Below are positions 1-64,000 of a stretch of 64,000 nt of DNA, piece by piece. Both the position numbers and the translations under genes were made by a program. Below the pieces are notes generated by a model. That model had not been told where the DNA came from, did no database searches, and saw only the letters and a list, made by a program, of their open reading frames with translations. This stretch comes from Candidatus Aenigmatarchaeota archaeon. Lineage in GTDB: Archaea > Aenigmatarchaeota > Aenigmatarchaeia > CG10238-14. Each line of letters starts with the position of its first letter. Position 1 is the first letter of the stretch. The DNA lies in assembly GCA_018304545.1 (NCBI GenBank), contig JAGVVZ010000001.1, forward strand, positions 62,001 through 126,000, written 5' to 3'.

Positions 1-159
1 ATCATAAACAGTTCTAACAGCAGATTGTGCTGGTGAGGATGATGTGTTAGCAGGTGTCTGCGTCATAGATGGACTTGTACCGCCGCATGCTGCGTAAAGT
101 AATGAAGACAATACAAATGCTGATAATGTTCTATATGGCCCTCTACTCAATCTTGTCAC
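1..159 (-). CDS. Putative secreted lipoprotein, N-terminal part only (runs off window start)
   Basis: Reverse strand from GTG at 159: MTRLSRGPYRTLSAFVLSSLLYAACGGTSPSMTQTPANTSSSPAQ...; signal peptide with lipobox-like LYAAC followed by a Ser/Thr-rich linker. Not in ORF track. Confidence 0.5.
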   Translation of the reverse strand, partial: MTRLSRGPYRTLSAFVLSSLLYAACGGTSPSMTQTPANTSSSPAQSAVRTVYD

Positions 160-223
160 CTAAATAGATACCTTAAATGGTACCCATAATAAAAAGAAGT
201 TTAGAAAATAAACTTTAAATCCG

Positions 224-2440
224 TTAACATCCATGAGGTCCCATACAACCTTCGGGTCTCTTTCTGTTGTTTCCAGGATTATAGAACATAATCACTGCCA
301 ATATTAACAATAAAAGGAATAAAACTAACAAAGTAAGCCAAAACCAATCTGGCAATGAAAATATTTTTCTTGCATTTAAACTGGATGAAGCTGTATAAGT
401 CGGAGAACCGGATGCTGTAACACTAAACTGATAAATATCTTTTCTTATATCGCAAGGCACATCTACATACGCTTCAATTGTTCTTTTTTCTTTGGGTTTT
501 AATTCAACATCCTGAGGAACTACCGTAAACCACTCTGCACTCTCGCCAGAAACACGCAAATTAAAAACGTCTTTTACTTCACCTCTATTTGTTACGTCAA
601 ATCTTATTCTGTCTGACTCACAAATATCAACGTCGTACTCCTTTTTAATTTCAATAAACGGTATTCCATCTAAAACGCTGAATTGCTTGCTTAAATAATC
701 TGAACTGAATCTGTTAACCACAGATGATTTCATTTTAACTTCATCTTCTGCATTTTTTGGAACTTCTATTGTGAACGATAGATCTTTCTTTTGATCAACA
801 CCAAGCGAAAATGGTGAAATAAAATTAGTTCTGCCAAAAGCTTCTAAACTAGTGCTGATTCCGGTTTCAGTGCTTCTGCCACAGTTCGATATTCTTGTCT
901 TTATTTCTGCTAATCCTTCTGGCTTTAACTTATCATATGTCCAAAGATTGTCAACGCGCAAACAATGTTCAGGCTTAACACCTAACACATCTACCCTGTC
1001 TCTCCTTATACCTCCGCAGTCTTTCAATGATATTTTGGTATATTCTGTTTCTCTGCCGCTATTCTCCACTATGACTTTAACCTCATGCGTGCCCGGAATT
1101 AAATCAAACGCCTCATAATCGTAAGTCGTTGAAAATATTTCAGAATCACCGTTTTCCAAAACTTTTTCATCTTCTCCTATGTAGAAGAAGTTATTATCAT
1201 CATCCTCCACAAAGAACATTGCTCTTATTTTATCTCTCTCTTTATCCTTTAATTCTACTCTGACTGATATATCAAAAACCTCATTCTCGTCAGCACAAAT
1301 ACCTGACGGAGTGACTTCAAAATCGTCTATTAAAACAAATTCTATTTGTTTTTCTATTTCAAAATTATCTGTTTCTTGGTCTGAAACTGTATCCACAGAG
1401 GCAGTTATCTTTGTTATATGCACACCATCTGATAAACCTGATGTGCTGAATTTGAATGAAACTGGCGATGTTTGATCTTTACTTAAAAATAATGTTTCGG
1501 AATCTTTTTCCTCTCCGTCTATATATATCTTAACCGATACTGAATGCTGGCCTGATGGCGCATCAACTAATCTTACATTCCCATTTATTGAAATATCATC
1601 TCCCTTATTTATTGAAGAAGACGAAGCACTCGTATCAAATACATCTATTTTGAAAGTTGATTGTTGCGGCTCAACCGTTATCATGACTGAATCTATACTT
1701 GTAGCACCTCTATTGTCAGTAACCTTTAATGAAATAGCATGCAATCCCTCAGAATACACTCTGCTAAAAGATATGGAATTACTTAACAATATTTCCTCTT
1801 CTCTCCATTCGTACAAAACAATTTGTCCATCTGAATCGTAAGATCTGCTGCCGTCCAAAACAACAAACTGATTTTCAAAAGCTGTTTGATCAGAACCAGA
1901 ATTTGCAACTGGTCTTATGTTTTGAATGGTAGTCGTTGTAACGGTTGGTGGGGTATAGACAGGTGGCACGTACACAGGTGCTGTATACACAGGCTGAGTG
2001 TAAACGGGCTGAGTGTAGACCACCGGTGGTGTATATACTGGAGGAGTGTAAACAGGTGGTGTATATACCGGCTGAACCGGCTGAGTATATGTTGGAGCAG
2101 GGGTGTAAGTCGGAGCAGTTGTTGTAGTGGCTCTAAAATCAGCACAAAAACATCTTGATCTGGAATCTTTCCAGTAATCCTTGCATGATTGATCTGCAGA
2201 TGAATCGCCTGTCCAAGTCCACGTTTTGCCTACAAATGACTTGGTATTATCCTGAAAATTCCAGCACATTGCCTGGTAATAGCCGCCTCCGTATGAAGCA
2301 CTGCCATATCTGTTTCCTGAGCATTTTTCGTTGCATAATTGTGCCCCATAGTGATTTGTAGCCAAAGCTACAAAGGGCAAAACCTCGAAAAATACTATCA
2401 TAAGGGTGATTATAAAGATTTTTATTAATTTACTACTCAT
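224..2440 (-). CDS. Secreted/cell-surface protein with PKD-like domain, (P)VYTPP stalk and C-terminal transmembrane anchor
   Basis: N-terminal hydrophobic signal, PKD-like segment (ANSGSDQTAFENQFVVLDGSRSYDSDGQIVLYEW), NEW/CARDB-like repeats, C-terminal TM helix WFWLTLLVLFLLLLILAVIMF. Confidence 0.75.
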   Translation of the reverse strand: MSSKLIKIFIITLMIVFFEVLPFVALATNHYGAQLCNEKCSGNRYGSASYGGGYYQAMCWNFQDNTKSFVGKTWTWTGDSSADQSCKDYWKDSRSRCFCADFRATTTTAPTYTPAPTYTQPVQPVYTPPVYTPPVYTPPVVYTQPVYTQPVYTAPVYVPPVYTPPTVTTTTIQNIRPVANSGSDQTAFENQFVVLDGSRSYDSDGQIVLYEWREEEILLSNSISFSRVYSEGLHAISLKVTDNRGATSIDSVMITVEPQQSTFKIDVFDTSASSSSINKGDDISINGNVRLVDAPSGQHSVSVKIYIDGEEKDSETLFLSKDQTSPVSFKFSTSGLSDGVHITKITASVDTVSDQETDNFEIEKQIEFVLIDDFEVTPSGICADENEVFDISVRVELKDKERDKIRAMFFVEDDDNNFFYIGEDEKVLENGDSEIFSTTYDYEAFDLIPGTHEVKVIVENSGRETEYTKISLKDCGGIRRDRVDVLGVKPEHCLRVDNLWTYDKLKPEGLAEIKTRISNCGRSTETGISTSLEAFGRTNFISPFSLGVDQKKDLSFTIEVPKNAEDEVKMKSSVVNRFSSDYLSKQFSVLDGIPFIEIKKEYDVDICESDRIRFDVTNRGEVKDVFNLRVSGESAEWFTVVPQDVELKPKEKRTIEAYVDVPCDIRKDIYQFSVTASGSPTYTASSSLNARKIFSLPDWFWLTLLVLFLLLLILAVIMFYNPGNNRKRPEGCMGPHGC
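1928..2128 (-). repeat. Low-complexity (V)YT(P/Q)PV repeat tract inside the surface protein
   Basis: Translated residues ~105-171: TTTTAPTYTPAPTYTQPVQPVYTPPVYTPPVYTPPVVYTQPVYTQPVYTAPVYVPPVYTPPTVTTTTI. Confidence 0.85.
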
Positions 2441-2515
2441 AAATGATCACATTATCTTTACTATTTAGTAGTAAATATATTTATAAAGATTTCTATATTT
2501 AAGAATCATGTTTAA

Positions 2516-2869
2516 TTGAAACGGTTGCGTATCCGACAAATACATAAATCAAAAAAATATAAGCAAATTATACCATATAATACTACAACAGTCGATCCTG
2601 CAAAACTTGGACTTAATCCGGGAGATGTGCAAGAAGGGCTAAATTTATTATTACGTGTTTATGTTCAAGTAGAACCGCCAGCAGTAATCGAGGATAGAAT
2701 GGTCTGTAAAAAACCTCCAGACGGTTGGTTTTTTTATGTCATTAAAAGATCTTGCCCGGCCAGAACAGTTCTTGAATCTTTATTGCTAAATACTGAGATA
2801 TTGCCAGAAGAAGCTTATAGAATAGCTAGAGAGTATGCTGAAATAAGGAAAGAATCACTCAACGACTGA
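2516..2869 (+). CDS. Hypothetical protein
   Basis: 117-aa ORF from TTG; TATA-like atatatttataaaga upstream; no family recognised. Confidence 0.5.
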   Translation: MKRLRIRQIHKSKKYKQIIPYNTTTVDPAKLGLNPGDVQEGLNLLLRVYVQVEPPAVIEDRMVCKKPPDGWFFYVIKRSCPARTVLESLLLNTEILPEEAYRIAREYAEIRKESLND

Positions 2870-2879
2870 AATACAAAAA

Positions 2880-4439
2880 ATGCATAAATATCCTTTCATC
2901 AATATAATGAGTATTATGTCTAGTGATAAGATCATTCAGCAATTGCATGAAAATGAAAAAAGAGTTTTAAAGTCATTTAAATCAAAAAAAGTTCTTTCTG
3001 CTGACGAATTGTCAAAAATAACGAAGTTGTCAAAAGAAGCTGCAGAGAAAGCGGCCGAGTGGGGAAAACAAAAAAATCTAATATCAATAAAAGAAAACGT
3101 ATCCGAATTTTTAGAACTGACAATAGAGGGTCATGAATATAGTAAGACCGGACTGCCTGAAAAAAGATTGATTTCAGTTGTAAGCAAAGGAATGGATGAA
3201 ATTGAAACTCTAAAAAACAAAATTCCGCAATTTTCTATCGGTTTGGTGTGGATAAACAAAAATGGCTGGGCTGAAGTTAAAGACGGCAAAATCTTAATAA
3301 CGAAGGAAGGAATGGAATCTCTCAGCAGAAAATTAGATGAAGAAGAATTATTAGCTAAAGTTAGTAAAAATACTAAAATGTCCAGAGATTTTAAAAGGGA
3401 TATCGTAGATAAGCTAATTAGACGTGGTTTAATAAGAATTAGAACAGAAGTAAACAGAGAATATGCCTTAACTGCATCTGGAAAAAAAATAGAATCTCAG
3501 ATTAAATTAGGCAAGGAAATAGGCCAAATTACTGTTGACGTACTAAAGAAGGGAGATTGGAAAAAATATGGTCTCAGAGCATATAACATATCAACTCCTG
3601 CCGCGAAAATTCATCCTTCTAAAAAACATTTCATGACCCAAGTCATAGAATATATTAGAAATGTATGGACAGAAATGGGATTCAAAGAAATGTCCGGCCC
3701 ATTGCTGGAAGTTTCATTTTGGAATTTCGATGCTTTATATCAACCACAAGATCATCCTGCCAGAGATTTAGCTGACACTTTTTACATGAAAATCCCATCA
3801 GAAGGGCAATTGCCTGAAGATGAGATTACACAAGCGGTGAAAGCCACTCACGAAAACGGATGGACATGCAATTCCTTAGGATGGCAATATAGTTGGAATC
3901 CAAATTTTGCAAAGAAAAGCGTTATGAGAACTCATACAACCACACTATCAGTCAGAACATTAGCACAATTAAGAAAGGACGTGGATAAAGGCGCATTACC
4001 AGCAAAATATTTTTCTGTGGGCAGAGTTTTTAGGAATGAGGTTCTTGATTGGAAACATCTTGCTGAATTTTATCAAACAGACGGCATAGTTGTCGGTGAA
4101 GACGTTAATTTCAGGCATTTTTTAGCATATCTAAAAAGGTATTTCGCTAAATTGGGCTTCGAAAAAGCGAGATTCAGACCTGCATATTTTCCGTACACGG
4201 AGATGTCGACAGAAATTGAAGTATTTCATCCAGAACAAAAAAGTTGGATCGAGTTAGGCGGTGCTGGTATGTTCAGACCAGAAGTTGTCAAACCTTTGTT
4301 AGGGAAAGACATACCTGTTTTAGCATGGGGACCTGGGCTGGAAAGACTTGTCATGATAAATTACGACATCAAAAATATTCGAGAATTATACTGGAACGAC
4401 TTGAAGCAATTAAGAGAAGCAAAAATTTGGTTAGGTTAA
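2880..4439 (+). CDS. pheS: Phenylalanyl-tRNA synthetase alpha subunit
   Basis: Class II aaRS core: HPARDLADTFY, THTTTLSVRTL, FSVGRVFRNE, GGAGMFRPEV, AWGPGLERLVM; pheT follows downstream. Confidence 0.96.
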   Translation: MHKYPFINIMSIMSSDKIIQQLHENEKRVLKSFKSKKVLSADELSKITKLSKEAAEKAAEWGKQKNLISIKENVSEFLELTIEGHEYSKTGLPEKRLISVVSKGMDEIETLKNKIPQFSIGLVWINKNGWAEVKDGKILITKEGMESLSRKLDEEELLAKVSKNTKMSRDFKRDIVDKLIRRGLIRIRTEVNREYALTASGKKIESQIKLGKEIGQITVDVLKKGDWKKYGLRAYNISTPAAKIHPSKKHFMTQVIEYIRNVWTEMGFKEMSGPLLEVSFWNFDALYQPQDHPARDLADTFYMKIPSEGQLPEDEITQAVKATHENGWTCNSLGWQYSWNPNFAKKSVMRTHTTTLSVRTLAQLRKDVDKGALPAKYFSVGRVFRNEVLDWKHLAEFYQTDGIVVGEDVNFRHFLAYLKRYFAKLGFEKARFRPAYFPYTEMSTEIEVFHPEQKSWIELGGAGMFRPEVVKPLLGKDIPVLAWGPGLERLVMINYDIKNIRELYWNDLKQLREAKIWLG

Positions 4440-5206
4440 TGAAGAGAATTCTGATTAATATTGCTAAAGAAACTGGTAAGCTGTTAGAAGAACAGTTTGA
4501 TTTAGACCATTCTAGAGAAATTCATAAAATAAAGGAGAAATTTGCAGTGGATTTGTCTACGAAAACTGATATACTAGCTGAAAGTTTCATTATCCAAAAA
4601 ATAAAGGAGAGTGGAATAGCATGTACAATACTCTCTGAAGAAATAGGAAAAATTGATTTAGGTAGTGAAGAACGTAAATTTTATGTTGATCCGTTGGACG
4701 GGACCATGAACTTCTATAACAGAATTCCTATATATGGGACTATGATTGCATTAGAAGAAAACAATGAAATTAAAATGGGAGTTATTTGTATTCCAATAAC
4801 AAAAGAATTGATTTTTGCTGAGAAGAATAAAGGCACTTTCATTAATAACAAGGAAGTTGAAGTAAGAAGAAGAAATACTTTGGATGAAGCTATTATAGAT
4901 TTTGACTACGCATGGTACGGAGACAAGAAAAGTGTCGATGTATATTTAAATTGTGTGGCTGATAAACAAACAAGACGATTCGGATGTATAGGTTTTCAGT
5001 ATTCCCTTCTTGCTGGAGGAAAAATAGATGGAATAGTATGTAACTGGTCAACACCGCAAGACATGTCGCCAGGAAAAATAATAGTGGAAGAATCTGGAGG
5101 AAAATTCATAGATTTTAATGGAAACCAATGGCACACAAAGAGTGAAAATGCAATTATTGCAAGTCCCTTAATTGCTGATCAGCTTCTTGAAAAAATACGT
5201 GATTAA
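4439..5206 (+). CDS. Inositol monophosphatase / SuhB-like phosphatase
   Basis: Start at ATG 4439 overlapping pheS stop (TAATG). Motifs: ILSEEIGKID, YVDPLDGTMNFYNRIP, DMSPGKIIVEESGGKFID. Confidence 0.88.
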   Translation: MKRILINIAKETGKLLEEQFDLDHSREIHKIKEKFAVDLSTKTDILAESFIIQKIKESGIACTILSEEIGKIDLGSEERKFYVDPLDGTMNFYNRIPIYGTMIALEENNEIKMGVICIPITKELIFAEKNKGTFINNKEVEVRRRNTLDEAIIDFDYAWYGDKKSVDVYLNCVADKQTRRFGCIGFQYSLLAGGKIDGIVCNWSTPQDMSPGKIIVEESGGKFIDFNGNQWHTKSENAIIASPLIADQLLEKIRD

Positions 5207-5237
5207 ATGACCAACACAAAATTTTCTGGGAATTGAA

Positions 5238-6281
5238 ATGAAATTGAAAGCGATTTTATTTGATGTAGATGGCGTATTGCTGGACAGTATAAAATATTAC
5301 ATAAGATATCTAAAAAAGATTGTGAAAGCAATGAAACTGGAAATGCCTTCAGATAAAGAAATCAGGTTTTCATTTGGTATGCCATGGTTTGAGGGAGTAA
5401 AAAAATTGTGGCCACATATTGACATGAAAAAATTCAAGAAAACAGATAAAAAGATATCTAGCAAAACTCTTCTTAATCTGAAACCTTTCCCAAACGCGAT
5501 AAAATCTGTGCATGAAATTAAAAAAACTGGCATTAAAATAGGTATTGTAACAATGGGAAATAGAGAGCACGTCTACAAGAAAATGACCAGATCTGGATAT
5601 GATTTAGAATTATTTGACTGTATTGTAACAAGAAGCGACGTCAAAAGATCACGACCGCATCCTGATGCCATATTATTGGCTTGCAAAAAATTGAAGATAA
5701 AACCAAAAGATGCTCTATATGTTGGCGATACTCTACTTGATCACGAATCTGCAAAAAGAGCCGACATAAATTATGTATCTGTGACATGCGGAACACTGAC
5801 AAAAAACGAACTTATAGAAAATAAAGTGTTAAATTTTGTAAAAGATGTTTCCGAACTGCCAAAATTAATTAAAAATAAAAAACTGTTCTTCATAAAAAAA
5901 ACTGTTAGCTGCTATGTTTTATTTAACAATAAATTGCTGCTGTTAAAAAGATCGAATAAAGTTGTAACATACCCCAACAAATGGTCTGTAATACACGGCC
6001 ATATTGAGGATGGCGAAACACCACTACAAACAGCCGTAAAAGAGATAAAAGAAGAGACTGGACTAAAGCCAAAACTAATAAAACAAAGACCATCAGTATT
6101 CAAAGATGAGAAATACAATATAATTTGGGAGACTTGTCAATTTCTCTTTGAATCAAAAACAGATAAAATAAAATATGACTGGGAACATGACGATTACAAA
6201 TGGATAGATCCTAAAGAAGTAAAAAAATATGATACTATTCCTAATTTATGGAAATCTGTAGATGAGATTTTGAAAAAATGA
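5238..6281 (+). CDS. HAD-superfamily phosphatase fused to C-terminal NUDIX hydrolase
   Basis: HAD: ILFDVDGVLLDS...RPHPDAILLACKKLKIKPKDALYVGDTLLDHESA; NUDIX box: GHIEDGETPLQTAVKEIKEETGL. Confidence 0.9.
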   Translation: MKLKAILFDVDGVLLDSIKYYIRYLKKIVKAMKLEMPSDKEIRFSFGMPWFEGVKKLWPHIDMKKFKKTDKKISSKTLLNLKPFPNAIKSVHEIKKTGIKIGIVTMGNREHVYKKMTRSGYDLELFDCIVTRSDVKRSRPHPDAILLACKKLKIKPKDALYVGDTLLDHESAKRADINYVSVTCGTLTKNELIENKVLNFVKDVSELPKLIKNKKLFFIKKTVSCYVLFNNKLLLLKRSNKVVTYPNKWSVIHGHIEDGETPLQTAVKEIKEETGLKPKLIKQRPSVFKDEKYNIIWETCQFLFESKTDKIKYDWEHDDYKWIDPKEVKKYDTIPNLWKSVDEILKK

Positions 6282-6715
6282 TAGATGTATATTTTGCAAT
6301 TTCAATATCAGGCAAAAGAGATAATTTAAATGTTGGAAAAAAAATTGTAAAAGTTCTAAAAAAAATAAATTTCAATGTACTAAGCGAACATATAATAAGA
6401 GATGATGCCTGGGAATATGACAGTCAATTCTCAATGCAGCACGTATTTGAGAGGGACATGAGATGGATCGATCGTTCTTCCTGCTTAATAGCTGAAGTAT
6501 CTTCGCCTAGCTTGGGAGTTGGCTATGAAATAGCGTATGCATTGAATTTGAAGAAGCCTGTATTATGCATAATAAAAAAGGAAGCGGAAAATAGGCTATC
6601 AAAGATAATCAGAGGCAATACATCATCTTATATTCGTGTTGTTTCATATAAAAATATTAAAGAAATAGAAACAATAATACGTTTATTCATAAAAGAATTC
6701 AGCCTAGGTGAATAA
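6278..6715 (+). CDS. Nucleoside 2-deoxyribosyltransferase / DNPH1(Rcl)-like protein
   Basis: VYFAISISGKRDN..., DMRWIDRSSCLIAEVSSPSLGVGYEIAYALNLKKPVLCI pattern; start overlaps upstream stop. Confidence 0.75.
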   Translation: MIDVYFAISISGKRDNLNVGKKIVKVLKKINFNVLSEHIIRDDAWEYDSQFSMQHVFERDMRWIDRSSCLIAEVSSPSLGVGYEIAYALNLKKPVLCIIKKEAENRLSKIIRGNTSSYIRVVSYKNIKEIETIIRLFIKEFSLGE

Positions 6716-8383
6716 GTGCCTGTAATAAATATAAACAGAAATGATTTTTGCAGATTAATTGGACATGAAATACCGATGAAAACAATAGAAGAGAGAATAC
6801 CAATGCTTGGCGTCGGATGGGAAGGCACCGAAGGTGAGGAATTCTCAATTGAAGTTTTCCCCAACAGACCTGATATGCTATCTGTTGAAGGACTGGCTCG
6901 AGCATTCTCCTCATTCATGAATATAGAACGAGGATTAAGAGAGTACAAGGCAGAACCTGCAGAAGAATTTCTAATTGTAGTTCAACCAAAAGTTATGAAC
7001 GTCAGACCTTTTATTGTCTCATGCGTGGTGAAGAATGTTGATTTATCAGACGATCTTATCAGATCCGTGATACAGATGCAAGAAAAATTACATGTCACAC
7101 ATTGCAGAAAAAGAAAGAAGGCTGCTATAGGCATTTACGACCTGGAAAAAATTTCATTCCCATTGACTTACACGACAGAAAAGAGAACATTCAAATACGT
7201 GCCTCTTGAAGAGAAACAGGAAATGAGTTTGCAAGAAATACTGGAAAAACTACCTAAAGGAAAAGATTATGCTTGGATATTAGAAGGCATGAACGAATAT
7301 CCCATCCTACTTGATTCTCGTGGAAAGACGTTATCCTTTATCCCTATTTTAAATGCGGATGAAAACAAAATTGATAATAAAACCAAGAATTTATTCATTG
7401 AAGTTACTGGAACTGACGAAAAAACTGTCACTGAAGTTTTGAATATAATAATTTCAACGTTTGGTGACAGAGGAGCCAAAATGCATAAAGTGAAAATAAA
7501 ATATCCGGACACAGGCATAATATATACTCCTAATACATCACCTAAGATGATGAGCCTAGAACCAAAATATGTCAATAAAATTCTTGGTCTGAATCTTAGA
7601 AATTATGAAATAATAGAATATTTGCAGAGAATGGGTCACGATGCTGTTGAAATCAATAAAGAGAACATAGAAGTAACAATACCAATTTACAGAACTGATA
7701 TAATGCATGCGATGGATATTGTGGAAGATGTTGCTATCGCTTTTGGTTACGAAAATTTCGAAGCTGTGATACCAAACATTTCAACAATTGGAGAAGAAAA
7801 TCCACTGGAAGTGTTCGCTTCCAGACTGAGAAGTTTGATGGTCGGACATGAATTACAGGAAGTGTTCACTTTCATTCTGACCAACAAAAAGAATTTGTTC
7901 AATAAAATGAATGTAAAGGAAACGGAGATAGCTGAAACTGCCAATCCTAAAACAGAAGAGTACAATGTTGTAAGAAATTGGCTCTTGCCTAGTTTAATAG
8001 AAATATTGGAAAGAAATCAGCACCACGAGTATCCGCAAAATATTTTTGAAGTTGGCGATGTGGTGATTTTGAATCCTTATACTGATACTGGCACTGAAAC
8101 AAAAAAAAGGCTTGCACTTGCAATGTGCCATTCAAAAACGAATTTTGCAGAGATTAAATCTATTGTCGAAAGCATGATGAAAAATCTTGGAATAAATAAC
8201 TATAAGATAGAAGAGGCCGAGCACAAAAGTTTTGTAGCTGGTAGATGTGCTAAGATAGGTATAGATTCAATTGAATTAGGCGTGTTCGGAGAAATTAATC
8301 CTGTAGTCTTGGAAAATTGGAAATTAGAGATGCCTGTGTCAACCGCAGAAATAGATATAGATTTGTTACAAAAATTAATTTAA
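6716..8383 (+). CDS. pheT: Phenylalanyl-tRNA synthetase beta subunit
   Basis: GTG start; EVFPNRPDMLSVEGLARAF (B1), YRTDIMHAMDIVEDVAIAFGYENF (B5), NPKTEEYNVVRNWLLPSLIEIL, FGEINPVVLENWKLEMPV. Confidence 0.95.
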   Translation: MPVININRNDFCRLIGHEIPMKTIEERIPMLGVGWEGTEGEEFSIEVFPNRPDMLSVEGLARAFSSFMNIERGLREYKAEPAEEFLIVVQPKVMNVRPFIVSCVVKNVDLSDDLIRSVIQMQEKLHVTHCRKRKKAAIGIYDLEKISFPLTYTTEKRTFKYVPLEEKQEMSLQEILEKLPKGKDYAWILEGMNEYPILLDSRGKTLSFIPILNADENKIDNKTKNLFIEVTGTDEKTVTEVLNIIISTFGDRGAKMHKVKIKYPDTGIIYTPNTSPKMMSLEPKYVNKILGLNLRNYEIIEYLQRMGHDAVEINKENIEVTIPIYRTDIMHAMDIVEDVAIAFGYENFEAVIPNISTIGEENPLEVFASRLRSLMVGHELQEVFTFILTNKKNLFNKMNVKETEIAETANPKTEEYNVVRNWLLPSLIEILERNQHHEYPQNIFEVGDVVILNPYTDTGTETKKRLALAMCHSKTNFAEIKSIVESMMKNLGINNYKIEEAEHKSFVAGRCAKIGIDSIELGVFGEINPVVLENWKLEMPVSTAEIDIDLLQKLI

Positions 8384-8401
8384 TTACAATATAACAAATG
8401 T

Positions 8402-9097
8402 CTACATTTCTGTATTATGTAAAACATTCAGTAACTCTGTAAAATTATCACCTTGCATTATATATCCCCTTCCACCTTTAGTTCTTACAGTTTCTTTAGT
8501 AACATCATGCGCATTTTTTACAGCCACTGCAAAACCAGCTTCTTTAAGCATAGTATTATCTCCCTTACCATCGCCCACAGCTACTGATCTTTCTATAGGC
8601 ACGCCATAATATCGACATATATGTCTTAGATGTTCTCCTTTATTTCCATTAACTTTTACATTAACATCTGTAAGATATCCGCCTTTAAAAACCGGTTCGT
8701 TGCTAATTATTTTATCACAATAGTATGAATAAGGTGGAGTGACAAAACATGAAAATCCTCCTGTTATAATCACCAAAGGTATATTGCGTCCCATTGCAAA
8801 CTGATATATCTCCAATAAACCTGGCCTTGGAATAACAACTTTGGGTAGTAACTCATATAACTGATCTTCTCTTAGTCCGTATTCAACAAACATTCTCACG
8901 CTTCTTCTATAGCTTTCTTCCCAAGGAACTTCTCCTCTTTCTCTTCTCACTTGTTCCTGGTTTACTTTTAAAAAAAGATCGTAACCTAACAAATATGCAA
9001 TTTTGGGAAATATATCTCCTGTGCTGGGAACTATACTACCTGGTATTGTTGCTGTAGATTCCCAGTCCAACGCGAGTATTGACGGAAAGATATCCAC
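8402..9097 (-). CDS. HAD-family phosphatase, phosphoserine-phosphatase-like
   Basis: LALDWESTAT motif I, VIITGGFS motif II, VAVGDGKGDNTMLKEAGFAVAV motif III/IV. Confidence 0.8.
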   Translation of the reverse strand: MDIFPSILALDWESTATIPGSIVPSTGDIFPKIAYLLGYDLFLKVNQEQVRRERGEVPWEESYRRSVRMFVEYGLREDQLYELLPKVVIPRPGLLEIYQFAMGRNIPLVIITGGFSCFVTPPYSYYCDKIISNEPVFKGGYLTDVNVKVNGNKGEHLRHICRYYGVPIERSVAVGDGKGDNTMLKEAGFAVAVKNAHDVTKETVRTKGGRGYIMQGDNFTELLNVLHNTEM

Positions 9098-9362
9098 CGG
9101 TCATAAACTACCCTCCACTCTGTCGAGAAAATCTAGCCTAAAGCTAGTACAAATTAGATTTATTGATAACAAAAACTCAAGAAATGAGGGAATTATTCGG
9201 ATTGGTATGGCATCACATTCACTCAATATCTTTAGGTGAGCAATATATTTAAATAATTCACTTTACAAAAATAAAGAACATAGAGAGGGTTATGATGCCG
9301 TCCCAATTCACAAGCCAATAAGCAATGCCAATTTAATTACTTCTAATTCCATCTCTAATGAT

Positions 9363-9752
9363 ATGAAGGTTATTTTTACAGCTCACTCTTCTAGAAATTC
9401 CCATCACTCAATGATGATCTGCAAATATGTTTTTGAAAGGGGGCATATTCCTGTTAATTTATTCAATCTGTACGGGTACTTTTTGTATGGATTAGTAGGG
9501 AAGGATAAAATATTTCGTGCTAATAATGAAATTTTAAAGAAATGTGATGAGTTGTGGATATTTGGGGAAATCACTGAAGGTGTACAAATAGAAATTGACT
9601 TGGCGAAAAGAGAAAACATACCAGTCAAGTATTTCAAACTAATAAGAAATGGTGCTGAAAGTATAACAATATCTGAAATTTCTGAAAAAGAAATAGAATA
9701 CGATAATATTCCAGATATAGAATATCCAAGACACGACATTCATGAATTTTAA
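9363..9752 (+). CDS. Small protein of nucleoside-deoxyribosyltransferase-like fold (tentative)
   Basis: MKVIFTAHSSRNSHHSMMICKYVFERGHIPVNLFNLYGYFLYGLV...CDELWIFGEITEGVQIEIDLAKRENIPVKYF; pattern resembles NDT/DUF4406-like proteins. Confidence 0.5.
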   Translation: MKVIFTAHSSRNSHHSMMICKYVFERGHIPVNLFNLYGYFLYGLVGKDKIFRANNEILKKCDELWIFGEITEGVQIEIDLAKRENIPVKYFKLIRNGAESITISEISEKEIEYDNIPDIEYPRHDIHEF

Positions 9753-9927
9753 TTTTTAAGGTGAGGTAATGATGCCGTCAAAATTCAATTAACAACACAC
9801 AACTTCTACAACTTGATTAGTTCTACAAATTTTGAAACCTTATTTAGATTTTTCTTTAGCTTCTGAGCTGGGCTCAAAAGTGTTATAGCATGACGTTAGT
9901 ACATGATACAAAATGGAGGTGAAAATA

Positions 9928-10158
9928 ATGACAAAAAAAACATATGGTCTGCAAATAAAGGGTTTGCATTTAGGAGTTTATGAAACAGAAGAAGAATTAG
10001 TTAGAATGTTAGATAATTTACCAGACGAGTTGGCAAACGTAATAAAAAGGTATGGCTTGACCCAACTTATGAGTTTACCGCTTGGAACAACTCAAAGAAT
10101 AGCCCCGGGATATAGAGTGCAAAAAGTTAGAACAGATACTGGTGATGCTACATGTTAG
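9928..10158 (+). CDS. Hypothetical small protein
   Basis: ORF in track from 9913; start moved to ATG 9928 because GGAGGTGA at ~9915-9922 is an ideal Shine-Dalgarno for it. Confidence 0.6.
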   Translation: MTKKTYGLQIKGLHLGVYETEEELVRMLDNLPDELANVIKRYGLTQLMSLPLGTTQRIAPGYRVQKVRTDTGDATC

Positions 10159-10225
10159 ATTGGTAATACCTTAATCAAAATAAATGTTAAATGATAACAG
10201 AATCTAAAACTAATCAGTAGAATAG

Positions 10226-10996
10226 TTAACTCTTCAACCAAATAAATAATCTCTCCCAAATACCTGGATTGAAAATTGGCGGTTGATATGGTTTACCTGT
10301 TAATCTAGCAGCTAATTTTTTTATTTCAATTGCTGCTGGGCTACTTGGAGTGTATTCAAACAACAATTTTTTTTCAGCTTGAGACCTGCTAATATTTTCA
10401 TCTTCAGGAACTACTGCAATAACAGGAACGCCCATTATTTCTTCAATCTTCTGCTGGCTCAATTCATAACTTTCTCCTTTGACTCTATTAACAACTATCC
10501 CTAAAATTTTCATGTTAGAGTTTTGAGCTATTTTCACAATCTTAATTGCATCTGTAATAGCAGAATAATTGGGATTCGTAACAACAATAACTTCATCTGA
10601 TGCGGCTAATGCAGATAAAGCTTCTTTACCCAAACCTGCTGCTCCATCAAGCAGAATAAAATTCGCTTTTCCCAGAAGGCTAAAACTAATCTCAGCTAAT
10701 CTACTTGGATCGACACCTTTCAAATCATTCAGATTCATACTTGCTGGAATAACAGCAAAACCATACGGATGAGGATAAAGTGCATTGTTAATAGGTATTT
10801 GGCCTTTCAAAACATGATGGAGTGTTTGCTGAACCAAATGTAAACCTGTATGCAATCCTAAATTAGGCGTGGTTAAATTAGCATCTATGGCTATAGTATT
10901 TTCACCGAAGTCAGCTAAAGCTGCTGATAGATTTGACACCAATGTTGTTTTTCCAACACCGCCTTTACCAGATAAGCAGCAAATTAATCGAGTCAT
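10226..10996 (-). CDS. minD: MinD/ParA-family ATPase
   Basis: Deviant Walker A LSGKGGVGKTTLVSNL, IDANLTTPNLGLHTG, LLDGAAGLGKEALSALAASDEVIVVTNP. Confidence 0.88.
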   Translation of the reverse strand: MTRLICCLSGKGGVGKTTLVSNLSAALADFGENTIAIDANLTTPNLGLHTGLHLVQQTLHHVLKGQIPINNALYPHPYGFAVIPASMNLNDLKGVDPSRLAEISFSLLGKANFILLDGAAGLGKEALSALAASDEVIVVTNPNYSAITDAIKIVKIAQNSNMKILGIVVNRVKGESYELSQQKIEEIMGVPVIAVVPEDENISRSQAEKKLLFEYTPSSPAAIEIKKLAARLTGKPYQPPIFNPGIWERLFIWLKS

Positions 10997-11176
10997 CTAA
11001 ATCATATTTACCTTATATTAATAAAAGGTTTAGTTAGCGTGTTTATAGGTAATTTCTCAACTTTAATAAAAACCAGATTTCAAGAATTGTTAGGCGACTA
11101 TTCCAAAAATTTTCTTTTTTGTTTCGGTTAATCTAAAAAATTTCCCAAATTCACAGTAGTAGCTTAGCCTCAGAAT

Positions 11177-11938
11177 CTAAATAAAATTGTAAAATTCTTT
11201 GATTGAACTAATTCTTAAAGTCGGTCTCAATCTATCTGGGATTTTTTTATTATTAGAAGCAATCAGCACAGAGAAGCATTTCAATTTTTTCGCAAATGCA
11301 ACATCTGATTCTATACTATCACCAATCATTACAGTTTTTCTAGGATTTTTTATTTTTTCTAACGTTGCTCTAACTGTATAATCAGATGGTTTACCGAAGT
11401 TTATCATTTCCTTTTGTGTCGCATGTTGTATACCGGCAGCAATAGAACTCGTACCAGCAATAATTCTATTTTTCTCAAATCTTAATCTGCCCAAACTACA
11501 TGTGATTAACTTGGCACCATTCAAAACAGCATTTATTGCTAAGCTCAGTTTATCATAATTAAAGCTAAAATCATCAGCAATAATGACATAGTCCACAGGA
11601 AATTTATTTTTCATTTTTATTCCAAATTTTTTAAGATCTGATTTCAACCCATCACCAAAGGCCAACACTTTTATCTTTTTATTTTTGAAATGATTTGAAA
11701 TAACATAACCTGGATTTATGACTTGATCTGGTTTTGTTTCAATTCCTAAACTAGTCATATGTCTAGCTAAACCAATTTGTGGTTTAGCCGTACTATCAGT
11801 TAAATATAAGATCTTTCTACCGTCATTAACTAGTTTTTGTATAACTTTCTTCGAGCCATCTAATAAACCTGGCCACAAAGTCAAAGTATTATCAATATCA
11901 AATAAGAACGTATCACAATCTCGAAAATTCATAATCAT
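11177..11938 (-). CDS. HAD hydrolase, NagD/PGP-like (subfamily IIA)
   Basis: FLFDIDNTLTLWPGLLDGSKKVIQKL, LYLTDSTAK, GKPSDYTVRATLEKIKNPRKTVMIGDSIESDVAFAKKL. Confidence 0.85.
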   Translation of the reverse strand: MIMNFRDCDTFLFDIDNTLTLWPGLLDGSKKVIQKLVNDGRKILYLTDSTAKPQIGLARHMTSLGIETKPDQVINPGYVISNHFKNKKIKVLAFGDGLKSDLKKFGIKMKNKFPVDYVIIADDFSFNYDKLSLAINAVLNGAKLITCSLGRLRFEKNRIIAGTSSIAAGIQHATQKEMINFGKPSDYTVRATLEKIKNPRKTVMIGDSIESDVAFAKKLKCFSVLIASNNKKIPDRLRPTLRISSIKEFYNFI

Positions 11939-11980
11939 TAATCTTCTTTGGGAAATATAAAAGTATAATCAGTAAACAAT

Positions 11981-12670
11981 CTAAATCACTATATTAACTC
12001 CATTTAATTTCATTTTACTTACGGTTCCTTGGATTACTATATTACCTCCTATCTGACCTATAGATCCATCAAAATCATACAACTCCAATCTATCATTTTT
12101 TAACAAAGGAGATGTGCCTTTCAGCCCGGTCCATTTTAATGACCCTGATATATCTTGGAATGCGATTATGTTCTTTTTTACACTACTCAAAGAGAATGAG
12201 ATTGGATACCCAGAAACAGAAAACGATATACCTGTTTTGTTGAAACCGAAATCGCCTAATGCTAACTGGTTTGTTTTTCCTGACATGACAATCAAATCGT
12301 TAGAGAACGATATTGTACCAGACATGCTATCTGCACGAACTAAAAGAGGATTACTAGAAAAAGTAACACTAGAACCGTCCATGGAAATTGAAGAAGGAAC
12401 AATTATCGCTTCAAAATCATCGCCCTTTAAATCAAACGATTGTCCGTTCATGCTGATTGAACTAACGTCCGATACTGTTACTGATAATTTCGATCCTTCG
12501 AATGGTTTTATCACCTTGCCTTTTACAGCAATGCCTTTCAAAAAATATCCTATCTTTTTGAAATGATCGTCCAAATATTTAGTTCTAAATTCTTTTCCTT
12601 TAGGAACAAAAAGTAGAATACCAACTAATAACAAAATAACAACAATTACGACCAATGCTTTCTGCTCCAT
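11981..12670 (-). CDS. Membrane-anchored hypothetical protein
   Basis: N-terminal TM (ALVVIVVILLLVGILLFV) followed by beta-rich exported region. Confidence 0.55.
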   Translation of the reverse strand: MEQKALVVIVVILLLVGILLFVPKGKEFRTKYLDDHFKKIGYFLKGIAVKGKVIKPFEGSKLSVTVSDVSSISMNGQSFDLKGDDFEAIIVPSSISMDGSSVTFSSNPLLVRADSMSGTISFSNDLIVMSGKTNQLALGDFGFNKTGISFSVSGYPISFSLSSVKKNIIAFQDISGSLKWTGLKGTSPLLKNDRLELYDFDGSIGQIGGNIVIQGTVSKMKLNGVNIVI

Positions 12671-12724
12671 TCTAACCTATTAATTTATAGTATATCTACG
12701 ATATATTTATATAACTTATATACT

Positions 12725-13954
12725 ATGTTTTATGTGATTATCATGGTAAACCTTCTTGCAGATGTTTCACAATGGGGAAATGGCCTAATAGGTCAAGTAT
12801 TAAGTCTAGTTGTTATGATAATTTTCTTCTCATTATATTCAAGAATAATGGTGCAACAAATAATGGTGAAATTAGAAAGAAGCGCTTTGACATTAGAGGA
12901 GATGTCATCACAAGCAGAGAAACATGTCTTGAAAAGAATTAAAAAAAAGATGGATAAGAAAACGCATCAGAGCATAAAGAATTTCCTAGAATTTTTTGTC
13001 ATACCTCCAGTTGACTTGGACCCGCAGGGTGTAATGAAAAAACTCGAGCATATAATAGATCACGAGAAATATAGATTCAAATATTTCGTCAATGAGGTTT
13101 CTCCAGAATCAAATGAGGAAAGCAAAGCGAATATTATGATGGGTTTATCTGGAGCGATGAATCTTTACCAGTTAACGAAAATTGTAAGACATTTTGTTGA
13201 ATTAATTAAAAAAACTAAAAGTATAAACTTGGCGTTTTTAATTCAAATGCAATTACCATTTATTGAAAGAATGGCTAAAGCACTTCTCCATGGAACAGAA
13301 GCTTTGGCAAATGGATGGGTAATAGGAGATGGTATAGGACCATATGTTGCTGCCAATCTTATCGAAGATTCAAAAACTGAGACTATAGACGATGAAACTA
13401 TTATAGCTAGAAAAAAAATCAAAAATAGGAATGTTATCATAATGAAAGCGAGGGGACCTGGCGGCAGAACCGGAAATCCTGGAAAAGTTTTACAAAAAAT
13501 TTCGAAAAAAGAGAAAATAGCTAAAATAATTTCCATAGATGCTGCGGCAAAATTAGAAGGTGAGAAAACTGGAACGATAGCCGAGGGAATCGGAGTCGCA
13601 ATGGGAGGAGTAGGCGTGGAAAGATATCAAATTGAAGAAGTGGCGGTCAATAATAAAATTCCTTTAGATTCTGTCATTGTCAAAATGAGTGGAGAAGAAG
13701 CCATAATGCCAATGAGAAGATCCATAAGAGACGCTACAAAAAAAGTAGCTGAACTTGTCGAAAGAACAGTGGAAAGAACAGTGGATAACGGAACAATAGT
13801 TGTTATTGGCGTTGGAAATACCAGCGGTGTCGGAAACAATAAAAAACAACTTTCAGATTCGGATAAAATCATATCAGCCAACATTAAAAAAATGGCCTTA
13901 AGAGCAAAAATGAGAAAAAGGAAATTCAAATGGCCCTTTAATTTTGGGTTTTAA
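12725..13954 (+). CDS. DUF1512-type archaeal membrane-anchored protein
   Basis: N-terminal TM, then NLAFLIQMQLPFIERMAKALLHGTEALANGWVIGDGIGPYVAANLI and KARGPGGRTGNPGK, as I recall for DUF1512. Confidence 0.75.
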   Translation: MFYVIIMVNLLADVSQWGNGLIGQVLSLVVMIIFFSLYSRIMVQQIMVKLERSALTLEEMSSQAEKHVLKRIKKKMDKKTHQSIKNFLEFFVIPPVDLDPQGVMKKLEHIIDHEKYRFKYFVNEVSPESNEESKANIMMGLSGAMNLYQLTKIVRHFVELIKKTKSINLAFLIQMQLPFIERMAKALLHGTEALANGWVIGDGIGPYVAANLIEDSKTETIDDETIIARKKIKNRNVIIMKARGPGGRTGNPGKVLQKISKKEKIAKIISIDAAAKLEGEKTGTIAEGIGVAMGGVGVERYQIEEVAVNNKIPLDSVIVKMSGEEAIMPMRRSIRDATKKVAELVERTVERTVDNGTIVVIGVGNTSGVGNNKKQLSDSDKIISANIKKMALRAKMRKRKFKWPFNFGF

Positions 13955-14162
13955 TTCGTTCTGCCATACATCGTGAAACCCGTAAGCTCGTCTCTATCAT
14001 GATAATGTTTTATATTCCTAATATGATAATATCCATGTAATAAGTATTCGACAAGTTGAAAGCTGTACATTTCAATATATGAGGGTATTAAAATCAGATG
14101 CATCAATAACTCGTTCATAATCATAAACGAACAAATAAATTCTTAAAATCAAATTATCATTC

Positions 14163-14825
14163 ATGAAAAGAGGTGTGTTCATCGATATCGAAGGCATAGA
14201 TTCTTCTGGTAAACACACTCAAGCTGAGATACTTAAAAACGTCTTAGAAAAAATGGGTAAAAAAATATCATTATATGCTTTTCCTGCTTACGATACAACT
14301 TTTGGAAAACTTGTGGCTGCTCATCTTCGAGGAGAGTTTTGGAAATTGCGAGAAGTCATTCCTGAAATCGCGTGTATGTTATATGCAATGGACAGATATC
14401 AATTTAAAGAAGAGATAAAAAAGAAACTGGAAAACGGCGAAGTGGTTATAACTGACAGGTTCACTCCATCTGCCATGGCATATCATGGTGTAATGGTTAA
14501 AGATAGTATGAAACTGGTTAAGTGGGTAAAAGAAACTGAATCAAGAATGATCCAGCCAGATGTAGTAATTTTTCTCGATGTAACAGTAGAAGCTACGCAG
14601 AAATTGATAGAAAAAAGAAAAGGCAAAGATTATCTAAAAAATATGCCTAAAGATATATACGAAAATAAGATAGAATTCCAAAAAAAGGTAAGGCAAATGT
14701 ATTTGGATATTGCTGAAAGAGAGAAAAACTGGAAAATAATTAATTGTGTTGATGAAAATAGTAAAATTAGAAATGCTGAAGATATTCATAACGAAATAAT
14801 GAAAAAGATAAAACAATTTTTATAG
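14163..14825 (+). CDS. tmk: Thymidylate kinase
   Basis: FIDIEGIDSSGKHTQAEIL P-loop, TDRFTPSAMAYHG, FLDVTVEATQKLIEKRKGKD. Confidence 0.92.
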   Translation: MKRGVFIDIEGIDSSGKHTQAEILKNVLEKMGKKISLYAFPAYDTTFGKLVAAHLRGEFWKLREVIPEIACMLYAMDRYQFKEEIKKKLENGEVVITDRFTPSAMAYHGVMVKDSMKLVKWVKETESRMIQPDVVIFLDVTVEATQKLIEKRKGKDYLKNMPKDIYENKIEFQKKVRQMYLDIAEREKNWKIINCVDENSKIRNAEDIHNEIMKKIKQFL

Positions 14826-14836
14826 AAACCTGTATA

Positions 14837-15430
14837 TTATCCAAAATAATGACTCAAATCTCCTGGATTGGTACCAAGAGTTTCTGTGACAACCAAATTC
14901 CTTTTAATTCTGTTTGATTCTATCATTGAATATAATGACTCAAAAATACCGTACAACACGCCAATTAACGCATAAGTAGGATTTCTGGTTAGCGAAAATC
15001 CGAGAATTCCTATGTTAAATCCCTCTTCAACAGATGTTCTTAATATTTCTTTCTGGTTTCTAGAATATTTCATCTGGTTTCCTAGGTGTGATAATGTTAA
15101 CAAAATCCTTCTTTCTTCTTCAGGAAGTTTTTTCCAATCTCTTGACTGTTTATATAATAAATGAGTCAAAGATTTTATACCAAAATTTAACAGCCCTGTA
15201 ATAGCACCTACAGATAAGCCATTAACCGGATCCCCATATGTCAAACCTAAAATGCCACCCATGCTTGTTAACAATAACTCTTCTCTTGCAAAATCCCACA
15301 AATATGCCATAACACGATCGTTCCTATATTTGGGGTTACATGCCTCATTGACAGCATAATGATAAGCAGCATCTCTATAATCTTTGGGTATAGCCCTGAC
15401 ATTCTGGCGAACAATATTTACATATGACAC
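14837..15430 (-). CDS. Hypothetical membrane-associated protein
   Basis: 197 aa with Gly/hydrophobic segments (LLTSMGGILGLTYGDPVNGLSVGAITGLLNFGI). Confidence 0.5.
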   Translation of the reverse strand: MSYVNIVRQNVRAIPKDYRDAAYHYAVNEACNPKYRNDRVMAYLWDFAREELLLTSMGGILGLTYGDPVNGLSVGAITGLLNFGIKSLTHLLYKQSRDWKKLPEEERRILLTLSHLGNQMKYSRNQKEILRTSVEEGFNIGILGFSLTRNPTYALIGVLYGIFESLYSMIESNRIKRNLVVTETLGTNPGDLSHYFG

Positions 15431-15490
15431 TGTTGAATTCCTCCAAATTTACAATCATTAATTTAAAGATACAAGAAAATAACAAAACAA

Positions 15491-17014
15491 CTATTTATTA
15501 ATTTTATCAAAATCTAATTTTTTATCCTGCCTGAATTCCAATCCCAGTTTCATAGCTATCTCTGCTCTTTGAAGTTGTCTGGCTATATCCATGTAATGAT
15601 CGGCCCTAGAAAGCAAATCTAGTTTAGCAATTTTTAGACATAGCTCTTTTGCAGAAGATCCTTCTAATGCCATCAATATCTCCCCAGTGGGTGATACTAA
15701 ATCTACTGATAATTTGTTGCTAATTATACTAACTACGGCATTGCCTCTGGGATCAGCATCTGCCTTTTCGTTGAATACCAGTGGAACTGGTTGTTCCCAT
15801 ATATGACATTTCACAAGTTTCTTAGCATTTTCCCAGTCTTCCTCGTATATATGCGCCGAGTTAGAGGTGATTGATAATTTGCCTAATTTCATCTTCAATT
15901 CGTTTGCTATTTCAGATTGCAGAGCCCGCAAACCAAAAGCATTTAACAAACCTGCTTTAAACATGTCATGACTTCTGACGGTAGCAAATAGATGAATCTT
16001 GCCCTCATTCTGCAATATTTGGATTTGTGTTAAGCATGCGGGCGATTTTTCAGTCTGATCTTCCAAAGGATACCACAATGCTGCGACAGCCCTTCTGCTC
16101 ACTTCACATTCTCTTATTTTGTTAATCAGAAATCTTATCTGGTCTACTTGTTTTCCAGATTCGGTTGGATATGCTCTCAACCTTTGTCCATAAGTATAAA
16201 CTGTTCCCTCTGGAAGCTTCGATTCAAAAAACACTCTTTTTATATATTCATGTATTGTATCTTTCGACTCTATCCCTATTACATGTCTCAATTCACCAGG
16301 CCAGTCAGGTATGAAAGGGTTCTCGATATCCTCATCTTCTGAAACCCAAGTTAATACTGCCAGCTCTTTCATCTCGTTTCCATATTCTGTCTTTTTGACT
16401 GTCCCGTACCTGACGATTCTATCAATTGCTCTTATCCAAGCATCCACTATCTTTGTGCCATGAACAACCCATCCCACTTCCTCTGATGGTAATGCTGAAT
16501 CTGTCTCTCTCTGATAAAGCGGAAAATTGACAGGATTCATGTAAGGTTGTTTAATTTCTAATTTGGATATAAAATCTAAAACTTGTGGGAGCTCCATATC
16601 ACTCACATCTATCAGTTTGACATTTTCGACGACTTTTCTGATAATAGAGAAATCCATATTTTCGTGGAGACGAAAGTTTATTTCATTAACAAGTCCCACA
16701 TCATCCACACCATTTTCCCATAGATTGACCAGCAAGTCCCATCCGGATTTTCCCTGAGGTGTTTTGGACAAGTTACCTTTGCCCCATAACAAAAGATTGT
16801 TTATTTGTGGATTCAGACACAAGTTTCTAAGTATTATATTGACGCCTTCTTTGCTATACAGCGTCCCAATGATAGCGCATGCATCTAAAATTTGAGGAAC
16901 TTGTCTTATGACAATATTGGGATCGCTCCATATAGTACATAGTCCAACATTCCCATTTCCTAAAATCACTTTATATTTTTCCGGTAGGTAAAGATTGTCC
17001 TGACCAATAGGCAT
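15491..17014 (-). CDS. Thymidylate synthase (ThyA-type) with N-terminal MtrA-like and C-terminal DUF4346-like regions
   Basis: Core: CEVSRRAVAALWYPLED...SPACLTQIQILQNEGKIHLFATVRSHDMFKAGLLNAFGLRALQSEIANELKMKLGKLSITSNSAHIYEEDW; C-term DADPRGNAVVSIISNKLSVDLVSPTGEILMALEGSSAKELCLKIAKLDLLSRADHYMDIARQLQRAE. Confidence 0.8.
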   Translation of the reverse strand: MPIGQDNLYLPEKYKVILGNGNVGLCTIWSDPNIVIRQVPQILDACAIIGTLYSKEGVNIILRNLCLNPQINNLLLWGKGNLSKTPQGKSGWDLLVNLWENGVDDVGLVNEINFRLHENMDFSIIRKVVENVKLIDVSDMELPQVLDFISKLEIKQPYMNPVNFPLYQRETDSALPSEEVGWVVHGTKIVDAWIRAIDRIVRYGTVKKTEYGNEMKELAVLTWVSEDEDIENPFIPDWPGELRHVIGIESKDTIHEYIKRVFFESKLPEGTVYTYGQRLRAYPTESGKQVDQIRFLINKIRECEVSRRAVAALWYPLEDQTEKSPACLTQIQILQNEGKIHLFATVRSHDMFKAGLLNAFGLRALQSEIANELKMKLGKLSITSNSAHIYEEDWENAKKLVKCHIWEQPVPLVFNEKADADPRGNAVVSIISNKLSVDLVSPTGEILMALEGSSAKELCLKIAKLDLLSRADHYMDIARQLQRAEIAMKLGLEFRQDKKLDFDKINK

Positions 17015-17110
17015 AGAAAATCACTCGATTATAGAAATATCGTCGTATAATTATAAAAAAGTCGCCATTCATTGCTTAAATAATCAGAGAATAATAAATG
17101 TACGGATATA

Positions 17111-17416
17111 ATGGGTTTAATGAAAGAATTCATGGATTTCCTGAAGGAATATAAAGTCATAGGGCTTGCTGTTGCCTTTATAATTGGCGTAGCATCAACC
17201 ACGTTAGTTCAGTCATTAGTAAATGATGTAATAATGCCTATGATCTCACCTTTGATACCTGGTGGAGAATGGCAAAAGGCAACGTTATCTATAGGACCAA
17301 TAATGATTAAATGGGGATCTTTTTTAAGTGCGGTAATAAACTTTGTAATAGTAGCATTTGCCGTTTTTATAATAGCAAAAAAGGTTCTTAATGAAGAAAG
17401 GGCAACAAAAAAATAG
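17111..17416 (+). CDS. mscL: Large-conductance mechanosensitive channel (MscL) family
   Basis: EFMDFLKEYKVIGLAVAFIIGVASTTLVQSLVNDVIMPMISPLIPGG and second TM SAVINFVIVAFAVFIIAKK. Confidence 0.85.
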   Translation: MGLMKEFMDFLKEYKVIGLAVAFIIGVASTTLVQSLVNDVIMPMISPLIPGGEWQKATLSIGPIMIKWGSFLSAVINFVIVAFAVFIIAKKVLNEERATKK

Positions 17417-17589
17417 TTTATTTTTAATTGAATTTAATATCGATACCTATATGACAAATAAATAAAATTTCAAATGATTCATCTTTTGTCCAACATAAAC
17501 AAACCTATAAATAACTTCGCTCTAATTCTATTGAAGGCTTTGATAGTATAAGTTTAAAAATTAAAGCCTTCTATTAATAAAGGATAATC

Positions 17590-18108
17590 ATGGCACTTAG
17601 ACCTGGAAGAACAACAAGAAGAGTAGAGAGACCTTGGACAAGAGTATCACAGAGAAAACCGAAAAAGAGTTATGTAGTTGGTGTGCCATATCCTAAAATT
17701 CATGTTTTTGAAATGGGAAGCAAAATAAAACAATTTGATACGTCTTTATGGCTAGTTATGGAAGATTCTATGCAAATCAGAGAAAACTCACTAGAATCTG
17801 CAAGAATTACATCGAATAAATACTTAGAAAAGTTTGTGGGACTAGAAAACTATTTCATGAAAGTACTTACTTATCCGCATCAGATTTTAAGAGAACACAC
17901 GCTTGCCACGGGTGCAGGTGCAGACAGGTTCTCTATGGGTATGAGATTGGCTTTTGGAAGACCAAAAGGAAGAGCCATCATAACATCAAAAGGAAAAAAG
18001 ATATTTTTATTGAAAGTTGATAAATCAAATTTAGCCCATGCCAAAAAAGCCTTGCACAGGGCCATTCAAAAATTACCGGGATCCTGCAAGGTTGTTGTAG
18101 GTAACTAG
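17590..18108 (+). CDS. rpl10e: 50S ribosomal protein L10e (uL16)
   Basis: MALRPGRTTRRVERPWTRVSQRKPKKSYVVGVPYPKIHVFEMG...GADRFSMGMRLAFGRPKGRA. Confidence 0.95.
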   Translation: MALRPGRTTRRVERPWTRVSQRKPKKSYVVGVPYPKIHVFEMGSKIKQFDTSLWLVMEDSMQIRENSLESARITSNKYLEKFVGLENYFMKVLTYPHQILREHTLATGAGADRFSMGMRLAFGRPKGRAIITSKGKKIFLLKVDKSNLAHAKKALHRAIQKLPGSCKVVVGN

Positions 18109-18141
18109 ATTATTTTTATTCTACAAAATCAAATAGATCTT

Positions 18142-18678
18142 ATGCAAGATAGTCTTTATCAAAATTTGATGACATTGAAATTAATATTAGAAAGTGCTAA
18201 AACTGCTTCTCTAATGGCATACACAAGTCAAAATCGAAGGGATTACGAAAGTGCCGGAAAATATAGATCATCCATTCATCGTCTATTCGGAGAAATGAAC
18301 GAAAAGATTGGTTATGTTATAAGAGATGCAGGACAATATGGATCAAGTAATAATTATTTAGCTATATTAAAAGGCATCCAATTAGAAACTTCTAGACTAT
18401 ATGATATGGATAACAGATTAAATCCACAAGATGCCACACTCCTTATAGAAAAAATGTACAGTGATTTGAACAAAATTAAAGTTGGCGACAGAAAAGGACA
18501 AAAAATGGCGTTGCCCGCAATAATTATTGTCTCTTCTGTCAGTCTTGCACTTTTAGCCGCTTCTTCTGTCAGTCCGACTGCAAGAGTAGTTGATCCCTCG
18601 TCATTGACATATCCTTTCGGGCTGGCATTCCTGGCAATTTTCCTCATATCATTATTCTTCTTAAAAAAAGGAAAATAA
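18142..18678 (+). CDS. Hypothetical helical protein with C-terminal TM hairpin (paralog A)
   Basis: C-terminal RVVDPSSLTYPFGLAFLAIFLISLFFLKKGK shared with the next ORF. Confidence 0.6.
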   Translation: MQDSLYQNLMTLKLILESAKTASLMAYTSQNRRDYESAGKYRSSIHRLFGEMNEKIGYVIRDAGQYGSSNNYLAILKGIQLETSRLYDMDNRLNPQDATLLIEKMYSDLNKIKVGDRKGQKMALPAIIIVSSVSLALLAASSVSPTARVVDPSSLTYPFGLAFLAIFLISLFFLKKGK

Positions 18679-18721
18679 TTGTTGTTTTTTTAAATCGGAA
18701 AAACAAAATTAATTAGATCAA

Positions 18722-19312
18722 ATGAAAGTGAACGACACTGAAATATTGTTGGATGCATTATACGAACATTTGAGGCTTATCAACGACGCTTCTGAGACAT
18801 TAACCACACTGAAAAGCAGGGGATTGGAAACCCACAAATATTTTTATTCCATTGGAAACATGATAAGGGAAGTTGAAATATTCCTATTAGATATTGCCCA
18901 AAGATCTCCGTATATTAGGAACGAAAGCGGGGATTATATACCTGAATTTGAAACTCTACAAAGGCAAAGCTGGATTTTGGCCCAAACATCTAAGATCACC
19001 AATCCCAGACTAGCCGATCCAAATTATATTTCCAGAAAAATCAGCGAACTGAAAAGAGATGTCTCTGTTTTGAGATCAAAAATTTCAGAAACCAAAAAAC
19101 ATCATTCTAAACGATCAAAATTAGAACCGCTAGCATTAACAACACTAGGAATTATCGCGATATCTGGCGTTGGGCTAAGTAGTTTACTACTTTCATCGAC
19201 ACAAACAACCGCGCGATTAATAGAACCCTCGTCATTGACATATCCTTTCGGGCTGGCATTCCTGGCAATTTTAACTGTATCATTAATTGGACTCGGACAC
19301 AAGAAAAATTAA
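18722..19312 (+). CDS. Hypothetical helical protein with C-terminal TM hairpin (paralog B)
   Basis: C-terminal RLIEPSSLTYPFGLAFLAILTVSLIGLGHKKN shared with preceding ORF. Confidence 0.6.
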   Translation: MKVNDTEILLDALYEHLRLINDASETLTTLKSRGLETHKYFYSIGNMIREVEIFLLDIAQRSPYIRNESGDYIPEFETLQRQSWILAQTSKITNPRLADPNYISRKISELKRDVSVLRSKISETKKHHSKRSKLEPLALTTLGIIAISGVGLSSLLLSSTQTTARLIEPSSLTYPFGLAFLAILTVSLIGLGHKKN

Positions 19313-19345
19313 ACTAATTTATTTACTAATACCAATTATATTTTC

Positions 19346-19987
19346 ATGAATAAAGAAATTCAGGAATTGAAAAAATTTGCTGGTGAAATTCTTTCTGAAG
19401 GATTAAAAAAGTACAACGAAATTAAAAAACCTATATTAAAAAAGCATAAGATTGGAGAAAAGATTGAAGATAACGGATTATATGAATGCACGACATGCGG
19501 GGACTTGTTGGCTATAATAAAAGGTGAAAGACTGCCGACATGTGATGTATGTTACGCAAAGAACATCAAAAACTCATGGATAAAAAGATCAGAGAAAGTT
19601 AATTTCATATCTAAAAATCCCAACATTGAATTTGAAAGAGATTCTACCTTCATTGAAAAAATTGCGGATGGTATAACGGCAGTTTCTGGTAGTATGACCT
19701 TTGTATATATACATATAGTCTGGTTTGCGGTCTGGGTGCTGATTAACCTGAATATGACGATGTTAAAGCCGTTCGACCAATTCCCATTCGGATTATTGAC
19801 AATGATAGTTTCTCTGGAAGCCATATTCCTTTCCACATTCATATTGATATCACAAAACAGAATAACAGAAAGAAGCGAGATAAGATCAGAGCTTGATTAC
19901 AAAGTCAATGTCAACGCAGAAAAGATGATAACAGAAGCCTTAGGACTACTTCATGACATCAAAGAAAATGTAGAAAAGAAAGAGTAA
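19346..19987 (+). CDS. DUF1003-type membrane protein with N-terminal zinc ribbon
   Basis: CTTCGDLLAIIKGERLPTCDVC ribbon; FVYIHIVWFAVWVLINL...FPFGLLTMIVSLEAIFLSTFILISQNR typical of DUF1003. Confidence 0.8.
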   Translation: MNKEIQELKKFAGEILSEGLKKYNEIKKPILKKHKIGEKIEDNGLYECTTCGDLLAIIKGERLPTCDVCYAKNIKNSWIKRSEKVNFISKNPNIEFERDSTFIEKIADGITAVSGSMTFVYIHIVWFAVWVLINLNMTMLKPFDQFPFGLLTMIVSLEAIFLSTFILISQNRITERSEIRSELDYKVNVNAEKMITEALGLLHDIKENVEKKE

Positions 19988-19997
19988 GCGATAGAGA

Positions 19998-20663
19998 GTG
20001 ATTTTAATTACAAATAAATCCTTTGTTCTTGAAGAAACAAAAAAATATGTGAGAGACAAATTAGAGGGTGAAGGTTCCGGCCATGATTGGTGGCATGTAT
20101 ACAGAGTATGGAAAAATGCTGTTCATGTAGGCAAAGGAGAAAAGGTGGATTTGTTTGTTGTCCAGTTAGCTGCATTATTACATGATATTGCTGATTGGAA
20201 ACTCCATAATGGAGACGAATCTATTGGTCCTAAGTTAGCAAGAGAATGGTTAGAAGAATTAAGAGTAGAAAAGGACGTGGTTTCTCATGTTTGCGAAATC
20301 ATAAAAAACGTATCTTTTAAGGGCGCTGGCGTGAAGCATAAAATGAAAACAAAGGAGGGAATGGTAGTTTGGGATGCTGATAAACTAGATGCTATTGGCG
20401 CTATGGGGATTGCCAGAGTGTTCGCCTATGGAGGTCATATGGATAGAGAAATTTATAATCCTGATATCAAAGTGATAATGCACAAATCTTTTGAAGAGTA
20501 TAAAAATAGCAAAGGTTCTAGTATCAATCATTTTTATGAAAAATTACTTCTGTTAAAGGATTTGATGAATACTAAAACAGCAAAAAAAATTGCTGAGAGA
20601 CGACATAAATTTATGGAAAACTTTTTAGAGAGATTTTTTAAAGAATGGAATGGAAAGGATTAG
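19998..20663 (+). CDS. HD-domain phosphohydrolase
   Basis: GHDWWHVYRVWKNA...LAALLHDIADWK...VVWDADKLDAIGAMGIARVF. Confidence 0.88.
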   Translation: MILITNKSFVLEETKKYVRDKLEGEGSGHDWWHVYRVWKNAVHVGKGEKVDLFVVQLAALLHDIADWKLHNGDESIGPKLAREWLEELRVEKDVVSHVCEIIKNVSFKGAGVKHKMKTKEGMVVWDADKLDAIGAMGIARVFAYGGHMDREIYNPDIKVIMHKSFEEYKNSKGSSINHFYEKLLLLKDLMNTKTAKKIAERRHKFMENFLERFFKEWNGKD

Positions 20664-22156
20664 AAAGTTCCTAATTTCTTCCCTTCCAAAAGTTCTGATA
20701 ATATATTTTTAAGATCCTTTATTTTTACACGAATTTGCTTTGTCGTATTTCTATCTCTAATGGTAACTGTATCATCTTTCAGAGTATCATAATCGCATGT
20801 TATATTAACCACTATACCTATCTCATCTGCACGAGCATATCTCTTTCCTATGGATCCGCTCTCATCATAAAGAACGTCAAAATCTTTTTTAAGGATTTCA
20901 AAAATTTCTCTTGATTTTTCTGGAATCTCATCTTTGTTAACCAACGGGAATACACTTGCTATATATGGAGATATATTGGCAGGAAATTTGAACCAATTCC
21001 ATCCCCTTTCTTTATCTTCAACAAAGCAATGCAATAATACTCCTGTAATTGTTCTTTCTACACCAAACGATGGTTCAACAACATGAGGTATTACTTTCGT
21101 GCCATTATCTAAGGCGACTGACAAATCCGTGTTCGCATGTTTAGAATGTTTAATTAAATCATAATCTGTCCTATAAGCATTACCTACGGTCTCCTTCCAT
21201 CCTATATCTTCAAAATCTATTTCCAAATCAAAATTTCCCCCAGAATAGTGCGGTGTTTCTTCTGGAAGCATGTGTCTAAACCTCAAATGGGACTCTGGTA
21301 TGCCCAATGATTTATAGAATTCAAATTCTTTGGCCAGGAAGAATCCTATCCACTCATTTGGCAGAATTTTTTTCTTTAATGCATCTCCAACTTTGATTTT
21401 TATCGATTTTCCTTTTTTTTGCTGATCCTCTCTTGTAAACAACATTATTTCTTTATCTTTAACTTGATCAAAAAGAGGACATTTATCATTGTTTGGATCA
21501 AAAAACATTTCTACTTCCATTTGATTGAACTCTCTTACTCTAATCAAGAAATTTCTGGGTGATATCTCATTTCTGTAAGCATGTCCTACTTGAGCGACAC
21601 CCATCGGTAGTTTGGCTCGGGTAGATCTAAAAACTCTTTGGAATGATGTAAACACGTTTTGAGCGCTTTCAGGTCTTAAATATCCCACTTGTCCTCCAAC
21701 AGAACTAATCTCAGTTTTAAGCATCAAATGAAAAACTCTAACATCAGATAATTTGCCTTTACAGTTAGGACAAACCAATTTAGCGTCACGTATGATTTTG
21801 GTCAATTCTTCATTAGATTTACCTTCAACAAAATTCCCTGTTTTTTCTTCAATTATATGATCTGCCCTGAACAAACTTTTACATTTATCACATTGCGTTA
21901 TCGGATCAACAAAAGAATCCACATGACCGGATGCCTTCAAAACTTTTTCTGATAAAATCGTGGATCCGTCTATCTCAAAGACATTGTCCAAAGATTTAAT
22001 GAAGGTTTTTCTCCAATATTCGATAAATTTTCTTTTCAGCAATGTTCCGATAGGACCATAATCCCAGAATCCTGATATTGTAGGATAAATTTCTGCAGTA
22101 GGAAAAACTATCCCTCTATTCAAACAGATTTTTTGTATTTCATCCAGTTTAGACAT
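20660..22156 (-). CDS. glyS: Glycyl-tRNA synthetase
   Basis: FPTAEIYPTISGFWDYGPIG, YLRPESAQNVFTSFQRV, GVAQVGHAYRNEISPRNFLIRVREFNQMEVEMF, VVEPSFGVERTITGVLLH. Confidence 0.96.
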   Translation of the reverse strand: MSKLDEIQKICLNRGIVFPTAEIYPTISGFWDYGPIGTLLKRKFIEYWRKTFIKSLDNVFEIDGSTILSEKVLKASGHVDSFVDPITQCDKCKSLFRADHIIEEKTGNFVEGKSNEELTKIIRDAKLVCPNCKGKLSDVRVFHLMLKTEISSVGGQVGYLRPESAQNVFTSFQRVFRSTRAKLPMGVAQVGHAYRNEISPRNFLIRVREFNQMEVEMFFDPNNDKCPLFDQVKDKEIMLFTREDQQKKGKSIKIKVGDALKKKILPNEWIGFFLAKEFEFYKSLGIPESHLRFRHMLPEETPHYSGGNFDLEIDFEDIGWKETVGNAYRTDYDLIKHSKHANTDLSVALDNGTKVIPHVVEPSFGVERTITGVLLHCFVEDKERGWNWFKFPANISPYIASVFPLVNKDEIPEKSREIFEILKKDFDVLYDESGSIGKRYARADEIGIVVNITCDYDTLKDDTVTIRDRNTTKQIRVKIKDLKNILSELLEGKKLGTF

Positions 22157-22207
22157 ATACTAGCCTCTTAGTTAGTTTATAATAATAAACTAAAAAATCT
22201 TACTTAT

Positions 22208-23077
22208 CTACTTTTTTCTGGTGTTAAATATGGATAATCCTATTCTTTCGCGCCCAAACAGCCAACCATCTCGAGCATTATAATACATTCTTTTTTCCTT
22301 TTTGTAAGTCGCAAATCCCATCATATATACAAAGGTTCTTCTCCAGCTATTGCCTTCTGGATTAAGCAAAATTCTTTTTGTTTTCCATTCAATACCATCT
22401 GAAGATTTCATCTCCAATATTCTCGATCTATTTCTTCCAAGTTCATCTTTATACCAATTTAGTCCAAATCCATAATTTCTATTAACAGGACGCAAAATTA
22501 TATCTCCAATTGGCTGTTCGACCGTTTCGTATGGTCCAAGAATATTTTTAGAATCGGCATATCCCATAAGCTTGGGTTCAGGAAAATAACAATCTTCCAT
22601 CCACTTAATACCCGAAGCAAAATACAACCTATATTTATTTTTTCCAAACTTCACTAAGCAAGGATTACCGATATTCCTCCCTTGCCAAGCAAACTTCGTT
22701 TGTAAAACTATTTTTGGTTTTGACCAGTTTTCTAAATCTTGAGAAACTATAACTTCCAAGTTTGAATGTAATATTTTTGTCATAGGAACAATGAACTTGA
22801 GTTTTTCGTAAAAAAGATAATAATGTTCGTTTTCTGAATAAATGAAGGGTCTTATTCCAAAAATCTTTATAAGCCTTCCTCTGCTCCAGGTTAAGCCGTC
22901 CCTTGATTTGTAATGATAAATTCCAAATATAGAATGAGCAAAAAGATTCCATAAACCGTTTTTAGATTTATCCGGTGGGAGAACAGTTGGATCAGCAATT
23001 ATCAATTCAAACTTAGAAGGTTCAATGAGGGGATTCTTGGGATGATCTATCCATTCTTTATTTTTCAATTCGGTCAT
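22208..23077 (-). CDS. Glycoside-hydrolase-43-like / five-bladed beta-propeller protein
   Basis: IADPTVLPPDKSKNGLWNLFAHS, HYKSRDGLTWSR, RNIGNPCLVKFGKNKYRLYFASG, RILEMKSSDGIEWK. Confidence 0.6.
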   Translation of the reverse strand: MTELKNKEWIDHPKNPLIEPSKFELIIADPTVLPPDKSKNGLWNLFAHSIFGIYHYKSRDGLTWSRGRLIKIFGIRPFIYSENEHYYLFYEKLKFIVPMTKILHSNLEVIVSQDLENWSKPKIVLQTKFAWQGRNIGNPCLVKFGKNKYRLYFASGIKWMEDCYFPEPKLMGYADSKNILGPYETVEQPIGDIILRPVNRNYGFGLNWYKDELGRNRSRILEMKSSDGIEWKTKRILLNPEGNSWRRTFVYMMGFATYKKEKRMYYNARDGWLFGRERIGLSIFNTRKK

Positions 23078-23128
23078 TATTTATTTTGGTAATGTTGTCT
23101 TATATCATTAGTTTTTTGGAGTTGGATA

Positions 23129-23611
23129 TTAAAAAAGGAGAGGCACCCATCTCTTTACCTTCTTTGTGTATCTAACATATTCTTGTCCGAATAGCTTTTT
23201 CAATTTTTTTTCCTCATATAAAACCACGAACAGATGAAAGGAAACAAAAAATAAAAGTGCTAATTCAAGGAATTTGACATTCCATGTATTGATGAATAAA
23301 CCGATTATAAATGTTAAATATCCTGCGTACATCGGATTTCTGGTATATTTGTATGGCCCTACAATTTGAAGTTTTTTCGGTGGATCTAACGGTGATGGTG
23401 TACCATTTCCACGTTCAATAAAAATAATGACACAATATACTATAAGTGATAACCCAAGGAAAGAAACCAAAGAACCTAAATTAAATTGGAATATAAAGTT
23501 ACTTATTGGCTCTCCATAAACGGCGTTGGGAATGAGCCATAGACCGAAAAATCCTAAAAATATCCCCGACCAAACAATTGTTTTAAGATAATTTAGCAGT
23601 CTTAAACCCAT
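23129..23611 (-). CDS. Isoprenylcysteine carboxyl methyltransferase / PEMT-like membrane methyltransferase
   Basis: GPYKYTRNPMYAGYLTFIIGLF...YEEKKLKKLFGQEYVRYTKKVKRWVP. Confidence 0.85.
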   Translation of the reverse strand: MGLRLLNYLKTIVWSGIFLGFFGLWLIPNAVYGEPISNFIFQFNLGSLVSFLGLSLIVYCVIIFIERGNGTPSPLDPPKKLQIVGPYKYTRNPMYAGYLTFIIGLFINTWNVKFLELALLFFVSFHLFVVLYEEKKLKKLFGQEYVRYTKKVKRWVPLLF

Positions 23612-23620
23612 ATATTATAT

Positions 23621-24103
23621 TTACAATTGATAGTATTCAAACTTATGCACCTTCACAACAAAAAGTGCTTTCCAGTCAAATATTAAATTGCTAAATTCTA
23701 ATCTAATTTTTCTCGATATTTCTTCCATTTCATTCGTATTCCTAGTCATCAAAACACAAATTATATCATAATCTCCCATAACAGAAATCAAAGAAGTTAC
23801 CCTTGGATGATTTTTCAGATAACTGACAAATTTATCAAATTCTTCATCCGTTATATTGTGTAATTTTATATACACAGAAGCTGTCAAAGGATATCCAACA
23901 GTTGAAGGAACTACGAATATTCCTGGGTAAAATACGTGATTTTCCAGCATTTTCTTTATCCTATTATTGACGGAATCTATCGATAAACCTACCTTTTTAG
24001 CTATACTGGTTAGTTTTTCCCTGCCATTTAGCTGAAGAATATTCAATATTTCCTTGTCTTTTTCGTCTAAAATTATCGATTTTTCCTGGGTTTTCTTCTT
24101 CAT
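23621..24103 (-). CDS. Lrp/AsnC-family transcriptional regulator
   Basis: LDEKDKEILNILQLNGREKLTSIAKKVGLSIDSVNNRIKKML HTH plus RAM-like domain (GDYDIICVLMTRNTNEMEEISRKI). Confidence 0.88.
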   Translation of the reverse strand: MKKKTQEKSIILDEKDKEILNILQLNGREKLTSIAKKVGLSIDSVNNRIKKMLENHVFYPGIFVVPSTVGYPLTASVYIKLHNITDEEFDKFVSYLKNHPRVTSLISVMGDYDIICVLMTRNTNEMEEISRKIRLEFSNLIFDWKALFVVKVHKFEYYQL

Positions 24104-24214
24104 ATATCTTAATTATTTGACTAAGTATTTAAATCTTTCTTAAAAATTAAGACAAAATAGAAGAAAAACTTAACTATCTCTATTACAATAGTTTAATCAC
24201 CAAAAAGTGATGAT

Positions 24215-24469
24215 ATGAGTCCAAAAATAGAACAAATGCAGATGGCAGAATTGGAAGAATGCGAGGTTTGCAGAGCTTTTGTAACACAAAGCAGACCTAA
24301 CCCGATTTGCCAGATATGTGTTAAAAGAACCTGTCACAATTGTCAGAGAGGATGCGATAGATGCGGACAAACATTTTGCATGCAACATTCAAGCACGTAT
24401 GAAAGATGGAGACAGGGAACTAAGCATTTCTTCAAACTCTGTGAGATATGCAAAGATGTTTGGAAGTGA
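24215..24469 (+). CDS. Small Cys-rich cross-brace-like zinc protein A
   Basis: CEVCRAF...PICQICVKRTCHNCQRGCDRCGQTFCMQHSS...LCEIC. Confidence 0.65.
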   Translation: MSPKIEQMQMAELEECEVCRAFVTQSRPNPICQICVKRTCHNCQRGCDRCGQTFCMQHSSTYERWRQGTKHFFKLCEICKDVWK

Positions 24470-24474
24470 AAAAT

Positions 24475-24711
24475 ATGGCATTAAAAGATTCGGAAAAAAT
24501 GAAATGCGAAAATTGTAGTGAAGAACCCACAACCTCAGGAATAGCATGTAAAATCTGCGGCAAAAAATTGTGTGAAAAATGCCAAAAAACATGTGAACGT
24601 TGCAATGACAGTATTTGTAACAAACATTCAGAGAAAAGACATAGAATAAAAGGCGGTCGTCAGACAATTGTAATGCTTTGTGAATATTGTGAAAAGGTTT
24701 TTAAATTATAG
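24475..24711 (+). CDS. Small Cys-rich cross-brace-like zinc protein B (paralog of A)
   Basis: ATG 24475 preferred over 24448: MALKDSEKMKCENCSEEPTTSGIACKICGKKLCEKCQKTCERCNDSICNKHSEKRH...LCEYC. Confidence 0.65.
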   Translation: MALKDSEKMKCENCSEEPTTSGIACKICGKKLCEKCQKTCERCNDSICNKHSEKRHRIKGGRQTIVMLCEYCEKVFKL

Positions 24712-24730
24712 TTGAAACGGGTGTTAGTTG

Positions 24731-25537
24731 ATGCAAGAGATCAAAGAAAAAACTGAGGTATTAACAACCGCCAAAATTATGAAAATGTATAAAGAAGGCC
24801 GTAGAGATTTTTCAAATGTTAGATGCATAGGAGGATTGTTTAGTGGCGTAAATCTATCTGATACTAATTTTAGAAGCTCCAATTTGAGTTTTTCTGATTT
24901 TAGTAATGCAAACCTATCAAATACAGATTTTACAAAAGCTAATATGTGCTGGAGTGATTTTGAAAACGCAAATTTTAGAAACTCTAAATTAAACAACACG
25001 AACTTGAGCTGGTGCGCTTTTATAAACACAAAGTTCGAAGGCGCTGATGTTAGCTGGTCTGATTTTAGTTGGTGTCTTTTAATCAATATTAATTTAGGAT
25101 CAACAGAGCAAAAAGGAGCACGTTTTGGTAATGTAGCAAGAAGTTGGGAAGAAATAACCGATTATGGAATGCAATTGGCGTTAAAGTTTTTGAATGACGC
25201 TAAAATTCCGTCAAAACTTAAATCGATACTTAATTCTATAGTTGATGAAAAACAGAAAGAGTATAGGGTAATGAAAGATGTAGCTATAGCACTTGGTGAA
25301 AATATTACTAAATCACTAATAATATATGAATCCCCGATATTATCTAGTGCATTACCTAATGTTTATATCAAAGTCGGGATGGGGAGTTTGTCAAAATATT
25401 CTGAACATCAAATGACACTTGGAATTCACCTATACTCCTCGGGTTCTCCATACGTTCTCGGATCTCCATATTCACAGTTCTCTCTATATAGGGGAATTAG
25501 TAAATACAACGGTTTTAGAGGACAAAACTATGTCTAA
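24731..25537 (+). CDS. Pentapeptide-repeat protein
   Basis: DFSNVRCIGGLFSGVNLSDTNFRSSNLSFSDFSNANLSNTDFTKANMCWSDFENANFRNSKLNNTNLSWCAFINTKFEGADVSWSDF. Confidence 0.85.
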   Translation: MQEIKEKTEVLTTAKIMKMYKEGRRDFSNVRCIGGLFSGVNLSDTNFRSSNLSFSDFSNANLSNTDFTKANMCWSDFENANFRNSKLNNTNLSWCAFINTKFEGADVSWSDFSWCLLININLGSTEQKGARFGNVARSWEEITDYGMQLALKFLNDAKIPSKLKSILNSIVDEKQKEYRVMKDVAIALGENITKSLIIYESPILSSALPNVYIKVGMGSLSKYSEHQMTLGIHLYSSGSPYVLGSPYSQFSLYRGISKYNGFRGQNYV

Positions 25538-25612
25538 TATTATTAAATTCAAATACATCATTGTTATTGATTCGATACGTGATATCACAAAAATTACAAG
25601 AGATAGATAATT

Positions 25613-26437
25613 ATGAAATTTAAGATAACCGTTGTACAATTTAAAATTAAACAGTTCTCTCCAGAGGAAAATCTTAAGAGGGCTGAAGAATTCATAAAAA
25701 AGGCGTCATTATCAAAAACTCAAGTAATTATATTTCCTGAAGATTTCATTACAGGACCAATATTAGGTAAAAAGGAATTTGTAGATTTTGAAGGGAAATA
25801 TAGAAATTATTTCCAGAAATTAGCTAAGAAATATTCAATTGCCATAGTGCCGGGCTCTTTCGTAGAAGGGGATATTAGAGGATGGTACAATACAACTTAC
25901 TATATCGATGCTGAAGGAAAAATAAGAGGCAAGTACAAAAAAATTAACTTATGGTTACCAGAACGTAGATATTTAACACCAGGAAATGAGATTTCTGTTT
26001 TCAACACAAAATATGGAAAAGTGGGATTAATCATTTGTTGGGATCTTATGTTTCCTGAAATATTTAGAAAAATGGTAAAAAAAGGGGTCAACATAGTATT
26101 TTGTCCTAGTTATTGGTGTAAAGAAGATGCTGGCGTGGGTATGAAGTACGATAAAGACGCTGAAGTTAAGAGTGTAAATTCACTATGCACTAGCAGAGCA
26201 TTTGAAAATGGCGTAATATTAGTTTTTACTAATCCTGCAGGAGAATTAAGAATAGGTAAAATAAAAAATAAAATAATAGGACAAAGTCAAATCACGGCAC
26301 CATTCAAAGGGCCTATAAAAAAATTAAACCACAATAGAGAAGAAATGTTCATTGAAGAAATAGATACAGATATTCTAAAAGATGCGGAAAGAGCGTACAA
26401 AATAAGAGAGGATCTGAAAAATAGGGTCTTATATTAA
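25613..26437 (+). CDS. Carbon-nitrogen hydrolase (nitrilase superfamily)
   Basis: Glu in IIFPEDFITG, Lys in GKYKKINLW, Cys in VGLIICWDLMFPEIFR. Confidence 0.88.
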   Translation: MKFKITVVQFKIKQFSPEENLKRAEEFIKKASLSKTQVIIFPEDFITGPILGKKEFVDFEGKYRNYFQKLAKKYSIAIVPGSFVEGDIRGWYNTTYYIDAEGKIRGKYKKINLWLPERRYLTPGNEISVFNTKYGKVGLIICWDLMFPEIFRKMVKKGVNIVFCPSYWCKEDAGVGMKYDKDAEVKSVNSLCTSRAFENGVILVFTNPAGELRIGKIKNKIIGQSQITAPFKGPIKKLNHNREEMFIEEIDTDILKDAERAYKIREDLKNRVLY

Positions 26438-26447
26438 GTTAAAGATC

Positions 26448-26633
26448 TCACGACAATAACTTTACATTCTTAGATTTTATATTTATTTTACCGCCTGTCG
26501 GTTCTGCTAATACGTTCTCGCAAACTAGGCATTTTACAACAGACGATGCCTTATCAAAAATTATTTGTTCGTTTTTGCATTGTTCACAAACAACTTTCAA
26601 AAATTTGCTGCTTGGAGATGGTACTAAATCCAT
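26448..26633 (-). CDS. rps27e: 30S ribosomal protein S27e
   Basis: FLKVVCEQCKNEQIIFDKASSVVKCLVCENVLAEPTGGK. Confidence 0.92.
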   Translation of the reverse strand: MDLVPSPSSKFLKVVCEQCKNEQIIFDKASSVVKCLVCENVLAEPTGGKINIKSKNVKLLS

Positions 26634-26636
26634 AAT

Positions 26637-26933
26637 TTACACCTTCACGATTTGAAATTTTTTGGCTCTGAACCCTTGCCCCTTTGTATGTTTTTTGCCG
26701 CATTCTTTGCACAAATATCTTAGGTCCACCTTCTTCGTGGTTTTCTCATGGTCTGGTTTTGGTCTTGGAAAACTACCATAACCTTCTAGCTTTTTCAAGT
26801 ATCTTCTTTGACCCTGAGCAACAGATCTTCTAGGTCTTTTTTTGGCAAGTTCAACCGTATGAGTAGTATGCTTTTTACAAAAATTGCAGTATATTCTCAT
26901 TGTTTGAGGCACGTTCAATTCATTCACCTTCAA
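26637..26933 (-). CDS. rpl44e: 50S ribosomal protein L44e
   Basis: YCNFCKKHTTHTVELAKKRPRRSVAQGQRRYLKKLEGYGSFPRPKP...LRYLCKECGKKH. Confidence 0.95.
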   Translation of the reverse strand: MKVNELNVPQTMRIYCNFCKKHTTHTVELAKKRPRRSVAQGQRRYLKKLEGYGSFPRPKPDHEKTTKKVDLRYLCKECGKKHTKGQGFRAKKFQIVKV

Positions 26934-27477
26934 TTTCTTTTGCTTTTCCTGTTTTTATAAATAATTGCGCGTTTTCTTTCGGTATAAATACAATATCTCC
27001 TTTATGATATGGACCATACTTTTTTAAATCTATGCCTATGAAATCTTCAGCATCTTCCAAGAACTCTATTTCTTGCTCTTCTGCCTCTTCGTCCTTTTTT
27101 TTATTGTCTATTCCAAATAATCTGTTGATAGTTATTTCTCTCTGACGTTTCAAGAAATCAATTACTGCTTCAAAAAACTCTTTTTCAAGTTCTGTCAAAT
27201 TCTCAGGTATTATACCTGTCCTTACTGAAATAATGGCCTGTTCCATTATTTTCGTTTCTCTTCTATTAAAGATGTCTTCAATTATTCTACGTATGTTCCG
27301 CATCTCCATTGATGCATCTACATCTTTTTTCCTTTTTGAAAGATGCTCCTTATGCCTCAGGTAAACCTTCACTTTATCAAAAAAATCTTCAGGGATTTTG
27401 GACAGGCTGTGTATTTTCTGCTCCTCTCTCTGAATTTCCCTGATATACTCAAAGGTAATTGTTTCTTCTTCTGCCAT
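26920..27477 (-). CDS. GINS complex subunit, Gins51/Sld5-like
   Basis: TFEYIREIQREEQKIHSLSKIPEDFFDKVKVYL A-domain and YGPYHKGDIVFIPKENAQLFIKTGKAKEIE B-domain; upstream of L44e/S27e. Confidence 0.82.
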   Translation of the reverse strand: MAEEETITFEYIREIQREEQKIHSLSKIPEDFFDKVKVYLRHKEHLSKRKKDVDASMEMRNIRRIIEDIFNRRETKIMEQAIISVRTGIIPENLTELEKEFFEAVIDFLKRQREITINRLFGIDNKKKDEEAEEQEIEFLEDAEDFIGIDLKKYGPYHKGDIVFIPKENAQLFIKTGKAKEIEGE

Positions 27478-27589
27478 AATATAGAATTAAACAACAAGAT
27501 TGAAATATATGACTTAACAAGGCAAACTCAATGTTTAAATTTAAAACTTGTAGTAGATTATTTGAAGGGCGATTAATATAGAAGAAAAA

Positions 27590-28102
27590 TTGACTATCAA
27601 TAAGCAAACGTTAAAGGCCTTGTCTTCAGACACAAGAGTCGGTATATTAAAAAGTTTAAAATCAAGAAGGATGCATCTTTCGGAAATAGCGGCCAAACTT
27701 CAAATATCACCTTCGACAGCAAAAGAACATATGGTTTATCTACTATCATCCGGTTTAGTTGACTTGAAGGATGAAGGAAGAAAGTGGAAATATTACGAAT
27801 TAACAAAAAGAGGACAATGTGTTGTGAGTCCTATAGAAATTAGAATGGTCCTAGTCTTGGCCTCGACTTTTATAGGAGCCGTGTTTGCATTCAATAATTT
27901 CATAAATAAGTTTAAACCTGTTTCTGAAGCATTTGGAAGCGCGAACGACAAGACGTTAGCTTCACCTGCTATTATTACTCAAACGTCCTTCCCGTTTTCA
28001 GAGTTCTTGCTTGTTTTATTGACAACATTAATTCTCGGCATAACTCTAGGATACATTATATTTCGATACAAAGAGAAGAATCTACTGTATGGCAACCTCT
28101 AA
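27590..28102 (+). CDS. ArsR-like winged-HTH regulator with C-terminal TM helix
   Basis: LKALSSDTRVGILKSLKSRRMHLSEIAAKLQISPSTAKEHMVYLLSSGLVDLKDEGRKWKYYELT; hydrophobic FLLVLLTTLILGITLGYIIF. TTG start in track; exact start uncertain. Confidence 0.8.
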   Translation: MTINKQTLKALSSDTRVGILKSLKSRRMHLSEIAAKLQISPSTAKEHMVYLLSSGLVDLKDEGRKWKYYELTKRGQCVVSPIEIRMVLVLASTFIGAVFAFNNFINKFKPVSEAFGSANDKTLASPAIITQTSFPFSEFLLVLLTTLILGITLGYIIFRYKEKNLLYGNL

Positions 28103-28113
28103 GACATTTTTAA

Positions 28114-28554
28114 ATGTTTAATTATGTTTTAAAATATTCGAATAAAATGTCAGGATTTCAATCATTAAATTTGAGCTGTTTGAAAAGATATGCTTCATCT
28201 GGAGGAAGATATGAAATAGATCCGCACCGATTATCTGTTTTAATATCTAGTTTAAGCCAATATGTAACTACATGGAGTGTATACTTTGAGAAAAATGGAT
28301 ATAAAGGCGGCGATACAGGAAATTATAGTCCTGCTTGTTATATTTTAGCTGGTACAGGAAACGATAAAGCAATCTATTTACTAGTACCCACCATTGATTG
28401 GAGCAACGAAACAGGAATTGAAATGGTTATTTTAGCTACGCTGATTATGGGTCATGAAATATCATTTCGAATAGAAGAACACGGATCTATTTTAGTCGAC
28501 CCCGAAGCTTTGCATGAAATTGGGAAAGAACTAAAAAGACAAACTACTATATAA
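28114..28554 (+). CDS. Hypothetical protein
   Basis: 146-aa ORF, no family recognised. Confidence 0.5.
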   Translation: MFNYVLKYSNKMSGFQSLNLSCLKRYASSGGRYEIDPHRLSVLISSLSQYVTTWSVYFEKNGYKGGDTGNYSPACYILAGTGNDKAIYLLVPTIDWSNETGIEMVILATLIMGHEISFRIEEHGSILVDPEALHEIGKELKRQTTI

Positions 28555-28597
28555 CAAGCCACGATATATTCGTGAAAATAGTTAAAATATATAAAGA

Positions 28598-29974
28598 TTA
28601 TTTTTCTTCTGAGATAACTTTTATTTGGCATAATTCGTGAAAACCATGTTTTCCATGCTCTCTGCCCATACCAGATTCCTTATAACCACCAAAAGGATTG
28701 CATGTAAACCAGTGAATGGCAGAATTTATTTCAACAGTTCCGGTCTCTAATCTCGACGCAACTCTATGCGCTCTTTTTTTATCATTAGTGAAAACTAGCG
28801 AACCCAAGCCGTATTTTGTGTCATTTGCCAATTCTACAGCCTCGTCCTCTGTTTTAAATTTATGGACTATTAAAACCGGGCCAAATACTTCTTCATTCCA
28901 AACTCTCATATTTTTTGATATATTTGTTAAAATTGTTGGCATGTAATACGCTCCTTTCAAATTGTCTGGCTTTCTGCCGCCAGTAATGATCTTTGCTCCT
29001 TTCTTAACTGCATCATTAACTTGCTCTTCCAACAATTTCAGCTGCCTTTCAGCAACTAAACTACCAGTTTCTGTATCTGGGTTTTCCGGATCTCCAACTA
29101 TTTTCTCCTCTATCTTTCTTTTTAATTTGTTAACAATGTCATCAAAAATAGATTCATGAATTAAAAGTCTCTTTAACGCATCACAGCTTTGGCCGCAATT
29201 TCTGAATCTTTTTGCATAGATCTTATCAATAAATTGATCGGCATCCACATCTTCAAATATTATACCTGGATTTGATCCACCCATCTCTAAAATAACTTTA
29301 ATAAATTTTTTTGCTGCTGTTCTGTATACCTCCTTCCCTACTTTCGAGCTACCAGTGAACCAAATTAAATTTACATCTTGATTTATCAACTGTTTACCTG
29401 TGTCTCCCGCACCATAAACTTCAGAGAAAACTCCATCCGGAAGGTTTTTAGATAACATTATCTCTTCTATTATTTTGCCTGTCAACGGACATTCTTCGGA
29501 GATTTTCCACACAACTGTATTTCCTGCGATTAAATTTGGAATAACTCCCCATACAAACATACCAAAGGGATGGTTCCATGGTGTGATTACTGCAACTGTG
29601 CCATAAGGTTCGTATACAATTCTATGAATTGTTTTGTCATCTTCATATGTCACTTCTTCTTTAAGACTATGCTCCCCGTTTTCTAAAAACCATTTAAAAT
29701 CATTAGAATACCTATCAATCTCCATTTCTGCATCTTTGAACGTTTTTCCAATTTCTTTTATAATCATCCCAATAATTTCTTTTCTTCTTTCCGTGAACTC
29801 TTCAAGAACGGGTCTTATTATTTCGGTCCTTCTTCTTACTCCAAGTTCTTTCCACATTAGCTTTGCTGAATTGGCTTTGGCCACCTTATTCTTTATTTCT
29901 TTAAGCGTGGAGATTCTGACTTCTCCTATATTTTGATAATTTTTTCCTGGGTTTGTCGATATCAAAGTTTTCAT
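28598..29974 (-). CDS. NAD(P)-dependent aldehyde dehydrogenase
   Basis: VITPWNHPFGMFVWGVIPNLIAGNTVVWK, WFTGSSKVGKEV, LEMGGSNPGIIFEDVD, FRNCGQSCDA, EEVFGPVL. Confidence 0.93.
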   Translation of the reverse strand: MKTLISTNPGKNYQNIGEVRISTLKEIKNKVAKANSAKLMWKELGVRRRTEIIRPVLEEFTERRKEIIGMIIKEIGKTFKDAEMEIDRYSNDFKWFLENGEHSLKEEVTYEDDKTIHRIVYEPYGTVAVITPWNHPFGMFVWGVIPNLIAGNTVVWKISEECPLTGKIIEEIMLSKNLPDGVFSEVYGAGDTGKQLINQDVNLIWFTGSSKVGKEVYRTAAKKFIKVILEMGGSNPGIIFEDVDADQFIDKIYAKRFRNCGQSCDALKRLLIHESIFDDIVNKLKRKIEEKIVGDPENPDTETGSLVAERQLKLLEEQVNDAVKKGAKIITGGRKPDNLKGAYYMPTILTNISKNMRVWNEEVFGPVLIVHKFKTEDEAVELANDTKYGLGSLVFTNDKKRAHRVASRLETGTVEINSAIHWFTCNPFGGYKESGMGREHGKHGFHELCQIKVISEEK

Positions 29975-30009
29975 AGTATACTGATTAAAAAACAGAAATA
30001 AAAATTCAT

Positions 30010-31281
30010 CTATTGTTTCTTAAATTTTTTATATGGGTAGTTAACCGGATTTTTAATATTCTCGTGGAATTCATCACCGCAATAAATTCCTATATCCTTG
30101 TACATTTCACTATTGCAGTTAGGCGGAAGGATGTTTCTTTTCTGCATTTTGTGCCATCTTATCTGTGTATTTATGTAGTTTGTTCTCATAGGAGGAAAAT
30201 TTTTTTCATTCCATAAGCTTATTTCTTTCTCTATATCCTCCCAGCTCCAGCCAACATTTCTCAAAAATGTAATTAGTACGAACAACGCACGTTTTCTGCC
30301 GTCTGCTAATTTGCCTTCTAAAAGTTTCAAAATGCATGGAGGAAAATATGTTTTGCCGAAATATCTGGTTTGCATTTGACCTCTAGTAAATTCATGTCTT
30401 TTCTCTTTCGGCTTCTGTTTCTCTTGCCAATCCAAAGCCTCTACTACTAAGCCCGACGCTTCTGTAAGTGTTGGCTTATCTGCCAAAAATTTATTTTCTA
30501 ATTTCATTTTTCTAATTTCTGAATCTTCTTTCTTGAAGTCGTCCAATTCCGAAGACGTCAACGGCAAACTCACCAAAAGAGACTTTTCATGCAGAGCATA
30601 TGGCAATCTAAACAGATGACGAGACGAGATCAAAGCAGAATCAACAGACACAACCTTTAACGGATCCAATCCTTCTTTATTAGCAATGTCTTGGGGTTTT
30701 TTCTTTATCCTGTTCGCAATAGAAAACGTCGTTCCCAATTCCAATATTTTCTCTTTAAGCTGATCTGAAATATAATTTTTCAAATATTCTAAAACAGTTC
30801 TTGGTAAATCGGGGAATAATGTTTCCATGGGCTTCGAGTTCACAGTTTTCGGAAACGCTTCAAATGGTATGCCCAAATGAAAACCTTTTCCTCCTGTCGA
30901 TTTTAAAGAATACCTTCTTATTCCATGATCTTCCAAAGCTTCTATAAGCAGTTTTGTGGTAATTTTAGTTATCTCAAAATCTGGACAATCCGGATCTATT
31001 ATCAAGTCCCACCCTATTCTTAATTTTTCAGTTTCGCTTCGGAGAGCTTCAGTAGAAAGCGACATGGGGTTAGACCAACGTTCCAAAGAGCCGTGAAAGG
31101 AAACTACGCCTTTCTTTACTAATTGCAAAATATCTTCAGGATAAGCTATTATATTTGGCCTTTTGTCAAAGCTGCCTGTCGGGTATACACCTATTACCTC
31201 CCTGTTTTGTGCAATTTCTAAAAGCATTTTTTGAACGTCTTTTCTAGAGTAATACTCAAGTATTAAAGGAAAGTTAGCCAT
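30010..31281 (-). CDS. priS: DNA primase, fused PriS catalytic domain and PriL C-terminal Fe-S-like domain
   Basis: PriS: LIIDPDCPDF DxD motif, YSLKSTGGKGFHLGIPFEAFP, VDSALISSRHLFRLPYALHEKS; C-terminal PPCILKLLEGKLADGRKRALFVLITFLRNVGWSWEDIEKEI...LPPNC...YCGDEFHENIKNPVNYPYKKFK resembles PriL-CTD. Confidence 0.85.
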   Translation of the reverse strand: MANFPLILEYYSRKDVQKMLLEIAQNREVIGVYPTGSFDKRPNIIAYPEDILQLVKKGVVSFHGSLERWSNPMSLSTEALRSETEKLRIGWDLIIDPDCPDFEITKITTKLLIEALEDHGIRRYSLKSTGGKGFHLGIPFEAFPKTVNSKPMETLFPDLPRTVLEYLKNYISDQLKEKILELGTTFSIANRIKKKPQDIANKEGLDPLKVVSVDSALISSRHLFRLPYALHEKSLLVSLPLTSSELDDFKKEDSEIRKMKLENKFLADKPTLTEASGLVVEALDWQEKQKPKEKRHEFTRGQMQTRYFGKTYFPPCILKLLEGKLADGRKRALFVLITFLRNVGWSWEDIEKEISLWNEKNFPPMRTNYINTQIRWHKMQKRNILPPNCNSEMYKDIGIYCGDEFHENIKNPVNYPYKKFKKQ

Positions 31282-31366
31282 ATTATCCCTATCGATTGGA
31301 AGAATTAAATATTTAGGCTACTATTTAAAAATCTAATATTCGTAAATATTAGACAACGGTGAACGG

Positions 31367-31618
31367 ATGGGAAGAATAAAAACACTACAAATTAAAAGGG
31401 CTGGACAAGATCTCTTGAGCTTAAATAGAGAAAGATTTGGCAGAGATTTCACAAAAAATAAACGGCTTGTTACTGAACTTTTGAACTTAAGCTCTAAAAG
31501 AACAGAAAACAAACTTGCTGGCTATATTACTCATATTGTGAAGAAAAATCATTTGAATAAAAAATATACTGCTCCTATACAAAAAGAAGACAAAAGACGT
31601 GGAAGACAAAGAAGATAA
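31367..31618 (+). CDS. rps17e: 30S ribosomal protein S17e
   Basis: MGRIKTLQIKRAGQDLLSLNRERFGRDFTKNKRLVTELLNLSSKRTENKLAGYITHIVKK. Confidence 0.85.
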   Translation: MGRIKTLQIKRAGQDLLSLNRERFGRDFTKNKRLVTELLNLSSKRTENKLAGYITHIVKKNHLNKKYTAPIQKEDKRRGRQRR

Positions 31619-31684
31619 GTGGTGGCTCATCAGCTACCATCGACAATCATTAAATCATGATGGGACGGTGTATTCATCGCCACC
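31619..31684 (-). ncRNA. Candidate kink-turn / C/D-box-like small RNA
   Basis: Minus strand GGTGGC-GATGAATACACCGTCCCATCATGATTTAATGATTGTCGATGGTAG-CTGA-TGA-GCCACC: 6-bp closing stem, C-like GCGATGA, D-like CTGA, GA on both strands next to the stem. Confidence 0.4.
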
Positions 31685-31735
31685 TATATGAATTATATAA
31701 AAAGACTTAAAGACTTATATGGATTGAATAGGCGA

Positions 31736-32047
31736 TCAATTTTTGTCAGGTTCATATAAATCAAAAACAATTCCGTCCTCGCAAATTGGATCAACATATT
31801 TTGCGATTAATTCCTTATGTAGAGGATGTGGAACATAATTGTTACGATCAGCTTCATTTCCAAAAGTCATTATGAAGCCATGCGTATATCCTTTTCCGTA
31901 TGGCTCTATGCTTACACTCGGACCCCAAACATAATTAACGATACCGGGTATCTGACCTTTTAGTACCAACAAAGCTCTAGATAATTCTTCGATTTGCTCT
32001 GGTTTTGTTTGCGGATAGAATTTAAAAAGCACAATATGGTGTATCAT
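31736..32047 (-). CDS. Stress-responsive alpha/beta-barrel (Dabb) domain protein
   Basis: MIHHIVLFKFYPQTKPEQIEEL...YTHGFIMTFGNEADRNNYVPHPLHKELIAKYVDPICEDGIVFDLY. Confidence 0.85.
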   Translation of the reverse strand: MIHHIVLFKFYPQTKPEQIEELSRALLVLKGQIPGIVNYVWGPSVSIEPYGKGYTHGFIMTFGNEADRNNYVPHPLHKELIAKYVDPICEDGIVFDLYEPDKN

Positions 32048-32135
32048 ATTTACTATTTTTATTAGTAAAATATTTAAACAACGAAATTATTACATATCAA
32101 AACTGTGATAATAACCACTATAGTGCCTCATAAAA

Positions 32136-33014
32136 TCATTTTGGCAAGAACAAAATATTATCATATCCGTATCTCTCTAAAGGTGTGTGTTCTCTTATTT
32201 CTCCGCCTTTGTATTCTAACGGCTGATATCCTCTGTTTATCATGTGCAAGACAAGATCTCTACTACATACAACTCCCTTAATATTCATATCCCCTACTTC
32301 AAGAGAAACAATTGGACGATAAAAATGCAACGTTTCTTCCATTCCACGTAAAATTTCACGTTCTGAGCTCTCTGCATCAACTTTAATAAAACCCGGTCTT
32401 ACACCCGTTTCACCAACATATTGATCAATAGATACTGCTTCAACTGAATATTGTTTTGGGTTTAATTTTCTTCTTGTTCTTTCGTCTGCTCTTGCATCAT
32501 AAACAGAATTCAATCCGGAAAATCTAACACCATAATCTCTCAATTTGAGATATGTTGGTTCCGAATATACTGCTAACTTTTCGCAACGAATATTACTTCT
32601 TCTAGCGTTAGTTTCAAGTATACCAAATGTAGATTCTGAAGGTTCAAACGAACGGACTCTCCCGTCATCACCAACAATTTCCGATGCCAATAACGTAAAA
32701 TAGCCGAAATGAGCACCAACATCGAAAAATGTCATTCCCTTCCTCAGATATTCCAATACCATAGAAGTTAAACCTTCTTCAAAAAAACCAAATCCAAAAA
32801 TAAATGTTGACATGCCTTCAGGAAACAACATCGTCATTTCTTGATCCCAAAATGTTCTTGCCTGTGCCTTTATAGGAGTTTGAATGAGGCCTGCTATTGC
32901 CTGTAAAATTTTTGCATAAACCAATCTAGTTGGAGATTTGACAAGTTGCTGGATACGAGAGCTGCGATACAACTTTACTCTATTCCTAAATTCCTCTAAA
33001 TATCTGCTATCCAT
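32136..33014 (-). CDS. FkbM-family SAM-dependent methyltransferase
   Basis: GMTFFDVGAHFGYFTLLASEIVGDDGRVRSFEPSESTFGILETNARRSN...GFIKVDAESSEREILRGMEETL. Confidence 0.88.
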   Translation of the reverse strand: MDSRYLEEFRNRVKLYRSSRIQQLVKSPTRLVYAKILQAIAGLIQTPIKAQARTFWDQEMTMLFPEGMSTFIFGFGFFEEGLTSMVLEYLRKGMTFFDVGAHFGYFTLLASEIVGDDGRVRSFEPSESTFGILETNARRSNIRCEKLAVYSEPTYLKLRDYGVRFSGLNSVYDARADERTRRKLNPKQYSVEAVSIDQYVGETGVRPGFIKVDAESSEREILRGMEETLHFYRPIVSLEVGDMNIKGVVCSRDLVLHMINRGYQPLEYKGGEIREHTPLERYGYDNILFLPK

Positions 33015-33086
33015 AATCTCATCTTGTTTTGATTCTTGGAAAGTGAATCTAAATTTTAGAGAATAAGCATATAAAGCTGGCTTTGG

Positions 33087-34907
33087 CTAACCCACAATAA
33101 CTCTAATCGGCTTCTTATTTATCATCGCCTTCAGGATTTCTTTCCCAATATCAGAATTTTTACTTATTTTAATTTCATTCTTCTTTCCAACTGTTGCTGA
33201 CATGATGAAATCTTCGTCTATATAGATGGATATAAGCCTTCCATTAAGAGATTTATCAAACATGAATACCAATGAATTACCACTCTCAGCTAATCTATGA
33301 TCTATTTCTTTGCCTACAGACAATATTCGAGGCTCGACATCTATATGTATTCCTAGATTTTTTTCAACCTCGCTGATGTTTTTGCCTTCTTTGCCTATGA
33401 GTCTGGCTATGACATCATTATCAACTCTTACAGTAATTCTATTGGGCGATGTGAACGATATTTCAGCTTGGGGATCGTATTTCCTGATCTCCTGCATAAC
33501 AGTTTTCCTAGCCAAGTTCTCTATTGCATTATTTTTTTGCTGTTCTTCTTTGATGGGAACAACTACGTTCTCTTCCCCGAACGTATAAATCTCATAAACC
33601 GCTTTTCCTGTCTCAAAATCTCTTACTTCAACCAGCGGCCTTGCTAGGTCAGCTTCAGACATGCCTGTAGGTACACGAACCGTTAAGCTCAGTTCGTATA
33701 CGTTTCTTATCTCTCCTCCTTTCAAGAATATGACCGTATCGATGACGTGGGGTATCATTCCCAGTTCCACCTTTCCAATAAACCTCTGGATCGCATCTAT
33801 TGCTTCAGAAGAATGCATTACGCCAATCATCCCAATTCCAGACAGTCTCATGTCAGCAAATACTCTGAAATGCTTATCCATTCTGACTTCATCAAAAATT
33901 GTATAATCTGGTCTTACAAGCAATAAAATATCTGCTGTTTTCGCATAATCCCCGCCTAACGGACCGTATTGTGTAACTTCAGGCCCGACTTGAAGATCTC
34001 TGGGAGATTCTAAAGTCTTGACAATGACATCTTTTTCTTTGACGTAGAAGTCGGCTATTGACGCTGCTAACGTGCTTTTGCCAGAACCAGGAGGTCCGGC
34101 AATAATTATGCCCTCTGCCTTTTCTTTTAATCTCTGCATCAACTTTTGTGACAGTTTATAATCTTCTAAAGAAAGTTTAACAATCGGTCTCACTACAGTA
34201 ATCTCAAAGCCATCAGAAAACGGAGGACGGGCAATAGCTATTCTATAAGTGCCGTGCTGTATAATCACAGCGCCTCCACCTTCTGCTTCAATAAACGTGT
34301 CGGGACTTGATTTAGCACTTTCTACTGTTTCATGGATCATTTTTTGCAGTTCATCCTTTGTCAACGGCTTACTGCCTATTTTTGTCAATAAAAACTGACC
34401 TGGCTTGCCTCTTTTCGCCATAGGTACGACGTCTTCTTTCAAATGAAGACTCATAGTATCTGAGGTGAAATATTTCTCGAACGGTAATTGCTTAATTTCA
34501 ATATCTGGTGGCGTATAAGCTGTTAAAACACCTTCTGCTTCTCCTACCAGTCCTTGAACATAATCTGCAGTCAAAAGAACCGCATTCTCATTCTTTGCGA
34601 CGTCTCTTATCATAGCATCTAACCTGCCGCCCCTGGCCAATTTAATATCTTCCAGACTCGGCCTCTCTCCTGTAAATCTAAGGGCAATCTTCTTTGTTTC
34701 ACAGATTTTTCGTATATTCTTCAATTCATCAAGACCTGTGAATCCAATCTCTCTTCCTCGAGAGGCCTGCGACTGAAGCTCATCAAGAGTAGCCAAAGGC
34801 ACTATTACTTCCTCTAAGCCCTCTATTTCGCTCTTAGTAAGCATTTCAGAAATCTTACCGTCAATGATTATGCTTGTATCGAGCACGACTTTCTTAGCTT
34901 TCATCAA
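33087..34907 (-). CDS. PIN domain - P-loop ATPase - KH protein (PINA/PilT-like)
   Basis: VVLDTSIIIDGKISEML (PIN), GIIIAGPPGSGKSTLAASIADF (Walker A), TIFDEVRMDKHFRVFADMRL, IARLIGKEGKNISEVEKNLGIHIDV (KH). Confidence 0.92.
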   Translation of the reverse strand: MMKAKKVVLDTSIIIDGKISEMLTKSEIEGLEEVIVPLATLDELQSQASRGREIGFTGLDELKNIRKICETKKIALRFTGERPSLEDIKLARGGRLDAMIRDVAKNENAVLLTADYVQGLVGEAEGVLTAYTPPDIEIKQLPFEKYFTSDTMSLHLKEDVVPMAKRGKPGQFLLTKIGSKPLTKDELQKMIHETVESAKSSPDTFIEAEGGGAVIIQHGTYRIAIARPPFSDGFEITVVRPIVKLSLEDYKLSQKLMQRLKEKAEGIIIAGPPGSGKSTLAASIADFYVKEKDVIVKTLESPRDLQVGPEVTQYGPLGGDYAKTADILLLVRPDYTIFDEVRMDKHFRVFADMRLSGIGMIGVMHSSEAIDAIQRFIGKVELGMIPHVIDTVIFLKGGEIRNVYELSLTVRVPTGMSEADLARPLVEVRDFETGKAVYEIYTFGEENVVVPIKEEQQKNNAIENLARKTVMQEIRKYDPQAEISFTSPNRITVRVDNDVIARLIGKEGKNISEVEKNLGIHIDVEPRILSVGKEIDHRLAESGNSLVFMFDKSLNGRLISIYIDEDFIMSATVGKKNEIKISKNSDIGKEILKAMINKKPIRVIVG

Positions 34908-35031
34908 ATCACATAAAAAAATTAGATTTAATAGAATTTATACACTTCATTGTTTATTATGGTTTTTAGATAATATACTCTCTTTTTTACCCTAAACAAA
35001 TTCTTTTAAATGTCTTTAACCAAATTTTCAA

Positions 35032-35172
35032 GTGGTACACATAAATCACAATAAAATGTGCCCAGACTGTGGAAGTAGAAAAATAACAATAAAAGAGAGC
35101 GAACAGATTTGCAGTAAATGTGGACTAGTACTTTCTGAAGGCGTTTTTGTAGGCAACGAGCTGATAGTCTGA
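35032..35172 (+). CDS. Stand-alone TFB/TFIIB-type zinc-ribbon microprotein
   Basis: Not in ORF track. From GTG 35032: MVHINHNKMCPDCGSRKITIKESEQICSKCGLVLSEGVFVGNELIV; in-frame ATG at 35056. TATA-like ttcttttaaatg ~25 nt upstream of GTG. Confidence 0.55.
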   Translation: MVHINHNKMCPDCGSRKITIKESEQICSKCGLVLSEGVFVGNELIV

Positions 35173-35240
35173 ACAAAATATAGCAATAAATACAGAGAGT
35201 TCGTTTAGAGTCATGTGTCTATATCTGAGAATCTGGTATA

Positions 35241-35498
35241 TCAAACATATCTGTCAATATGATCATCTGCCTTTCTGAGTTCACCATCTATTATTTGTGG
35301 ATTTCTAGAAAAACCATACCATGCATAAATAACTAAACCAGTAAGAATGATCCCACCTACAGCATATACACAACCGTCAACATCTGGAAGTTTCCCGTTT
35401 ATTCTCCCCAATCTATACAATAATAAGGTAACTACGTCAGAAACAGCTAAAACAGCAGCCGCACAGCCTCCCAATGGGTTTCTATATAAATCACTCAT
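35241..35498 (-). CDS. Small two-TM membrane protein
   Basis: CAAAVLAVSDVVTLLLY and YAVGGIILTGLVIYAWYGF hydrophobic segments. Confidence 0.5.
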   Translation of the reverse strand: MSDLYRNPLGGCAAAVLAVSDVVTLLLYRLGRINGKLPDVDGCVYAVGGIILTGLVIYAWYGFSRNPQIIDGELRKADDHIDRYV

Positions 35499-35655
35499 AT
35501 TCCTTAATAACCAAAAGAAACGAATTTAAACTTCATACATGCCTATGAAAATGAGCTTAAATATACATATTCAAAATAAATTATAGCTTTGACCTACAAA
35601 AATAACGCAGGTTATTTCTGGTGGTCATAAGAAATAATAAAAAAGAGGAATTTAG

Positions 35656-35826
35656 ATGGAGAGAAATTTTGGAAAAAAAAGATTTGGTAATTACCCAAGA
35701 GAAGAGCATGAAGTAACATGTTCTGATTGTGGTGAAAAAGCAAAAGTACCTTTCAAACCAAGTCCAGGTAGAAAAGTATATTGCAGAGCTTGTTGGGAAA
35801 AACACAGAGATGCTGGCGACTTATAA
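35656..35826 (+). CDS. Small CxxC...CxxC zinc-binding protein
   Basis: Not in ORF track. MERNFGKKRFGNYPREEHEVTCSDCGEKAKVPFKPSPGRKVYCRACWEKHRDAGDL. Confidence 0.75.
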   Translation: MERNFGKKRFGNYPREEHEVTCSDCGEKAKVPFKPSPGRKVYCRACWEKHRDAGDL

Positions 35827-35917
35827 GTAATATACTAAGTCTAATACGTTGGAAATTTTTTATTTTATTATCTTTGTTTTTACTAAAATGATTTCTTATT
35901 ACCAACAAAGGTTAAAT

Positions 35918-36322
35918 CTAATTTTTGATGTGTTTAGAAAACAATTCAATGTTCAGTAACAAATCTGGAACACATTCATGGTTGTTGATTTCATATGGAG
36001 AAATCCATTTGTATTCGGAATGTTCATCTTTTTTCACGATCACTTTATCGTTATTGCTCCTCAACAAGAACGGAATAACTATCCACCTCCCATCCTTGTT
36101 ATTAATTTCATAAGATTTTCCAGAACTCACGATTTCAACAACTAACCCTGTCTCTTCTTTAGCTTCTCTGAGAATGCAATTTTCAGCCGTTTCATATTCG
36201 CCTATATGACCACCGACAGAATCCCAAATATTTGGCTTGAATTCTGCATTCGGTGATCTTTTTAATATTAGAATATTATTTTTGAACATCAATAAACCAG
36301 ACGTGAACACCCGCGTTTCCAC
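35918..36322 (-). CDS. NUDIX hydrolase
   Basis: GGHIGEYETAENCILREAKEETGLVVE NUDIX box. Confidence 0.9.
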   Translation of the reverse strand: METRVFTSGLLMFKNNILILKRSPNAEFKPNIWDSVGGHIGEYETAENCILREAKEETGLVVEIVSSGKSYEINNKDGRWIVIPFLLRSNNDKVIVKKDEHSEYKWISPYEINNHECVPDLLLNIELFSKHIKN

Positions 36323-36359
36323 AGAATTATATTGCTTTTCAATAAATTAATAATTCCGA

Positions 36360-37571
36360 TTATTTGAGTCTTTTAACAATTTCTTCTAATTTCAATTCTT
36401 CTTCCTTTCCTGCCTTCATATCTTTTAATTTGTATTTTTGTGATTTAGATTCTTCCGGACCTATAATGATCACAAACGGTATATTTTTTCTATCAGCATA
36501 TTTCAATTGCTTGTCTAATTTTGATTCTGGATTAGAGTACAATTCTGTATTAATTTTTTCATTTCTTAACTTATTGGTTGTCTCTAACGAGATCTTCATC
36601 AACTCTTTAGAAAATATTGTTACTAACACAGTAGACGAAGTTTTCAATTCTGGAATTAAATCAAATTGTTCTGCAGCTTCTAAAGTTCTATCAAAACCCA
36701 GACCAAATCCTGTTCCTGGCATTTCAAGTCCAGAAATTGTTTTCACAATTTTATCATATCTTTCACCACCGAGAACCGAGCCAACGGTAAAACCTGGAAT
36801 TTCTATTTCCCATATGATTCCAGTGGAATAAGAGAATGATCTAACAATAGTAGGATCAAACTCAAACCATGAATCGTCAAATCCTATATCCTTCAGATAT
36901 TGTAAAACTATTTTGATGTTTTCATTGGGTTTAATGCTTTTTACAAATTTCAAATACTCTTTAGATTTGCTTTGAGAAATGCCTTTTGATATCATATTCT
37001 TTATCACACCGTCTTCTCCGATTTTTTTTAATTTGTCAATGGAAGATAATGCTTCATAAGGAATATCGCTTAGGAGTGAACGATCATTTATCAATGCTTT
37101 AGCTTTTTTAAAGCCTAGTCTTCTATAAATGTCTAATGATAATGCAATGACCTCTGCATCAGCGTATGAAGATGAAACACCGAAAATATCAGCGTCGCAC
37201 TGAAGAAACTCTCTATATCTGCCCTTTTGTGGCTGTTCTGCCCTGAAAGCTGGCTGAATCTGGTAACGTTTGAATGGTATGACCATTTCCTTAGCAAATC
37301 TTGCAACCACTCTGCATGTGGGGACAGTTTGATCATAACGTAAAATAACATTTCTTCCTCCGAGGTCTTTGAATTTAAAGAAAAGTTTTTCATCTTCGCC
37401 TATTTGACCCTGGAAAATTTCTATTTTTTCTAATGTTGGCGTTTCTAAGGGATCATACCCCCAAAGCTCAAAAATTTTTGTAATTTTTTCCTTTAACCAC
37501 TGACGTTTTCTCGCTTCTTCGGGTAAGAAGTCTCTCATACCCTTTACTGGTTGGAACTTTTCATTTGGCAT
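36360..37571 (-). CDS. hisS: Histidyl-tRNA synthetase
   Basis: VKGMRDFLPEEARKRQWL, LRYDQTVPTCRVVA, YQIQPAFRAEQPQKGRYREFLQCDADIFG, GGERYDKIV; C-terminal anticodon-binding domain. Confidence 0.95.
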   Translation of the reverse strand: MPNEKFQPVKGMRDFLPEEARKRQWLKEKITKIFELWGYDPLETPTLEKIEIFQGQIGEDEKLFFKFKDLGGRNVILRYDQTVPTCRVVARFAKEMVIPFKRYQIQPAFRAEQPQKGRYREFLQCDADIFGVSSSYADAEVIALSLDIYRRLGFKKAKALINDRSLLSDIPYEALSSIDKLKKIGEDGVIKNMISKGISQSKSKEYLKFVKSIKPNENIKIVLQYLKDIGFDDSWFEFDPTIVRSFSYSTGIIWEIEIPGFTVGSVLGGERYDKIVKTISGLEMPGTGFGLGFDRTLEAAEQFDLIPELKTSSTVLVTIFSKELMKISLETTNKLRNEKINTELYSNPESKLDKQLKYADRKNIPFVIIIGPEESKSQKYKLKDMKAGKEEELKLEEIVKRLK

Positions 37572-37611
37572 ATTTATCTATTCTCACAGTGAAATTTAAT
37601 TACTTATATTT

Positions 37612-38883
37612 TCAAGTGGGATCTGTACGCTTTTCAACAGATCTCGCATGACCTTCCAAACTTTCTAATCTTGCCAGAGTTGTCACTGTCTTCTGTAATT
37701 TCCCAATACCCGTTTTAGTAATATTTTGGAAACTCACAAATTTAATAAAATCTCTAACAGACAATCCTCCCCTAATCCTAGCTAGGCCTGATGTTGGCAA
37801 TACGTGATTGGGTCCGCTAGAATAATCACCTAACGCTTCAACTGAATTCTCGCCAATAAAAATACTTCCGGCATTTTGAATTCTTCCCAGATATTCATTT
37901 GCATTTTCTATCATAATCTCCAAATGCTCTGGTGCAAATTCATTAGCTATCTCAAAACACTCTTCAATGGTTTTGGTAATAATAATTTTGCCGTTATTTT
38001 TTAAGGATTTTTCAGCAATTCTTTTTGTCGAGAGATCAGATAGCTGGTTTTCGATTTCTACTTTCACTTTATCGACAATTTCTTTCGAATCTGTGACTAG
38101 AACTGGGCATGCATTTACGTCGTGCTCAGCCTGAGCTATTAAGTCCGCGGCAATATATTCAGGTTTTGAATTTTTATCTGCTATGATTAAAACTTCTGTG
38201 GGTCCGGCAATGAAATCTATATCAACATCGCCATAAACAAGTTTCTTTGCTACGGATACGTACTTATTCCCAGGTCCAACAATCTTGTCAACTTTGGGTA
38301 TGGTTTCGGTGCCATATGTCATAGCAGCAATCGCCTGTATGCCGCCAACTTTGAAAATTTCTTTCACTCCTAAAACATCTGCAGCGACAACTATAGCTTC
38401 ATTAGCTATAACAGAATCATCTTTTATTTTAGGTGGCGTACAAATTACGATTTCCTTTACTCCAGCTATCTTAGCAGGAACAACAGTCATTAAAACAGTC
38501 GAGGGCAAAGGATAATTCCCACCCGGAATGTAACAACCAACTCTTTCAATTGGTACTATTATCTCTCCCAATTCTCCTATATCGTTTGCCATTCTCCATG
38601 CTTCAGGAAGTTGATTTTTGCAGAAACCCTCTATTCTATTCTTGGCATTTTTTATTTCTTGTATCTGATCTTCCGAAAGTGATTCGTATGCTTTTTTTAT
38701 TTCTTCATTCGATACTCTCATTTTATCTCGGTTGATGCTAACTTTATCATATTTTTTTGTCAGTTTGATAATAGCTTTGTCTTTCTCTCTCTTAACTAAT
38801 TCTATATCTTTAGCTGTTACCGATAAATCAGATTTTGAAAAACGTTCAAAGTTCAGTCTTTTATAATCTCTAACTATTTCCAT
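37612..38883 (-). CDS. hisD: Histidinol dehydrogenase
   Basis: Start MEIVRDYKRL at 38883 overlapping the upstream paralog. AGPTEVLII, IAQAEHD, FAPEHLEIM, GDYSSGPNHVLPTSG, LEGHARSV. Confidence 0.92.
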   Translation of the reverse strand: MEIVRDYKRLNFERFSKSDLSVTAKDIELVKREKDKAIIKLTKKYDKVSINRDKMRVSNEEIKKAYESLSEDQIQEIKNAKNRIEGFCKNQLPEAWRMANDIGELGEIIVPIERVGCYIPGGNYPLPSTVLMTVVPAKIAGVKEIVICTPPKIKDDSVIANEAIVVAADVLGVKEIFKVGGIQAIAAMTYGTETIPKVDKIVGPGNKYVSVAKKLVYGDVDIDFIAGPTEVLIIADKNSKPEYIAADLIAQAEHDVNACPVLVTDSKEIVDKVKVEIENQLSDLSTKRIAEKSLKNNGKIIITKTIEECFEIANEFAPEHLEIMIENANEYLGRIQNAGSIFIGENSVEALGDYSSGPNHVLPTSGLARIRGGLSVRDFIKFVSFQNITKTGIGKLQKTVTTLARLESLEGHARSVEKRTDPT

Positions 38884-40195
38884 TCCTCTCTCCTCCTTTA
38901 ATAACGTAAGTTGCAGCCATCCGATGTAAAGGAAATCCTTCAATCTGAGATAGTTTATCCGCAATCCATCTCTGATTTCTCAAGCCTCTATCATTATATT
39001 TTAAAATCGGAACTTGTCTAAGGAAGTCCCTAACGCTAAGTTTAGAATAAGATCTCGCAGAGCCGCTAGTTGGAGATATGCAAGTTTCGGCCCCATAATC
39101 ACTTATTGCTGAGCTGAAATTACAACATATACTACCCGCAGAAGGTGGGTTGGAGCTAAAGTACTCCAAATATTCTTTAGAGATGTCGTCATAAATTACC
39201 AGTATCTCTGGTGCTATCTTATCACAAATTTCTCTAGCTTCCTGTGGTGAATTCACTATAAGTATTCTACTTCTTTTGGTCAGGGCTTCTGTGACATACA
39301 TTCTACTTGTTTCTTCCAGTTCTCCCACTATTTCAGTCAGGCAACCAAACATTTCTTCAAGTTTTTCACCTGAATCCGTAATCAATACTGATCTAGAAGA
39401 TGAGCCATGCTCGCATTGACAAGCCATTTCTAACGCAACTTTTTTGACATTATACGGACTTGGCGCAATTACAACTACTTCACTTGGTCCTGCAGGAAGG
39501 TCAATTCTTGTGCCAAATTTATATTGCACATATCTTTTCGTTGCATCTACTTCACGTCCGCCTGGTCCACAAATCATATCTACTTTTGGGATGACATCTC
39601 TTCCAGTTTCTTTTATTCCTAAGGCGAAGGCTGCTATAGCCCTTCTTCCTTGCATCACATAAATATCATCTATGCCAGATAGAAAAGAAGCTGCTAGAAT
39701 TCCTTGGGATATGTTTCCTTTCTTCGGATAAGTTGCTAAAATAACTTTTGTAACACCTGCTTGCTTAGCCATCAATGCTACATTCATAACTGTTGTTGGA
39801 TAATCCGGAGATGAGTAAATACCTACTGTGTCTATAGGCAACATACGATACTCTATACCCAAGTCGTAAACACTTGCAGTATACGGAGAACATTTTTCAG
39901 CTTGTTTGACAGCCTTTATCCTGATTTGATTAGCAAAGTCTAACATTGCACCTCTTTCATCATCAGACAAAAGTAAAAAAGTATTTGAGACCGCTGTTCT
40001 CGGAACTCTCAGCCTCCCATCCCAGTTGCCAAATCTTTCGTTGTTATACCTAATTATAGCATCTACTCCGTATTTTTTGACATCATCAACTGCTCCTATT
40101 GCTAGCCCATCCAACTCTTCTGTAATCTCTCCATAGAGCAACTCCTCCTGAAGTTGATCTGCAGAAATTACGGGTATTTTTATGAAGTAAATCAC
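38870..40195 (-). CDS. Divergent histidinol dehydrogenase paralog
   Basis: AGPSEVVVIA, ACQCEHGS, IAPEILVIY (EH replaced by EI), SDYGAETCISPTSGSARSYSKLSVRDFL, EGFPLHRMA. Confidence 0.85.
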   Translation of the reverse strand: MIYFIKIPVISADQLQEELLYGEITEELDGLAIGAVDDVKKYGVDAIIRYNNERFGNWDGRLRVPRTAVSNTFLLLSDDERGAMLDFANQIRIKAVKQAEKCSPYTASVYDLGIEYRMLPIDTVGIYSSPDYPTTVMNVALMAKQAGVTKVILATYPKKGNISQGILAASFLSGIDDIYVMQGRRAIAAFALGIKETGRDVIPKVDMICGPGGREVDATKRYVQYKFGTRIDLPAGPSEVVVIAPSPYNVKKVALEMACQCEHGSSSRSVLITDSGEKLEEMFGCLTEIVGELEETSRMYVTEALTKRSRILIVNSPQEAREICDKIAPEILVIYDDISKEYLEYFSSNPPSAGSICCNFSSAISDYGAETCISPTSGSARSYSKLSVRDFLRQVPILKYNDRGLRNQRWIADKLSQIEGFPLHRMAATYVIKGGERNGNS

Positions 40196-40217
40196 TCATT
40201 TTTATCATCTTGGTATC

Positions 40218-40388
40218 TTATCGCTTATCAGTTCCAGAAACGGATAATTTACCGTTATTGGTAAAAATAATTAGATCACTGTCTTGAATTCCCAAACTGA
40301 CAATTGATCCTTCTAGTAGATTTAACTTTGCTCTCAATGAGATAGGAATTGATATCCTTCCTTTTGAATCAATTTTAGAAATAAATTT
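40218..40388 (-). pseudogene. SpoVT/AbrB swapped-hairpin DNA-binding ORF without a canonical start
   Basis: Reverse strand ...KFISKIDSKGRISIPISLRAKLNLLEGSIVSLGIQDSDLIIFTNNGKLSVSGTDKR*; upstream in-frame TAG and no ATG/GTG/TTG before the domain. Confidence 0.55.
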
Positions 40389-40400
40389 AGGTAAGTCTAA

Positions 40401-40416
40401 GGTGAACTAATTCACC
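40401..40416. promoter_or_regulatory. Perfect 6-bp inverted repeat GGTGAA-CTAA-TTCACC, candidate operator
   Basis: Palindrome just upstream of the AbrB-like reading frame and hisD pair, downstream of an AT-rich TATA-like element (~40470-40485). Confidence 0.4.
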
Positions 40417-40522
40417 CTTCTTTGTGAAGATTTTCCCCTCTCATTCTTTTCACTCTAAGAGTAATTATCTATTAAATATAAATATGTTAAGGTGGGAAGA
40501 GCTTTGTTGAATAAAGAGTCTT

Positions 40523-41473
40523 TCAATTATTAATTTTCATAGAATCTATTAAAAGTGGTGCTATATCTAAAACTGTTAGTTTAGAGTTTGTTAAATGTTC
40601 CGGAGTAAAAACGTCGCATGAATTTGTTGTATATATTCTATCATATTCGGACTCTAGCAGCATATCTAAAGCATCTGTAGTACCTATATGTGGTAAAGCT
40701 AGCACTAATTTTGAAACCCCCAGTCGACGAAACGCTGTAGCAAAATCCAACGCTGTTCTTCCTGATAAAGTAATATCATCAACAACCCCGACATTCTTAC
40801 CTGCGTATATATATGACGGCATTTCATCATCTATCACAACATCTAAACCAGCTGTTCTATGTGTTCTAATTGTCGGAAAACCCGTCCTAGCAAATTTGCC
40901 AGGCGAAACAAAACAAAATTCTTTTTGATAATCAGATGTTATTGCATCACGCAATATATCATAAGGAGTAATATATTGCACTCTCTCATCTCTTAATAAT
41001 CTCCTGGCCCAATTTCTTGTTGTAAAATGAGGAGCAATAACTGTAAGAGAATCAAAATATGTTAGAAATTCTTGTACCAGTTGCTGGGCTCTATTAACTT
41101 CGCCTCTTATCCAATTGGAGTCCTGCTTTGCGTAGGGAAGTGATGTGAGATGTAGGCGTAAATGTTCTGGTCGTTTTAACCTTCTTCCATTTTCTGATAT
41201 AGGATTTGTTAAAATAGACATAATTTGTCTTAAATACTCAAGACCATCATTTACACTCATGTGCTTGGAATAACCTGTATGAACTACTTCAACTTGTTGG
41301 CCACCGAGATCTCTTACAAGGGGTAGACAACAATAACACTCTCCTCCAGGAAGAACAAATTTCTCATTTTTTTCATGAGGTTGCGGATACATAACTTTTA
41401 GCCAAGGAGCTTCTCTAGATAAACTTTCTCCTAGATAAAGTGCAGGAACTGTCGGAATCACATAAACAGACAT
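40523..41473 (-). CDS. Divergent ribose-phosphate pyrophosphokinase / phosphoribosyltransferase-like protein
   Basis: LPYAKQDSNWIRGEVNRAQQLVQEFLTYFDSLTVIAPHF, NVGVVDDITLSGRTALDFATAFRRLGVSKLVLALPHI, YTTNSC...LTVLDIAPLL. Confidence 0.7.
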   Translation of the reverse strand: MSVYVIPTVPALYLGESLSREAPWLKVMYPQPHEKNEKFVLPGGECYCCLPLVRDLGGQQVEVVHTGYSKHMSVNDGLEYLRQIMSILTNPISENGRRLKRPEHLRLHLTSLPYAKQDSNWIRGEVNRAQQLVQEFLTYFDSLTVIAPHFTTRNWARRLLRDERVQYITPYDILRDAITSDYQKEFCFVSPGKFARTGFPTIRTHRTAGLDVVIDDEMPSYIYAGKNVGVVDDITLSGRTALDFATAFRRLGVSKLVLALPHIGTTDALDMLLESEYDRIYTTNSCDVFTPEHLTNSKLTVLDIAPLLIDSMKINN

Positions 41474-41584
41474 TCAAGTAATTACAATCGATTTAGAGAT
41501 ATATAGACAGTTAATCATGTAATAGAAAATTTTTTTCTATATTATATTAGTAATTTTTCATTTCCATGATTTTAGTATTAAAAT

Positions 41585-42487
41585 TTAAGAATCTATTTTT
41601 TGAGCAAGACCAAATATTCTCATCTGTCTATCAGGAGTTAGTAATATAATTTGATCGTTATCAATGGCAATTTCACTGTTAAAAATTAATTTGTCATTTT
41701 CTAATTTTGAGCTAACATATTGTAAACCCACCAAACACATAACGTTATTTGGATTATCTTCTTTGAAAAATCTGTTTTTGTTTATATTTACTTTTAGTTC
41801 ACTTATTACTCCTATTTTATCGGATATTATCGAACCTCTTCCCAGATCCTCTACTTCAACTCCTTTTAACGAGAGACCAACTCTGTCACCGCATCCTGCT
41901 TTATCAAAATCCTTATCATGCATTTGGACAGATTTTATCAAAACGTTTTTCTTAACAGGATATAACGTTAGATTATCATGTTTTTTTATCTCGCCTGACA
42001 TGACAGTGCCTAAAGCAACTGTGCCTACACTTTTAACTAAGAAAGCGTGATCTATAACAACTTTCGGTTTATAACCGCCTTTTTTAATTTCAATAGAAGA
42101 AAGGAACTCCATTATTTTTACTGTATCATTCAGAATTATCGGGAAATCCTTCAAAGACGTGTCTTTTATTATTTGTTTTATTTCATTTTCATCAGTCCCG
42201 TTCAAAACAATAATGCCTCTCATTTTTAATGTGTCCAATGCAAGTATACACTCACCAAGAATGTTTTTAGGTAGATCATTCTGCACAAAGAGTATGGAAA
42301 ACTGAGACATATTGATCGACTGGAAAAGTGGCTGTATCTTCTCTGGATATTTCTCGGGTTCTATGAAAGTAAAATATCTGCCTTGAAATGAAGTGTTATA
42401 TAATGTTATATCAGAAGTCGTTCCTTTCTTTCCAAGTTCTTTTGCCAAACTTTTGCTGCCAACTATAGAGATATTCATAGCAATCAC
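41585..42487 (-). CDS. SelB/EF-Tu-like protein with degenerate GTPase domain
   Basis: IDHAFLVKSVGTVALGTVMSGEIKKHDNLTLYPVKKNVLIKSVQMHDKDFDKAGCGDRVGLSLKGVEVEDLGRGSII matches EF-Tu domain 2; no GxxxxGK[ST] P-loop. Confidence 0.75.
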   Translation of the reverse strand: MIAMNISIVGSKSLAKELGKKGTTSDITLYNTSFQGRYFTFIEPEKYPEKIQPLFQSINMSQFSILFVQNDLPKNILGECILALDTLKMRGIIVLNGTDENEIKQIIKDTSLKDFPIILNDTVKIMEFLSSIEIKKGGYKPKVVIDHAFLVKSVGTVALGTVMSGEIKKHDNLTLYPVKKNVLIKSVQMHDKDFDKAGCGDRVGLSLKGVEVEDLGRGSIISDKIGVISELKVNINKNRFFKEDNPNNVMCLVGLQYVSSKLENDKLIFNSEIAIDNDQIILLTPDRQMRIFGLAQKIDS

Positions 42488-42529
42488 TCATAACTTAGTA
42501 GTTCTAAATAAATTATATAGATTAAACAA

Positions 42530-42874
42530 TTATACATTAATTGTTAGTTCAGTATAAGCCATAGTTGCGTAATCATCCTGTGGTTGGTCAAAAACAGCGT
42601 ATCGTATTATTATAGGCCCTCTGTAAGTTGGTATTGGAAGTAAATCTTTTACTACAACAAGAAATTCATTTGTGCGTAGAGCAACAGCTAATGTTAAAAT
42701 TTTGTCTGGCAGGAAACGAAAGTATGGACCTACCAATCTCGACAATTCATCTGTTCTTGTTTGTAGTCTTTCGTGATCTAAACCAGTTGGGTATCCACGA
42801 CCCTGCCAAGCATGCCACTGTGACTCTTCTCCATTTGCTCTTCTAAGAATCAAATATTCTACTTCTAAAGACAT
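42530..42874 (-). CDS. Hypothetical protein
   Basis: 114-aa ORF; no family recognised. Confidence 0.45.
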   Translation of the reverse strand: MSLEVEYLILRRANGEESQWHAWQGRGYPTGLDHERLQTRTDELSRLVGPYFRFLPDKILTLAVALRTNEFLVVVKDLLPIPTYRGPIIIRYAVFDQPQDDYATMAYTELTINV

Positions 42875-42952
42875 AAATCATTCATCTATTGATAACGTTA
42901 AATTATGCTATGTTTTCTATTCTATAGAAAAATAATAAAAAAACAAAAGCGA

Positions 42953-43108
42953 TTAATGGCTGATGCTGCAAGTCATACAGGTTATGTTATCATGGTCATC
43001 CTTGAGTGCCAAGACAGGACTTCCGCATGCTATACATCTAGTCATCATTGTTCTTTGTTCTAAAAAATCTGCCATCCCATCTGTTAATCTCAATCCCAAG
43101 TTTATCAT
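42953..43108 (-). CDS. Small zinc-ribbon protein
   Basis: Not in ORF track. MINLGLRLTDGMADFLEQRTMMTRCIACGSPVLALKDDHDNITCMTCSISH (CxxC-x16-CxxC). Confidence 0.6.
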   Translation of the reverse strand: MINLGLRLTDGMADFLEQRTMMTRCIACGSPVLALKDDHDNITCMTCSISH

Positions 43109-43264
43109 AACAATCATTTAGGAATTTCTTATTAAATCAATTTAGTAAATTTTATCATTATTTTAAAAAATGCTGAATTCAATTTATGAAAAAGAATTGA
43201 TTATTTTATAATACTCATTTCAATCAATCGATATCAGTTGTGACATAAAAATAGTAAATCGGTT

Positions 43265-44056
43265 TCAATCGTTTATATTTCTATTAAGTAATAATTTTCC
43301 TCTTTGCCAGTCGTAAATTATCATGATAGCAGTTCTTGAATCGTCAACTTCGCTTCCTTTTTTTAAAAAATTCTTCTTTCTACCTATTTTAAAAATTATC
43401 TCTAGAGAATCTTCATCATTTATGATTATATTATAAAAATTCTCAAAATATTTCTTATTAAATTTAACGAACAAATCTATGATTCTCATTGCAACTAAAT
43501 CGGGGTTAACAAGTTTATTTGGATCTATTATGGAAATCAAAGCCTGCTGTATTTCATCTTTCATACTAAAAGGTATTACACCCGGTGTATCTAAAAATCT
43601 TAAATTTTCATCTCCAGCAATCCACTGTATTCCCCTAGTAAAACCAGCAATCGAAGATATTCTTGTTTTAGATTTTTTAGATAATGTATTTATCAGAGAT
43701 GATTTACCTGTATTTGGATAGCCAACTATACCAACATTAATTATTTTTTGTCTTCTTCTTTTTTTAACAAGTTCATTTATCATATCTTTTAATTTCTGAA
43801 TTCCATACCTAGTTTTAGTAGCTACCAAAACAAATTTTTTGAATTTGAAATCGTCCAGAATTCGATCTCTCATTTCTTCAGTTATTAGATCACATTTATT
43901 TACAACTATTATCAGGGGTTTTCTTTCTCTTTTTGTTATTTCTTCTATTCTTTCATTTCTAGTCAAATCTGGTATTCTGGCATCTATAACTTCCAAAACA
44001 ACATTTGATTGTCTGATAACAGCTTCAACATTTTTCCAATACTTTTCCATTGCCAT
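43265..44056 (-). CDS. Circularly permuted GTPase, RbgA/YlqF-like
   Basis: Motif order G4 (VVNKCDLI) - G1 (GIVGYPNTGKSSLINTL) - G3 (FLDTPGVIP). Confidence 0.9.
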   Translation of the reverse strand: MAMEKYWKNVEAVIRQSNVVLEVIDARIPDLTRNERIEEITKRERKPLIIVVNKCDLITEEMRDRILDDFKFKKFVLVATKTRYGIQKLKDMINELVKKRRRQKIINVGIVGYPNTGKSSLINTLSKKSKTRISSIAGFTRGIQWIAGDENLRFLDTPGVIPFSMKDEIQQALISIIDPNKLVNPDLVAMRIIDLFVKFNKKYFENFYNIIINDEDSLEIIFKIGRKKNFLKKGSEVDDSRTAIMIIYDWQRGKLLLNRNIND

Positions 44057-44260
44057 GATAACACTTATTATATGATTAGTTGTTTAGCTATAAATCAAAC
44101 TTAACCTTCAACTAATATGACTATGGAGTAAATATCATAACAGAAAACTATTAGATAGCAGTTATGGATCTATATAGTACACTGACAATAGAAAGCGAAG
44201 ACAGTGGAAAATGTCGATATAGATGCTCATAAATTTATTCTTTTAATACATAAATTTATA

Positions 44261-44758
44261 ATGAAAATTGCTATACTATCTGACATACATGATAATTTCA
44301 ATAATTTAGAAAAGTCACTAAAAGAAATAAAAAAATCTCAATGTGATATAATAATATTTTGTGGTGATTTTGGAGGACCTGCCATAGCAAAAAAATTAGC
44401 AGAGGCGAAACTAAAAACTTATGCTGTTTTTGGAAATGTCGACGGTGCCGTATACGAGATTACTACATATTTTAAAGAAAATGCTCCACATGTAACACTT
44501 TTCAGAGATATGGGATTCATAGAAATAGACAATAAAAAAATTGCATTTTGTCATTATCCGGAATTCGCAGAAGGTTTAGCTCATACAGGAAAATATGATG
44601 TTGTATTTCATGGACATACTCATATACCAGACTCCAAAAAAATAAAAAATACTCTATTATGCTGCCCTGGAGAGATAATAGGATACAAAACAGGAAAGGT
44701 AACTTTCGGCATATTTGATACAAAGACCAGTCAATTTGTAATTAAGGAAGTTCAATGA
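44261..44758 (+). CDS. YfcE/MJ0936-type metallophosphoesterase
   Basis: MKIAILSDIHDN start at 44261; IIFCGDFGG, VFGNVDG, DVVFHGHTHIPDSK. Confidence 0.9.
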   Translation: MKIAILSDIHDNFNNLEKSLKEIKKSQCDIIIFCGDFGGPAIAKKLAEAKLKTYAVFGNVDGAVYEITTYFKENAPHVTLFRDMGFIEIDNKKIAFCHYPEFAEGLAHTGKYDVVFHGHTHIPDSKKIKNTLLCCPGEIIGYKTGKVTFGIFDTKTSQFVIKEVQ

Positions 44759-44791
44759 CTTTTATTAAGATATCGAAATAATTATTTATTA

Positions 44792-45988
44792 ATGATAAAA
44801 ATAACGTTTAGAATTCCTTTTTTAGAAGATCATTCAGAAATAAAAAAAATTGATACGTCAAAAATATTAGATTTTTTGAATGAAAGATTTGAAAACGAAA
44901 TTTCAAAAACAATAATTATAGGCAAAGAAAAATGCGAAATTATAGCCAACGATGTTAAACAAATAATGAAAGAAATAAATGATTTGGACCAAAAAGGAAA
45001 AAATATATTCTCAACACCGATAAACAAAATACCTGAATTAAAAATACCTGAAAATATAAACTATTCCACACTCAGCAATTTTTTAATAAATTCAAATGAC
45101 ATTGTAAAACAAATCAATTCTTTGTCTCCAACAAGCAAAACAATATCAAATTACGAAGACTGTCTTAATTCTATAGCAACAAAATTAGGCATAGTTTTTA
45201 AAAAAATAAATGATTTACAAAAATTTTTACAAGAAAGCGATATTTATAGAAATTATAACATGGTAGAAAAGGAACTAAACAGTATAAACGAAGAAAATAA
45301 AATCATAACCAACCTCTCATCAGAAATACAAATAACAAAGAAAGAATACGGCAATTATTCATTAAATAATATAGATGAAGAAATAAAGAAATTGAAGGAG
45401 AGTAAAGAAATCGATGAATACAATGAATTGAATAATAAAATACTGAAAATAGAAGAAGATATTATCGATAAAAAAAACAAAATAACCTCAACAATAGGAG
45501 AAATCAGAAGACCTATAAACAAAATTATGCACCAAACTGGAAAAAACAAAATTGTAGAAAGCTGTTTTGAAAATCCTTTAGAATGTTTAAACCACGAAAA
45601 TATAGAAGAGATTTTTTCAAAGATTATTTCGACTGGTTTCATCTCGTTAAGAAATGAGTTAGACAAAGATTCAATAAGCAAATTAAAAAATTTTCAAACA
45701 AAATTCAATAAAAACTTCATAGAAAGCATAAAGCAAGAAATTAAATCGTTAGAAGACGAGAGGGAAAGAACAAACAATTTACTGATTAACAAATCAAAAA
45801 TATTCTATGACATAAAATTAAAGGAACACGAGAGAAATGAAACATCAAAACAATTGTCAAGGACAGATAAGGAAATAAGAGATAGAAAAGAGGAAATAGA
45901 AAAATTAGAAAACAAAATTAGAGAGCGGAAAAACAAGATATCTAATATTTTATATGAAATCCTAGATGAAAAAATTCAAATAAACTAG
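44792..45988 (+). CDS. Long coiled-coil protein
   Basis: Charged heptad-like Lys/Glu/Ile-rich sequence over most of 398 aa; no catalytic motif seen. Confidence 0.55.
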   Translation: MIKITFRIPFLEDHSEIKKIDTSKILDFLNERFENEISKTIIIGKEKCEIIANDVKQIMKEINDLDQKGKNIFSTPINKIPELKIPENINYSTLSNFLINSNDIVKQINSLSPTSKTISNYEDCLNSIATKLGIVFKKINDLQKFLQESDIYRNYNMVEKELNSINEENKIITNLSSEIQITKKEYGNYSLNNIDEEIKKLKESKEIDEYNELNNKILKIEEDIIDKKNKITSTIGEIRRPINKIMHQTGKNKIVESCFENPLECLNHENIEEIFSKIISTGFISLRNELDKDSISKLKNFQTKFNKNFIESIKQEIKSLEDERERTNNLLINKSKIFYDIKLKEHERNETSKQLSRTDKEIRDRKEEIEKLENKIRERKNKISNILYEILDEKIQIN

Positions 45989-45994
45989 CAGAGA

Positions 45995-46768
45995 CTAAAA
46001 TAAAGTGTATAAAATCAAAGACAAACCCAGTACAAGCGAGTAATAACTAAAAACATGCATCTTGTTTTTTTTAATAAAGTTCAGCAAAATATTGATAGAC
46101 ACGAATCCAACTATTATAGAGGTCAGAAAACCAAAAAATAAAACGTGTAATTCTTCTCTCATTTTAAATAATTCATTTATTTCTAACAAATTTGCTACTA
46201 ATAAGGCTGGTATAGCCATGATGAAAGAGAGTTTGAATGCTTCTTCTCTTTTTATACCAGATAATATACCGAAAGAAATAGTAGAACCACTTCTGGATAT
46301 TCCTGGAATTATGCTTAACATTTGACCAATGCCGACAAAAAAAGATTTTTTCATGTTAATTTCACTATTAGGTGATTTAAATTTTGTAGAAAATAATATC
46401 AGAGAATTAAATATCATGGCAATACCTATAATAAACAAGTTACTGAACAGTGACTCAAAAAAATCTAGAAACAAAAAACCCACTATTCCGGCCGGTATAC
46501 TAGCTACAAAAACATAAAATATAAACTTAGATTCGTTTGATTGAAATTTGCCTGATGCGAGAGATCTGACTATTTTTAATAGATCGTTCTTAAAATAAAA
46601 TAAAATCACAAGAAGAGATCCGAAATGCAAAAAAATATCAAACGCTACGGGGACATCTATCCTAAATAAATTTTGATAAATAGCTAGATGACCTGAACTA
46701 GAAATAGGCAACCATTCTGTTATACCCTGTATAACACCTAAAATTATTGCTTCTAATACTGTAACCAT
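45995..46768 (-). CDS. uppP: UppP/BacA-type undecaprenyl(polyprenyl)-diphosphatase
   Basis: GVIQGITEWLPISSSGHLAI and SIIPGISRSGSTISFGI motifs. Confidence 0.93.
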   Translation of the reverse strand: MVTVLEAIILGVIQGITEWLPISSSGHLAIYQNLFRIDVPVAFDIFLHFGSLLVILFYFKNDLLKIVRSLASGKFQSNESKFIFYVFVASIPAGIVGFLFLDFFESLFSNLFIIGIAMIFNSLILFSTKFKSPNSEINMKKSFFVGIGQMLSIIPGISRSGSTISFGILSGIKREEAFKLSFIMAIPALLVANLLEINELFKMREELHVLFFGFLTSIIVGFVSINILLNFIKKNKMHVFSYYSLVLGLSLILYTLF

Positions 46769-46855
46769 AATACTTAATATTTAATACTTGTTATAAATTT
46801 ACGCTTCAATAGAAATTATTTTTAAGATAAAAGGTTTATTTTTCAACTATTATCA

Positions 46856-47350
46856 GTGATTGCTATCCCAAGAAATGAAGAAGAAACTTTCAAAAGAAAG
46901 TTCGTGAGCAAAAAAATGCTAGTTTCTCTAATTAAAAAATTAGAAAACGAAAAAACTCCTGTAACAGTAAAGGAGGACAATAACTCCAACCTGTTAATAG
47001 AATTAAAGGTTAATGATTCCAAATGGTTTGCTGTGCTTGGCTCGTCTTGGAGGAATAAAAAATACCAGGCTTACATAGACATAGATGAATATAGAAGAGA
47101 AGTAAGATTTTTTGATATAATAAAAGAAGCTGAATTTGTTGCAGGAAGTTTTGAACAAGTAGGAGAGAGGTTTTTCACAAGAGGGATGATGATAGATACA
47201 AAAGAGCAATCAAGGCTCCTAGGAATAAGATCTGATCTGTCCATAGGCGAAATTTATAAATACAAATTCGATCCAGAGACGATCAGAAGTATGATAAAAA
47301 AAATATGTAATGATCACGGATGGGATTTTAAAAGAGTGTTATTTAGATAA
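46856..47350 (+). CDS. Hypothetical protein
   Basis: 164-aa ORF with divergent promoter region; no family recognised. Confidence 0.5.
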   Translation: MIAIPRNEEETFKRKFVSKKMLVSLIKKLENEKTPVTVKEDNNSNLLIELKVNDSKWFAVLGSSWRNKKYQAYIDIDEYRREVRFFDIIKEAEFVAGSFEQVGERFFTRGMMIDTKEQSRLLGIRSDLSIGEIYKYKFDPETIRSMIKKICNDHGWDFKRVLFR

Positions 47351-47474
47351 AGCAAAAGCTTATAAAGGTTAATTTCTATCAATCTCTATCGAAGTACAAA
47401 GGTTTTACTATAGCGTTAGATGATTATTCTAATTCTATTGCTTTTGTGGCTTTTGAAATTAAAAAGTGATGTAA

Positions 47475-48665
47475 ATGAAATTTAGTGAAATGAATATTGA
47501 AAAGAGTGTACTGGATTCACTCGTAGAGATTGGGTATGAAAATCCAACTGAAATCCAAAAAGAAACTATACCATTAATAAAAGAAGGTCATGATGTTATA
47601 GGACAATCGGAAACTGGATCCGGCAAGACAGCCGCATTTGGAATTCCATTAGTTGAAAGGATTGAAAAAAATGGAAAGATCCAGGCTTTGGTTCTAGCTC
47701 CAACAAGAGAATTATCAGAGCAAATATCAAGAGAGTTGATGAAATTCTCCAAATTTAAAAAATTAAATATATCCTGCATATATGGTGGAGTGTCCATAGA
47801 ACCGCAAATATCAAATTTGAGACATTCTGAGATTGTTGTGGGTACTCCTGGAAGAATATTAGATCACATTCAAAGAAGAACTTTAGATCTAAGAAATATC
47901 AAAATATTCGTTTTGGACGAAACTGACAAAATGCTGGATATGGGTTTCATAGATGATATTGAAGACATTGTCAGAAATGTACCAAAAGAAAGACAAACTC
48001 TTCTCTTCAGTGCAACAATGCCAGAAAACATTTTTAGGTTGAGAGACAGATTCACAAGAAATGTAAAAAGAATAAAAACGCAAACAAAGGTCAGGGAAGA
48101 CTTGCTAGAACAATTCTATTTTGATATCGATCAAAACAAAAAATTTTCTTTGCTTGTCCACGTGATAAAAAAAGAGGAGCCAAATTTAAGCATAATATTT
48201 TGCAATACGAGAGTGGAAGCTGAAAATGTTTCCAAAAATTTGAGAAGGAACAAAATAAATGCAGAAGTGCTGCACGGCGGTATATCTCAATACAGAAGAA
48301 ATCAAATAATCGAGGAGTTCCATAAAGGCAAAATAGAGATCTTGGTGGCAACAGATGTAGCTGCAAGGGGATTGGATATAAAAAACGTTAGTCATGTATT
48401 CAATTACAGCATACCAAAGAATTCCGAAGACTACATTAATAGAGTTGGCAGAACAGCTAGAGCAGGAAAATCTGGGAAGGCTATATCGTTTTTAGCAAAA
48501 ATCGATCATCAGGCATTCCAAGAAATACTAAACAAGTATAGACCAAAGGTTGAAAAATTGGAAACTCCAAGATTTCCAGATTTGCCATTCATGAAAAGAG
48601 AAGAGTATAGACGCTTTAACAGAGGGTTTCATCCCAGAAGAAATCATAGATTCAGAAGTTATTAG
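47475..48665 (+). CDS. DEAD-box RNA helicase
   Basis: SETGSGKTAAFGIP, PTRELSEQI, GTPGRILD, VLDETDKML (DETD), SATMP, ARGLDI, HRxGRxxR-like INRVGRTARAGKSG. Confidence 0.95.
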   Translation: MKFSEMNIEKSVLDSLVEIGYENPTEIQKETIPLIKEGHDVIGQSETGSGKTAAFGIPLVERIEKNGKIQALVLAPTRELSEQISRELMKFSKFKKLNISCIYGGVSIEPQISNLRHSEIVVGTPGRILDHIQRRTLDLRNIKIFVLDETDKMLDMGFIDDIEDIVRNVPKERQTLLFSATMPENIFRLRDRFTRNVKRIKTQTKVREDLLEQFYFDIDQNKKFSLLVHVIKKEEPNLSIIFCNTRVEAENVSKNLRRNKINAEVLHGGISQYRRNQIIEEFHKGKIEILVATDVAARGLDIKNVSHVFNYSIPKNSEDYINRVGRTARAGKSGKAISFLAKIDHQAFQEILNKYRPKVEKLETPRFPDLPFMKREEYRRFNRGFHPRRNHRFRSY

Positions 48666-48686
48666 TAGTTTATACTGCAATAGTTT

Positions 48687-49121
48687 ATGAATTTTAATTA
48701 CCATAATAGTAAAATGAGTAGCTTCAAGGATTACATAGAATTTATGAAAATAGATGGCATGTTTCCTGTTATTGGCATAAAAGTTGATGAAAACGCTATT
48801 GAAGAAGGTCTTATTGATTCTTTAGAAGTTTTTAAAGCTCTTTCAAGAATAAGAAATATAAAAGAATTCACGGAAAAGGAAATCGTCATTATGAATGCGA
48901 TTAAAAACTGGGGAATTTCAATCAACGAAATCACAAAAATAAAAAACACCGATGAATGGACTAACTATGAGAATTGGTTCAAAGAAAATTTGCCAAAATT
49001 AAATACAAATGATGAATTGAAACCATTGGAAAATAATTTTGTTGAATCTAAAATTATGAAAGTAAGGGAAAATTATGAAACATTCAAAAAGATTTTAAAA
49101 GAAAGTGAATATATGAAATAA
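48687..49121 (+). CDS. Hypothetical protein
   Basis: 144-aa ORF; no family recognised. Confidence 0.4.
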   Translation: MNFNYHNSKMSSFKDYIEFMKIDGMFPVIGIKVDENAIEEGLIDSLEVFKALSRIRNIKEFTEKEIVIMNAIKNWGISINEITKIKNTDEWTNYENWFKENLPKLNTNDELKPLENNFVESKIMKVRENYETFKKILKESEYMK

Positions 49122-49127
49122 TATTGA

Positions 49128-49781
49128 TCAAATTGCTTTCTTCTTTTTTTCTGTTTTGTGAATTAATTTTGTAAGAATATAACCGGATACAAAACCGCCC
49201 ACATGGGCCCAAAATGCTATTCCGCTTCCAGAGCCGCCAAATAAGCTGGTTGTGGCAAACAAAAGCTGCATTATAAACCACAACCCCACTACAACATAAG
49301 CTGGCAGATGACCAAATCTCACTCTTATCTTAGCATGAGGGAATAATACTATATAAGATCCCAGAACACCGGATATTGCACCTGAAGCACCTATCGCTGG
49401 GATAAATGATCCTAAATTGGTAATGAGGTGAGTGAACGTAGCACCTATTCCTGACATAAAATATAGAAAAAGATATTTTCCTTTACCTAAAGTGTCTTCT
49501 ATATTATCCCCGAAGATCCACAAATACCACATATTCCCGAATATGTGATCAAGACCACCATGAAGAAACATGGAAGTAAAAATTGTAAGTATACTGAAAT
49601 AAGCTGGGACAAAACCGAATGTGTTTATTATATTATCAAAATCTGACAAGCTAAAAATAAAGATTACTACATTAAGGACAATCAATGTAACAGTAATCAA
49701 AGGAAAGTGCTTTCTTGGGTTGACATCTCCGTATGGAAATATGAAACCTTTCTTATCTTTTATAATTCTCATACCGTTCAT
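49128..49781 (-). CDS. Rhomboid-family intramembrane serine protease
   Basis: FLHGGLDHIFGNMWYLWIFGDNIED, AIGASGAISGVLGSY (catalytic Ser), FWAHVGGFVSGYIL (catalytic His). Confidence 0.93.
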   Translation of the reverse strand: MNGMRIIKDKKGFIFPYGDVNPRKHFPLITVTLIVLNVVIFIFSLSDFDNIINTFGFVPAYFSILTIFTSMFLHGGLDHIFGNMWYLWIFGDNIEDTLGKGKYLFLYFMSGIGATFTHLITNLGSFIPAIGASGAISGVLGSYIVLFPHAKIRVRFGHLPAYVVVGLWFIMQLLFATTSLFGGSGSGIAFWAHVGGFVSGYILTKLIHKTEKKKKAI

Positions 49782-49957
49782 TTCTCATCATTCAAAATTT
49801 GCTTTAATCTATCTGTGTTCAAATTCAAATCATCTGCCACTTTAATCAATTTTATCAATAACTCTCTATCATATTCTTTTATGCCATTATCAGCAAGTTG
49901 ACAATAAAAGTTTATCAGCCGAATCACTTCTTCTTTGTTGAAAACAGCTTCTTGCAA
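49778..49957 (-). CDS. Small helical protein translationally coupled to the rhomboid gene
   Basis: Not in ORF track. From TTG: MQEAVFNKEEVIRLINFYCQLADNGIKEYDRELLIKLIKVADDLNLNTDRLKQILNDEK; ATGA overlap with rhomboid start. Confidence 0.55.
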   Translation of the reverse strand: MQEAVFNKEEVIRLINFYCQLADNGIKEYDRELLIKLIKVADDLNLNTDRLKQILNDEK

Positions 49958-50066
49958 ATTATTACCTAAATATATATCGTTTCAGAACTACTTATTTTTT
50001 CTTGTTATCAACTCTTTAAAAACGAGTGATTTATTAACTAACTTTTCTATTCTCTTTGTTGATATC

Positions 50067-50303
50067 ATGACAGATTACTGCGTTCATTGCGGAAGAATAG
50101 CTGTTGCCTTTAACGATTTGAATCAACCCGTTTGCCCTGTATGCAGAAGCAAAGCTCCCAAAGAAATATCATGCGATATTTGCAGTGCTATGATGATTGT
50201 CAAGCAAGGCAAATTCGGCTCGTTTTGGGCCTGTTCCGGCTATCCACAATGTAACAATTCTATGTCCGTCAAAAAACAACTAATGAAAAACTGGAAGAAG
50301 TAA
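50067..50303 (+). CDS. Small protein with zinc ribbon and topoisomerase-type C4 zinc finger
   Basis: MTDYCVHCGRIAVAFNDLNQPVCPVCRSKAPKEISCDICSAMMIVKQGKFGSFWACSGYPQCNNS; start ATG 50067 preferred to 49935. Confidence 0.75.
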   Translation: MTDYCVHCGRIAVAFNDLNQPVCPVCRSKAPKEISCDICSAMMIVKQGKFGSFWACSGYPQCNNSMSVKKQLMKNWKK

Positions 50304-50972
50304 TTATCTTCCTCTAGGAGCATAAGCAGGGCATAGTGTTAACCTAGTAAGACCAAAATTATTTCCATAAAGCATGCCGTAATTTTGAAGTGTATGTGGA
50401 TCATATTTTGATAAGAAATCAGCTATAGATGATTTTAAAGATTTGTTTCCATTAATTAAGTTTGCCAAACCTTCGGAGCCTCTTTCTCTGGCTAATTTAT
50501 ATAAATTTTCGGCTCCTCCAACTACACTTGCAATTTTTGTACCTAATTGATATAAACCTTCTCTTATTTTCTGATAACCTTGGATATCATCTAACCTGTG
50601 TCCCAAATCGTTAACCATTGTTCGCATCACATCTGCTTCAGCTAGAAGTGTAGATATATTAACAATGCCCTTTTTAGTAAACGCTACTAATCCTGATATC
50701 AATCTTATTGGTAAGAGTTCATGTGCTGCCTCGTGCTGTGCGACTTCTCTATAAAGAGGTTCACCGCCATACAGGGTTTCAGGGGATACACCTATTACTT
50801 GACGTCCATCACGACTAAGACCGTTATATCCGCCGATTCCGGTTCCAGACAGTGAAGGATCAATGCCTATAGCATCTGGACCAATATCATATAATCCGTA
50901 TCTGCGCATCAAATTCTCTACTGTATCATTAACGTAATTAGTAAATCTTCTGAAAGATCCTTTTATATCCAT
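50304..50972 (-). CDS. Putative zinc metalloprotease-like protein (HEAAH motif)
   Basis: YREVAQHEAAHELLPIRLISGLVAF contains HExxH in a helical context. Confidence 0.5.
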   Translation of the reverse strand: MDIKGSFRRFTNYVNDTVENLMRRYGLYDIGPDAIGIDPSLSGTGIGGYNGLSRDGRQVIGVSPETLYGGEPLYREVAQHEAAHELLPIRLISGLVAFTKKGIVNISTLLAEADVMRTMVNDLGHRLDDIQGYQKIREGLYQLGTKIASVVGGAENLYKLARERGSEGLANLINGNKSLKSSIADFLSKYDPHTLQNYGMLYGNNFGLTRLTLCPAYAPRGR

Positions 50973-51021
50973 GCAAATTATATCGACAGAAAGATATAAA
51001 AAGTATGCACAAATGAAAATA

Positions 51022-51162
51022 CGCTGGGAGAGCGATTTGAACGCTCATTCCGTTGAACGGAACCAGTTGTCTCTGAAAATCGACGATTCATCATTATTTC
51101 AGTCGTCTCAGCTTCATCATTTGTTCGAGACTGGCGCATTGACCTGATTCTGCCATCCCAGC
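51022..51162 (-). tRNA. tRNA-Ser(CGA) with 55-nt intron (51069..51123)
   Basis: Acceptor GCTGGGA/TCCCAGC, D stem GCA/TGC, anticodon stem CCAGT/ACTGG, loop CTCGAA|A with anticodon CGA, long variable arm TTCCG-TTCAA-CGGAA, T arm GAGCG-TTCAAAT-CGCTC, discriminator G73. Confidence 0.88.
51069..51123 (-). ncRNA. Predicted C/D-box guide RNA encoded in the tRNA-Ser intron
   Basis: Intron CAA-ATGATGA(C)-AGCTGAGACGA-CTGA(D')-AATA-ATGATGA(C')-ATCGTCGATTTT-CAGA(D)-GAC. Confidence 0.72.
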
Positions 51163-51200
51163 TTTTTTTAAACTAAAAAAATATATTATTAGATGATTAA

Positions 51201-51905
51201 ATGAATATTCTAGAAAAGATTATATATTCTATTGTTTCTCCATCTAAATTCTTTGCATATGCGGAGAAACATGATAGAATTAGAGATTGTGTATTCTACT
51301 ATTTTCTGTTGAGCTGGATTCCGGCCATAATTATAATGTTATTATACGGCATAGATCAAGACAATATCATAATGAAAGGATCGCTATCATTTGAAAATTT
51401 TATATCACTTGGGCTATCTTCCCTATTGTTGATTTTTGTTTCATCAACAACCTTTTTCCTATATACATTCATCGTTTATCTGGTAACACAGCTAGTTAAC
51501 AAAAAATACGAATATAGACAGTCCGTAATAACAGTAAGTTACGGACTAACTCCACTTTTACTTGGTTTAGTTCTTGCATTGGTTTCCAGTTATATGAAAT
51601 ACTATCTTATAATGTTCTTATTTCTCATTATTGGCTTTGTGTGGTCTATAGCACTGTTCATTAAAGGATCTAAAATAATTTATAAATTCACAACTAAACA
51701 ATCCATATTGACGATGCTTATAGCTCCTATTTTTGGAGTCATTGCCTTTTCTGGATTAATACTTTTCATATCAGGATTATCTTCCAAAAACACGAATTTG
51801 ATAAATCTATCGTACATAATGATGGGATCTGGAATCGCAGATTACATAACGATCGTGTTTTTGGTAAAATCAAAAAAGACAAACATGTTTAAATCAAAAT
51901 CATAA
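51201..51905 (+). CDS. YIP1-type multi-pass membrane protein
   Basis: Five-TM-like pattern with SPSKFFAYAEKHDRIRDCVFYYFLLSWIPAIIIMLL. Confidence 0.65.
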   Translation: MNILEKIIYSIVSPSKFFAYAEKHDRIRDCVFYYFLLSWIPAIIIMLLYGIDQDNIIMKGSLSFENFISLGLSSLLLIFVSSTTFFLYTFIVYLVTQLVNKKYEYRQSVITVSYGLTPLLLGLVLALVSSYMKYYLIMFLFLIIGFVWSIALFIKGSKIIYKFTTKQSILTMLIAPIFGVIAFSGLILFISGLSSKNTNLINLSYIMMGSGIADYITIVFLVKSKKTNMFKSKS

Positions 51906-51926
51906 AATAATATCAAGGAGATTTTA

Positions 51927-52709
51927 ATGGTTTTAGAATGGCTATTAGAAGCTAAAAAAGATAGAAAAAAACCGATATCAATTTTCGTGTTTTCTTTAAT
52001 TTCTTCATTGGTCGCTCTATTCATATCTTACACAGTTTTCAAGGAAGGAACCGGATTTTTCACTATTACAATAATTTCCATTGCTTTAATACCTTTTATA
52101 AACTCCATGATGAGAAGAGAAGAAATAGAAACTGAGGAGATCGGAGAGAACCAGAAATTTTTAGAAAGACATGGAGATATCATATCAGCTTATGCGGCCA
52201 TGTTCTTAGGGATGATAGTAGCAATGTCATTTATTTTTGTCCTGTTACCAGCTAATATAGTTGAGGATATTTTTAATGAACAAATTAAAGAGGTAAAATT
52301 AATACAAGGTCAGTTCACATTCGGCAACCAATTTTTAGATATTTTTGTAAATAATTTGGGCGTCCTAATATTAGCTTTCCTATTTTCATTCATATTAGGT
52401 GCTGGTTCTATCTTAATAATAGCATGGAATGCGTCAGTATTGTCAGCAGCAATTGGACTAATAGCTAAATCTTTCGGCGGTGTGCAAGGCATACCCATAG
52501 GTATAATGACATTTTTGCCGCATGGCAGTTTTGAACTAACAGCATACTTCATAGGCGCTATAGCAGGGGGCCTTATATCAGCGGCCTTGATAAGAAAAAA
52601 TTCTCATAAATTTTTGTTTGTTGTAAAAGACTCTATTACACTTATGCTAGTTTCAATATTTTTCCTCATAGTAGGCGGGATAATAGAAACAGTGATAATC
52701 TTATTTTAA
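51927..52709 (+). CDS. SpoIIM-like (stage II sporulation M family) membrane protein
   Basis: IAWNASVLSAAIGLIAKSFGGVQGIPIGIMTFLPHGSFELTAYFIGAIAGGLISAALI. Confidence 0.82.
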   Translation: MVLEWLLEAKKDRKKPISIFVFSLISSLVALFISYTVFKEGTGFFTITIISIALIPFINSMMRREEIETEEIGENQKFLERHGDIISAYAAMFLGMIVAMSFIFVLLPANIVEDIFNEQIKEVKLIQGQFTFGNQFLDIFVNNLGVLILAFLFSFILGAGSILIIAWNASVLSAAIGLIAKSFGGVQGIPIGIMTFLPHGSFELTAYFIGAIAGGLISAALIRKNSHKFLFVVKDSITLMLVSIFFLIVGGIIETVIILF

Positions 52710-52882
52710 GGCCAAACGGTATAGTGACATTTACCGCAATAATTCCTTACTTTACCATCCTTTTCCTTATGCTGCGCCATGAATGTTCCTTCGCCACATC
52801 TAGGACACGTTTGTTTAATTTTCTTTAATGTCTCTCCGTCTATTTTCATAAACTCCCATCTCTTCGTTGGTTTATGCTTCAT
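52706..52882 (-). CDS. rps27ae: 30S ribosomal protein S27ae
   Basis: Not in ORF track. MKHKPTKRWEFMKIDGETLKKIKQTCPRCGEGTFMAQHKEKDGKVRNYCGKCHYTVWP. Confidence 0.88.
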   Translation of the reverse strand: MKHKPTKRWEFMKIDGETLKKIKQTCPRCGEGTFMAQHKEKDGKVRNYCGKCHYTVWP

Positions 52883-53165
52883 TTTCTCCCTCTTTTACCT
52901 CAGCAGGTTTTTCTTCTTTAGGTTTTTCCTTTTTGATCGGCTCTTTCCAAATTCTTGCTTTTATTTTTGATTTTGCCCAACCAAAATCAGAGAAGATGTA
53001 AACCACTTCAACTTTATCCTTATCTGTTTTGAAATGTTCGGCTATCTTAGCTTCAATATCAGTTTTTTTTGGGGTCGCCAAACCCTTATGATCTAACTCT
53101 AATAATATATCCTTCTTTTTAAGAATGACATTTTCTTTCTCGCTCAATAATTTCAACGATAACAT
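52872..53165 (-). CDS. rps24e: 30S ribosomal protein S24e
   Basis: Central TDIEAKIAEHFKTDKDKVEVVYIFSDFGWAKSKIKARIW; followed by S27ae. Confidence 0.88.
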   Translation of the reverse strand: MLSLKLLSEKENVILKKKDILLELDHKGLATPKKTDIEAKIAEHFKTDKDKVEVVYIFSDFGWAKSKIKARIWKEPIKKEKPKEEKPAEVKEGENEA

Positions 53166-53279
53166 TCATTACACCGATATTTGTTTATATTTTTACCTTA
53201 TTAAACAAATTTAAAGGTTTTCAAATGGCAGTTAACAGTTCAATACAATTTATAATCTTATATATTATAAGTATTATCT

Positions 53280-54122
53280 ATGTTATCAACTCTTTTGTTA
53301 ATTGTTATATCCACATTGCTAGTTAGTCTAATATCATTGATGGGGGTATTAATCCTTGTATCAAGAAGAAAACTACTAAATTATATACTATTTTTTCTAG
53401 TCGCTTTCGCTGCTGGTTCAATGTTAGGAACAGCATTCCTGGAACTGTTACCCGAATCCATTCATTCCCTGGGCGTAAATGGCTTAACTTACGCTTTGAT
53501 TGGAATTTTGATTTTTTTTGTAATAGAACGATATATACACTGGCATCATTGCCATAAAGAGCATACCGATGTTCGACCAATAACTTATCTGAATCTAATC
53601 GGAGACGGTATTCATAATATACTTGATGGTATGATAATTGCTGTTAGTTATTTAACTGATTTTAAATTAGGAATAATGTCGACTCTAGCTATCGCTCTTC
53701 ATGAGATCCCGCAAGAATTCAGTGATTTCGGCATATTAATTCACGGCGGATTAAAAATCAAGAAGGCTTTGGTATATAATTTAATTTCAGCATCCTTAGC
53801 AATATTAGGTGCTATCTTAACATTCGCATTTGCAACAAAAATAGAACTTATATCGCCAATACTTCTCGGCATATCAGGTGGTGGATTCATTTATCTATCA
53901 TTGACTGACATAATACCGGAATTGCACAAAGAAACAAAAACAAGCAAAATAGTTTTTCAGAGCATTGCTTTACTGCTAGGTTTGCTAATTATTTTCTCGT
54001 TAAACCTGATGCTACCACACATAGATACAGAAGAACAAAATTTGGAGATAATTAATAACATCAGCAAATCAGAATTAAACACGGAATCTCAATATAGCAC
54101 CTATTCCACCTATTTGTTTTAA
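53280..54122 (+). CDS. ZIP-family metal transporter
   Basis: NLIGDGIHNILDGMIIAVSYL and ALHEIPQEFSDFGILIHGG metal-site helices; HWHHCHKEH loop. Confidence 0.93.
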   Translation: MLSTLLLIVISTLLVSLISLMGVLILVSRRKLLNYILFFLVAFAAGSMLGTAFLELLPESIHSLGVNGLTYALIGILIFFVIERYIHWHHCHKEHTDVRPITYLNLIGDGIHNILDGMIIAVSYLTDFKLGIMSTLAIALHEIPQEFSDFGILIHGGLKIKKALVYNLISASLAILGAILTFAFATKIELISPILLGISGGGFIYLSLTDIIPELHKETKTSKIVFQSIALLLGLLIIFSLNLMLPHIDTEEQNLEIINNISKSELNTESQYSTYSTYLF

Positions 54123-55287
54123 TTGTTCGCCTTCTCTTGAACCTATAGAAATTATCTCAACTTCAGAGCCCATATTCTTAGCTCTTTGTGAAATTATTTC
54201 TGTCAATTCCTCCTCACTCTCAACATTCATAACTGCCCCGCAATTGGGACATTTGACTTTTGTATGTGGCTTTTCTTCTTTTTCATGCTCTGTCCCGCAT
54301 TGGCATCTCAATTTCATTTTCACCCAATCAAAAATTTCGGAAATCACAACTACGTCTACAGCGCCAAAATTTAATGCATTATTAACCGCATCTAATCCGT
54401 AAACCGCTAATCCGTCTTCTTTTTGCAAATGAGTGAAAAATTTTTGCATCAGATGTTTTTCTTTAACAGCTGCCGCTTCCTGTATTAAATGCTCGCCGCG
54501 ATGAAAAGCTTCTTCCATTCCCTGTATATCCATATAACTGGTATCAACAACACCCAAAAGTTTTTTTCTTAATTCATGATCTAGATATTCGCCCTCAACA
54601 AACTTTTCTTTCAACGGACCCGGACCGCCAATTATTATTCCTTTCAAGTCCTTCTGCTGTTTTAAAATATCATTTGCCATCTCTGCGGTCTTTTTCATGT
54701 GATCGATTTTTGCATCCTCTCTGATACGGGCATACCTTTGCTGACTCCAGCCGCCTTTTGTAGTCTTCCCCGGAACCAAAGAATCGACGTGCTTCTCTAA
54801 GGAAACTCTCTTTCCTGTTAAAAATCCTATATCAGAACCGGATGTATCTATCAGTATTGCACCGTAAATTTCTTTTTCTCTGATCATCTCTTTTAGTGGA
54901 TCCAAACTGAAAGTTTGATCGCACCAATACATTTTTTGGTATAGTGGTTCTATTGGTTCTATTGACCATAGTTTAATATCGTTCTGACCTTCCTTCTCTG
55001 AAACATTGCCACAAAAAATGACTAATCCATTTTTAGGTGTTTGTCTGAACTGACGAAGATGATTCATGGTTTTCTCCAAAGCATCTAGAACATTACCACG
55101 AGTAACTCTTGATTTGACATTTTGTGTTAGTGCATACTCCTGTTTAAGCATGTTCAAAATTTCTTGAAGATTGAAGCTTGTGGGTATATACAAAGAAATT
55201 AATTCTGTATGTCTTCCTCTAATAGCTTCTAATTCTTCTAGTATTTTTTTCAGTTTTATCGCAGCTGGAGTGTTAAATAAACTTCAC
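54075..55287 (-). CDS. prf1: Archaeal peptide chain release factor aRF1; apparent +1 frameshift near its 5' end
   Basis: Conserved N-terminus KLKKILEELEAIRGRHTELISLYIPTSFNLQEI...TQNVKSRVTRGNVLDALEK..YWCDQTF lies upstream of the track's TTG start (55193). GTG 55287 overlaps valS stop but is in the other frame. Confidence 0.85.
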
Positions 55288-57632
55288 CTTATATTATGCA
55301 TCCTCTTTAAATCTTTCTCCAGAATTATTAAATCTTTTGGTATTTCCACTTGTATTTCAGCTTTCAAACTAAGATTTTTGTCTTTTTTCGTTTTCCAAAC
55401 ATCTGTATTGAATTGGATCAAGTTATCAGTTAATCCTTCTAATTTAAAGTCCCATTCTGCTTGTGGGAATTCTTCCAAGTGCACACTCTCTTTCCCATAT
55501 AATTCTCCCCATATGTAATCAGTAATGAAAGGTGTCAAAGGAGCCAACAATTTCAGAACTGTTCTCAGAATTATGTGTAAAGTATGCCAAGCTGCTTCCT
55601 GTTCTTTTTCATTAAAACCTTCACCATATGCTCTTGTTTTAACCATCTCTATGTAATGAGATGCAAAAAGATTCCATACAAAGTTTCTTATAGCATTCGC
55701 AGCATCACTAAATGCATATTCCTCATAGTCTTTCCTAACTCTTTTGATTAAAACACCTAGTTCACTTAATATCCATTTATCTGATTCGCATAATTTGTTT
55801 TGCTCTGAATCTGGAAATCCTGAAATAAAACGGGTGATATTCCATAATTTTGTTAAAAATTTAGACGAACCTTCAATTCGTTCAAAAGAGCATCTTATGT
55901 CTCCTCGAGTAATGTCTCCCTCAAGAACGCTCCATATTCTAAATGCTTCAGCGCCATATTTTTTCAAAATCTCTTGCGGGTCAACAACATTTCCCAAGCT
56001 TTTGCTCATTTTCTCTCCTTTTTCATCAACGATATGCATATGTATCCAAGCATCCTTGAACGGAGCTTTATTATATAAGTGGAAAGATTTCAGAACTGTA
56101 TAGTAAAGCCAATTTCTGACTATCTCCTTCCCCTGAGGCCTCATTCCACACGGGAGGTGTTTTTTGAAAAATTCTTTGTCCCATAAGTAACCTAAAATAT
56201 AAGCCTCTGACGACGAAGAATCAAACCACGTGTCAAACGTTCTGTCCTCTCCTCTGAACTCTGTGCCATTACATTTTGGACATTTTTTAATCGGTGGGCT
56301 TTCTTTCCATGGCTGGTAGTATTTTCCTGGTTCTGGCACATATACAAAATTGCATTTTTTACAGTACCACAATGGCACTTCAGTACCATAATATCTTCTT
56401 CTAGACAATACCCAATCGATAGAAATGGAATTTATCCAGTCAAACAATATCTGTTTGCTTTCTGGCGCAAAGAAACTTATTTCATTTGATATTTTCTTCA
56501 GTTCGTTAACATAATCCACTTGCTTTAGATAAAATTCTTTCAGCGCAACGAATTCAATAGGATTTTTGGATCTCCAACATACTGGCTGTCTGTTATCTAT
56601 TTGATCCTGCTTTGTTATCAGATTAGCCTTTTTCAAATCATCTATTATATTTTTTCTAGCATCTTCAACAGCTAATCCATTATATTCACCTGCATTCTCA
56701 TTCATGAGTCCGTTCGTATTGATTGCGTATGTGGGTTCAATACTCAACTCTCTCAATAACCTGACATCGCTAAAATCACCAAAACTGCATATCATAACAA
56801 GCCCGGAACCAAAATCAAGTTTTGCATATGGATGTGATTTTATCTTGACTTCATGACCAAATATTGGGACTACTGCGGTTTTACCTTCCAACTTTTTGTA
56901 TCTTTTATCATCGGGATTAAAAAGAATGATTTTACAAGAGCACAATAACTCTGGCCTTGTCGTTGCTATGAGTATATCCTCATCCGTTTCTTTGACTTTG
57001 AATTTTATAAAATTCAAGGAAGTTTTCCCTTCTTTATATTCGACTTCAGCATCAGCAATCGCCGTCCTGCATATAGAACAATAATTGGTGGGCTTCAAAT
57101 CTTCATATATCAATCCTTTCTTCCACAATTCAATGAATGTCTCTTGTGTCAGCTTTCTGTATTCCGGATCGTCTGTATCATATCTACCGCCAATGTCATA
57201 ATCAATTTTCCAATCATTACAACTTAATCCAAGTTTTTTAAATGAATCCAAGGAAGCATCACCCGCTTCTTCTAACATCTTTTTGCATTTTAGAATAAAT
57301 TCCTCTCTTGGCGTTTCGTGCATAACTATTTTGAATATTTTCTCAGCCATAACCTCTATCGGCAACCCGTTCTTGTCTAATCCCATCGGAAAAAGAACGT
57401 TGAATCCCAGCATTCTTCTGGATCGTGCCATCATGTCCTGCCAAGTGTATGTGTAAGCATGACCGATATGAATAGGCGTATTAACATAGGGTGGAGGCGT
57501 ATCTATGCTATACAACGGCTTTTTACTCTTTTTATCAAATTTGTATAGTTTTTCCTCTTGCCATTTTTCAAACATTAATAATTCTATATCATGTTCCCAT
57601 GTTTTCTGTTTTATTTTAGATTTAAACTCCAT
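55284..57632 (-). CDS. valS: Valyl-tRNA synthetase
   Basis: YSIDTPPPYVNTPIHIGHAYTYTWQDMMARSRRM, NGLPIEV, PTNYCSICRTAIADAEVE, RTFDTWFDSS, KMSKSLGNVVDPQEIL, YGAEAFRIW. Confidence 0.9.
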   Translation of the reverse strand: MEFKSKIKQKTWEHDIELLMFEKWQEEKLYKFDKKSKKPLYSIDTPPPYVNTPIHIGHAYTYTWQDMMARSRRMLGFNVLFPMGLDKNGLPIEVMAEKIFKIVMHETPREEFILKCKKMLEEAGDASLDSFKKLGLSCNDWKIDYDIGGRYDTDDPEYRKLTQETFIELWKKGLIYEDLKPTNYCSICRTAIADAEVEYKEGKTSLNFIKFKVKETDEDILIATTRPELLCSCKIILFNPDDKRYKKLEGKTAVVPIFGHEVKIKSHPYAKLDFGSGLVMICSFGDFSDVRLLRELSIEPTYAINTNGLMNENAGEYNGLAVEDARKNIIDDLKKANLITKQDQIDNRQPVCWRSKNPIEFVALKEFYLKQVDYVNELKKISNEISFFAPESKQILFDWINSISIDWVLSRRRYYGTEVPLWYCKKCNFVYVPEPGKYYQPWKESPPIKKCPKCNGTEFRGEDRTFDTWFDSSSSEAYILGYLWDKEFFKKHLPCGMRPQGKEIVRNWLYYTVLKSFHLYNKAPFKDAWIHMHIVDEKGEKMSKSLGNVVDPQEILKKYGAEAFRIWSVLEGDITRGDIRCSFERIEGSSKFLTKLWNITRFISGFPDSEQNKLCESDKWILSELGVLIKRVRKDYEEYAFSDAANAIRNFVWNLFASHYIEMVKTRAYGEGFNEKEQEAAWHTLHIILRTVLKLLAPLTPFITDYIWGELYGKESVHLEEFPQAEWDFKLEGLTDNLIQFNTDVWKTKKDKNLSLKAEIQVEIPKDLIILEKDLKRMHNIR

Positions 57633-57868
57633 ATTAACACCAATAACAATTATTAGATTTTAGGATGAGAAGTTTAAAAATACAATTAAGTGAAGCGTCA
57701 ATACTGTAATACCCGGCTTTCACCCATCTTAAACACTTTATAGAAATACTATAAGTAACTATTTAAGAGTTTCCATATAGTATCAAAAAATAATTTTACT
57801 TAACAGTGATTATTATGTTAAAAGTCAGAAATCAATTTTAAAGTTGAAAGGTATATTATGTTGATAAA

Positions 57869-58093
57869 ATGGTTACTATATATGATCATGGGAATAACAC
57901 ATATTCTACTAGAAGAAATACTGGTTTTATAACAATCGCAGGACTTATAGTAGACGAAGATGTATATAAAAAATATTTAGCTTATAAAAATCGTCGTTCA
58001 GGTGACTCTGTCGGTTGTTCTTCGGGTTCAAGAGGTGCGATAATAGCCACAATAGAAAGTAATGGGGCCGCATATAAGAAAGTTGATGATTAA
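57869..58093 (+). CDS. Hypothetical small protein
   Basis: 74-aa ORF; no family recognised. Confidence 0.4.
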   Translation: MVTIYDHGNNTYSTRRNTGFITIAGLIVDEDVYKKYLAYKNRRSGDSVGCSSGSRGAIIATIESNGAAYKKVDD

Positions 58094-58809
58094 AAAAATT
58101 TCTCCAGTCCGGCTTTCAAGTCTTTCTCTGTATCTATCAGCGTTATACCATTATTCAATGTTAAACCAACATTAAACACCGGAACTGAATCTATCCACAC
58201 TTGTTTTTTACCCCGATGAGCGTGACCACATAAAACAATATCGGGCCTTTTTTCTATTATAACCTTTTCAAAAAATCTACTCCCCATCTCTGGAAACTGC
58301 ACAGGGTTTTCGCCCTCAAGTATTTTATATGTGGGAACATAATGGGTCATCAGAATTTTAAAATCGGCATCCAAATCATTTAACAACATAGATATTTTTT
58401 CTGTACGATCTCTATAATGCTCCATTATACCTTGTATGTTTTTTGATTGCCAGAATGTTGGTCTATCAAGAGATCCTTTAGTTCCGACAACACCTATTTT
58501 TTTATCATGAATGTCAAAAACAGTACTTTCGTCTTCCAAAAAAATAATTTCTGGGTTCTCTTTTTTCATTAATTCAGTATTTTCAGGTCCAAATTCAGAA
58601 TTGCCGAAACAAGAAACTATAGGACAATTGATTTTTCCAAATAAAGAGTTATAGATCTTTCTGTATTCCAACACAAGGCCTCTATCTACTATATCACCAA
58701 CTAAAAGAAACAAATCGGGTTTTTTATTATCAATATGCAAATCTAACGATTTCACAAATAGGTCAAAAAATTTGGGCGAATGAATATCGCTAACAGCAGC
58801 TATTAACAT
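58090..58809 (-). CDS. Calcineurin-like metallophosphoesterase
   Basis: AVSDIHSPKFFD, LLVGDIVDRG, CFGNSEFG, ILMTHYVP, IVLCGHAHRGK. Confidence 0.9.
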   Translation of the reverse strand: MLIAAVSDIHSPKFFDLFVKSLDLHIDNKKPDLFLLVGDIVDRGLVLEYRKIYNSLFGKINCPIVSCFGNSEFGPENTELMKKENPEIIFLEDESTVFDIHDKKIGVVGTKGSLDRPTFWQSKNIQGIMEHYRDRTEKISMLLNDLDADFKILMTHYVPTYKILEGENPVQFPEMGSRFFEKVIIEKRPDIVLCGHAHRGKKQVWIDSVPVFNVGLTLNNGITLIDTEKDLKAGLEKFF

Positions 58810-58897
58810 ATGCCTAAATATAATTAGAGCAAGGATTTATTTAGTATAGTATGCTTCCTTAAGACAAATTTTATATAAAATTACTCTAATAATTTGT

Positions 58898-60244
58898 TTA
58901 ATATGGATAGAACACAACTTCAAATCTTTCCATTTGTATTCCGCCTAATCCGGCATGGGTAGATATCTGATCCTCAAAGCAAACAACTTCCTTGCCATCA
59001 AAATCACCAAACAAGATTATATCTGCCTGATTCTTCATTTTTGCCCATTTCTCTAATTTTTTAATTTCGTAAGAACTTAGCAAATATTTATGCAGAGGAT
59101 TTTTTTCTCTTCCAAAATACGATATTTTTTTGTTATTTTTTTTAACTGCTACCATACCTATTCCATTCACACTGATTAGTCTCTGTATCAAACCGGGATA
59201 AATTTTATTAATTTCATTTTCACTTAATCTGTGTTTAAAATCTCTGAAATAAATCAAAGACGTTGGCCCACCATCCAAAATTATAATTCTTGCTTTTGGG
59301 TTTTTATCTTCTGAATAGTATATATCTGGAAATTCCGCAATCAATTTTTTATTTAAATTCAAGTGTTCTGACAATATATCTTCTAATCTTTTTTTATTCA
59401 ATCTCTGAAATATTTTAGAATATGTTTGTCCATGATCAGAAAATAATTTAACAACGTATCCTTTTCTGTTCGCCATAATAAGCAATTTTGTAATATACCC
59501 GTCCATCAACTTGAGTTCGTTAAATGTAAGCTTATTTTTATTACCAAATCTATGAGCCACCATATCATAACCTTCCCAATTCCAATATATCGGATGTGTT
59601 TCTTTTCTTATCTCATCAAATATCTTAGATATAGAATAATGGGGCAGTATACCTGTACCAAAAGATCTGGCTAAAATCAAGATTGGTTTTATTTTAACTC
59701 TATATTTGGGATTTATAGTCAACCATCCAAAAAAATCCTCTTTTGTTTCAATGAAAATGTGTTTAATAACATTTAATGCTAGTGCTGGCTTATTTACAAA
59801 ACTATATTCCAAGATTTTTTTTAATGATTTTTTTATAGATATTTCAGATTTAGCATTGGCGCTCATAGACAAGGATGAAACATTGCTACTCCCACCAGAA
59901 AATATTGAATCAAATACTACCCCACGCGTAAATTTTCCATGTTTTTTCATCTGTATTTGTCCTTCCAGTTCAAACATTAAATCTCCGAACGACGCGCTTA
60001 TTAATTTGTCCTTTTTCTTTATATACCATCTATAGCCTAGTATATTCTCGCTGAGTCCATAAAAAAGTTTGGCTTGAAAAATAACGGTAGAGCTGGGTAA
60101 AACAGTTCTTTTTTTAAGAATATTCACGTTTTTTATTTCTAAGTATTTTTTCAAATGCGGCATGTATCCGTCTTCTAAGGCTTTTTTCAATATGGAATAA
60201 GAAAGACCGTCTATCTGAAGATATATTATTTTATTCTTTTTCAA
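58898..60244 (-). CDS. Alkaline-phosphatase-superfamily (type I phosphodiesterase/nucleotide pyrophosphatase-like) protein
   Basis: IYLQIDGLSYSILKKALEDGYMPHLKKYL, TVLPSSTVIFQAKLFYG, NWEGYDMVAHRFG, KLFSDHGQT. Confidence 0.8.
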   Translation of the reverse strand: MKKNKIIYLQIDGLSYSILKKALEDGYMPHLKKYLEIKNVNILKKRTVLPSSTVIFQAKLFYGLSENILGYRWYIKKKDKLISASFGDLMFELEGQIQMKKHGKFTRGVVFDSIFSGGSSNVSSLSMSANAKSEISIKKSLKKILEYSFVNKPALALNVIKHIFIETKEDFFGWLTINPKYRVKIKPILILARSFGTGILPHYSISKIFDEIRKETHPIYWNWEGYDMVAHRFGNKNKLTFNELKLMDGYITKLLIMANRKGYVVKLFSDHGQTYSKIFQRLNKKRLEDILSEHLNLNKKLIAEFPDIYYSEDKNPKARIIILDGGPTSLIYFRDFKHRLSENEINKIYPGLIQRLISVNGIGMVAVKKNNKKISYFGREKNPLHKYLLSSYEIKKLEKWAKMKNQADIILFGDFDGKEVVCFEDQISTHAGLGGIQMERFEVVFYPY

Positions 60245-60345
60245 GATTTAATCACCAGTCAATTGAAATATGAATAGGCTTCATTCTCTTTAAGTGTTAT
60301 TAGTAAAAGAATAAGAAATTACTCTCTAAATACTTTATAGATAGT

Positions 60346-60534
60346 ATGAATCCGGCGCCATATAGATCGAACGGCCCTTCTATGGGTATTTATGGGATAT
60401 TAGGTGGGCTATCTAGCCTAATGATATATGGAACATTTATACATTTATCTAACAACTACGCCAACGATATACATGTAATAGTTGCTGTTATACTGGGATC
60501 TATCATAGGGGGAATTTATGGCAATACGAGATAA
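60346..60534 (+). CDS. Small two-TM membrane protein
   Basis: 62-aa ORF with two Gly-rich hydrophobic segments. Confidence 0.45.
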   Translation: MNPAPYRSNGPSMGIYGILGGLSSLMIYGTFIHLSNNYANDIHVIVAVILGSIIGGIYGNTR

Positions 60535-60620
60535 TAATTACTATTCTACCGATAGATTTCTTTAATACAAACAAAATTAAAATTCTTTAATAAAGCAAAT
60601 CAATTATTTTAGGTGGAGCA

Positions 60621-60812
60621 ATGGAATATTTTTTCAAATGTGATTGTGGTATCATAATAAGATGTCAAGCATCAAATGACATAGAAGGGCTACGGAGATT
60701 GGTTATTGATGGGACTAAACATATGAAATCCGTGCATTCTGATATAAAAATATCTGAAAAAAATATGAAGAAAATAGAAGAAAGAATCAGAAAAGAAATG
60801 AAAAGAAAGTGA
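60621..60812 (+). CDS. DUF1059-type small protein
   Basis: FFKCDCGIIIRCQASNDIEGLRRLVIDGTKHMKSVHSDI. Confidence 0.65.
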   Translation: MEYFFKCDCGIIIRCQASNDIEGLRRLVIDGTKHMKSVHSDIKISEKNMKKIEERIRKEMKRK

Positions 60813-60829
60813 TCCCAATAATAAAATTC

Positions 60830-61693
60830 TCACGAAAGAGCAATCAATAAAGTACCTAAGATCATTATAATTGACCCTAATAATCTTTCTTTTATATTTT
60901 TTTCCTTAAAAACAAAATATCCAATCAAAACGCCAAAAATTACGCTCAATCTTTTTATTGATATTACATATGAAACATAAGCCATGTTAATTGCTATCAT
61001 CTGAGTTATGAAACCGAGACCACCGAAAAATCCTATCGGAACTAATATTTTTAAATTGCTGGACATTATTCCTAAGGGATTTTTTGACTTCAGTAAAGTC
61101 AATATGGATAAGACTATTATAAAAATTATATTTATACATAAAGCATAAAATATTGGAGAAGAGTTTTTAATGGCGATTTTATCAAAATTAGCACCTAGTG
61201 CCCATATAAAGGCAACTATAAGCATCAGTCTAGGACCCTTTTCTGTTAATAACATTTTAAATGGTCTTAAATATCCTTTAGATTTTTCTTTTATGTTAAG
61301 TACGTATGAACCAAATACAATTAATATAACGCCCACGAATCCCAACAAGTTAGGGAATTCACCGACAATTATTGGAGATAAAATCAGTAAAAATAAAGGT
61401 GTAAATGCTATAACAGGCAGCACGATAGACAATTCTGACGACCCGATAGCTTTCATATAAAGGACATGAGAAATAGGACCTATAATACCTATCACAATTA
61501 GTATTGGCCAAAATCCTGGTTTGATTTCCGGAATACCTGTGATTAGTAGAGCTATCAATATTATAGGAAACGAAAAAAGCCAGAATGATAAAGAAACTGT
61601 ATATACATCTATATTTTTTAAACTTTTTTTACTGAACAAATCTTTTACTGATTCAAAAAATGCTGATAAAAGGGATAATATTAACCAAAACAT
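60830..61693 (-). CDS. EamA/DMT-superfamily transporter
   Basis: Ten-TM pattern; IKRLSVIFGVLIGYFVFKEKNIKERLLGSIIMILGTLLIA. Confidence 0.88.
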   Translation of the reverse strand: MFWLILSLLSAFFESVKDLFSKKSLKNIDVYTVSLSFWLFSFPIILIALLITGIPEIKPGFWPILIVIGIIGPISHVLYMKAIGSSELSIVLPVIAFTPLFLLILSPIIVGEFPNLLGFVGVILIVFGSYVLNIKEKSKGYLRPFKMLLTEKGPRLMLIVAFIWALGANFDKIAIKNSSPIFYALCINIIFIIVLSILTLLKSKNPLGIMSSNLKILVPIGFFGGLGFITQMIAINMAYVSYVISIKRLSVIFGVLIGYFVFKEKNIKERLLGSIIMILGTLLIALS

Positions 61694-61779
61694 GTCTATA
61701 ATTATATTACGGTGTATTTAAAATATTCTTTTATAATATCATTGGGTTTTCTATTTAATAGAAAAAGAATTTTTTAACT

Positions 61780-62868
61780 TTGGAAATAAGAACTATAGCT
61801 ATGAAAGGTTTAGATAAATCCAGTTTTAGCAGAATGACCGAAGAAACAGCTGATAGCATCGTTCAGCAAACGGGATGCGATAATATAGGACTTGGTATCA
61901 TATTAGGAACAGGTGCAAGTAGAATTGCAAGATTAGCATACGATGAAGGGGATGTTAAAATTGATTATGAAAGTATTCGTCCCACTATACCTGGAACCAC
62001 TATAGAAGGTCAAAAATCTGAAATTGTGGTACTAAGAAATAGACTACCAGGACATGCAAGTATTATTTTGTTTGGAAGAAGACCTCACACTTTTCGTTTA
62101 TCCAGTGATTACGAAAATCCTACACCTGATGAAATAGCATTAGAAGTTGGCTATATACCAGCTGTCTTAATGCATTTGACAAGACATGGAAGAAGATCAG
62201 GAGCTATTATAACAACGGACGCTGTAGGAGGGAGTATACACGATGGACGAAAAGGCAAAATATTAAAACCCGGTGACATAGGGATTGTGAGTGGCTACTA
62301 TACATTGGATAGAGGAGTGCATATAGGACAAGCAATTGGAGGTCCATTTTTAGATAGAAGAGATATAATGGATGAAAAAGGTATTTCGTTAGCAAGAAGA
62401 GCAAGTAAAATAAGCGGAATACCTACATATCCAGGAGATTTATATGCTGTGCATGGACCTGATTTAGAAACATCTCCAGAATATATGGCATTTCTTTTGA
62501 TGGGAGGAATTCCATTTGTTGGTATGACAGGACCCGAAGCTGAAGTGTGGTACTCTCTCAAAGGAAATATACCATTAAGAAATTTACATTTGGGTATTGT
62601 ATCAGATAACACATTACCACGTCCTTATCAATTAGAAAGATGGTTAAATGTTGCGCTTTCCAGCCACCCATTTAGAAATTACATGACAGAAGTGTTAGAA
62701 TTAAGTAGAAAAGCTGAACATACAAGAACAACACATGAAGAAAATATTAAGGCTGTAAATAGGACAACACCAAGAATTGCTAGACTATTACATACTTATG
62801 TTGCCTTATTATATGGCATAGAAAAGGCAAAATATTCTGGAAACTCTCCATTATTCACATATCAGTAA
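61780..62868 (+). CDS. Purine nucleoside phosphorylase / MTAP-like protein (divergent)
   Basis: GLGIILGTGASRIARLA, IVVLRNRLPGHAS, GPDLETSPEYMAFLLMGGIPFVGMTGPEAEVW. Start either TTG 61780 or ATG 61801. Confidence 0.7.
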   Translation: MEIRTIAMKGLDKSSFSRMTEETADSIVQQTGCDNIGLGIILGTGASRIARLAYDEGDVKIDYESIRPTIPGTTIEGQKSEIVVLRNRLPGHASIILFGRRPHTFRLSSDYENPTPDEIALEVGYIPAVLMHLTRHGRRSGAIITTDAVGGSIHDGRKGKILKPGDIGIVSGYYTLDRGVHIGQAIGGPFLDRRDIMDEKGISLARRASKISGIPTYPGDLYAVHGPDLETSPEYMAFLLMGGIPFVGMTGPEAEVWYSLKGNIPLRNLHLGIVSDNTLPRPYQLERWLNVALSSHPFRNYMTEVLELSRKAEHTRTTHEENIKAVNRTTPRIARLLHTYVALLYGIEKAKYSGNSPLFTYQ

Positions 62869-62901
62869 TATTCAATGTTAGATAATGATTAGTTGTTATT
62901 T

Positions 62902-63375
62902 CTACTTACTTATTGATTGAAAGGTTGTATTATAAACAAACTCGAAGGATTTTCTTTCTCCCATCAAACCGTTTATGTCATAATCAATGTCCAATTTGAA
63001 AATGATCTCATTATTCAATACGTCTATTGGTGATAAATTTTCATTGAATGGAATTGACACATATGGTTTATAAGTTCTGACAGATTTTGACGGAACAATG
63101 TCAGAAAACTTTTGTCCCCAACCAACTTCTTTAGAATTAAGAAACACTCTATATGAAACAATTTCTATATTCATTGGATAATCTGTTGGATTTGTAATTT
63201 CCAGATTGCTAGTAAAAACGGCTCCTGTTGGATTAATATAAACGAGGACAAGATTGTTTGAAGTAACAGTTGGGGAGACAATTCTGGCATAAAAACCACT
63301 TGGATTAAAGTTTTGCATAAAAAACGCTGCAACAATAATTAATGATAAAATCAGAAATTTTTGGTAAAAGTTCAT
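62902..63375 (-). CDS. Membrane-anchored LEA2/WHy-like protein
   Basis: N-terminal TM; SNLEITNPTDYPMNIEIVSYRVFLNSKEVGWGQ resembles LEA2-type beta domain. Confidence 0.5.
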   Translation of the reverse strand: MNFYQKFLILSLIIVAAFFMQNFNPSGFYARIVSPTVTSNNLVLVYINPTGAVFTSNLEITNPTDYPMNIEIVSYRVFLNSKEVGWGQKFSDIVPSKSVRTYKPYVSIPFNENLSPIDVLNNEIIFKLDIDYDINGLMGERKSFEFVYNTTFQSISK

Positions 63376-63462
63376 AATTATTATTTATTCTGCCGATTTT
63401 TAACCTATGTGTATTACTGGTGGTTAAATACTATTTTTAATTGTATTAAACAAAATATATGC

Positions 63463-64000
63463 ATGAAAATTATACCAATTATTCTAATAATTTTGATTGC
63501 TTTTCCTTTTGTTTCCGCATTAAATAAGCCACAATTGCAAAAATACGTAAACGATTTCGCTAATGTTCTTGACTATGATTGTGAAAATAAAATTAATTCT
63601 ATTGCAGAAAAAATTGAATCGGATTCAACGGCTGAAATAGCAGTTGTTACAATGAGTAGTTTATGTAATGAATCTGGGTGTGATGATTTAGAAAAATATG
63701 CGAATGAATTATTCAGAGAAAACGGGATTGGAAAAAAAGAAAAAAATAATGGCGCAATGGTTTTAGTTTTTATCCAGGATAGAAGATATAGAATAGAAGT
63801 GGGATACGGCTTAGAAGGAAATATACCTGATATTGTGACTCATCAAGTAGCCGAGAAATACATGGTACCAGAATTTAAAGCTGGAAACTATTGTAATGGG
63901 TTGTATTATACTGTGTATAATTTAGGAGAATATATTAAAAATCCGGAGGAAAAAATTCAAACAGACTATAATAAACCTCCTGAAAAATTAAGTTATTTGG
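63463..64000 (+). CDS. TPM-domain secreted protein (YgcG-like), truncated at window end
   Basis: Signal peptide; YVNDFANVLDYDCENKINSIAEKIESDSTAEIAVVTMSSL...NNGAMVLVFIQDRRYRIEVGYGLEGNIPD. Confidence 0.88.
   Translation, partial: MKIIPIILIILIAFPFVSALNKPQLQKYVNDFANVLDYDCENKINSIAEKIESDSTAEIAVVTMSSLCNESGCDDLEKYANELFRENGIGKKEKNNGAMVLVFIQDRRYRIEVGYGLEGNIPDIVTHQVAEKYMVPEFKAGNYCNGLYYTVYNLGEYIKNPEEKIQTDYNKPPEKLSYL

Follow-up and report, generated by a model that had tools for sequence, protein, structure and literature searches.

A box C/D guide-like intron in tRNA-Ser(CGA) of Aenigmatarchaeota with complementarity to 23S rRNA

The archaeal tRNA-Trp(CCA) intron, known from Haloferax volcanii and as sR50 from Pyrococcus, contains C, D', C' and D boxes and two guides (PMC7994747, PMC4090602). 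In Nanoarchaeum equitans, RNA-seq revealed that the tRNA-Met intron yields a stable C/D-like RNA potentially guiding methylation, and the available portion of that report describes no rRNA target (PMC3491384). Stand-alone archaeal C/D sRNAs include "double guides" directed at rRNA sites within 100 nt of each other according to the N-plus-five rule (PMC4644070). In reviews published in 2014, 2021 and 2024, the C/D guides of tRNA introns are presented as modifiers of tRNA (PMC4090602, PMC7994747, PMC11408192), and tRNA-Trp was called a unique example in 2014 (PMC4090602). Our search of the open-access literature, with subscription papers outside its scope, returned no report of a guide in a tRNA-Ser intron or of an rRNA target for any intron guide.

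Here we describe a tRNA-Ser(CGA) intron from an Aenigmatarchaeota (DPANN) genome that resembles these systems in part. Like the tRNA-Trp(CCA) intron, it combines four boxes and two guides inside a tRNA gene; however, in tRNA-Trp the intron guides formation of Cm34 and Um39 on the very tRNA that contains it, whereas the best target of the Ser(CGA) intron is 23S rRNA and its D box reads CAGA. It shares with the N. equitans case a small archaeal genome and a C/D RNA in a non-Trp tRNA intron, but differs in host tRNA (tRNA-Met in N. equitans) and, as far as the available text of that report goes, in having a candidate rRNA target. As in stand-alone double guides, the two guides would be aimed at nearby rRNA sites, although those sRNAs are mostly separate genes and this guide lies in a tRNA gene, from which we propose that tRNA splicing releases it. 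Its architecture, conservation, box covariation and guide-target complementarity with coupled changes together suggest that the intron very probably encodes a box C/D guide for the methylation of rRNA.

The window, the whole 64-kb stretch of DNA that was analyzed, comes from a genome of 0.96 Mb labeled G000. A cmscan search of a restricted stretch recovered the tRNA-Ser(CGA) gene as a full RF00005 model (1–71, 42.3 bits, 51162..51022), with its surplus nucleotides in the anticodon loop; the whole window had given no match to Rfam at the gathering threshold, and ARAGORN with bacterial settings reported no tRNA in it. The gene lies between an ORF without a Pfam match and a gene for a Yip1-domain protein. 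Exon 1 ends in ...CCAGU-CUCGAA, with anticodon CGA, and the two exons joined make a complete tRNA, which places the intervening sequence as an intron within a tRNA. Its borders were inferred from tRNA positions 37/38 and from relatives (Table 1), and both sequence and cmscan agree with the initial annotation of a 55-nt intron at this position of a minus-strand gene.

Table 1. Features of the tRNA-Ser(CGA) locus (window coordinates) and loci of the related tRNA-Ser(UGA) introns.
Feature	Position	Strand	Basis
tRNA-Ser(CGA) exon 1, positions 1–37	51124..51162	-	cmscan RF00005 and alignment
55-nt intron at 37/38, predicted C/D guide RNA	51069..51123	-	sequence, cmscan, alignment
Box C, AUGAUGA	51114..51120	-	sequence and alignment with relatives
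D' guide, AGCUGAGACGA	51103..51113	-	target search
Box D', CUGA	51099..51102	-	sequence and alignment with relatives
Box C', AUGAUGA	51088..51094	-	sequence and alignment with relatives
D guide, AUCGUCGAUUUU	51076..51087	-	10 bp to own 23S rRNA
Box D variant CAGA, overlapping GAG of splice motif	51072..51075	-	sequence and alignment
tRNA-Ser(CGA) exon 2, from position 38 through the 3' end, with a long variable arm	51022..51068	-	cmscan
tRNA-Ser(UGA) with C/D-like intron, G000	G000:C6:197921-198087 (L092 1501-1667)		
tRNA-Ser(UGA) intron loci of relatives	L077, L078, L079, L080, L083, L096, L098, L100		

The intron runs AUGAUGA – AGCUGAGACGA – CUGA – AAUA – AUGAUGA – AUCGUCGAUUUU – CAGA, with 11, 4 and 12 nt between C and D', D' and C', and C' and D, the same layout that had been proposed for it. 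The archaeal consensus RUGAUGA is present twice, as AUGAUGA, and the guides (11 and 12 nt) fall within the archaeal range of 10–12 nt. Box D' is a canonical CUGA, while the CAGA of box D retains the GA for sheared pairs and has an A2 able to pair with U5 of box C. Searching the window for this four-box pattern gives a single match, and when the intron was dinucleotide-shuffled 200,000 times, 2 of the shuffles had it. The core TGATGA-N9-14-CTGA-N2-7-TGATG (C–D'–C') has a single match in the whole genome of G000 and one each in its relatives G004, G005 and G009, always in the Ser(CGA) intron; the reversed pattern, used as a control, has none in any of the four. A fifth genome, G011, has a Ser(CGA) intron with the C box UCGAUGA, which takes it outside the core pattern, and the only G011 match (L138), inspected as sequence only, lies outside that intron. 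Among Rfam C/D families, sR14, sR1 and others match weakly (about 17 bits, below gathering), and we therefore claim no orthology with them. The two guides had also been thought able to pair with each other through GACGA/TCGTC; the complementarity exists in the G000 intron but is absent from the guides of its relatives, so it is probably incidental.

Conservation of the intron extends beyond a single genome. Six further genomes carry it at this position, four from the family of G000 (G004, G005, G009 and G011) and two (G013 and G025) from two other families of the same order; it thus spans three families. Under a strict cut-off it was found in 7 of 160 genomes of the phylum. This distribution is patchy, with the intron missing or short in G001, G002, G003, G006, G007 and G012, and counts against the guide reading. 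The named members of the host family are Candidatus Aenigmatarchaeota MAGs and one labeled Micrarchaeota. Boxes and spacers are largely kept across genomes while guide sequences vary: all seven introns have 12 nt between C' and D, and 11–13 nt separate C from D' except in G011 (16 nt). Box D is CAGA in six introns, AAGA in one and CUGA in none, a conservation possibly due in part to splicing, since CAGA overlaps the GAG of the splice motif. The conserved C/D boxes answer the initial concern that they might be absent from related introns.

The box partners also covary. Across 11 distinct box sets from the Ser(CGA) introns and from related introns in tRNA-Ser(UGA), with boxes delimited by eye, three of the four kink-turn stem pairs changed on both sides, and the covariation score was 0.495, compared with 0.104 in shuffled sets (0/500), while slid partners gave no more than 0.109. 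Examples are the C/D pair AUGAUUA/AAGA in G025 versus AUGAUGA/CAGA in the others, and AUGUGGA/CCGA in the Ser(UGA) introns.

The guide nearest the 3' end of the intron has the clearest predicted target. In G000, the D guide forms 10 Watson-Crick base pairs with a site in the organism's own 23S rRNA, CAAAUCGACGAA, placing U2479 (E. coli numbering) of helix 89 at D+5. Archaeal C/D guides are expected to pair over at least 9 bp in D+5 register, and 9 bp was also the minimum that the initial annotation had set for its reading. That annotation had also predicted the target AAAA-U-CGACGAU without naming an RNA, and the 23S site is nearly identical, with the same U at D+5. Pairing of 10 bp anywhere in 23S was reached by 1.2% of shuffled D guides and within 30 nt around the U2479 site by 44 of 200,000 shuffles, in tests that take guides as independent although those of the relatives are homologous. 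The D guides of G009 and G011 form 9 bp with the same nucleotide of their own 23S. At target offset 2, G000 has A where G009 and G011 have C, and the guide bases are U and G, respectively. Similarly, the D guide of G025 reads GGUCGAU versus CGUCGAU in the others, and the 23S of G016, a congener standing in for G025 (in which no 23S was found), reads AUCGACC (in the stretch CATATCGACCCGG) versus AUCGACG in the family. As judged from these sequences, guide and target changes are coupled, with the caveat for G025 that its target is read from a congener. The D guide of G005 fits C2500 instead (10 bp), with an A facing a U that none of the other 23S sequences compared has. For G004, which lacks a 23S sequence, no convincing D-guide match was found in its own 16S.

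These results bear on whether an AT-rich intron with UGAUGA-like repeats, constrained by splicing alone, could have produced the pattern by chance. The overlap of box D with the splice motif speaks for it, and individual guide matches are modest when taken singly (p 0.01–0.09). However, the boxes are scarcely reproduced by shuffling and occur at no other site in the genome, their partners covary, and one 23S nucleotide is targeted in several genomes with coupled changes, so that we find chance barely credible.

Evidence for the D' guide comes mainly from relatives. In G009 and G011, its best 23S match is C2441, 38 nt upstream of U2479, with about ten pairs including one G:U, a score matched in the C2441 stretch by about 0.7% of shuffles. 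The G005 D' guide fits the same site with one internal mismatch, and where the G016 23S reads UACCCC versus UACCUC, the G025 guide reads GGGGUA versus GAGGUA. In G000, the predicted D' target, UCGUCUCAGCU, has no convincing match in the organism's own 23S or the tRNAs examined; for the D' guide, no 23S match scores above 7, and the 2441 site scores 4.3. The best match to an own tRNA (L011; 8 Watson-Crick pairs and one G:U on the 3' acceptor side) was judged implausible. No 16S rRNA was found in the G000 assembly, and a strict pattern, which misses degenerate boxes, found no stand-alone C/D gene replacing the 2441 guide. The G000 D' guide could target the missing 16S, C32 of its own tRNA, or nothing.

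Loss of 2441 complementarity in G000, together with the short or absent introns elsewhere in the family (e.g., G003 and G006), would suit an ancestral C/D guide that is now decaying in this genome, its D-guide match being a remnant. All four boxes are nevertheless intact, and decay would not give a D guide that has answered C to A in its own 23S target with G to U and extended its pairing to 10 bp; we therefore regard decay as very unlikely. Several features of the target region were seen alongside the guide sites. The 23S of G000, G006 and G009 carries an insertion in helix 89 between the C2441 and U2479 sites, a probable rRNA intron. E. coli A2503 is nearly universal in the peptidyl-transferase centre; the position aligned with it is C in the 23S of G000, G002, G006, G009, G011 and G012 and U in G005, while G016 keeps A2503. 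At the position aligned with C2452, uninterrupted stretches have U, G016 included.

Alternatively, the intron could be a guide for its own tRNA, like that of tRNA-Trp, with the D' guide directing methylation of C32 in pre-tRNA-Ser(CGA). The G000 D' guide can form five Watson-Crick pairs and one G:U with exon 1 (30–35), placing C32 at D'+5, and three further introns of G000, those of tRNA-Met, -Trp and -Leu(CAA), have guides whose 6-bp pairing puts C34 of the host tRNA at D'+5. Yet the pairing is short, was not seen in G009, whose D' guide fits 23S instead, and leaves unexplained a conserved D guide that also fits 23S; the guides of the Ser(CGA) intron do not appear to be directed at the host tRNA in the self-modifying manner of tRNA-Trp. 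We consider this explanation unlikely, and guidance of rRNA remains the preferred one.

The idea that tRNA introns of this lineage guide rRNA modification gains credibility from a sister intron. Nine genomes of the family, G000 included, have in their tRNA-Ser(UGA) gene a C/D-like intron that is strongly conserved and whose guides fit 16S: the D' guide forms 11 bp around A1408 in each of the six 16S sequences compared, and the D guide, AAGGAGGUGA, forms 9 bp with the 16S 3' end (anti-Shine-Dalgarno) at C1535. A1408 is a predicted C/D target in Sulfolobus acidocaldarius and N. equitans as well (PMC4644070). The pattern of the sister intron matched seven times in 85,488 species genomes scanned, and all matches are labeled Aenigmatarchaeota except RBG_16_49_10, which is G003 of the same family. 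In G000 and G005, tRNA-Ser(UGA) has an additional 20-nt insert in the anticodon arm.

Other tRNA introns were seen to carry related elements. In G000, those of tRNA-Met (L025), tRNA-Trp (L111) and tRNA-Leu(CAA) (L110) have a guide-like stretch before UUGA that forms 6 bp across the host anticodon loop. tRNA-Leu introns of G005 (L102), G004 (L106), G009 (L108) and G011 (L109) share a UUGAGC..CUGA-N-AUGAUG..GCUCAA core and are possibly further C/D-like elements.

Splicing, RNP assembly and methylation are steps that we infer for the Ser(CGA) intron and its target. In alignments, CUC (32–34) is complementary to a GAG of most CGA introns, as CUU is to an AAG of the Ser(UGA) introns; by eye, the 3' bulge of the bulge-helix-bulge motif fits 3 nt and the 5' side is relaxed. 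Because CAGA shares nucleotides with GAG, kink-turn and splice motif would be alternative folds. Fibrillarin is encoded in G000 (260.7 bits) and in three of four relatives searched; it was not found in G004, which is 73% complete. The intron would be freed from pre-tRNA at the relaxed motif, acting as a guide before or after excision, and its RNA would bind L7Ae, Nop5 and fibrillarin. The D guide would then direct 2'-O-methylation of U2479, and in relatives the D' guide would add C2441, so that the intron would serve the edge of the peptidyl-transferase centre as a double guide, from which the D' guide of G000 would have diverged.

A broader proposal, which we hold tentatively and at somewhat less than even odds, is that tRNA introns have become a main home of the methylation-guide repertoire in this lineage, with the 23S peptidyl-transferase region served by Ser(CGA), the 16S decoding site (A1408) and anti-Shine-Dalgarno end by Ser(UGA), and C34 of the host tRNA by the introns of Met, Trp and Leu(CAA), thereby coupling tRNA splicing to ribosome modification. 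If the guide function is real, serine tRNA production would be tied to modification of the catalytic centre of the ribosome and, through the Ser(UGA) intron, of the decoding centre too, which would provide a selective reason for the persistence of some archaeal tRNA introns.
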